32,893 nt of DNA, taken from contig JAMPDU010000017.1 of assembly GCA_023665505.1 (NCBI GenBank), forward strand, positions 1 to 32,893. The letters are read 5' to 3'. The notes beneath the pieces are model-generated. The model was not told the DNA's origin. It made no database searches and worked only from the letters and a program-made list of their open reading frames with translations. The translations under genes were made by a program, and so were the position numbers. The stretch comes from Ruminococcus sp. Its GTDB lineage: Bacteria; Bacillota; Clostridia; Oscillospirales; Ruminococcaceae. Shown piece by piece: positions 1 to 32,893 of the stretch (position 1 is its first letter; every line of letters starts with the position of its first letter).

Positions 1-15
1 AGAGCTAAAAGCTCT
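1..15. repeat. Short perfect hairpin at window edge
   Basis: AGAGCT-AAA-AGCTCT forms a 6-bp stem with a 3-nt loop. It lies at the window edge, so its context is unknown. There is no T-run after it, so it is not a convincing terminator. Confidence 0.5.
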
Positions 16-28
16 CTCGGAGCGTGCG

Positions 29-230
29 AGGGGTGGGTGAGAGAAAGGAAAAAGATGAGCGAAAAATTTCGCGTTGCGAAATTTGAGGAAAAACCATAGG
101 GAGAGGGCGGGGGCGAGCAAGCGTCCCCTATATCTCATTTAGCCCCCGCCCTCTTCCTTTGGTTGTTCCTCTCGTTCGATGTGAACGAGAAACAGTTTAT
201 AATAAAGTCTCCAAAATTCAAAAACAAATA
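29..230. repeat. Long stem-loop repeat element, copy 1
   Basis: This is the first of two copies of a roughly 200-bp noncoding element; the second is at 7155-7335. Positions 85-114 pair with 142-171 as a 30-bp stem with two mismatches and one G:T pair, around a 27-nt loop at 115-141. The GC core is GGGCGGGGGC against GCCCCCGCCC. The 26 nt at 29-54 match 7155-7180 exactly. Copy 1 alone has a small extra hairpin at 64-84 (9-bp stem, loop GTT) and another at 171-189 (CTCGTTC/GAACGAG). The right end (about 195-228) also matches copy 2. No ORF is apparent. It could be a non-autonomous mobile element or a repeated structured RNA. Confidence 0.8.
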
Positions 231-246
231 AACAGGCAGCAGTACA

Positions 247-1002
247 TCAGCCTTGTTTTTTCTTTTGCATACGTATTGTAACCTTTGAAACAACGCTGTC
301 GGGCAAAAGATGCGCCGTCGCCACCGCGGCTTTCATTGTAAGCGTTGGGACGATTATCGCCTTTCGGCCGAACATTCCCTCCACCGCGCACCGCGCCGCT
401 TTCTCGCTGGAAATCCCCTTTAAGGCGAACTTTACTCCCGCCGTGCGGTTGAACTCCGTGTCCACGGGACCGGGACAGAACGCCCCGATGTAAACGTTGC
501 TGCCCGTACTGATAAGCTCCTGGCGTATCGCCTCGGTGAGCCGCACCACATAGTTTTTCGTGGAATAGTAGGTCGCCATAAGAGGTCCGGGCATAAATCC
601 CGCCGAAGAGGCGACGTTGAGAATGTACCCCTTGTCACGCTTGACAAAGTCCTGCAAAAACAGCTTTGTGAGAATGTGCAGGGAGGCGATGTTAACGTCA
701 ATCATCTCAAGCTCGCGGTTTAAGTCCGTGCCGCTGAAACTGCCGTACAAGCCGAACCCCGCGTTGTTGACGAGAATGCTCACGCCGTACCGGGACGCCT
801 CCATATAAAGCCTTATGCACTCCTCCCTGTCGGAAATATCCGCGGGGATTATTTTCACCTGCCGCCTGCCGATTTCCTCCCGCAGCTCCTCCAGTTTTTC
901 GATGTTGCGCCCCGAAATTATCAGGCGTACCCCCATCATTCCCAAACGTCTCGCTATATCCCGCCCGATGCCCGAGCTTGCTCCCGTGATTAATGCTGTC
1001 AT
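247..1002 (-). CDS. Short-chain dehydrogenase/reductase (SDR)
   Basis: This is a 251-residue classical SDR, probably a cytoplasmic NAD(P)-dependent oxidoreductase; the substrate cannot be told from sequence. The cofactor-binding TGASSGIG lies at residues 7-14, NNAG at 79-82, the catalytic Ser in NVASSAG near 132, and the YxxxK pair at Tyr145/Lys149. The PGPVDTEF stretch after the active site is typical of the family. The length is normal. The ATG at 1002 has an AAAGGAA-type ribosome binding site just upstream. It is the last minus-strand gene of its neighbourhood and is separated from the transglutaminase gene by a hairpin doublet at 1110-1187, so it is probably transcribed separately. No clear -10/-35 pair was found in front of it. 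Confidence 0.9.
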   Translation of the reverse strand: MTALITGASSGIGRDIARRLGMMGVRLIISGRNIEKLEELREEIGRRQVKIIPADISDREECIRLYMEASRYGVSILVNNAGFGLYGSFSGTDLNRELEMIDVNIASLHILTKLFLQDFVKRDKGYILNVASSAGFMPGPLMATYYSTKNYVVRLTEAIRQELISTGSNVYIGAFCPGPVDTEFNRTAGVKFALKGISSEKAARCAVEGMFGRKAIIVPTLTMKAAVATAHLLPDSVVSKVTIRMQKKKQG

Positions 1003-1074
1003 AATTTTTTTCCTTTCTTTCGTTTGTATTTTTTATTTTTGAGTACTTTTTTGTACAATGGTCTGTGTGCGTAA

Positions 1075-1092
1075 AATTTAATTAATAATTAT
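1075..1092. repeat. AATTAAT heptamer tract (short)
   Basis: This holds about 1.7 units of the 7-bp repeat AATTAAT, also seen at 17242, 18592 and 32711. It sits in the intergenic region upstream of the SDR gene. Confidence 0.5.
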
Positions 1093-1109
1093 AGGCTGAA
1101 AAATTTCAT

Positions 1110-1187
1110 TGTAGGGGCGCATCCTGTATGCGCCCGCCCGAAATGCGCAGAAATGTACGCGGCGGGACGGGAAACCCGTCCCCTGCA
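1110..1187. repeat. GTAGGG-ended hairpin doublet R1
   Basis: The left hairpin is GGGCGCAT/ATGCGCCC (about 1115-1135). The right hairpin is GGGACGGG-AAA-CCCGTCCC (1164-1182). The element starts with TGTAGGGG and ends with CCCCTGCA, near the TGTAGGGG/CCCCTACA termini of its relatives at 5628, 6906, 6999, 10970 and 32824. It lies between two minus-strand genes and may also act as a terminator for the 1200-3425 gene. Confidence 0.8.
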
Positions 1188-1199
1188 AAATTCGTGCGG

Positions 1200-3425
1200 T
1201 TATTCGTTTAAAATAATTAAATCCTTTAATTTTTTCTTTTTGGCGGACAATTTTTTGTACAGTTCCTTATAGCATTCATACGCCGCGCGGCGTTCCCCGT
1301 CGGCAATATTTTCCCCGCCGTAACAGTACCTGCCCAGCGGCTCGGCTATGGGCGCGAGGGAAATCCCCGTCTCCGCCAAGGTAAGCTCGGACGCCTCCTC
1401 CAAAGTCATGGGGAGCGGGTCTGTACCGAGCCTTGCGGCAAGGCGATCCATGTGCCGCAGATAAAGCCTGCGGACGGCTTTTTCGTTCCCGCCGAAAGCA
1501 AGTCCCGCCCGGAAAAGCCCCTCTAAAATTTTGGGAGAAAATATTACCAACAGTATAAATACCGCGAAAACAACCACCGCGATTACCGCCGTAAGCACAA
1601 ACGCCATATAATCGGTTTCGCCGCCGTCAGCCCCGCCGTTTTCGCCCAAGCCGCCCGCCACCGTGGGTTCGTAGACCCTCCACCCCGCCCCGGGAATGTA
1701 CACCTCCGGGTAAGCGTGGGCGTTTTCGCTGTAAATATAGTAAAATCCCGGCTGGGGGTTCTGCCCCTGCGATGTTGTGAAACCCTCGGCGTACCGCACC
1801 GTCAGCCCCGCCGCCCGCGCCAGCAAGGTGTACGCCGTGGCAAAGTCGGAGCAAGTACCCGTCCTGCTTTCAAAGATAAAATATTCGGGAGTGTCAAGCT
1901 CCTCGGGGGCTTGATAGCCGAGGCTGTACACAAAGCCGCCCGTTTGAAAGTACGCCTCGATAGCGGCGGCTTTTTGGTAATCGTACTCCAAACCCTCGGT
2001 AAGGCTGTCGGCAAGGTTTTGTATCTCCTCCGAAACGGGGGTTACGGTTTTTCCCTTGTACTCCTTCGCAAATCTATACTCATTGTAAAACTCGTAAGCA
2101 ATATCCCTTTCCTCGCTGTCAAATTCGGAGTACAGAAAAACCCCGCTCAGCAGGTTGCCGTAATCCTCGAAGGAAATATCGCACGCTCCCCGTTGTATAA
2201 GCTCGTCAAAAATATCCTCGCTGTAATATCTCACGGTGTAATCCACGCTTTGGGGCAGCTTTCGCAGGTCGGTGAAAACCTCCCCGTTATCCGAGCGGCA
2301 GCTGTACTTCGCCCCCAAATTTGACAAAGCCGCGCCGTAAATACGCAGGGGCGCGAGGACGTATATCGCCGAAAAATCCCGCGTGTACAAAATGCTGTAG
2401 GTTTCCCGCTCGGCAACGCCCTCATAGGCTTTCGCCGTCGGGTAGTCCTCATACAGCCACGTGGCTTCCTCCGCCGCCATTTCAATTGCGGCGGCAAGCT
2501 TTTCAAAGCTTAAAAGCGGAGCGGCGTTCTGCCAGTATTTGTCGCCCTCCACCCAGCCGCTTGGACGCCACGCCCGTACGTCGGGGTCGTATGTGTCAAA
2601 GACCTGGGTTTTGTAGTATACGGGGTCGTCCGTCCGCACAAAGTAGAGCAGTACGCTTTCTCCCCTTTGCAGCGCGTCGGCGTTGCCCGAAAGCTCGCTG
2701 TAGTCGCCGTCAAGTACGGTTTCCGTACCGTTGCCGCCGAACTGCAAAAAATTTATCGCGCTTTCAAACTCGTCGTAAAAAGGGGTGTCCGCGGGTTTGG
2801 GAATTATCATCGCCAGCAGCGCGGCGGCAACGGCGAAATCGGCGTACACCATAAAAGAAGAGCCTCCCGCCGCCTTTGCGTTTTCGAGAGAAGTCTGCCT
2901 GCCGTAATAAATGAACATGAAAAGGTTTATCGCCGCGATTACGGCGGGGTACTTCCAGTCAAGAGCCGTAACGGCTTTTACCGCCAGCGCGAAAGGTATC
3001 AGCGACACCAGCACCACCGCGGCGGAGCGGTACACCACCCTTGTAAAATAGAATACCGCGGAAACGAAAAAAAATCCGAAAAGAATTATGAACACCGCCA
3101 TAAATTCCGCCCGCGCCGAGACAGCCTGACCGCCCGAGAAAAACCACTGCATGAAATCGAAAAAAAGTCCCCGCCCCAGTATAAGCCGCGGGAGGTTCAC
3201 CGTTAAAACCGCTGCGCCCATATAGAGCAAGCCGCCGAATTTTTTGGTTCTGAAAAATTCAAGCAGGGCGAAAAGAGCCGCCGCGAAAACCGCCGCGGCG
3301 GCGGTGTAAATATCGAAAGTTTCCTCCGTGTAAACGTTGAGAGCCGCGGAAAGCATCACCCCGCACAAAAGGTAGGGCAGTACAAGTCCGCTTAATTTCG
3401 CCGCGTATTTTTTCGCCGTCTCCAT
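1200..3425 (-). CDS. Membrane transglutaminase-like protein
   Basis: This is a 741-residue membrane protein. Several hydrophobic segments fill roughly the first 210 residues, followed by a long extracytoplasmic region, a transglutaminase/protease-like core, one more membrane segment near 615-640 and a cytoplasmic tail. The layout resembles TgpA-like transglutaminase proteins. The catalytic Cys is Cys525 (GTCSDFATAY) and the His is His570 (AHAYPEVYIPGAGW). The expected third residue, Asp of a DPT motif, reads as Glu in YEPT. The likely role is thiol-based crosslinking or hydrolysis on extracellular substrates. The ATG at 3425 has AAAGGA inside the last codons of the upstream leucine-rich repeat gene, with a 2-nt gap, so the two should be translated together. 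Confidence 0.85.
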   Translation of the reverse strand: METAKKYAAKLSGLVLPYLLCGVMLSAALNVYTEETFDIYTAAAAVFAAALFALLEFFRTKKFGGLLYMGAAVLTVNLPRLILGRGLFFDFMQWFFSGGQAVSARAEFMAVFIILFGFFFVSAVFYFTRVVYRSAAVVLVSLIPFALAVKAVTALDWKYPAVIAAINLFMFIYYGRQTSLENAKAAGGSSFMVYADFAVAAALLAMIIPKPADTPFYDEFESAINFLQFGGNGTETVLDGDYSELSGNADALQRGESVLLYFVRTDDPVYYKTQVFDTYDPDVRAWRPSGWVEGDKYWQNAAPLLSFEKLAAAIEMAAEEATWLYEDYPTAKAYEGVAERETYSILYTRDFSAIYVLAPLRIYGAALSNLGAKYSCRSDNGEVFTDLRKLPQSVDYTVRYYSEDIFDELIQRGACDISFEDYGNLLSGVFLYSEFDSEERDIAYEFYNEYRFAKEYKGKTVTPVSEEIQNLADSLTEGLEYDYQKAAAIEAYFQTGGFVYSLGYQAPEELDTPEYFIFESRTGTCSDFATAYTLLARAAGLTVRYAEGFTTSQGQNPQPGFYYIYSENAHAYPEVYIPGAGWRVYEPTVAGGLGENGGADGGETDYMAFVLTAVIAVVVFAVFILLVIFSPKILEGLFRAGLAFGGNEKAVRRLYLRHMDRLAARLGTDPLPMTLEEASELTLAETGISLAPIAEPLGRYCYGGENIADGERRAAYECYKELYKKLSAKKKKLKDLIILNE

Positions 3426-3427
3426 TT

Positions 3428-4561
3428 TTATCCTTTCTTTTTGGACATTACAAGCACCGTCGCCAGTACCGCTATTACCGCCGCCATTACGGCGATTACA
3501 ATTACAACGCCCACGCTCATTCCCCCGGAATTATTTTCGGCGGCGGCTGTTGTCTCGGCGGGACTTTCCTCTTCCCGCTCCGTCCCCGCCGTTGTTTCGG
3601 GGACTTCCTCCTCTGTTTCGGAATTTTCCGCGGCGGTCGTCTCGCTGTACTTCTCGCTGTTTTCCTCGGGGGTTTCCACCGTCAGCTCGTACTCCCCCGT
3701 AAGGTCGGCGGCGATTTTTATATTCTGCTGCACCCAGCTTTGGTAGCTTTCCTCGCTGTCCTCATAGCAGTGCACCGTCGCCCCCACGTTGCGGAAAACG
3801 TCGCTTTCAAGGGCGGGGGCGGTTTCGCCGTAGGCGTAAATATCCTTTAAATTATTGCAGTCCGCGAAAACGCTCGCCCCGATTTTTTTAACGTCCGGAC
3901 CTATGGAAATTTGCTCAAACCCGCACTTCCCGAAAGTGTTGGGGTAAATCTCGGTAATCCCCGCGGGAATGACAAATTCCGTTATGGCTTTGCAGTCCTG
4001 AAAAGCCCCCTCGCCTATGTAAACCGTGTCGGGGGAAACGGGGAAGTCCGTCAAACTCTCGCAGGCGGAAAAAGCGTAATCGCCTATCTTCGTAACGGTT
4101 GCGGGCATAAGCACTTTGGCGAGCTTTCGGTTGCCCTCAAAGGCGTGCGCGCCGATTTCGGCGGTATTTTTCGGCAGGCTTATAAGGGTGAGCTGATTTC
4201 GGGAGGGTATGGCGCTTTCGGGGATTTTCCCGTCCTCGGTTTCCGTGCCCGCAAGCTCGATTATTTCAAGGTTGGGTATCTGCAAAAGCGCGCCGTAGTC
4301 CACCGCGTTAAGCGTGCCCGACAGGACGGCGATATTCTTTATAAAATTGTAGTCCGTGCCGTCGGCTGCCTCCTGCATAGCCTCGGCGAGCTTGCCCGTT
4401 TCAAAGGAGGCTACGGTGAGGTTTTCGGGATTTCCCTCGGCGTTTGCCGAAAGGGCGGGCATTATGATAATTCCCACAATCATCGCGGCGGCGATCGCCA
4501 CTATAAAAATCCTCAAGCCGAGACTTTTCTTTTTGGTGTACGTACTTTTCTTTTTCGCCAT
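3428..4561 (-). CDS. Membrane-anchored leucine-rich repeat (BspA-type) protein
   Basis: This is a 377-residue surface protein. Residues about 12-40 form a signal peptide or N-terminal anchor after a Lys-rich start. Residues about 90-240 carry BspA/LRR_5-type repeats with the recurring pattern of I-G-x-x-A-F followed by P-x-x-V-x-x-I. An acidic Thr/Glu/Ser-rich linker follows. The last 30 residues are a hydrophobic helix ending in KKKG, a tail anchor on the cell surface. The function is probably adhesion or binding of a partner. It lies 24 nt after the YtpQ-like gene and 2 nt before the transglutaminase gene. A plausible but unproven idea is that it is a partner or substrate of that enzyme. 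The start is ATG 4561, with GAGGT 8 nt upstream. Confidence 0.85.
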   Translation of the reverse strand: MAKKKSTYTKKKSLGLRIFIVAIAAAMIVGIIIMPALSANAEGNPENLTVASFETGKLAEAMQEAADGTDYNFIKNIAVLSGTLNAVDYGALLQIPNLEIIELAGTETEDGKIPESAIPSRNQLTLISLPKNTAEIGAHAFEGNRKLAKVLMPATVTKIGDYAFSACESLTDFPVSPDTVYIGEGAFQDCKAITEFVIPAGITEIYPNTFGKCGFEQISIGPDVKKIGASVFADCNNLKDIYAYGETAPALESDVFRNVGATVHCYEDSEESYQSWVQQNIKIAADLTGEYELTVETPEENSEKYSETTAAENSETEEEVPETTAGTEREEESPAETTAAAENNSGGMSVGVVIVIAVMAAVIAVLATVLVMSKKKG

Positions 4562-4585
4562 TTATATGTACCTCGTTTCAGTATT

Positions 4586-5407
4586 TTAAATTTCGTGTCC
4601 CAATGAGAACCGCCCCGCAGTCTGTATCTCTTTGGGCGTAAACAGCAGAACGTCGGTGGTAAGGGGGTTTTCCGCCTTTTTGTACTCCTCCAGAATAACC
4701 GTGCCAAGTCCCTCCAGAATGTCGTTGGTAATATTTTGCAGTACCAAAAGGCTTTCACGGGACGGCGCAACCACCAAAAACTTCGCCCCGAGACGTTCGT
4801 ACACCGCCGAGCGGAAATCGTTGCACAAAATAAGGGAGCTGCAAAAAGCGGGGCAGGACGTTTTAAAATCGAGAGTTTTAATGTCGCCGCTGATAATGTC
4901 CACCTCAATTTCGGTGTTGGAAAGAATTTTGCACATATTCCTGTCCGCCACCGAGAACGCCACCTCCCGTGGCACTCCCCAACGCCGCAGGGTAGCCTCG
5001 TCGAGAATGTGAATAACCTCGTTGTCGGGGCTGTACACCACCACTTTTTTAAGTCCCGCGGCGAAATCGGCGGTAATCATGTTCTCGTCCACGTCGCAGG
5101 GGCGCATAAGCATAAGCCGCAGGAACTCCTGCCCGTTGGTAAAGGAAACCATTCTCCCCTCGGTGGTAAAGTCCATTTCAAGCCGCTTGATGAGCTTGTC
5201 AAGCTCCTCGTCCGAGCGGGTTTCCTCGTAAATCTGCCTTGCCTCGCCGATGTCGATAACGAACACGGCAGAACCGTTTGAAATCTCGTAAGCGTCCTCG
5301 CCGATTTTTTCGGTTATGTGGTAATTCTGCCGTTTTAAAGCGTTTTTAAAGCCCGCCTCAAATTTGTCCTTAACGAAAAGCTCCGCGAATTTTTCCGCGA
5401 GTTTCAC
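4586..5407 (-). CDS. YtpQ/DUF1444-like protein
   Basis: This is a 273-residue soluble protein without signal peptide or membrane segment. The block order recalls the Firmicute DUF1444 (YtpQ) family: a basic N-terminal helix, a central HILDEATLRRWGV stretch, then LGAKFLVVAP and a C-terminal EEYKKAENPLTTDVLLFT. That family has no established biochemical role that I know of. The start is GTG at 5407, with AAAGGAGGG about 8 nt upstream. It is first in a three-gene run with the leucine-rich repeat and transglutaminase genes. The family call rests on remembered motif order, so it is moderate. Confidence 0.6.
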   Translation of the reverse strand: MKLAEKFAELFVKDKFEAGFKNALKRQNYHITEKIGEDAYEISNGSAVFVIDIGEARQIYEETRSDEELDKLIKRLEMDFTTEGRMVSFTNGQEFLRLMLMRPCDVDENMITADFAAGLKKVVVYSPDNEVIHILDEATLRRWGVPREVAFSVADRNMCKILSNTEIEVDIISGDIKTLDFKTSCPAFCSSLILCNDFRSAVYERLGAKFLVVAPSRESLLVLQNITNDILEGLGTVILEEYKKAENPLTTDVLLFTPKEIQTAGRFSLGHEI

Positions 5408-5424
5408 TTCTGCCGCCCTCCTTT

Positions 5425-5460
5425 TAGAAAATAGATTAACAGATGATAGAGAATAGAAAT
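5425..5460. repeat. Degenerate TAGAGAA-type heptamer tract
   Basis: This is an imperfect run of 7-bp units of the TAGAGAA/TAGAAAA type, with one 8-bp unit in the middle. It is related to the tracts at 7464-7491 and 10896-10930. It lies in the leader of the minus-strand YtpQ-like gene. Confidence 0.45.
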
Positions 5461-5473
5461 TACAATTATATTA

Positions 5474-5502
5474 ATTATAGCACATTTTTATTGATTTGTA
5501 CA
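5474..5502 (-). promoter_or_regulatory. Promoter of the 5407-1200 operon
   Basis: On the minus strand, TGTACA (5502-5497) and TATAAT (5479-5474) are separated by 17 bp. The -35 matches TTGACA at four of six positions and the -10 is perfect. The GTG start lies about 67 nt downstream. Confidence 0.6.
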
Positions 5503-5553
5503 GTATATTTTTCTGACAAATTTTCCCGTTCATAAAATGTTTACAATATAAAA

Positions 5554-5622
5554 TTGCAAAGTCTGCTTGACATTTTTTGCAAAGCGTGCTATACTAAAAT
5601 TGCAAAGCAGGCTTTACAATTT
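5554..5622 (+). promoter_or_regulatory. Three 23-bp-phased operator repeats over an XRE promoter
   Basis: The octamer TTGCAAAG starts at 5554, 5577 and 5600, exactly 23 bp apart. Each unit continues toward GCTTxAC, so each is an imperfect dyad; the best is GCAAAGC-AG-GCTTTAC at 5602-5617. The promoter TTGACA (5567-5572), 17-bp spacer, TATACT (5590-5595) is embedded: unit 1 covers the -35, unit 2 the -10 and unit 3 the likely start site. The probable ligand is the XRE protein encoded just downstream, acting as its own repressor. Confidence 0.75.
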
Positions 5623-5627
5623 TTTAA

Positions 5628-5702
5628 TGTAGGGCGGGGGCTCTGCTCCCGCCTTGTTGTACCGAACGTGTTGGAAAGGCGGGAGCAAGCCCCCGCCCTA
5701 CA
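5628..5702. repeat. GTAGGG-ended hairpin doublet R2 in a 5' leader
   Basis: Two facing hairpins of the GGCGGGGGC/GCTCCCGCC type are bounded by TGTAGGG and CCCTACA. The doublet lies between the promoter at 5567-5595 and the start codon at 5731, so it should be transcribed within the leader of the XRE operon. It is nearly the same as R5 at 10970-11046. Confidence 0.85.
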
Positions 5703-5730
5703 AAATTTGCGTGTATATTCGGAGGTGTAT

Positions 5731-5940
5731 ATGAAAACAAAAATACAACAGCTCCGCAAGGAACGGAAAATCTCCCAGGAGGAACTTGCCAACGCCGTGG
5801 GCGTGACAAGGCAGACCATAACCTCCCTGGAGTGCGAAAAATATACCGCGTCCCTTGTGCTGGCGTACAAAATCGCGAAATATTTCGGAATGACTATCGA
5901 GGAAGTTTTCGACTTCTCGGAGGTTTCCGACAACGATTGA
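5731..5940 (+). CDS. XRE-family transcriptional regulator
   Basis: This is a 69-residue single-domain helix-turn-helix protein. The QEELANAVGVTRQTITSLE stretch (residues about 17-35) is the HTH, followed by the IAKYFGMTIEEVFDF ending common in small Firmicute XRE repressors. Longer readings from upstream would run through the hairpin doublet. The ATG at 5731 is chosen because GGAGG lies 5 nt before it. The gene heads an operon with two small membrane proteins (gap 21 nt). It probably binds the three dyads over its own promoter (5554-5622); that link is inferred. Confidence 0.9.
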   Translation: MKTKIQQLRKERKISQEELANAVGVTRQTITSLECEKYTASLVLAYKIAKYFGMTIEEVFDFSEVSDND

Positions 5941-5961
5941 AAATTGAAAGGAGAATTTATT

Positions 5962-6405
5962 ATGGAAGATTTCAGAAAACAAGCCAAAAAAACCATTAAA
6001 ATTTGGACGGCTCTAATTATCGCCGCGATAATTCTGCGGATAGGGCTGGGAGCCGCCGTGTGGGCTAACGTCATACCGAAAGACGGCGTTAATTATAATT
6101 TCAGCGACGGCTTTTGCGCGGGATTAATTGTCCTTATGGCGGTTAATATTTCAAGATATACGGCGGCGTTAAAGGACGACGAAAAGCTGAAAAAGCTCTA
6201 CATCACCGAAACCGACGAGCGTTCGCGGCTTATTTACGAAAAGTCAAACTCATCGTCTTTCAGGACTGTAATTGTCCTTTTGGGACTTTCGGCAATGGTT
6301 GCCTCGTTCATTTCCGAGACGGTGTTTTTCACCCTGCTTGCCGTGATATTAGCCATTGCATTTATACAGGCGGGGTTCAGCTTTTATTACCGCAGAAAGT
6401 ATTAA
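5962..6405 (+). CDS. Small membrane protein with TDER motif (DUF2178-like)
   Basis: This is a 147-residue protein with four predicted membrane helices as two hairpins, separated by a charged cytoplasmic loop containing ITETDERSRLIYEKSN. The TDERxxxI motif recalls small membrane proteins of the DUF2178/DUF6442 type, which are often next to XRE regulators. No biochemical role is known to me. The ATG at 5962 is preferred, with AAAGGAG 8 nt upstream. It is related to the next gene (same helix-loop-helix layout and the same TDER and FYYRRKY/IYYERKY ending), so the two look like diverged duplicates. Confidence 0.75.
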   Translation: MEDFRKQAKKTIKIWTALIIAAIILRIGLGAAVWANVIPKDGVNYNFSDGFCAGLIVLMAVNISRYTAALKDDEKLKKLYITETDERSRLIYEKSNSSSFRTVIVLLGLSAMVASFISETVFFTLLAVILAIAFIQAGFSFYYRRKY

Positions 6406-6417
6406 GGAGGAAACACT

Positions 6418-6891
6418 ATGAAATACCAAAACGACCCCACAAAACCCGACTATAACCCCTCGCCGCAGGAACAGTTCAGATTTGATTACAATTTGAAAGG
6501 CAGCTGCGCGCTTACAATTTCAATCGTTATAAGCAACGCCGTTAGACTGCTTTTAAACAGCAGTACGGGCAAATTCGGGACTTGGTTCAATATCGCCGTA
6601 TCGGGCGTACTTCTGATATACGCCACAGTAAATTTGGCAAAGTTTTTCTACCTTGCGAAAAAACCCGAAAAGCTCGAAGAGCTTTACAGGCGGCACACCG
6701 ACGAGCGCAACGCCATGATACGCGAAAAGGTTGCGGGCGGCAGCTTTACCGCCGTGACGTACATAATCTGTATTGCAATGATGATTTTCGCCTATATCGA
6801 CATGCTGACGGCGTTCGTCCTTGCGGGGCTTTTATTGGCAATGCTGATTATACGGGTTTTGCTGAAAATTTACTATGAACGTAAATATTAA
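6418..6891 (+). CDS. Small membrane protein with TDER motif, paralogue
   Basis: This is a 157-residue membrane protein, a paralogue of the preceding one. A polar N-terminus of about 25 residues leads into two helices, a charged loop with RRHTDERNAMIREKV, and two more helices ending in YYERKY. AAGGAGG overlaps the stop of the previous gene and starts this one (12-nt gap). It is part of the XRE-controlled operon. One possibility is a heteromeric membrane complex with its neighbour; the substrate or signal is unknown. Confidence 0.75.
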   Translation: MKYQNDPTKPDYNPSPQEQFRFDYNLKGSCALTISIVISNAVRLLLNSSTGKFGTWFNIAVSGVLLIYATVNLAKFFYLAKKPEKLEELYRRHTDERNAMIREKVAGGSFTAVTYIICIAMMIFAYIDMLTAFVLAGLLLAMLIIRVLLKIYYERKY

Positions 6892-6905
6892 TTCCGTAAC
6901 GCGGC

Positions 6906-6980
6906 TGTAGGGGCGGATTCCATATCCGCCCGCGTGTTCGGAAACCGTTTCGGCGGGCGCATACGGGATGCGCCCCTACA
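6906..6980. repeat. GTAGGG-ended hairpin doublet R3a
   Basis: The left hairpin is GGGCGGAT/ATCCGCCC and the right hairpin is GGGCGCAT/ATGCGCCC, bounded by TGTAGGGG and CCCCTACA. It lies directly after the stop of the second membrane protein gene and could terminate that operon. Confidence 0.85.
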
Positions 6981-6998
6981 ATCGCGTATTTCAAAATT

Positions 6999-7062
6999 TG
7001 TAGGGGACGGGTTTCCCGTCCCGACGGCGCGTAACTGCGGGACGGGAAACCCGTCCCCTACA
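6999..7062. repeat. GTAGGG-ended hairpin doublet R3b
   Basis: Both arms are the GGGACGGG/CCCGTCCC hairpin, in opposite orientation, bounded by TGTAGGGG and CCCCTACA. The whole element is therefore also one large palindrome. Confidence 0.85.
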
Positions 7063-7088
7063 AAAATTAAAACACGTTCAATACGACG

Positions 7089-7114
7089 AGGCGGGAGCAA
7101 GCCCCCGCCCTACA
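7089..7114. repeat. Half hairpin element R3c
   Basis: A single GGCGGGAGC/GCCCCCGCC hairpin ends in CCCTACA. It equals the right half of R2 (5628-5702), which suggests that halves can be lost or exchanged. Confidence 0.75.
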
Positions 7115-7154
7115 TTGTCGTATCTAATCAAACCTTAACGGCGAATAGCGTAGC

Positions 7155-7335
7155 AGGGGTGGGTGAGAGAAAGGAAAAAGAGAGCGCGAGAGGAAAAACC
7201 ATAGGGAGAGGGCGGGGGCGGGCGTGCGCCCAACCCTTACCAATGAGCCCCCGCCCTCTTCCTTTGGTTGTTCCTTTCGTACCTGTTGTATTTAATAGTC
7301 TATAACAAATGCTCTAAAATTCAAAGACAAACCCA
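7155..7335. repeat. Long stem-loop repeat element, copy 2
   Basis: This is the second copy of the element at 29-230. The stem is 7190-7219 against 7247-7276, with arm sequences the same as in copy 1 except at the outermost pair, which is G:C in copy 1 and G:T here. The loop (7220-7246) is again 27 nt but of different sequence. The small 64-84 hairpin of copy 1 is missing. With R3a-R3c, this fills the 619-bp space between the XRE operon and the ABC operon; no gene was seen in that space. Confidence 0.8.
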
Positions 7336-7385
7336 CCCAAAAAACTATTGCAATTATAAACAAAAACTTTGTGCAACATTGCCAA

Positions 7386-7414
7386 TTGACAAACGGCAAA
7401 ATATGTAGTATCAT
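7386..7414 (+). promoter_or_regulatory. Promoter of the ABC exporter operon
   Basis: TTGACA (7386-7391), 17-bp spacer, TATCAT (7409-7414). It lies about 95 nt upstream of the ATG at 7511. A heptamer tract lies within the leader. Confidence 0.7.
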
Positions 7415-7463
7415 TGTGTTAGTTACTTAATACAATAATAAAAACGATAGAGGAAAATTTCTA

Positions 7464-7491
7464 CCCTCTATCCTCTATTCTCTATTTTCTA
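7464..7491. repeat. TCCTCTA heptamer tract
   Basis: Four exact-length 7-bp units (CCCTCTA, TCCTCTA, TTCTCTA, TTTTCTA) lie just before the ribosome binding site of the ABC ATPase gene. This is the reverse complement of the TTAGAGG family at 10896-10930. Confidence 0.75.
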
Positions 7492-7510
7492 ACAGGAAAG
7501 GAAGATAAAA

Positions 7511-8257
7511 ATGGCATCAGTTCTTGAAGTGCAGGGTCTTTCAAAAAAGTACCCCAAAAAAGAAAACCTTGCCGCCGACGGGGTCAGCTTTACCGTGAAC
7601 GAGGGCGAAATTTTCGCTCTTATCGGACCAAACGGCGCGGGGAAAACCACAACCATACGTATGATTTCCACCCTCATAAAGCCAACGGCGGGGGACGCTC
7701 TTGTGGCGGGTCACAGCATTGTGAAAGACCCCGACAAGGTTCGGGAAAATATTACCTACCTCCCCGACGAGGCGGGGGCGTACAAGACAATGAAAGGCAT
7801 CGACTACCTTAATTTTATGGCGTCCCTTTTCGCAAAGGACAAGGAAACCCTCGACAAATTTGTTGAGCGGGGCAAGGCTATCTGCGGACTGGGCGACCGT
7901 CTCGACGAGAAAATCGGCGGCTACTCCCGCGGTATGATAAGAAAGCTCCTGCTCGCCCGCGCCGTTATGACCGAGCCTAAGCTTGCCATTATGGACGAGG
8001 CAACCTCGGGTCTGGACGTTATAAACGCCCTGGAAATCCGCAAGATGATAAAAAATCTCGCCCGTGAGCAGCATATGTCTTTCCTGCTTTCCTCCCACAA
8101 TATGCTGGAGATTGAGTACGTCTCCGACCGTGTGGGAATTATGACCGGGGGCAAAATTATGGCGGTAGGCTCAATCGACGAGCTTAAGGAAAAGTACGAG
8201 GCGGAAAACCTTGAGGAAGTTTTTGAAAGGGTGGTAAAAAACAATGAAATTCGGTAA
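7511..8257 (+). CDS. ABC transporter ATP-binding protein (ABC-2/NatA-type)
   Basis: This is a 248-residue cytoplasmic ATPase of an ABC-2 exporter. Walker A is GPNGAGKT (39-46), the signature is YSRGM (about 138-142; the usual LSGGQ has drifted, as is common in NatA-like proteins), Walker B is LAIMDE (about 158-163) with SGLD after it, and the switch His lies in LLSSHNM. AGGAAAGGA lies upstream of the ATG. The 3' end overlaps the permease gene by 14 nt, which points to a fixed one-to-one pair. The substrate is unknown; NatAB-type systems move sodium ions or small molecules outward. Confidence 0.95.
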   Translation: MASVLEVQGLSKKYPKKENLAADGVSFTVNEGEIFALIGPNGAGKTTTIRMISTLIKPTAGDALVAGHSIVKDPDKVRENITYLPDEAGAYKTMKGIDYLNFMASLFAKDKETLDKFVERGKAICGLGDRLDEKIGGYSRGMIRKLLLARAVMTEPKLAIMDEATSGLDVINALEIRKMIKNLAREQHMSFLLSSHNMLEIEYVSDRVGIMTGGKIMAVGSIDELKEKYEAENLEEVFERVVKNNEIR

Positions 8258-9623
8258 TCTTCTTAAAAAGGAACTGAAAGAGCTTATAACGGTGCAGGCG
8301 TTGGTAAGTATGATTTTCACAATGGTGCTGCTTATTGTTATGGGACAGATTATGGGCGGCGCAATGGCGGAAAGTTTCGACACCTCCGAAATAACCCTCT
8401 GCAATCAGGACGACAGCGAGTTTACCGCCACCGTGCTGAAAAAAATAGACGAGTCCCAAAGTACCAATATAAATTACGTAACCTTTGAAAGCGACGACTA
8501 CGCCGCCGAGCTTGAAAGGCTTGACATCAAAAACGCGGTGATAATTCCGCAGGGGTACGGCGAGAGCCTTACCGAGAAAAAAGAACCCGCCCAAATAAGA
8601 TTTGTCAGCGTGATGTCTTCGTCGGGATTTCTTTCCACCATGAGCAGCGTGTCAAGCTCCGACGTTATCGACGAAATCCAAACCGTCTGCATGAACGAGC
8701 TTATGAGCGAGAATTACGGTCTTACCGAGCAGGAAATAGAGCTTATAAGAGAGCCTATGACAACGGTTGAGTACACCGTCCACAACGGCAGAACCGCCCG
8801 GATACCCGTTGCCGTTTTAAGCGCAATAACTATGATGCAGTCCTTTATTGCACCGTTTGCCATATTTTTCCTGCTGATGATGGCGTCGCAGATGATTATG
8901 ACGGCTATCTCCACGGAAAAAATCGACAAGACGCTGGAAACCCTGCTGTCCGCCCCCGTTTCGAGAATGACGGTGCTGTCGGCGAAAATGGTTGCGGCGG
9001 TAATTTCCGCTTTGCTGAACGCCCTGTTTATGATAGTGGGCTTTGCCCTCTATATGGTTGGAATGATGGGCAGCGCGGTAAGCGAACTTTCCTCCGCGGC
9101 AGGCTCAATGAACGTAAACGTCGACCCCTCCTCGGCGGTTGCGGGAATGTCCGGCGTAGGTCCCGCAATGGCGGAACTGGGTCTTACCCTTACGCCCCTC
9201 AGCTACGTGCTTTTCGCGGTACAGCTTTTCCTCACACTTGCAATCGGACTTGCCATTTCCCTTATTCTGGGCGCAATGGCGACGGACGTAAAATCGGTGC
9301 AGACCCTTACAATGCCCATAATGATAGCGGTAATGATACCCTTTTTCGTAACAATGTTTATGGACGTGAGCGCAATGTCACCCGTCTTCAAAATAATTGT
9401 TTACGCAATTCCGTTCACCCACACCTATACAGCCTTGACAAATTTAATGAACGGTGATATGATAGTATTTTGGGGAGGACTTGCCTATCAGGCGGTATTT
9501 TTCGCGGTATGTATGTTCCTTGCGGTGAGAATGTTCACCACCGACAGGCTGTTTACAATGTCCTTTTCGGCGGACAGTCTTAATAAGAAAAAAGGCAAAA
9601 ACAAGAACGTCGTTAATGAATAG
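8244..9623 (+). CDS. ABC-2 type permease (NatB-like)
   Basis: This is a 459-residue permease. One N-terminal membrane helix (about 20-38) is followed by a large extracytoplasmic domain of about 140 residues, then a membrane block of five to six helices starting with the amphipathic EKIDKTLETLLSAPVS coupling segment typical of NatB/YhaP-type permeases. The C-terminus is Lys/Asn-rich. It overlaps the ATPase gene by 14 nt. The product should pair with that ATPase as a homodimeric half-transporter. What it exports is not visible. Confidence 0.92.
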   Translation: MKFGNLLKKELKELITVQALVSMIFTMVLLIVMGQIMGGAMAESFDTSEITLCNQDDSEFTATVLKKIDESQSTNINYVTFESDDYAAELERLDIKNAVIIPQGYGESLTEKKEPAQIRFVSVMSSSGFLSTMSSVSSSDVIDEIQTVCMNELMSENYGLTEQEIELIREPMTTVEYTVHNGRTARIPVAVLSAITMMQSFIAPFAIFFLLMMASQMIMTAISTEKIDKTLETLLSAPVSRMTVLSAKMVAAVISALLNALFMIVGFALYMVGMMGSAVSELSSAAGSMNVNVDPSSAVAGMSGVGPAMAELGLTLTPLSYVLFAVQLFLTLAIGLAISLILGAMATDVKSVQTLTMPIMIAVMIPFFVTMFMDVSAMSPVFKIIVYAIPFTHTYTALTNLMNGDMIVFWGGLAYQAVFFAVCMFLAVRMFTTDRLFTMSFSADSLNKKKGKNKNVVNE

Positions 9624-9634
9624 GAGGAAATTAT

Positions 9635-9856
9635 ATGAATTTTTGGGAAAATACAGTTAAACTGTTCAGCAAAAAATTTCACTTTTACAACATTGCGGTG
9701 CTTTTAATGCAGATACCGATGACAGCCTTGGCGGTGAGTACGGGTTATATGCTTTTTGAAATATTTCAAATAATTTCTTTCGTACTGCTGATAATTAACG
9801 CGGCGTACATTGCCGTTAAGGTTATTAAAGGAAACAGCAAGGAGGGAAAACTATGA
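9635..9856 (+). CDS. Small membrane protein of the ABC operon
   Basis: This is a 73-residue protein with two hydrophobic helices and a basic C-terminus. TAGGAGG precedes the ATG by 8 nt, and it overlaps the next gene by 4 nt (ATGA). No family was recognised. Its position right after the permease suggests an accessory subunit or a protein maintained by co-expression. Confidence 0.7.
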   Translation: MNFWENTVKLFSKKFHFYNIAVLLMQIPMTALAVSTGYMLFEIFQIISFVLLIINAAYIAVKVIKGNSKEGKL

Positions 9857-10158
9857 AAATATTTCCAAAAAATCTCACTTCGGAGGACGAGAAAATTTTC
9901 GGCAAGGTGATAGTCGGATTGACGTTTATTCTGTTGGCATGCTCTGCGGTGATGTCTTGGTTCGGTTTTTACGCGGACTTTAATTTGGGCGCGGTCGGCT
10001 TGCTGGGTTTGCTTTGGTTAATTGCCCTCTGTTTCGGCAAGGGCATAAAAAGAGATATTCGCAATGTTTTCCTCGCCGTGCTTGCCGTCAGCGACGCTCT
10101 GTACGTGATAATCCTGTTTTTCCTGCTGGGCAGGGCGTTTATGCGGAATTTGATGTAA
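9853..10158 (+). CDS. Small membrane protein of the ABC operon
   Basis: This is a 101-residue protein with three predicted helices after a charged N-terminus (KNLTSEDEKIFGK). The start ATG overlaps the previous stop as ATGA, and GGAGGG lies upstream within the previous gene. No recognised family. It is probably translationally coupled to its neighbour. Confidence 0.7.
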   Translation: MKIFPKNLTSEDEKIFGKVIVGLTFILLACSAVMSWFGFYADFNLGAVGLLGLLWLIALCFGKGIKRDIRNVFLAVLAVSDALYVIILFFLLGRAFMRNLM

Positions 10159-10187
10159 ATAACCGTACACTGTAAAGGAGTTTTGTT

Positions 10188-10334
10188 ATGAATAATAATA
10201 TGGATAAAAAAACCAAACGCGCGCTTATTGTCATAGGTATTGTGTTTTTCGTTTTCAGCGTACTCTTTTCCGCATACGCGGGTATAAACGTGGGCGAGGA
10301 TATAGGCGAGTTTATCTACAATATCACGCACTAA
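10188..10334 (+). CDS. Tiny single-helix membrane protein (48 aa)
   Basis: This short ORF encodes MNNNMDKKTK, then one hydrophobic helix (residues about 11-30), then an acidic tail. AAAGGAG lies 7 nt before the ATG, which supports it as real. It sits 29 nt after the previous gene and before a GGGACGGG hairpin at 10341-10359. No family was recognised. Confidence 0.65.
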   Translation: MNNNMDKKTKRALIVIGIVFFVFSVLFSAYAGINVGEDIGEFIYNITH

Positions 10335-10340
10335 ATCTGC

Positions 10341-10359
10341 GGGACGGGAAACCCGTCCC
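10341..10359. repeat. Solo GGGACGGG hairpin R4
   Basis: A single GGGACGGG-AAA-CCCGTCCC hairpin followed by CTGCAAA. It lies between two genes of the ABC operon, so it would be within the transcript. Confidence 0.75.
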
Positions 10360-10382
10360 CTGCAAATTCGAGGTGATTTTTT

Positions 10383-10673
10383 GTGAACGGTAACAGAAAT
10401 TTCCACAAGCCGAAAGAACGGCGTTCCGTGATGCTGAAATCGTGCAGTATACTTTTCTGCGCGGGGACTGTCATTTTATGGATATTCGGCGACAATTTCG
10501 GTTTGGAACGGGGCGATATGCTTATTCTCTCGGGGATTGCAATTCTCCTGCTGACCTGCCTTATGCAGGGCAAACGCGCCGAGAAACAGCTTAAAATAAG
10601 CGACAAAGAGTTACAGGAAATGCGTGAGCAATGCGGCAAGGACGATTACAACACCGATATTTTTTTCAAATAA
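10383..10673 (+). CDS. Small two-helix membrane protein
   Basis: This is a 96-residue product with two hydrophobic helices (about 20-35 and 45-60) and a charged C-terminal coiled region (KQLKISDKELQEMREQ). The start is GTG 10383 with GAGGTGA about 6 nt upstream; a later ATG (MLKSC) has no good ribosome binding site. It is the last gene of the ABC transporter run. No family was recognised. Confidence 0.6.
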   Translation: MNGNRNFHKPKERRSVMLKSCSILFCAGTVILWIFGDNFGLERGDMLILSGIAILLLTCLMQGKRAEKQLKISDKELQEMREQCGKDDYNTDIFFK

Positions 10674-10718
10674 TTTCGCATTTATTTCAGACAGTTTTCA
10701 CGAAATTTACACATTTAT

Positions 10719-10897
10719 GGGTTATTATATAAATGTACTCAAAAAGAGTACGGCAAAAATGCTTTTATACGGGGCGACCCGTTAAGTATAAAAGACCAAG
10801 CCGTAAGGCGTTTACCCCTACGTCTTACGGAAAACCCCCAATAATCCTATATCATAATCTTCGGCGCTGCCTTACCCCGGGCAGCGCCAACTTTTTT
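10719..10897 (+). ncRNA. Structured non-coding RNA (possibly raiA-motif) with terminator
   Basis: This region has no ORF but a nested set of pairings. The closing stem is GGGTTATT (10719-10726) with AATAATCC (10840-10847). Inside are GTACTC/GAGTAC (10735-10751), CTTTTATAC/GTATAAAAG (10762-10794) capped by GGG-GCGA-CCC (a GNRA tetraloop), and CCGTAAG/CTTACGG (10801-10830). A GC-rich terminator hairpin GGCGCTGCC/GGGCAGCGCC with a T6 tail follows at 10862-10897. The layout and some loop sequences remind me of the large Firmicute raiA RNA motif, but I cannot confirm that without a covariance model. No good promoter was found just upstream. Confidence 0.7.
10862..10897 (+). terminator. Intrinsic terminator of the structured RNA
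   Basis: A 9-bp GGCGCTGCC stem closes against GGCAGCGCC with a short loop and is followed by AAC and six T. It faces the convergent groES-groEL operon. Confidence 0.85.
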
Positions 10898-10930
10898 AGA
10901 AGTTAGAGGTTAGAGGATAGAGGTTAGAAT
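10896..10930. repeat. TTAGAGG heptamer tract
   Basis: Five consecutive 7-bp units (TTAGAAG, TTAGAGG, TTAGAGG, ATAGAGG, TTAGAAT) overlap the end of the terminator T-run. Two related units (positions 11048-11060) abut the groEL stop codon. Confidence 0.8.
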
Positions 10931-10933
10931 TTC

Positions 10934-11046
10934 GGGACGGGTAAACCCGTCCCGCCTGAAAATATTTGGTGTAGGGCGGGGGCTTGCTCCCGCCTGTTTA
11001 TTTTACCATAACACAAAAAAGGCGGGAGCAAAGCCCCCGCCCTACA
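10934..11046. repeat. Hairpin cluster R5 downstream of groEL
   Basis: A GGGACGGG/CCCGTCCC hairpin with a TAAA loop (10934-10953) precedes a full doublet at 10970-11046 bounded by TGTAGGG and CCCTACA. The doublet is the same type as R2. It starts 16 nt past the groEL stop and could serve as its terminator or as a 3' stabilising structure. Confidence 0.85.
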
Positions 11047-11061
11047 GTATCTATCCTCTAA

Positions 11062-12699
<1,638 letters not shown>

Positions 12700-12719
12700 T
12701 TACAATTTGTATAAATAAA

Positions 12720-13058
<339 letters not shown>

Positions 13059-13072
13059 TAACTGCTCTTGTG

Positions 13073-13099
13073 TTAGCACTCTTTTAATTTGAGTGCTAA
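13073..13099. promoter_or_regulatory. CIRCE operator (HrcA binding site)
   Basis: This is a perfect TTAGCACTC-N9-GAGTGCTAA. It directly abuts the -10 of the groES promoter, so HrcA binding should block transcription until heat shock. Confidence 0.97.
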
Positions 13100-13126
13100 T
13101 TATATTTTACCAGTATTTCGTCAGAA
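13099..13126 (-). promoter_or_regulatory. groES-groEL promoter
   Basis: On the minus strand, TTCTGA (13126-13121), 16-bp spacer and TATAAT (13104-13099). The -10 is consensus, the -35 weak. The CIRCE element covers the expected start site. Confidence 0.65.
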
Positions 13127-13214
13127 ATCAAGTGTTTTTTGGAGATTTAAAATTATTTCGGCGGTTTATACAAAATAATCATTATGCCGCACAATTTTTT
13201 GTACGGTTTGCCAC

Positions 13215-13243
13215 TGTTACATCGGGGCAAAATCGTGTATAAT
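13215..13243 (+). promoter_or_regulatory. Promoter of the RNA/Abi unit
   Basis: The -10 TATAAT at 13238-13243 is perfect. The best -35 at 17 bp is TGTTAC (13215-13220), which is weak. The expected start site at about 13250-13253 coincides with the first base of the structured GC-rich element. Confidence 0.6.
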
Positions 13244-13252
13244 ATAAATTAA

Positions 13253-13312
13253 GGACCCCCCGCACCTCTCCCGCCTCGGCGGTGACGTGGCCCAGTGGGG
13301 GACATTTTTTTA
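13253..13312 (+). ncRNA. Structured RNA upstream of the Abi gene (candidate antitoxin or leader RNA)
   Basis: This 60-nt GC-rich block in AT-rich surroundings starts about 9 nt after a consensus -10. CCGCC-TC-GGCGG (13271-13282) forms an inner hairpin. An outer stem can form between CCCC..CAC (13257-13260, 13263-13265) and GTGGGGG (13295-13301). Seven T (13305-13311) follow 3 nt later, so the block can act as a terminator. A small structured RNA with an attenuating terminator before a toxin-like gene is the arrangement of RNA antitoxin systems. A motif named abiF RNA is known to occur next to Abi_2 genes; whether this belongs to it needs a covariance search. Confidence 0.6.
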
Positions 13313-13323
13313 CGAGGTGTTTT

Positions 13324-14199
13324 ATGGAAGTCAAAAAACCTATAGACATTGAGGCGCAGATAGATAAAATCGCGGAACGCGGGTGCGATATAGGCAACAG
13401 AGATTTTGCCCGCAAAGTATTAAATAAGGTAAGCTATTATAGGCTTACCGCCTATTTTCTGCCGTTCAAAACGGAAAATGATACGTACATAGACGGTACA
13501 TCGCTTGAAACGGTGTATAACATTCATGAATTTGACTGCGAATTGAGACGGCTGTGTTTTTCAATAATTGAAAAAATAGAAATCATGCTCAGAATGCAAA
13601 TTTTTAATTATCACGCGCAAAAATACGGTGCGTTAGGTTATTTGTGCGGGGATAATTTCAACAGCTTTCATAATGCGGAAAAATTTACCGAACGCATAAA
13701 CCGTACAATTGAAAAAAATAAAAATAAACCGTTTGTAAAGCACCATATTGAAAAATATGACGGTAAATTTCCTATATGGGTTATTGCGGAACTGTTTACA
13801 TTCAGCGAGCTTTCCAGATTTTATTCCGATATGAAAGCGGCGGATCAAAAAGAGCTTGCGCCGACGGTATGCGGTTCAACGCATACAAAGGCGAAGTCAT
13901 GGCTGTTCTGTCTCTCAAATTTGAGAAACTACTGCGCGCACTCGGCGCGGCTTTACTATACCGCGTTTATGTCGAAACCTGTTACGCCCAAAGAAATGGA
14001 TTACACTCTTCAAAACCGTATTTTTGATTACATTATACTGCTGAAATTTTTTTATCCCGATAAAGAAAAATGGCAGGAGGATTTCCTTAAACCGTTAAAA
14101 ATACTGTTGAAAAAATACCGAAAACATATCAATCTTCGGCACTTGGGTTTCCCCGAAAACTGGGAGGAAATTTTAAATCAGCCGCCGAAAAGTTTATAA
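13324..14199 (+). CDS. Abi_2 family abortive infection protein (AbiD/AbiF-like)
   Basis: This is a 291-residue protein of the Abi_2 family. The family N-terminus is plain: KKPIDIEAQIDKIAERG, then a NKVSYYRLTAYFLPF block at 34-48. The conserved C-terminal motif RNYCAH (Arg201-His206) is an R-x4-H, the pattern of HEPN ribonuclease-like domains. Such proteins act in phage-induced abortive infection or as toxins, probably as RNases. The start ATG 13324 has GAGGTG about 6 nt upstream; a longer reading from 13282 would run through the structured RNA and is rejected. The codon and base use is more AT-rich than in the neighbours, which fits acquisition by transfer. Confidence 0.9.
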   Translation: MEVKKPIDIEAQIDKIAERGCDIGNRDFARKVLNKVSYYRLTAYFLPFKTENDTYIDGTSLETVYNIHEFDCELRRLCFSIIEKIEIMLRMQIFNYHAQKYGALGYLCGDNFNSFHNAEKFTERINRTIEKNKNKPFVKHHIEKYDGKFPIWVIAELFTFSELSRFYSDMKAADQKELAPTVCGSTHTKAKSWLFCLSNLRNYCAHSARLYYTAFMSKPVTPKEMDYTLQNRIFDYIILLKFFYPDKEKWQEDFLKPLKILLKKYRKHINLRHLGFPENWEEILNQPPKSL

Positions 14200-14208
14200 A
14201 AATATAAC

Positions 14209-14243
14209 AACGGGAGGGGTTTGCGCCTCTCTTGTTTCTTTTT
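14209..14243 (+). terminator. Terminator after the Abi gene
   Basis: An imperfect hairpin, ACAA-cg-GGAGG against CCTC-tc-TTGT, is followed by a T-rich run. It lies 10 nt after the stop at 14199 and isolates the Abi unit from the next promoter. Confidence 0.65.
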
Positions 14244-14290
14244 TACCCATAAAAAATCCAAATTCCAACGCATATTTGTACATTTTTATA

Positions 14291-14319
14291 TTGTATTCCG
14301 TCAAAAAATATGTTATACT
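14291..14319 (+). promoter_or_regulatory. Promoter of the substrate-binding lipoprotein gene
   Basis: TTGTAT (14291-14296), 17-bp spacer, TATACT (14314-14319). The start site would be near 14326, giving a short leader. Confidence 0.75.
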
Positions 14320-14358
14320 ATATGTATTATGTAAATTATTGTATTGGAAGTTTTTATT

Positions 14359-15300
14359 TTGTATAAATTTGTAAAAAAAATGCTTTTGTGTACCGTTCTC
14401 GCGGCGGCACTGCTCTGCGGCTGCTCAAAGGTGGAGGAGGAACTCCCCGAACCCGTGACGGAAACCTCCGTCACCGAGGAAAAACGATACCCCGTCACCG
14501 CAGGGTCGCTCATCTTCAACGAACAGCCCGAAACCGTGGGCTGCCTTTCCCCTGCCCTTACGGAAATAATCTGCCAGCTTGGGTACGGCGAAAAAATTAT
14601 CGGCAGGAGCGTTTACTGCGATTACCCCGCCGAAATCGCGGACAGAACCGAGCTGGGTTCAGCCGCAAACCCCGACGTGGACGCAATCGTCGCCGCAAAA
14701 CCGCAGCTGCTTATCTCTCAAAGTCCAATCGCCAAAAAGGACATAACCCGCATCGAAAACGCGGGCACTCGGGTGTGGATAATCCCCGCCCCAAATTCCG
14801 CGGAGGAGCTTTACGCCTGCTATCGGGACGTCGCCGCGGTTTTCGGCGGCAAACCAAACTGCGAGGAGGCTGCCGCCGAGGCAATGAAACCCCTTGTGAA
14901 CGCCCTTGCCGAGGCGCAGGGGTCTGTTGAAAGCTTTGTGTACGTTATGTCCTCCGATTTGGCGGCGGCAACCGACGGCACTTTCGCGGGCAGCTTTTTT
15001 TCGTGTTTCGGCAGGAACGCCGCGGGGGAACGGGAGGACATCTCCCTCACCGAGGAGGAACTTTTGGAGCTTGACCCCCAATGGATAATTTTACCTTACA
15101 GCGTTTCGGAGGACGTTCTGCCAAGCGGGCTCAGCGCGGTACAGAGCGGCAGAATAATTACCCTCGGCGAGGAAATGCCCGAACGTATCGAACGCCCCAC
15201 GGCGCGGCTTGACGGGGTGGTTTACGGCGTACTTGAGCAGATAGAGGAAAAGTCGGCAAACGGTGCGGCGGAGGACGAAAACGGCGGTGATAGCGAGTGA
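14359..15300 (+). CDS. ABC transporter substrate-binding lipoprotein (BtuF/FhuD-like fold)
   Basis: This is an approximately 313-residue lipoprotein: Lys-rich start, hydrophobic segment, lipid Cys22 in LLCGC, an acidic linker (EEELPEPVTETSVTEE), then a two-lobed helical-backbone binding domain (VGCLSPALTEIICQLGYGEKI, then NPDVDAIVAAKPQLLI) of the vitamin B12/iron-chelate type. It should bind a metal chelate or corrinoid outside the membrane, but no permease or ATPase is next to it. The start is TTG 14359, with GGAAG 8 nt upstream; ATG 14380 is an alternative that would leave a short signal. Both are less than ideal. Confidence 0.85.
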   Translation: MYKFVKKMLLCTVLAAALLCGCSKVEEELPEPVTETSVTEEKRYPVTAGSLIFNEQPETVGCLSPALTEIICQLGYGEKIIGRSVYCDYPAEIADRTELGSAANPDVDAIVAAKPQLLISQSPIAKKDITRIENAGTRVWIIPAPNSAEELYACYRDVAAVFGGKPNCEEAAAEAMKPLVNALAEAQGSVESFVYVMSSDLAAATDGTFAGSFFSCFGRNAAGEREDISLTEEELLELDPQWIILPYSVSEDVLPSGLSAVQSGRIITLGEEMPERIERPTARLDGVVYGVLEQIEEKSANGAAEDENGGDSE

Positions 15301-15320
15301 GAAAAGCCGTACCGAAATAA
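15299..15320. repeat. 22-bp direct repeat, left copy
   Basis: This 22-bp sequence, starting GAGAAAAGCCGT, is repeated exactly at 16301-16322. The two copies flank the EamA transporter gene. A shorter CAGAxAGAGGAAAA match lies upstream of each copy. Confidence 0.8.
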
Positions 15321-15369
15321 GAACTTGTCTGCTGTCCGCCGATTTCCAAACGGAAAGGAATGAAAAAAA

Positions 15370-16260
15370 ATGTCCGAAAGAAACGAAACGACAAAACTTG
15401 ACAAAAAGGCGTTCGCGAAATATTTATGCGCGCTTATTCTTTTCGGGCTGAACGGCATTGTGGCAAGCAACATCTCAATGTCAAGCTATGAAATTGTTTT
15501 TATGAGAACGCTTATCGGCAGCGTTCTGCTGATTGGGATTTTCCTGCTGACGGGCGGCAAATTCCGCATAAGGCAGAACCCTCGGGACGGGGTGTTTATC
15601 CTGCTTTCGGGGGCGGCAATGGGCGCAAGCTGGATGTTCCTGTACGAGGCGTACCGGCAGATAGGCGTGAGCTTTTCGTCCCTTTTGTACTACTGCGGAC
15701 CGGTAATCGTTATGATACTTTCGCCGCTGATTTTTAAAGAGAAACTGACCGTACCCAAAATCGCGGGATTTCTCGCCGTGCTGCTGGGCATATTTTTCGT
15801 AAACGGCAGGGCGGCTATGGCTGGGGAAAATTCCTGGGGACTTTTCTGCGGGGCAATGTCGGCGGTGATGTACTTTTTTATGGTGACCCTTAACAAGCAG
15901 TCCAAAAACATAACGGGCATGGAAAATTCGGTGATACAGCTTACCGTCAGTTTTCTTGCCGCGGCGGTCTTTGTGGGAATAAAACAGCGTTTCGCGGTGA
16001 CCGTCCCCGAGGGGGATTGGGGCTGGGTTTTCCTGCTGGGCGTACTTAATACGGGTATCGGCTGTTACCTTTACTTTTCGCCCCTTTCAAAGCTCCCCGT
16101 GCAGACCGTGGCGGTGTGCGGCTATCTTGAACCGCTTTCGGCGGTGGTGTTTGCCGCCGTCCTTTTGGGCGAGACAATGACTTTTTTGCAAATCGTCGGC
16201 GCGGCGCTTATAATAGGCGGGGCGATGTTCGGCGAGCTTGTGCGGACGAAAGGCGGCTGA
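15370..16260 (+). CDS. EamA/DMT-family transporter
   Basis: This is a 296-residue drug/metabolite superfamily transporter with ten hydrophobic helices arranged as two EamA repeats (the second starts about residue 150). The conserved LEPLSAVVFAAVLLGE of the second EamA domain is visible near the end. It is an inner-membrane exporter of unknown substrate. A GGAAAGGAATG ribosome binding site precedes ATG 15370. It lies between the binding lipoprotein and radical SAM genes and is flanked by a 22-bp direct repeat (15299-15320 and 16301-16322). Confidence 0.9.
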   Translation: MSERNETTKLDKKAFAKYLCALILFGLNGIVASNISMSSYEIVFMRTLIGSVLLIGIFLLTGGKFRIRQNPRDGVFILLSGAAMGASWMFLYEAYRQIGVSFSSLLYYCGPVIVMILSPLIFKEKLTVPKIAGFLAVLLGIFFVNGRAAMAGENSWGLFCGAMSAVMYFFMVTLNKQSKNITGMENSVIQLTVSFLAAAVFVGIKQRFAVTVPEGDWGWVFLLGVLNTGIGCYLYFSPLSKLPVQTVAVCGYLEPLSAVVFAAVLLGETMTFLQIVGAALIIGGAMFGELVRTKGG

Positions 16261-16267
16261 CGGAACG

Positions 16268-17254
16268 GTGTGCAGCGTTTTTGAACAGACAGAGGAAAAA
16301 GAGAAAAGCCGTACCGAAATAATCCTCCCCGACCCGAACACGGGGAAACGGTACAACGCCATGAGCGACCGGCTTAAAAAGCGGTTCGGCAAAAAGACCG
16401 TCAAAATCAGCCTTAACGGCGGGTTCACCTGCCCCAACATCGACGGCTCAAAGGGTACGGGCGGGTGCGCCTACTGCGCGGCGGGCAGCGGGATTTTCGC
16501 GGGAAACCCCGCGCGGAGCATTGCCGAACAGTTTGAGTACGGCAAAAAATTAATAAGCGAAAAGTGGGGGGACGACCTTTTTTTCATACCCTATTTCCAG
16601 GCAAACACGGGCACGTACGCCCCGCTGCCTGTGCTGAAAAGGCTTTTCGAGGAGGCGCTTTCCCTTGAAAACGCCGTGGGTTTGGCGGTTTCAACCCGTC
16701 CCGACTGTATCTCCGAGGAGACAGCCGATTATTTGGAAGAGCTTTCCAAACGCACCTATTTAACGGCGGAACTGGGTTTGCAGACGGTACACGACGGTAC
16801 GGCGGAAAAAATCAACCGCTGTCATACCTACGGGGATTTTCTGCGGGGGCTTGACAGGCTGCAAGCGCGGGGGATAAACGTCTGCGTGCACATTATAAAC
16901 GGTCTGCCCGGGGAGACGAAAGAGATGATGCTTGAAACCGCCCGCGCGGTGGGGGAGCTGGGTGTGCAGGGCGTAAAAATCCACCTGCTGCACATTTTAA
17001 AGGGCACGGCGATGGCGGAAATGCACAGGCGCGGGGAAGTCCTGCCGATGACGCGGGAGGACTATATCGAGACGGTCTGCGACCAGCTGGAGCTGCTGCC
17101 CCGTGAGGTTATGATAGAGCGGCTGACGGGAGACGGCGCGGGGGACTTGCTTATCGCCCCCCGTTGGAGCAGGGACAAACGGGCGGTGCTTAACGGTATT
17201 GACAAGGAGATGAGGAGGAGGGGGAGTGTGCAAGGGGGGTTAATTAATAATTAA
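16268..17254 (+). CDS. TIGR01212-type radical SAM protein (YhcC-like)
   Basis: This is a radical SAM enzyme of the YhcC/TIGR01212 family. The Fe-S motif CPNIDGSKGTGGCAYC has Cys55, Cys67 and Cys70 when counted from GTG 16268. The usual block GKRYNAMSDRLKKRFG precedes it, and GLQTVHDGTAEKINRCHTY and GLPGE are typical family motifs. The exact substrate of YhcC enzymes is not firmly established. The start is uncertain: GTG 16268, 7 nt after the EamA stop, is best by spacing, but no strong Shine-Dalgarno is seen. Its N-terminus contains the right copy of the 22-bp repeat. The C-terminal residues Ile-Asn-Asn and the stop are encoded by an AATTAAT repeat tract. Confidence 0.88.
   Translation: MCSVFEQTEEKEKSRTEIILPDPNTGKRYNAMSDRLKKRFGKKTVKISLNGGFTCPNIDGSKGTGGCAYCAAGSGIFAGNPARSIAEQFEYGKKLISEKWGDDLFFIPYFQANTGTYAPLPVLKRLFEEALSLENAVGLAVSTRPDCISEETADYLEELSKRTYLTAELGLQTVHDGTAEKINRCHTYGDFLRGLDRLQARGINVCVHIINGLPGETKEMMLETARAVGELGVQGVKIHLLHILKGTAMAEMHRRGEVLPMTREDYIETVCDQLELLPREVMIERLTGDGAGDLLIAPRWSRDKRAVLNGIDKEMRRRGSVQGGLINN
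16301..16322. repeat. 22-bp direct repeat, right copy
   Basis: Exact copy of 15299-15320. Here it falls inside the N-terminal coding part of the radical SAM gene; the left copy is noncoding and straddles the stop of the lipoprotein gene. Confidence 0.8.
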
Positions 17255-17260
17255 TAATTT
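17242..17260. repeat. AATTAAT heptamer tract at a stop codon
   Basis: Two exact AATTAAT units followed by AATTT. The radical SAM stop codon (17252-17254) is within the tract. Confidence 0.8.
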
Positions 17261-17307
17261 TACGGGAAACTGTTTTTCTTTTCCATAAAATTTAATTATT
17301 AATGTGT

Positions 17308-17334
17308 TGTAGGTACGGGTTTCCCGTCCCCTGC
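17308..17334. repeat. Degenerate GTAGG-ended hairpin R6
   Basis: TGTAGG, then a shortened ACGGG-TTT-CCCGT core and CCCCTGCA. It is a decayed relative of the GGGACGGG hairpin. Confidence 0.6.
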
Positions 17335-17357
17335 AAAAATTGTGTACAATCCTGCCA

Positions 17358-17391
17358 ATTATTCATTATTAATTATTAATTGTTAATTATA
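17358..17391. repeat. ATTAATT heptamer tract
   Basis: About four 7-bp units of ATTAATT with small changes, the reverse complement of the AATTAAT family, lie in front of the diguanylate cyclase promoter. Confidence 0.65.
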
Positions 17392-17417
17392 AGAGTTCTT
17401 TTTGTTAAATTTTTATA

Positions 17418-17446
17418 TTGTAACTTCTCCCAATACGTGGTATAAT
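17418..17446 (+). promoter_or_regulatory. Promoter of the diguanylate cyclase gene
   Basis: TTGTAA (17418-17423), 17-bp spacer, TATAAT (17441-17446). The leader is about 32 nt. Confidence 0.8.
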
Positions 17447-17484
17447 TACTGTATATGGATAAAACCGCGGAAAGGAGGAGTACA

Positions 17485-18588
17485 ATGAAAATCAATCTGC
17501 TTGACATTAACATAAGCAGCAAATTTAAATACCAAATGACATTTTTTGCCTGCGCCGTTATACACATTTGTTTCTTTCTTATATTTGCGCTTTCGCATAT
17601 TTATGTGCTCACGCTGGTGAATATTTTCAGCATAGCGTTCTACATCGCCGCCGCCTACAACTGCGGAAAAGGCGAATTTGAAAAAAACGCTCTTAAATGG
17701 ATAATCGCCACCTATGCCGAAATAACCATTCATGCGGTGCTGGCTACGGTGCACCTCGGCTATGATACCTACTTTTTCCTCTACGCTATGGTGGAACTTT
17801 CCATTTCCGCCTACATGCTGTTCTTTACCTGCGACAAGAAAATTTTCAGCAGAATGATAATAATTTTCCTCTGCGTTTCGCTTACGGCTTTGGCGGGCTG
17901 TCAAGTGTATTTAAGCTTTAAACCGCCCGTTTTCACTTGGTTCTTTGACAGAACTCTTTCCCCGGAACTTCTGGACTTTATGCGGTTTATAAATATACTG
18001 TCCTGCACAATAGTTGTTTTCCTGTTCAGCCTTTTGTTTGTGATTGAAATAAATTCCCTTATAAAACAGCTTAAAGCCGCTTACGACAAAATGAATTACA
18101 CCGCTATGCACGACTCCCTTACGGGGCTGTACAACCGCCACAGTCTGAAAGACTTTTTTGAAAGCCTTGACGAAAGCGGCAATGAGTACTGCGTGGCTTT
18201 GGGAGATATTGACAATTTTAAAAAGGTGAACGACACCTACGGTCACGACTGCGGAGACGAGGTGCTTGTCACCGTGTCGGACATCATCAAGGACAGCATG
18301 GCTGAGCAAGACTTGGCATGCCGCTGGGGCGGGGAAGAGATACTCATAATAATGCGGGGGACGCGGGAGGACTGCCTCGGACGTATGAACAGCATACGCA
18401 GCAAGATAAATTCCAGCGTTGTCGAAACCGGGAATTCCAACATACGCGTGACAATGACATTCGGTTTCGCGGACTGCCACGAGGTTGAAAACAGCGAGAA
18501 AAACCATATGGATTCCATAGTTATTCTTGTGGACGGGCGGCTTTACAAAGGCAAAAACAGCGGGAAAAACGTAATTGTCAGCCTGTAA
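17485..18588 (+). CDS. Membrane diguanylate cyclase (GGDEF domain)
   Basis: This is a 367-residue protein with about six membrane helices in the first 195 residues and a C-terminal GGDEF domain. HDSLTGLYNR marks the domain start (about 208-217), DIDNFKKVNDTYGHDCGDEVL holds the metal-binding Asp, and the signature loop is GGEEI (282-286), which keeps the catalytic Glu but ends in Ile instead of Phe. The Arg of the inhibitory RxxD site is replaced (AEQD), so product inhibition is probably lost. The product should make cyclic di-GMP in response to a membrane or extracellular signal. ATG 17485 follows AAAGGAGG; an upstream ATG at 17455 lacks one and lies too close to the promoter. Confidence 0.93.
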   Translation: MKINLLDINISSKFKYQMTFFACAVIHICFFLIFALSHIYVLTLVNIFSIAFYIAAAYNCGKGEFEKNALKWIIATYAEITIHAVLATVHLGYDTYFFLYAMVELSISAYMLFFTCDKKIFSRMIIIFLCVSLTALAGCQVYLSFKPPVFTWFFDRTLSPELLDFMRFINILSCTIVVFLFSLLFVIEINSLIKQLKAAYDKMNYTAMHDSLTGLYNRHSLKDFFESLDESGNEYCVALGDIDNFKKVNDTYGHDCGDEVLVTVSDIIKDSMAEQDLACRWGGEEILIIMRGTREDCLGRMNSIRSKINSSVVETGNSNIRVTMTFGFADCHEVENSEKNHMDSIVILVDGRLYKGKNSGKNVIVSL

Positions 18589-18591
18589 TTC

Positions 18592-18610
18592 AATTAATAA
18601 TTAATAATTT
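18592..18610. repeat. AATTAAT heptamer tract next to a stop codon
   Basis: Two exact AATTAAT units followed by AATTT, starting 3 nt after the GGDEF gene stop. It is identical in sequence to the tract at 17242-17260. Confidence 0.8.
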
Positions 18611-18631
18611 TTTGTACGGTTATATGTAAAA

Positions 18632-18676
18632 ATACCCGCTGACAGCAGTTTAACCGTCAGCGGGTTTAAATTTTTT
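18632..18676. terminator. CCCGCTGAC-family bidirectional terminator
   Basis: ACCCGCTGAC (18634-18643) pairs with GTCAGCGGGT (18657-18666), followed by TTAAATTTTTT. It sits between convergent genes and shares its stem sequence with the terminators at 19637 and 32772. Confidence 0.85.
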
Positions 18677-18845
18677 AACGTTTCTGTTTGTCCAAATCAG
18701 AGGTAACTATTCCCAGCGACTCAAGCTTTGCCTTAACCGCCAAAAGCTGATATTCCGCCTCGTCTTTCATATTGTCCGATGTTAATATCCGCTGCAAATT
18801 GGTATACGCATCTATAAGCACTGTAACAAGCTGCTTTTCCGACAT
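18675..18845 (-). CDS. Small hypothetical protein (56 aa)
   Basis: This is a 56-residue soluble, largely helical protein (starting [16 protein letters not shown]) with no recognised family. AAAGGCGG precedes ATG 18845 at good distance, and a promoter TTTACA-N17-TATAAT lies upstream on the minus strand (18911-18883). The dedicated promoter supports a real gene. It overlaps the end of the terminator shared with the diguanylate cyclase gene. Confidence 0.6.
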
Positions 18846-18882
18846 TTTGACGCCGCCTTTCGCAAAAATTATTGTCAAAATA

Positions 18883-18911
18883 ATTATAACACATTTTTTT
18901 TAAGATGTAAA
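18883..18911 (-). promoter_or_regulatory. Promoter of the 56-aa protein gene
   Basis: On the minus strand, TTTACA (18911-18906), 17-bp spacer and TATAAT (18888-18883). It abuts the ribosome binding site of the divergent epimerase gene. Confidence 0.65.
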
Positions 18912-18929
18912 GTAAGGGAGGAAAAAATT

Positions 18930-19628
18930 ATGCTCGAAAATTTAAAACAGGAAGTCTTAGCGGCAAATCTTATGCTGCCCGCACACGGGCTTGTGACGTT
19001 CACCTGGGGCAACGTTTCCGCCGTTGACAGGGAAAGCGGCATGGTTGTCATAAAGCCCTCGGGGGTGGAGTACGAAAAACTTACCGCGGAGGACATGGTG
19101 GTGGTGCACCTTAAAACAGGGGAAGTGGTTGAGGGAAACCTTAACCCGTCAAGCGACACCCCCACCCATCTGGAGCTGTACCGAGCCTTTAAAAATATCG
19201 GCGGGGTAGTCCACACTCACAGCCGCTGGGCGACGTCTTTCGCGCAGGCGGGCAGGGGGATAGTACCGATGGGTACTACTCACGGGGACTATTTTTACGG
19301 CGAGATACCCTGCACCCGCGCAATGACCCCCGCCGAAATCGGCGGAGACTATGAAAAGGAAACCGGTACGGTTATTATCGAGACTTTCGAGGGTACAGAC
19401 CCGCTGACAATTCCCGCGGTGCTTGTGAAGAGCCACGGACCGTTCACTTGGGGCAAAACCGCCGAGGAGGCTGTGCACAACGCGGTGGTGCTTGAGGAGG
19501 CGGCGTTTATGAATTTTCACGCCATGATGATAAACCCGCAAATCGGGCATATGCAGCAGGAGCTTTTGGATAAGCATTATCTGCGCAAGCATGGGGAGAA
19601 TGCTTATTATGGGCAAGGAAACCGATGA
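18930..19628 (+). CDS. araD: L-ribulose-5-phosphate 4-epimerase
   Basis: This is a 232-residue class II aldolase-family enzyme that interconverts L-ribulose 5-phosphate and D-xylulose 5-phosphate. The Zn ligands are His95 and His97 (VVHTHSRW) and His169 (KSHGPFTWG). Asp76 ([11 protein letters not shown]) and Asp120 (THGDYFYG) fall at the positions expected for AraD, and a Tyr lies near the C-terminus. The length is as in E. coli AraD. The ATG at 18930 follows AAGGGAGG. No sugar transport or other ara gene is adjacent. I saw no convincing promoter of its own. Confidence 0.93.
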
Positions 19629-19636
19629 CTGTAATT

Positions 19637-19680
19637 TTAAACCCGTTGACGGATTAATTACCGTCAGCGGGTTTAATTTT
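19637..19680. terminator. CCCGTTGAC-family bidirectional terminator between araD and argB
   Basis: TTAAACCCGTTGACGG (19637-19652) pairs along its length with CCGTCAGCGGGTTTAA (19661-19676), with one G:T pair, and is followed by a T-rich run. It separates two convergent genes and should stop both. Confidence 0.85.
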
Positions 19681-19683
19681 TAA

Positions 19684-20559
19684 TTATATAAACTGCGTCC
19701 CAATCCCCTCGTTGGAAAGCAATTCTATAAGAATAGAATGAGGTATGCGCCCGTCAATAATGCAGGTCTTTTTAACGCCGCGGCGTACCGCCTCCACGCA
19801 GCAGTCTATTTTGGGTATCATTCCGCCGCTGATAATGCCCTGCCGTTTCATAAAGGGGACTTCGCTTACCTGCACCGCGGGAATAAGCGTGCCCGCGTCG
19901 TCCTTGTCACGGAGAAGTCCCGCTATGTCCGTCATAAGAATGAGATTTTCCGCGCCAAGTTCTGCGGCGATACGGGCGGCGGCGGTGTCAGCGTTGATGT
20001 TGTAGGTCTGACCGTTTTCGCCGCAGGCAACCGTTGCGATAACGGGGACGTAGCCGTTCTCCAGCGCGTCGGTGATAGGGGTGGTGTTGACGCTGCGTAT
20101 TTCGCCCACGTACCCCAAATCAACCTCGCTCTCCATTTTGTCGGCGAGTATCATCTGACCGTCAATGCCGCAAAGTCCCAAAGCCCGACCGCCGTGCTGA
20201 GTGAGATGAGAAACAAGCTCCTTGTTGACCTTGCCCGCCAACACCATTTTAACAATGTCAACGGTTGCCTCGTCGGTGTAGCGCAAGCCGTTTACGAACC
20301 TGCTTTCAATGCCCACTCTTTTCAGCATATCGTTGATCTCGGGACCGCCGCCGTGCACCAAAACCACCTTTACGCCGACAAGAGAGAGCAGCACAATGTC
20401 GCTCATAACGGCGTTTTTCAGCTCCTCGTTGGTCATGGCGTTGCCGCCGTACTTCACCACCACAACCTTGCCGTTGTAACGCTGTATGTAGGGCAGCGCG
20501 TCGATAAGCACCTTTGACCTTATTTCGTTTAAGACTTTTATTTCGGTTTCTTTGTTCAT
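19684..20559 (-). CDS. argB: Acetylglutamate kinase
   Basis: This is a 291-residue ArgB that phosphorylates N-acetylglutamate, the second arginine step. VVKYGGNAMT holds the ATP-binding Lys, LVHGGGPEIN the glycine-rich loop, RFVNGLRYTD the N-acetylglutamate site, and GGMIPKIDCCVEAV the C-terminal block. The start ATG 20559 overlaps the stop of the Fic gene as ATGA, with GAGAGGAAG inside the Fic end, so it is translationally coupled to that gene. It is the last gene of the minus-strand arginine region. Confidence 0.97.
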   Translation of the reverse strand: MNKETEIKVLNEIRSKVLIDALPYIQRYNGKVVVVKYGGNAMTNEELKNAVMSDIVLLSLVGVKVVLVHGGGPEINDMLKRVGIESRFVNGLRYTDEATVDIVKMVLAGKVNKELVSHLTQHGGRALGLCGIDGQMILADKMESEVDLGYVGEIRSVNTTPITDALENGYVPVIATVACGENGQTYNINADTAAARIAAELGAENLILMTDIAGLLRDKDDAGTLIPAVQVSEVPFMKRQGIISGGMIPKIDCCVEAVRRGVKKTCIIDGRIPHSILIELLSNEGIGTQFI

Positions 20560-21251
20560 TTTTTATCTTCCTCTCCTGCAATTTCTTTATCTGTACGGAA
20601 ATCAATTCCGTCAATACATTCGTTATAGACAAACTCGGCGATAACGTCCGTTTCGGCGGTTTCGTAAAAATCCACAAGCAATTTTGTAAATTCCTGCTGC
20701 TTTTCAATGGGCACGGAAATTATTCCGCAGCCGTTCATAATCATCTCGTGGTTTGCCGCAAGCATAGCCGTCCGCTTGTTTCCGTCCAAAAACATCTGAC
20801 TTCGCATACAAAAAAGCATTAGCGTAATTGCTCTTTCGGTGGAATTTTCTATACGCAGTATTTCCGCAAGATTGCCGCGTATTTTATCTTCGTCGGGCAT
20901 ATCGGGTTTCCAAGTCGTACCGCCCATTGAGACGGGTACGGTACGCAAATAACCCGCTTGAATAATAAGATTGTCCCCGCCCACAAGACGGTTCAGCTGA
21001 CAGATAAATTTAAAGTCGGTGGGACAGTCGAGGGTATCAAGCAAAAACTGCCAAGCGTGCTTTAAATTATTCACCGCCACAATGTCGGACACCTTGACGT
21101 TGGGAGCGCGCATACCGTTGTAAATAGCCTCCGTGTCGGGGTAGGTCACGCCCAAGCCCTCAAGCCGCGCGCTTTTCCATATATAGTCCACAATATTCCG
21201 CTTTGCCGTGAAAATATTTTCCTCAACGGTCATTTTGTATTTGTCCCGCAT
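20556..21251 (-). CDS. Fic-fold protein lacking the catalytic His
   Basis: This is a 231-residue Fic-domain protein. The core reads QMFLDGNKRTA at 152-162. In active Fic AMP-transferases this is HPFxxGNxR, so the catalytic His is replaced by Gln152, while Phe154, Gly157, Asn158 and Arg160 stay. The N-terminal SARLEG (27-32) matches the Fic inhibitory motif (S/T)xxxE(G/N). Gln-bearing Fic proteins may be inactive in AMP transfer or do another reaction. ATG 21251 follows GGGAGGAA; a longer start is rejected. It is coupled to argB by a 4-nt overlap. Confidence 0.85.
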   Translation of the reverse strand: MRDKYKMTVEENIFTAKRNIVDYIWKSARLEGLGVTYPDTEAIYNGMRAPNVKVSDIVAVNNLKHAWQFLLDTLDCPTDFKFICQLNRLVGGDNLIIQAGYLRTVPVSMGGTTWKPDMPDEDKIRGNLAEILRIENSTERAITLMLFCMRSQMFLDGNKRTAMLAANHEMIMNGCGIISVPIEKQQEFTKLLVDFYETAETDVIAEFVYNECIDGIDFRTDKEIAGEEDKK

Positions 21252-21274
21252 AATATTCCTCCCGAAAATTATTT

Positions 21275-21772
21275 TTACCACTTTTCATGCCGAATTACAT
21301 TGCATTTATCAAAATCTTCATATGAAAATGCTATCCGTTCGTATTCGCTGCCCTTTTCAAAACTAAAGCTTATAGAAACGGGCCAGTTGAAATACTCATC
21401 ATGATTTTCAAGTTTGTCTTCAATTTCATCATGAAAACACTCAAACCATTCGTCCGCTATGTCCTGCAAAAATTCCTCCGTCGGTTTACCGTTCAAATTG
21501 TATTTGTTTTCAAACTCCGCGCTGTATTTGTACGTTATAGATAGAGCGCCGGGTGACGCGTCTGTAACCTCCAAGTCATCACCGAATTTTTCATATATCA
21601 TTGAGAATGCATTCGGAAATTTTCCCTGCCAAATACTAAGAGAAAAGTCACGCTTTTGTGTATAATGGTGATTCGCTAATTGGGAAAATACGTACAGCAT
21701 CGCTGCGGAGGCAATAAGAAAGCCTATTAAAACAGCAATCCATACCGACTTATGTATTTTTATTTTTTTCAT
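21275..21772 (-). CDS. Membrane-anchored hypothetical protein
   Basis: This is a 165-residue protein: a Lys-rich start, one membrane helix (about 10-30), then a charged extracytoplasmic domain of about 130 residues with no known family. It was read from ATG 21772 (MKKIKIHK), which has AAAGGGTGA about 5 nt upstream. It is 34 nt after argJ and 23 nt before the Fic gene, so it is in the arginine transcript. The function is unknown. Confidence 0.7.
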   Translation of the reverse strand: MKKIKIHKSVWIAVLIGFLIASAAMLYVFSQLANHHYTQKRDFSLSIWQGKFPNAFSMIYEKFGDDLEVTDASPGALSITYKYSAEFENKYNLNGKPTEEFLQDIADEWFECFHDEIEDKLENHDEYFNWPVSISFSFEKGSEYERIAFSYEDFDKCNVIRHEKW

Positions 21773-21806
21773 ATTTATCACCCTTTCAATTTTCGCGGGG
21801 CGGAAT

Positions 21807-23066
21807 TTACGAGCGATAATCCCCGTTTATTTTCACATAATCATACGTCAGATCGCAGCCCCAAGCCGTGGCGGAAACCGCGCCGCCGTTCAGCTCGATG
21901 AGAATTTCTATCTCGTCCTCTTTAAGAATTTTCGCCGCCTTTTCCTCGGAGAAACTTACTCCCGCGCCGCCACGGCAGACGGCAATTCTGCCCGCTTTTG
22001 AGGCGATGTCAACGTCCACCTTGTTTATGTCAAAATCAGCCTCGGCATAGCCCACGGCGCAGAGAATACGTCCCCAGTTCGCGTCCCCGCCGAACATTGC
22101 GCACTTTAACAGCGGCGATTTTATAACGCTTTTCGCCACGGTTATCGCCGTGTCCAAATCGGGGGACGTGCCGCACACGCAGGTGATAAGCTTAGTCGCG
22201 CCCTCGCCGTCCTTGGCAAGCATAATTGTAAGATTTTTCATAACCTCATAAAGTGCATTTTTGAATATTTCGTAATCTTCATTTTCGGAAATAATTTCCG
22301 TATTCCCCGCAAGCCCCGAGGAAATAAGCATACAGGTGTCGTTTGTGGACTGGTCGCCGTCCACGCTCAGGCAGTTGTATGTAATTTTTACTATTTCGGA
22401 CAAAGCCTTTTGGAGCATTTGGGCGGAAAGGTTGCAGTCCGTGGTGATAAAATTCAGCGTGGTAGCCATATTGGGGTGTATCATTCCGCTGCCCTTTGCC
22501 ATACCGCCTATGCGGCACTCCTTGCCGCCCACGGTGAATTTTACGGCGTACTCCTTGCGCACCGTGTCTGTTGTCATAATGGCTGTCGCCGCCTCGGCGT
22601 TTCCCTCATAGGAAAGCCTTTCCGCAAGCAGAGGGACGGCGTACCGAACAGGCTCGATAGGCAGAGTTACCCCGATAACCCCCGTGGAGGCGACGATTAC
22701 CTGCTCTTGCGGAATGTTCAGCCGGTCGGCGGTGAGCCTGCACATTTCGAGAGCCTTTTCCTCGCCGTCGGCGTTGCAGGTGTTGGCGTTGCCCGAATTG
22801 ACGATGACCGCGCGGGCTTTTCCCCCCGACTTTGCGAGGTTGTTTTTTGTGACGGTGACGGGCGCGCCCTTGACCTTGTTTGAGGTGTACACCCCTGCCG
22901 CGTTACATTCAACGTCTGCAAAAATCATTGCAATATCGTTTTTTGAATTGCTTATGGGGCTCTCGTTCCCGTCGGGGAAACCCCGCTTGATACCGCAGTA
23001 CAGACCGCTTGCCTTAAAGCCTTTTGCGGCGCAGATACCGCCGCTTATTGTTTCAAAATTTTTCAT
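21807..23066 (-). CDS. argJ: Bifunctional ornithine acetyltransferase/N-acetylglutamate synthase
   Basis: This is a 419-residue ArgJ that recycles the acetyl group between acetylornithine and glutamate. The self-cleavage site is in KGSGMIHPNMATTLNF, between Ala201 and the nucleophile Thr202, giving alpha and beta chains. The N-terminal ICAAKGFKASGLYCG block and the C-terminal TAWGCDLTYDYVKINGDYR ending are as in the family. An intact ArgJ implies a cyclic pathway in which argA and argE are not needed. It follows the secreted protein gene by 11 nt. Confidence 0.97.
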   Translation of the reverse strand: MKNFETISGGICAAKGFKASGLYCGIKRGFPDGNESPISNSKNDIAMIFADVECNAAGVYTSNKVKGAPVTVTKNNLAKSGGKARAVIVNSGNANTCNADGEEKALEMCRLTADRLNIPQEQVIVASTGVIGVTLPIEPVRYAVPLLAERLSYEGNAEAATAIMTTDTVRKEYAVKFTVGGKECRIGGMAKGSGMIHPNMATTLNFITTDCNLSAQMLQKALSEIVKITYNCLSVDGDQSTNDTCMLISSGLAGNTEIISENEDYEIFKNALYEVMKNLTIMLAKDGEGATKLITCVCGTSPDLDTAITVAKSVIKSPLLKCAMFGGDANWGRILCAVGYAEADFDINKVDVDIASKAGRIAVCRGGAGVSFSEEKAAKILKEDEIEILIELNGGAVSATAWGCDLTYDYVKINGDYRS

Positions 23067-23077
23067 AGTGATTTCTC

Positions 23078-23512
23078 CTAATCTTCATATGTATCGGAAA
23101 AATATTCCCGTATATTTTCATTATCAAAATATTTATAAAAATATTTTGCCACATACTCATTTTCGTAATACCTTCCGCCGCCGCATATGTACTTGCCGTC
23201 AAGCGAATATACATCAACGGTATTACAGCCGTCCATAGCAATAGCGTAGCGGTAATTTCCAATCTCAAAGCCTATGTTAAAATCAAAGGGGCACTTTCCC
23301 GACTGACCTTTGTCATAGGATTTAAGCATTTTTTTGACGGCGTTTGCATCGCCGCTTGAAAGGGGAATTTTCCTGTTCCCGACAACCGCGTACACATCGG
23401 CGTTTTCGTCAACGGGGAGAGCGTTTGCGCTTATCTCCATAAAAACGCCCGACACAAACGCCGTCAGAGCAACCATAACCGAAAGCGCCGAAACAACAAA
23501 TTTTTTGCCCAT
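23078..23512 (-). CDS. Secreted hypothetical protein
   Basis: This is a 144-residue protein with an N-terminal signal peptide (Lys start, hydrophobic 7-24, possible cleavage near ANA-LP) and a mature domain rich in Tyr and Asp. No family was recognised. GGAGTG lies upstream of the ATG at 23512. It lies between the HicB-like gene and argJ in the arginine transcript. Confidence 0.7.
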   Translation of the reverse strand: MGKKFVVSALSVMVALTAFVSGVFMEISANALPVDENADVYAVVGNRKIPLSSGDANAVKKMLKSYDKGQSGKCPFDFNIGFEIGNYRYAIAMDGCNTVDVYSLDGKYICGGGRYYENEYVAKYFYKYFDNENIREYFSDTYED

Positions 23513-23536
23513 TTTATCACACTCCGTTATTCATAT

Positions 23537-23559
23537 GGGACGGAAAACCCGTCCCGCAA
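23537..23559. repeat. 23-bp hairpin repeat, left of hicB
   Basis: The GGGACGG-AAAA-CCCGTCCC core followed by GCAA is repeated exactly, in the same orientation, at 23800-23822. The pair brackets the HicB-like gene. Confidence 0.85.
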
Positions 23560-23563
23560 GATT

Positions 23564-23773
23564 TTACGCAAACGCCAGCTTGCCCTTGGGCGCGGGAATT
23601 TCCCTGCCCGTAAGTTTCGCCGTTTCAATCCATTCCTCAATGACGGTGTGTACGTTTTCAAGAGCCTTTTGCATAGTTTCCCCGTCAGCCGCGCACCCCG
23701 CAAGCTCGGGGACTTCCGCAATATAGCTGTTGTCCTCGCCGCTCCAATAGATAATTATTTCGTATTTATACAT
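23564..23773 (-). CDS. Orphan HicB-like antitoxin
   Basis: This is a 69-residue HicB-family protein: MYKYEIIIYWSGEDNSYIAE, then VPELAGCAADGET and a helix ending in an extended tail. These match the degenerate RNase H-like fold of HicB antitoxins, which block the mRNA-cleaving HicA toxin. No HicA ORF is next to it on either side. The start ATG 23773 follows GGAGG. It is exactly bracketed by two direct copies of a 23-bp hairpin repeat (23537-23559 and 23800-23822). It may be a solitary regulator or a relic. Confidence 0.82.
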   Translation of the reverse strand: MYKYEIIIYWSGEDNSYIAEVPELAGCAADGETMQKALENVHTVIEEWIETAKLTGREIPAPKGKLAFA

Positions 23774-23799
23774 CAAAATTACCTCCAACGCCTTTGCAG

Positions 23800-23822
23800 G
23801 GGACGGAAAACCCGTCCCGCAA
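23800..23822. repeat. 23-bp hairpin repeat, right of hicB
   Basis: Exact direct copy of 23537-23559, located just upstream of the HicB ribosome binding site. Confidence 0.85.
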
Positions 23823-23830
23823 AACCAAAA

Positions 23831-23865
23831 TCAACTGTCAACTATCAACTGTACACTGTCAACTA
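23831..23865. repeat. TCAACTG heptamer tract at the argC stop
   Basis: Five contiguous 7-bp units (TCAACTG, TCAACTA, TCAACTG, TACACTG, TCAACTA). On the minus strand the argC stop TAG (23865-23863) is the first three bases of the tract. Confidence 0.85.
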
Positions 23866-24810
23866 CACAAGTCCCGTCGTCTCGTCAATCCCCATCATAA
23901 TATTCATACACTGCACCGCCGCGCCGCTTGCGCCTTTGCCGAGGTTGTCAAGCCGCGCGCAGAGCAGAATATGGTCGTCGTTGCCGAAAACAAACAACTG
24001 CATAAGGTTGGTGTCCTTGAGGGTGTTCGCCGCCAGGAAACCGTCAGCCAGTACCCCCTCGCCCTGAAACGGCATTACCTTGACGAAATTCTGCCCCTCG
24101 TAATGCTCCGTCATAACTTCCCAAACGTGGTTTGCCGAGGTGCGCTTTGACATGGCGCGCAGGTGCAGGGGGATTGTCACCACCATGCCGTTGTAGTAAT
24201 TGTCAACTATCGGGTTGAATATGGGCGGGTAGGACAGTCCGCTGACCGCCATCATTTCCTTGATGTGCTTGTGCTGTTTGCCCATTGAGTACTGCCTCGG
24301 GGAGTTGTACTCGTCGGGCTTGTCGGGGCTTTCGTACACGGCTATTGCCTTTTTTCCCGCGCCGCTGTACCCCGACACCGCGTGGCAGATTATCGGGTAG
24401 TAGGGCGCGATAAGTCCCTCTTTGACGATTGGGTACAAAAGGGCGTTAAAGCCGCTTGCGTAGCACCCCGGTACAGCCACTCTTTTGGACGAGGCAATTT
24501 TCGCCCTATGCTCCGCCGAAAGCTCGGGCAAGCCGTACGCCCAGGCGGGGTTAGTCCTATGGGCGGTGGACGCGTCTATTACCCTTGTGTTTTTGTTTTC
24601 AACCAGCGACACGGACTCCACCGCCGCCGCGTCTGGCAGACACAAAAAAGTGAAGTCGGACTGATTTATAAGCCGCTTTCTCTCGGTAACGCTTTTCCGC
24701 AAATCCCCGTCAATGCGGAGAATTTCCACGTCCGTCCGTCCCTTAAATCTCTCGATTATGCGCAAGCCCGTCGTTCCCTCTTGTCCGTCAATAAATACCT
24801 TGTAAGCCAT
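23863..24810 (-). CDS. argC: N-acetyl-gamma-glutamyl-phosphate reductase (short type)
   Basis: This is a 315-residue ArgC, the shorter second type of this enzyme. The NADP-binding GQEGTTGLRI (9-18) and the catalytic Cys116 in VPGCYASG are clear, with CHAVSGYSGAGKK following. It reduces acetylglutamyl phosphate to the semialdehyde. The ATG at 24810 follows GAAAGGA. It is 45 nt after argH. Confidence 0.95.
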   Translation of the reverse strand: MAYKVFIDGQEGTTGLRIIERFKGRTDVEILRIDGDLRKSVTERKRLINQSDFTFLCLPDAAAVESVSLVENKNTRVIDASTAHRTNPAWAYGLPELSAEHRAKIASSKRVAVPGCYASGFNALLYPIVKEGLIAPYYPIICHAVSGYSGAGKKAIAVYESPDKPDEYNSPRQYSMGKQHKHIKEMMAVSGLSYPPIFNPIVDNYYNGMVVTIPLHLRAMSKRTSANHVWEVMTEHYEGQNFVKVMPFQGEGVLADGFLAANTLKDTNLMQLFVFGNDDHILLCARLDNLGKGASGAAVQCMNIMMGIDETTGLV

Positions 24811-24855
24811 TTTAACATTCCTTTCAAACGGTCGATTGTTTATGTACTTCTTAAA

Positions 24856-26235
24856 TTAAATGCTTATTGCCTCTCTGACAAACTCGATTTGTCTCTTTAC
24901 GCTTTCGGGGGCGGGACCCCCCTCGGTCTTGCGCATATTAACGCAGGTTTCAAGGTTGATAGCCTGATAGACGTCCTCCTCGAATGTACCGCAAAGCTTT
25001 TTGTACTCGGCGATAGGAAGTTCCTCCAAAGTCGTACCCTTTTCAATGCAGAGAGCCACAAGAGTACCCGTGATTTTATAAGCGTCCCGGAACGGCATAC
25101 CCTTTTTAACAAGGTAATCGGCGCAGTCCGTGGCGTTGATAAAGCCCCGCGCGGCGGCGTTCCGCATATTCTCCTTATTAACCCGCATCGTTGCAAGCAT
25201 TGGGGTAACGGTTTTAAGACACAATTTCGCCGTGTCAACCGCGTCAAAAATCGCTTCTTTGTCCTCCTGCATATCCTTATTATACGCAAGGGGAATTCCT
25301 TTCATCATCACAAGCAGGGTATTCAAATCGCCGTAAACCCGTCCCGTTTTGCCGCGGATAAGCTCGGTAATGTCGGGGTTCTTTTTCTGCGGCATTATGG
25401 ACGAACCCGTTGAATAAGCGTCGTCCAGCTCGATAAATTTAAACTCCCAAGAGCACCACATAACTATCTCCTCGGAAAGCCGCGAAAGGTGGGTCATAAG
25501 TATCGCCAGCGCGGAGCAAAGCTCGATACAGAAGTCGCGGTCGGAAACGCCGTCCAAACTGTTTTGCGTAATATCGTCAAACCCCAAAAGCGCGGAGACC
25601 TGTCTGCGGTCTATGGGGTAGGTCGTCGCCGCCAGCGCGCCGCTGCCCAAAGGCATAACGTTCATTCTTTTGTACGCGTCGGCGAACCGCTCGATGTCCC
25701 GCACAAGCATATTTGCGTACGCCATAAGGTGGTGGGCAAGGGTGATAGGCTGCGCCCTTTGCAAATGGGTGTACCCGGGCATAACGGTATCAAGGTTTTC
25801 CTCGGCGATTTTGCACAGGGTTTCCGCCAAATCCTTTGTCATGGGAATAAGTTCCATAATCTCGTCCCGAAGATACATTCTTATATCGAGAGCCACCTGG
25901 TCGTTCCTGCTCCGGGCGGTGTGGAGGCGTTTTCCCGTATCCCCCAAACGCTCCGTCAGCACCTGCTCCACAAACATATGAATATCCTCGGCGTTTGGGT
26001 CGAAAAGGAGTTTCCCGCTTTCGATGTCCGCAAGAATGCCGTTCAGACCCTCGACGATTTTTTCGCTTTCGCTCTTGTCTATTATGCCCGTATCGCCCAG
26101 CATAGTTGCGTGCGCTATCGAGCCGCGGATGTCCTGCCTGTACATTCTCGCGTCGAAGGAAATAGACGAGTTAAAGTCGTTGACCCGCTTGTCAAGCTCT
26201 TTTGAAAAACGTCCCGCCCACATTTTATCTGCCAT
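24856..26235 (-). CDS. argH: Argininosuccinate lyase
   Basis: This is a 459-residue ArgH that splits argininosuccinate into arginine and fumarate. The signature GSSIMPQKKNPD (about 277-288) carries the catalytic Ser, and TARSRNDQVALD and the HLQRAQPIT block carry the other active-site residues. WAGRFSKELDKRVNDFN is the usual N-terminus. GGAGG lies upstream of ATG 26235. It is 20 nt from the lipoprotein gene upstream. Confidence 0.98.
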   Translation of the reverse strand: MADKMWAGRFSKELDKRVNDFNSSISFDARMYRQDIRGSIAHATMLGDTGIIDKSESEKIVEGLNGILADIESGKLLFDPNAEDIHMFVEQVLTERLGDTGKRLHTARSRNDQVALDIRMYLRDEIMELIPMTKDLAETLCKIAEENLDTVMPGYTHLQRAQPITLAHHLMAYANMLVRDIERFADAYKRMNVMPLGSGALAATTYPIDRRQVSALLGFDDITQNSLDGVSDRDFCIELCSALAILMTHLSRLSEEIVMWCSWEFKFIELDDAYSTGSSIMPQKKNPDITELIRGKTGRVYGDLNTLLVMMKGIPLAYNKDMQEDKEAIFDAVDTAKLCLKTVTPMLATMRVNKENMRNAAARGFINATDCADYLVKKGMPFRDAYKITGTLVALCIEKGTTLEELPIAEYKKLCGTFEEDVYQAINLETCVNMRKTEGGPAPESVKRQIEFVREAISI

Positions 26236-26255
26236 TTTTTTATACCTCCAAAAAT

Positions 26256-26864
26256 TTATTCTTCCGTACCGCTTTCGCTTTCGCTAACTTCCGTCTCGCT
26301 CTCCGTAACGTCCGTACCGCTTTCGGAAACCGTCTCGGAAACGTCTCCGTCCACGCTCTCGGAATTTTCCGCAGCCTCGCTCCTTGACGCCTCTTTCGCC
26401 GCCCAGTACTCGGGGTCGTACTCGGGAATGCCTATCCCATCTATCTGCTCCTCCGTCAGCCTGAGATACTTGTCCGTCCTGTCCTCGGTTATCCACAAAA
26501 GGGTCTGACCGTCGTCGCTGACGGAAATCTGCGCGTAGTTGGGCGTGCCGTCGATTTCCACCTTGAAATACTGATTTTCAATGGTGTAGTCCTCGGGGTC
26601 GTAGGTTATAAAATACCCGTTCTCAACCGAATAGAGGTGCAGCATGTGCTTAAAGTCATAGGTGAATTCGACTATGGTCAGCACCAAAATATTTCCGTCC
26701 TCGTCGTACTCGTTGTACCCCGTTGAGTAATCCGCGCCCCACACGCCCTCTAACGCCGCTTGCAGCGCAAGGTCCTCCTCCGTCATCACATACTCTTTCG
26801 AGCAGCCCGCCGCGCACATCAGCATAACCGCCGCCAACACCGCCGTTAAAATTTTCTTTGCCAT
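26256..26864 (-). CDS. Lipoprotein with Ser/Glu-rich tail
   Basis: This is a 202-residue lipoprotein. A signal peptide ends in the lipobox CAAGCSK (Cys near 21), followed by a compact beta-rich domain to about residue 150 and a low-complexity Ser/Glu/Thr tail. No family was recognised; the mid part could be lipocalin-like. It lies between argH and the first of two paralogous lipoproteins. The function is unknown. Confidence 0.75.
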   Translation of the reverse strand: MAKKILTAVLAAVMLMCAAGCSKEYVMTEEDLALQAALEGVWGADYSTGYNEYDEDGNILVLTIVEFTYDFKHMLHLYSVENGYFITYDPEDYTIENQYFKVEIDGTPNYAQISVSDDGQTLLWITEDRTDKYLRLTEEQIDGIGIPEYDPEYWAAKEASRSEAAENSESVDGDVSETVSESGTDVTESETEVSESESGTEE

Positions 26865-26896
26865 TTTAAATTCCTCCGTAAATTTATTTTATTTTT

Positions 26897-28384
26897 TTAC
26901 CGATTTACCAATTGTGTTCCCACATGACGTCCTCCGCCCTGCGCCTCGAATTTTTCCGCCTGCTCCTTGGGCATATTCTTGCCGTAACCGCTTATATAAG
27001 TAATATTTGTCCCGAAAAGCGGTGAAATATCCCCAAACTCGCAGTAATACATCTCAAGCTCGGTAATATTGTCGATATTTTTTATTTTGGCAAGCTTTTC
27101 AAAATCAACGTCGGCACAGTGGAACAGGGTTATCTTTCCAACGCCGGGGAAAAATCCCATAAGCTCATAGTCGCTGTCCGTAAGCCTCGTTTGATAATTA
27201 TATTCCCCTATGGTCAGCACGGGAAAAACGTTGTCAAAATATCTTTTCCCTTTATTTTCGATAACATTCACGGGTACGCTTTCGGCGGCGGCGTACCCCT
27301 CCAAAAGGGCGCGCCCCTCCTCGTTTAGGTACGGCATTATATCGCCTACGGGCGCGTCAACCCGCCTTATGCCGTCGGCGTGACTGCCGTACTCATAGGG
27401 CGCAAGATACATACTCACGCACCCCTCTCGGAAAACCGCCCTGTCGTCCGAATTGCAGTAGACGGCGAAATAATTCCCCTCTCCGTCCTCGCCGAACTCG
27501 ATAAATTTGTCGTCCCGAAAGCCCTCGCTTATTCTTTTTTCGTTGAACTCGGCGTACTTGTCCGCGTCGTCGCTGCGGTAGGACGAGTTTGTGTAGGTGT
27601 AGGCGTACCGATAATCAAATAAAGCCTTGCTCAAAGCCTCGGACATACCCTCCGCGTCCCCCACAAGGTCGGAGAAAAGCACCCGCTCACCCGTGCGCAA
27701 ATCGAACATCATCGGCACGGGCTCGCCTATGCCGTGAGCCGCCCCCGCGCCGTAGCTGTACTCCTCCAAATAAATGCTGAGGATATTGCCGTTCACGTCA
27801 AATTCGTTCTTGTAGCCGTAATAATTCCCGCCCGTAACAGCCGACTGCGTATAAAAGCCGCACAAATCATAGGGGAAATCATCTTCCCCCTCTTTTACCT
27901 CGGGCAGGACATACCTCTCCGTTTCCTCCTTTCCCGCGTTGTAAATGCCGTCGATATACGCCTTTATACTGTCGTTTATCTTTTTCATAACAGCCTCGTC
28001 GCCGCCGCTGAAAACGGGGTACGCCGCCGAAAATGACACTATCGTTTTTCCGCCCTTTTCAAAATTCTCGCTGATTTGCACCGTTTCGGCGGTAATATTT
28101 GTAACCGCTTTTTCGGGGTAAATTATCCTGCTCGGGTACACGTCGTAAACTTCGTCGGCGGGGGTGATTTTGACTTTTTCCTCCTCCGCAATTTCCGTAA
28201 CGGTTTCCGTTTCGGTAACTTTTTCGGCGGTCTCCGTACTCGTTTCCGTAACCGTACTTGCTACGGTTTTCGTACTTGTCACGGTTTCCGCGCCCGTCTC
28301 CGTCAAAGAAATTTCCGCCGAATTTTTCTCACAGCCCGTCAGTAAAAACGATAATAAAACTGCAATAAAAATATTTTTTCTCAT
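26897..28384 (-). CDS. Lipoprotein, DUF3298/RsiV-like domain, with C-terminal LRR-like part
   Basis: This is a 495-residue lipoprotein: signal, lipobox LLTGC, a Thr/Glu/Val-rich linker, then a domain recalling the RsiV/DUF3298-PdaC type (AYPVFSGGDEAVMKKINDS, later FDLRTGERVLFSDL), and a C-terminal segment with an LRR-like pattern (NITELEMYYCEFGDISPL). Its N-terminal coding stretch is almost identical to that of its neighbour. ATG 28384 is chosen (GGGGAG about 6 nt upstream); a GTG nine bases earlier overlaps the Shine-Dalgarno. It starts 5 nt after the previous gene's stop. Confidence 0.75.
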   Translation of the reverse strand: MRKNIFIAVLLSFLLTGCEKNSAEISLTETGAETVTSTKTVASTVTETSTETAEKVTETETVTEIAEEEKVKITPADEVYDVYPSRIIYPEKAVTNITAETVQISENFEKGGKTIVSFSAAYPVFSGGDEAVMKKINDSIKAYIDGIYNAGKEETERYVLPEVKEGEDDFPYDLCGFYTQSAVTGGNYYGYKNEFDVNGNILSIYLEEYSYGAGAAHGIGEPVPMMFDLRTGERVLFSDLVGDAEGMSEALSKALFDYRYAYTYTNSSYRSDDADKYAEFNEKRISEGFRDDKFIEFGEDGEGNYFAVYCNSDDRAVFREGCVSMYLAPYEYGSHADGIRRVDAPVGDIMPYLNEEGRALLEGYAAAESVPVNVIENKGKRYFDNVFPVLTIGEYNYQTRLTDSDYELMGFFPGVGKITLFHCADVDFEKLAKIKNIDNITELEMYYCEFGDISPLFGTNITYISGYGKNMPKEQAEKFEAQGGGRHVGTQLVNR

Positions 28385-28389
28385 AAATT

Positions 28390-29631
28390 TCACTCCCCGT
28401 TCAAATAATATTCCGCGTCCCGCGCGTTTTCAAAAAGCGAAATAAACTCCCTGTCGCCGTCGGTAAGCTTGCCCCGTTCAAAAACATAAGGCACCCATTC
28501 CGTGTTGTCAAACCAACGTCTGCCCTTGTACTCCACAACATTGGGCGCGCGGGTTTCGGCGGAAACATACCCCTCGAAAAGCGACTTCCCCGCCTCGTTC
28601 ATATAAGGAATAAACTCGCTTGCGGGCAACCGCCAAAACCGTACCCCGTCCGCAAAACTGCCGTTTTCGTAAGGCGCAAAGAAAAAGCCTATACAGCCGT
28701 CCATTGCCGCAATTCTTTCATCGGGGTAATAATCCTCACTAACCGTATAAAACGGCGGTTTCATATATTCCGAAATTTCGTCCGCGTTGCGATTCCCGTT
28801 AGGCAAACTGCCGAACAAAAGCCCGCCGCGGTATAATGCTTTTCCGAAAACCTGGCTCATTTTGTCCTTATCCCCTATCAATTCCGAAAAATTAATTTTC
28901 TCCCCCGTTCGCAAATCAAACATCATAGGCACGGGAATTTCCGACATATGCGCCGAGGCGAAGTACCCAAAACCGTAAGCGAAATACACCGTAAAAATAT
29001 TCCCGTTGATTTCATAGCCGTAGCCGTCAAAATAATTGCCGTCCATATTAACAGACATTTGAGACCAAAATTTGTCGTTCGCAATCATAAATCTGACTTC
29101 CTCCTCGTTGTCTATTAAAAACTCGTCCGCATACTCACGCATTTCCTCATATTTTCCGTTGATGTAATCCTTTACCGCGCCGTTTATTTTTTCGCAGACC
29201 TCCCCGTCATACCCCGACAAAACGGGATATTCCGCGTAAAATTTCACCGCCGTAATCCCCTCGGAATTATACAGATTTTCCTGCCAAATCTCCGTTTTAA
29301 CCTTGTCGGAAACGTCCTGCCTTTCCGCGTAAACAAGCACCTCGGGGTAAACGTCGTAAAACTCTTCGGCGGGGTAAACCCGCGGCGGCTCGCCGTCCTC
29401 GATATAGTACGGCTTTGCAATGCTCACATCTTTTTCGGACATTTCCGTAACCGTTGTAACCGAAGTGGCAGAAGTTTCCGCACTCGTTTCGGTAACGGAA
29501 CTTGTTTCGGTTTCCGTACTTGTCACGGTTTCCGCGCCCGTCTCCGTCAAAGAAATTTCCGCCGAATTTTTCTCGCACCCCGTCAGTAAAAACGTCAGCA
29601 AAACCAAAATAAATCCAATTTTAAAATACAT
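28390..29631 (-). CDS. Lipoprotein, DUF3298/RsiV-like domain
   Basis: This is a 413-residue lipoprotein, a paralogue of the next gene. It has a signal, lipobox LLTGC, the same EKNSAEISLTETGAETVTST start of the mature protein, a linker rich in Thr and Ser, and the RsiV/DUF3298-like domain (AEYPVLSGYDGEV, MMFDLRTGEKINFSEL). It lacks the C-terminal LRR-like part. ATG 29631 is chosen because GGAGGG precedes it; a longer frame to 29778 would read through the heptamer tract and into argG. It lies 94 nt after argG. Confidence 0.78.
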   Translation of the reverse strand: MYFKIGFILVLLTFLLTGCEKNSAEISLTETGAETVTSTETETSSVTETSAETSATSVTTVTEMSEKDVSIAKPYYIEDGEPPRVYPAEEFYDVYPEVLVYAERQDVSDKVKTEIWQENLYNSEGITAVKFYAEYPVLSGYDGEVCEKINGAVKDYINGKYEEMREYADEFLIDNEEEVRFMIANDKFWSQMSVNMDGNYFDGYGYEINGNIFTVYFAYGFGYFASAHMSEIPVPMMFDLRTGEKINFSELIGDKDKMSQVFGKALYRGGLLFGSLPNGNRNADEISEYMKPPFYTVSEDYYPDERIAAMDGCIGFFFAPYENGSFADGVRFWRLPASEFIPYMNEAGKSLFEGYVSAETRAPNVVEYKGRRWFDNTEWVPYVFERGKLTDGDREFISLFENARDAEYYLNGE

Positions 29632-29653
29632 AATTACCCTCCTATAAAAACTT

Positions 29654-29681
29654 TCAACTGTCAACTGTACATTATAAACTG
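29654..29681. repeat. TCAACTG heptamer tract (second copy)
   Basis: Four 7-bp units (TCAACTG, TCAACTG, TACATTA, TAAACTG) lie between argG and the first lipoprotein gene. Same family as 23831-23865. Confidence 0.75.
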
Positions 29682-29685
29682 TAAA

Positions 29686-29708
29686 GGGCGGGAATGAACC
29701 CCGCCCCC
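29686..29708. repeat. GGGCGGG hairpin R9 after argG
   Basis: GGGCGGG and CCCCGCCC pair as a hairpin after the argG stop. The minus-strand T-run after it is only three bases long, so it is at best a weak terminator and read-through into the lipoprotein genes is likely. Confidence 0.6.
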
Positions 29709-29725
29709 TAACAGGTTGATTTATT

Positions 29726-30952
29726 TTACTTATTTCGCTTAGCGTCCAACATTGCCTTGACTTTAATGGGAAGTCCAAACAAATTGATAAATCCAGCCGA
29801 ATCCGCCTGATTGTAAACGTTATCCTCGTCGAAGGTCGCCACTTCCTCGTCGTAAAGCGTGTAGGGCGAAGTAACCCCCGCCGTGATGATATTGCCCTTG
29901 TAAAGTTTCAGCTTAACGTCGCCCGTAACGGTTTCTTGGGTCTTGTCAACGAAAGCGGAAAGAGCCTCCCGCAGCGGCGTGTACCACTGACCGTTGTAAA
30001 CGATGTCCGCGAAATCTATGGCAAGTTTTTGTTTCATACGCTGGGTCGCCTTGTCAAGAGTAATCGTCTCCAGCACGTCGTGTGCGTAGTAGAGCACCGT
30101 TCCGCCCGGTGTTTCGTAAACGCCCCTTGATTTCATACCGACGAGACGGTTCTCCACAATGTCCGCCAAACCGATACCGTTGGCGCCGCCAAGCTCGTTC
30201 AGCTTTTTGATAACGGAAACGCCGTCCATTTCCTTGCCGTCGATAGCGGTGGGTACGCCCTTTTCAAAGTGTATGGTGACATATGTGGGCTTGTCGGGGG
30301 CTTGAATGGGAGATACTCCCAATTCCAAAAAACCCTCTTTTTCGTACTGGGGTTCGTTGGCGGGGTCTTCAAGGTCGAGACCCTCGTGGGACAAATGCCA
30401 CAAATTCTTGTCTTTGGAATAATTTGTCTCCCTGTTTATTTTAAGGGGAATGTTGTGCGCCTCGGCGTAGTCGATTTCCTCGTCACGGGACTTGATGTTC
30501 CAAATGCGCCAAGGAGCAATAATTTCCATTTCGGGGGCAAACGCCTTGATAGTCAGCTCAAAACGCACCTGGTCGTTGCCCTTGCCGGTACAGCCGTGGC
30601 AGATAGCGTCCGCGCCCTCTTTTTTGGCGATTTCCACAATTCTCTTTGCGATAACGGGGCGGGCGAAAGAAGTACCCAAAAGATATTTACCCTCGTAAAC
30701 CGCACCCGCCTTAACGGTTGGGAACACAAATTCCTCAACAAATTCCTTGTTTAAATCCTCGATGTAGAGCTTGCTTGCGCCTGTTTTCAACGCCTTTTCC
30801 TCGAGACCGTCAAGCTCCGTGCCTTGACCCACGTCCCCCGAAACGGCGATAACCTCGCAGTTATTGTAGTTCTCTTTCAGCCAAGGGATAATTATGGACG
30901 TGTCCAGTCCCCCCGAATAAGCCAGCACTACCTTTTTGATTTCTTTAGCCAT
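29726..30952 (-). CDS. argG: Argininosuccinate synthase
   Basis: This is a 408-residue ArgG that joins citrulline and aspartate with [13 protein letters not shown] (about 9-18) is the PP-loop. [21 protein letters not shown]-like [11 protein letters not shown] and NLWHLSHEG are family motifs. The start ATG 30952 follows GGAGG; an upstream start overlapping the Shine-Dalgarno is rejected. It is first in the minus-strand arginine region and has its own strong promoter. Confidence 0.97.
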
Positions 30953-30974
30953 TTTAAATTCCTCCATATTCTAT

Positions 30975-30997
30975 CGGCGGTTTTGGTTGTACCGCCG
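30975..30997 (-). promoter_or_regulatory. Small hairpin in the argG leader
   Basis: CGGCGGT and ACCGCCG form a 7-bp stem with a 9-nt loop just upstream of the argG ribosome binding site. I saw no T-box or riboswitch features around it. Confidence 0.5.
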
Positions 30998-31018
30998 CGT
31001 TTTGACATCATACACTTA

Positions 31019-31046
31019 ATTATACACCATAAAAAATCTTTGTCAA
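31019..31046 (-). promoter_or_regulatory. argG promoter
   Basis: On the minus strand, TTGACA (31046-31041), 16-bp spacer and TATAAT (31024-31019). Both hexamers are consensus. The leader is about 60 nt. Confidence 0.85.
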
Positions 31047-31096
31047 GTATTTTCTGCATATTTTTCCGAAAATTTTAGGAATATTCATTTTTTAGT

Positions 31097-31116
31097 GCAT
31101 AAAATGCCGATTATGC
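31097..31116. promoter_or_regulatory. Inverted repeat between divergent promoters
   Basis: GCATAA-N8-TTATGC lies between the argG and toxin-antitoxin promoters. It could be an operator, for example for ArgR or the AbrB antitoxin, but matches neither consensus clearly. Confidence 0.4.
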
Positions 31117-31155
31117 GGTGTTTTTTGTATATTTTTTGTACGCAACCATACCCTC

Positions 31156-31184
31156 TTGACAAAACCGCCCATTGGGTGTATAAT
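31156..31184 (+). promoter_or_regulatory. Promoter of the toxin-antitoxin pair
   Basis: TTGACA (31156-31161), 17-bp spacer, TATAAT (31179-31184). The CCCATTGGG dyad in the spacer (near 31168-31176) could be an autoregulatory site. Confidence 0.9.
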
Positions 31185-31228
31185 AAAACCAAGAAGTAAA
31201 GAAACCAAGCTATTAAGGAGGTACTCTT

Positions 31229-31609
31229 ATGTCGGTAACAATGAGCGGCGGAGGTTTCGCCGATAAAAAAATCGTGAATATATCGTCCAAACGGCAGATA
31301 ACAATACCCATGAGCTATTTTTCAAAGCTGGGGTTTGCCGACAAAGCGGAATGTATGCTCCGAGGGAACGAGCTTGTTATACGTCCCGCAAAGGAGACGG
31401 CGGGGGGCGAATTTGCCGAGCAGATACTTGCCGATTTGATTAAGCAAGGCTTGTCGGGAGAGGAGCTTTTGTCGCGGTTTAAAGAAATGCAGGCGCGGGT
31501 TCGCCCCGCGGTTGAGAAAATGATTTCCGCGGCGGAGGACGCCGCAGAGGGCACGGGGGAGTATTTTTCCTATGAAGATGTTTTCGACGCGGAGGGAAAA
31601 GACATATGA
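31229..31609 (+). CDS. AbrB/SpoVT-type antitoxin
   Basis: This is a 126-residue protein with an N-terminal SpoVT/AbrB swapped-hairpin DNA-binding domain (VNISSKRQITIPMSYFSKLGF, then AECMLRGNELVIRP, residues about 16-53) and a helical C-terminal part that could wrap a toxin. AAGGAGG precedes the ATG by 7 nt. Its stop overlaps the next start as ATGA, so antitoxin and toxin are translationally coupled with the antitoxin first. It likely represses its own promoter. Confidence 0.88.
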   Translation: MSVTMSGGGFADKKIVNISSKRQITIPMSYFSKLGFADKAECMLRGNELVIRPAKETAGGEFAEQILADLIKQGLSGEELLSRFKEMQARVRPAVEKMISAAEDAAEGTGEYFSYEDVFDAEGKDI

Positions 31610-31896
31610 CAGAAGTACGATTTCTCCCGCCCGCGGCAAAATACCTGAAAAAACTGAAAGATAAAAATCTTAAAAATCTGTACCGCGAGGCTATAGATAA
31701 AATTCGTGAGGATTACACCGTGGGAGAACCCAAAACAGGCGATTTAAGCGGAATTTACGGCTATGATATTTTTTACAGCAAAACCAATTACGAGCTTGCG
31801 TACAGGGTCGAATACGCCGGCGAAAAAATAATCGTTGTAATTATGGCGGGTACGCGGGAAAATTTTTACGACGAGTTAAAAAGATATATGAAATAA
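31606..31896 (+). CDS. RelE/ParE-family toxin
   Basis: This is a 96-residue basic protein of the RelE/ParE fold: VRFLPPAAKYLKKLKDKNLKNLYREAI helices, then GDLSGIYGYDIFYSKTNYELAYRV strands and a C-terminal TRENFYDELKRYMK. Proteins of this shape cleave ribosome-bound mRNA or block gyrase. It overlaps the antitoxin gene by 4 nt. Pairing with an AbrB-type rather than RelB-type antitoxin is less common. Confidence 0.88.
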   Translation: MTEVRFLPPAAKYLKKLKDKNLKNLYREAIDKIREDYTVGEPKTGDLSGIYGYDIFYSKTNYELAYRVEYAGEKIIVVIMAGTRENFYDELKRYMK

Positions 31897-31916
31897 ACAG
31901 CGATTGGAGCACCCCT

Positions 31917-32723
31917 ATGAAAAACCTTTTCACCCGAAAAATAACATACATAATCCTCGGCTGGCTGCTGATAATCGCGGCGGTCGCGCTGGACGAGGGG
32001 CTGACCGTCCCGGTGTACGAAATAAAGTCCGGCAAAATAAAAAAGCCCCTGCGGATAGTCCTTTTGACGGACTTCCACAGCAGCAGCTACGGCAAAAATC
32101 AACAGGTTCTCGCCGACGTTATCGACGGGCAGAAACCCGACATTATTCTCCTTGCGGGGGACATTGCCGAGGACGTCCGCCCCCACAAGCACACCGAGGA
32201 ACTGCTCGCCCAAATCGCGGAGAAATACCCCTGCTTTTACGCTGTGGGCAACCATGAGGAATGGTCGGGAGAGTGCGGAAAAATCAAGGAAATGTTCCGT
32301 TCATACGGGGTCACGGTTTTGGAGGGGGACAGCCATATTCTCGACTTTGACGGGCAGAAAATCCGCGTGTCCGGCGCGGACAATTCCCTCCCCGAGGAGC
32401 AGCTTTCCGCCTGCGCAAACAACGCCGGGGACGGCGTTTTCACGGTGTTTGTTTCCCACCGCCCCGACCGCGTTGACGAGTACAGCGGCAAAGGTTTCGA
32501 CCTTGTTGTGTCGGGGCACGCCCACGGCGGACAGGTTCGCGTACCGGGACTGCTGAACGGTCTGTACGCCCCCGACCAAGGGCTTTTCCCGAAGTATGCG
32601 GGAGGACGTTACACTCTCGCCGACGGCAGCACGGAAATGATAGTCAGCCGAGGGCTTTGCAAAAATATTCTGCCCCGGGTTTTCAATCCGCCGGAGGTGG
32701 TTGTGATTACAATTAATAATTAA
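31917..32723 (+). CDS. Membrane-anchored metallophosphoesterase (YkuE-like)
   Basis: This is a 268-residue calcineurin-like phosphoesterase. An N-terminal helix (about 10-25) anchors it. The metal-site motifs are in order: LLTDFHS, LLAGDIAED, AVGNHEEW, and VVSGHAHGGQVRVPG. The substrate may be a lipid or wall precursor; that is inferred from related proteins. Start ATG 31917, GGAG upstream. The final Ile-Asn-Asn and stop come from the AATTAAT tract at 32711-32750. Confidence 0.9.
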   Translation: MKNLFTRKITYIILGWLLIIAAVALDEGLTVPVYEIKSGKIKKPLRIVLLTDFHSSSYGKNQQVLADVIDGQKPDIILLAGDIAEDVRPHKHTEELLAQIAEKYPCFYAVGNHEEWSGECGKIKEMFRSYGVTVLEGDSHILDFDGQKIRVSGADNSLPEEQLSACANNAGDGVFTVFVSHRPDRVDEYSGKGFDLVVSGHAHGGQVRVPGLLNGLYAPDQGLFPKYAGGRYTLADGSTEMIVSRGLCKNILPRVFNPPEVVVITINN

Positions 32724-32750
32724 TAATTAATAATTAATAATTAATAATTT
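32711..32750. repeat. AATTAAT heptamer tract, 5.7 units
   Basis: Five perfect AATTAAT units plus AATTT. The stop codon of the metallophosphoesterase gene (32721-32723) is in the second unit. Confidence 0.9.
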
Positions 32751-32771
32751 TTCTGTAACCGCAAAATGAAA

Positions 32772-32810
32772 TAAACCCGCTGACAAACCAATGTCGGCGG
32801 GTTTAAATTT
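32772..32810 (+). terminator. CCCGCTGAC-family terminator
   Basis: TAAACCCGCTGAC (32772-32784) pairs with GTCGGCGGGTTTA (32793-32805), followed by AATTT. The stem sequence is nearly that of 18632-18676 and 19637-19680. Confidence 0.8.
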
Positions 32811-32823
32811 ATACGTAAAAATT

Positions 32824-32887
32824 TGTAGGGGCGGGGTTTCCCCGCCCGCAGGTATGTGACAGCGGGACGGGAAACCCGTCCCCTACA
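32824..32887. repeat. GTAGGG-ended hairpin doublet R10
   Basis: Left hairpin GGGGCGGG/CCCCGCCC, right hairpin GGGACGGG-AAA-CCCGTCCC, bounded by TGTAGGGG and CCCCTACA. It mixes two hairpin types like R1. Confidence 0.85.
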
Positions 32888-32893
32888 AATTGT

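Follow-up and report, generated by a model that had tools for sequence, protein, structure and literature searches.

Small XRE autorepressors with a membrane partner are already known in kind, as are operators made up of several sites. In tripartite phage operators such as lambda OR, three neighbouring dyads with centres 23-24 bp apart carry HTH dimers over promoter elements, and lambda OR itself serves two divergent promoters and two proteins. The solved structure closest to the regulator described here is DR_2454 of Deinococcus radiodurans (9k3w; profile E 7.6e-24, 0.7 A), which differs in having Asn at position 31 and for which we know of no operator or partner. The closest characterised relative is CylR2 of the Enterococcus faecalis cytolysin operon (1utx), a 66-aa XRE protein with the same fold (E 7e-11, TM-score 0.82) that works on a toxin operon with overlapping divergent promoters; it has Asn where the XREs studied here have Thr or Ile31. 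CylR2 pairs with the small membrane protein CylR1, which is thought to pass the signal (PMC3709268). A further likeness, drawn from its description, is to the membrane-bound bacitracin regulator BcrR, which combines DNA-binding and membrane parts beside an ABC exporter but does so in one polypeptide that mediates induction, whereas at our locus the XRE and the membrane protein are separate genes.

The locus lies in a 32,893-nucleotide stretch of Ruminococcus sp. DNA, referred to here as the window. On its forward strand the gene for a 69-aa XRE protein (5731..5940) heads an apparent operon with two paralogous membrane proteins carrying the TDER signature, namely DER-motif membrane protein 1 (147 aa, four helices, 5962..6405) and DER-motif membrane protein 2 (157 aa, 6418..6891), which share 33% identity over 93 aa, and three operator-like sites span the promoter of this operon much as an earlier sequence-only reading had described. 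In contrast to CylR2, the promoter here drives the XRE gene together with its own four-helix DER proteins and has the three sites built into its boxes; in contrast to lambda OR, there is one promoter and one protein, with the -35 and -10 boxes serving as half-sites.

The repeated element TTGCAAAG starts at 5554, 5577 and 5600 of the forward strand exactly as had been read and has no other copy on that strand of the window. We read the dyads as 18-bp 7-4-7 units of the type TGCAAAG-N4-CTTTGCA, giving putative operator site 1 (TGCAAAG TCTG CTTGACA, 5555..5572), site 2 (TGCAAAG CGTG CTATACT, 5578..5595) and site 3 (TGCAAAG CAGG CTTTACA, 5601..5618), all on the forward strand, separated by A/T-rich 5-bp spacers and together covering exactly 5555-5618. 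The dyads are indeed imperfect, with half-site symmetry of 6/7 in site 3, the best palindrome of the three, 5/7 in site 1 and 4/7 in site 2. The lower symmetry of sites 1 and 2 comes from their right halves doubling as the consensus-matching -35 box (TTGACA, 5567..5572) and -10 box (TATACT, 5590..5595) of the same strand; CTTGACA and CTATACT are both degenerate forms of the CTTTRCA that makes up the right arm of site 3. The promoter is a near-consensus sigma-A promoter with 11/12 consensus matches, a 17-bp spacer into which the left half of site 2 falls, and a TG ahead of the -10 box, and the inferred transcription start at around 5602 is covered by site 3; the proposed placement of -35, -10 and start in units 1, 2 and 3 thus holds. 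Three adjacent dyads at regular spacing are also what characterises a lambda-type operator. Site 3 alone in the genome matches TGYAAAGNNNNCTTTRCA in full, and the pair motif with 23-bp spacing occurs once in the 3.17-Mb genome, at this locus. Single sites were not enriched in the same genome (60 matches against 108 for the reversed control), so no further targets are visible there, and we rejected a large own-genome regulon on the same counts.

The 23-bp period had been taken as about two helical turns, letting three dimers bind side by side. At 10.5 bp per turn, 23 bp corresponds to 2.19 turns, which rotates successive sites by around 70 degrees, so that they do not share one face of the DNA. 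For sites 1 and 2 the period is simply one hexamer plus the spacer (6+17) and is therefore set by the promoter geometry.

Between site 3 and the ribosome-binding site the leader contains a palindromic repeat element of about 75 bp (5629..5703, no strand assigned), which recurs at around 40 positions genome-wide (80 strand matches) and forms a 27-bp hairpin in the transcript. Because this repeated palindrome is interposed, the distance from the -10 box to the start codon is long, 135 nt vs a median of 45 nt in relatives. Palindromes similar to this element also fill 6905-7110. Further downstream on the forward strand lie the ATPase (7511..8257) and permease (8244..9623) of an ABC-2 exporter, listed as neighbours with no operon membership implied.

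The XRE protein belongs to Pfam HTH_3 (51.7 bits against a cutoff of 23), and its AlphaFold2 model (pLDDT 92.4) shows the five-helix HTH fold with helices at residues 5-11, 16-23, 27-34, 42-52 and 56-59. The model superposes on DR_2454 (9k3w) and CylR2 (1utx) with 0.7-0.8 A rmsd, and as a stand-alone XRE of the 65-70-aa class whose closest characterised relative is CylR2 we refer to it as CylR2-like. The HTH and the membrane helices are encoded in separate ORFs (5731-5940 and 5962-6405), an arrangement distinct from the single polypeptide of the BcrR type.

The membrane proteins are harder to name. Pfam and NCBIfam gave no usable name for the two proteins of the window. The membrane protein model is of the four-helix type (pLDDT 94), compared with three predicted helices in CylR1, and a search for a solved fold found none (best E 1.1). 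An alignment with the membrane proteins of relatives shows a common D-E-R motif after helix 2. The sequence-only reading had called the operon DUF2178-like, and this label did not hold, since neither window protein scores above threshold for DUF2178 (PF09946) although some relatives match the profile weakly; among 51 aligned membrane proteins there were weak matches to DUF6442 in 9 and to DUF2178 in 4. When DUF6442, DUF2178 and DUF3796 proteins are considered together, the window's own two proteins are above threshold for none of them. A likeness to DUF2178 does appear on Priestia plasmids, where a protein annotated as DUF2178 accompanies a related XRE.

In order to follow the promoter-operator beyond this genome we searched a genome collection with a 41-bp pattern comprising sites 1 and 2 with both boxes and leaving out site 3. 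At least 120 loci matched (counted as genome records, near-duplicates included), and the matches listed are mostly from Firmicutes and mostly Clostridia, among them Ruminococcus, Blautia, Clostridium, Acetobacterium, Streptococcus, Granulicatella and metagenome bins labelled Kosmotogales/Thermotogae. A homologous XRE of 65-70 aa lies directly downstream in 115/120 matches listed, three of the other five being incomplete loci, and in 103 of those 115 two or more membrane helices are predicted in the ORF that comes after the XRE, usually a four-helix DER membrane protein. The reversed control of the pattern gave no match in 394 genomes of the order. An origin of the three sites by chance or as a low-complexity repeat, a reading to which the A/T-rich spacers lend some colour, is vanishingly improbable against these counts and against the absence of any equally spaced (12-40 bp) triple 8-mer in 5000 dinucleotide-preserving shuffles of 5401-5740; on the shuffles, the pattern matches and the conserved loci picked by membrane protein we excluded it. 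We likewise rejected a phage origin, as viral contigs contained no match to the operator pattern.

Although outside the search pattern, site 3 was present in 116/120 matches listed, at +23 in 96, +24 in 9, +32 in 8, +20 in 2 and +22 in 1. Its profile, which is therefore free of search bias, reads TG(C/T)AAAG-N4-CTTT(A/G)CA with a strongly conserved left half. The eight loci at +32, a 9-bp displacement (L051, L055, L065, L093, L108, L123, L146 and L153), are at least partly a Ruminococcus flavefaciens group, and this offset from site 2 is close to three full turns.

A second view came from loci chosen by the membrane protein alone with no selection on the DNA. A search of 199 family genomes recovered membrane protein 1 homologues in 32, and 28 loci selected in this way had an identifiable XRE upstream. 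The phasing, whose loss in close relatives would have spoken against the original claim, is retained at exactly 23/23 bp in 19/28; site 3 is shifted to 20 or 24 bp in two, sites 1 and 3 only are present in four (at 46, 46, 47 and 44 bp), and sites 2 and 3 only in one. The remaining two, with the most diverged XREs (51% and 39% identity), have a different palindrome: at L028 and L031, whose recognition helix reads SARTIIS, GAAGTTTACTTC-type palindromes lie upstream of the XRE gene instead, which suggests a third specificity class. A free-gap search with CTTGACA-N0-20-TGYAAAGYNNRC across 299 family genomes returned 57 matches, of which 30 had the 23-bp spacing exactly and no more than 4 shared any other. 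Two further arrangements were seen in passing. A close relative (L097) carries a second degenerate promoter-operator on the reverse strand at an offset of ~2318, some 340 bp upstream of the primary copy. The genome of the window itself has a second XRE operon (L034:1423-1690), whose TTGACA-17-TATTAT promoter carries two TGTAAAA/G half-sites at a distance of 21 bp; its XRE has Asn as residue 31, and genes for several membrane proteins come after it.

These spacings bear on whether the dimers would bind cooperatively. The same sites and repressor could operate with no cooperativity, each dimer binding singly and the 23-bp period arising from the overlap with -35, -10 and start, and we regard this version as a serious possibility, if somewhat short of even. 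It draws on the identity of 23 bp with the distance between the two boxes (6+17), on the rotation of neighbours by ~70 degrees at this period, on the four relatives that lack site 2 and on the occurrence of site 3 at +20, +22, +24 and +32, the +32 variants in particular arguing against a strict need for interaction. It accounts less readily for the outer sites staying 44-47 bp apart when site 2 is lost, or for site 3 sitting at exactly +23 in 96/120 matches listed with no promoter box to fix it there; the kept 46-bp outer spacing and the +23 preference of site 3 together argue for some interaction. The spacings are thus ambiguous on this point, and cooperativity between the dimers is possible.

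A link between the XRE and the sites comes from co-variation. Base 3 of the half-site is C or T and is nearly always the same across all sites of one locus. Over 137 loci, C accompanied Thr31 in 71 and Ser31 in 1 while T accompanied Ile31 in 65, with no exception; one locus beyond the 137 has mixed sites and Thr31. The XRE of the window is of the Thr31 type. Residue 31 lies inside the modelled recognition helix 27-34, at a position that we take to face the DNA from a comparison with the aligned 434 repressor and lambda Cro. The right half of site 3 follows more loosely, with A in 59/60 T-type and G in 43/55 C-type loci. The match of C/T with Thr/Ile follows deep clades to a large extent and its phylogenetic independence is thin: the best trees contain 5-6 Thr/Ile switches, all of them concordant, the supported branches force only 1-2, and the AU test rejects a single T-type origin by a narrow margin (p=0.047), leaving at least two switches, tree resolution being poor because the XRE is short. 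We therefore rate the link between residue 31 and base 3 as a strong correlation and, read as a causal code, as moderately strong.

As base 3 tracks residue 31, we connect the sites with the XRE encoded next to them. The co-variation could partly reflect shared ancestry, which would leave room for the sites to serve another regulator with the neighbouring XRE a bystander; given the XRE downstream in nearly all of the matches listed and the agreement across the 137 loci we consider this most unlikely. Instead the three sites are, with high probability, the autorepression operator of the 69-aa XRE, each dyad taking a CylR2-like dimer, and the protein very probably represses the membrane-protein operon to which its gene belongs. 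The sequence-only reading had arrived at cooperative autorepression. What it held about the sites across the XRE promoter, the operon and the phasing stands and is joined by the XRE-site co-variation; the phase of sites 1 and 2 is already dictated by the 17-bp spacer, site 3 tolerates other offsets, and the DUF2178 assignment falls for the window proteins.

In the mechanism we propose, one CylR2-like XRE dimer would bind each 18-bp 7-4-7 dyad, and three dimers would tile about -47 to +17 and so close the promoter, keeping the XRE and the two membrane proteins low. Since sites 1 and 2 have the boxes as their right half-sites and the start lies under site 3, repressor and sigma-A RNA polymerase would compete for the same DNA. 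One could alternatively picture the XRE as mainly an activator or a dual regulator of this promoter, as BcrR, a membrane-bound regulator of the XRE type, mediates induction of its target (PMC3968067, PMC10269533). All three sites, however, overlap promoter elements including the -10 box and the start, and with near-consensus boxes, a 17-bp spacer and a TG, activation would be neither needed nor sterically easy, which makes this very unlikely. Under autorepression the gene order and the analogy to CylR1 make the membrane proteins natural candidates for the sensor: one or both would most likely sense an envelope signal and then release or sequester the XRE, and this release would induce the operon and, in some genomes, the ABC exporter. 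A related ABC ATPase is located downstream on the same strand in 18/79 loci with enough sequence. In two genomes (G569 and G570; L193, L194, L199 and L200) a T-type triple operator lies directly before an ABC ATPase, and on a different contig the triple operator recurs ahead of a small membrane ORF and the gene for an Ile31 XRE. This two-copy arrangement speaks for a repressor that controls its own operon and, in certain lineages, an exporter as well.

Our literature searches, made in an incomplete library, found no description of the operator-promoter, the residue-31 code or the DER proteins, and searches for the motif letters and for DUF6442 or DUF2178 with XRE returned nothing relevant. We lean, by a modest degree, towards a widespread and undescribed two-gene membrane signalling module, formed by a CylR2-like XRE and a four-helix DER protein, in which the promoter boxes are operator half-sites at 23 bp and residue 31 (Thr or Ile) would set the base (C or T) as a natural one-residue, one-base switch. 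What began as an isolated motif becomes a conserved regulatory module in at least 120 genome records. Its putative promoter-operator, where polymerase and repressor would read the same bases, is naturally compact in design. The module lends itself to testing how small XRE repressors select their DNA (Thr31/Ile31 vs C/T) and how the uncharacterised DUF6442/DUF2178-like DER proteins may signal to a soluble repressor.
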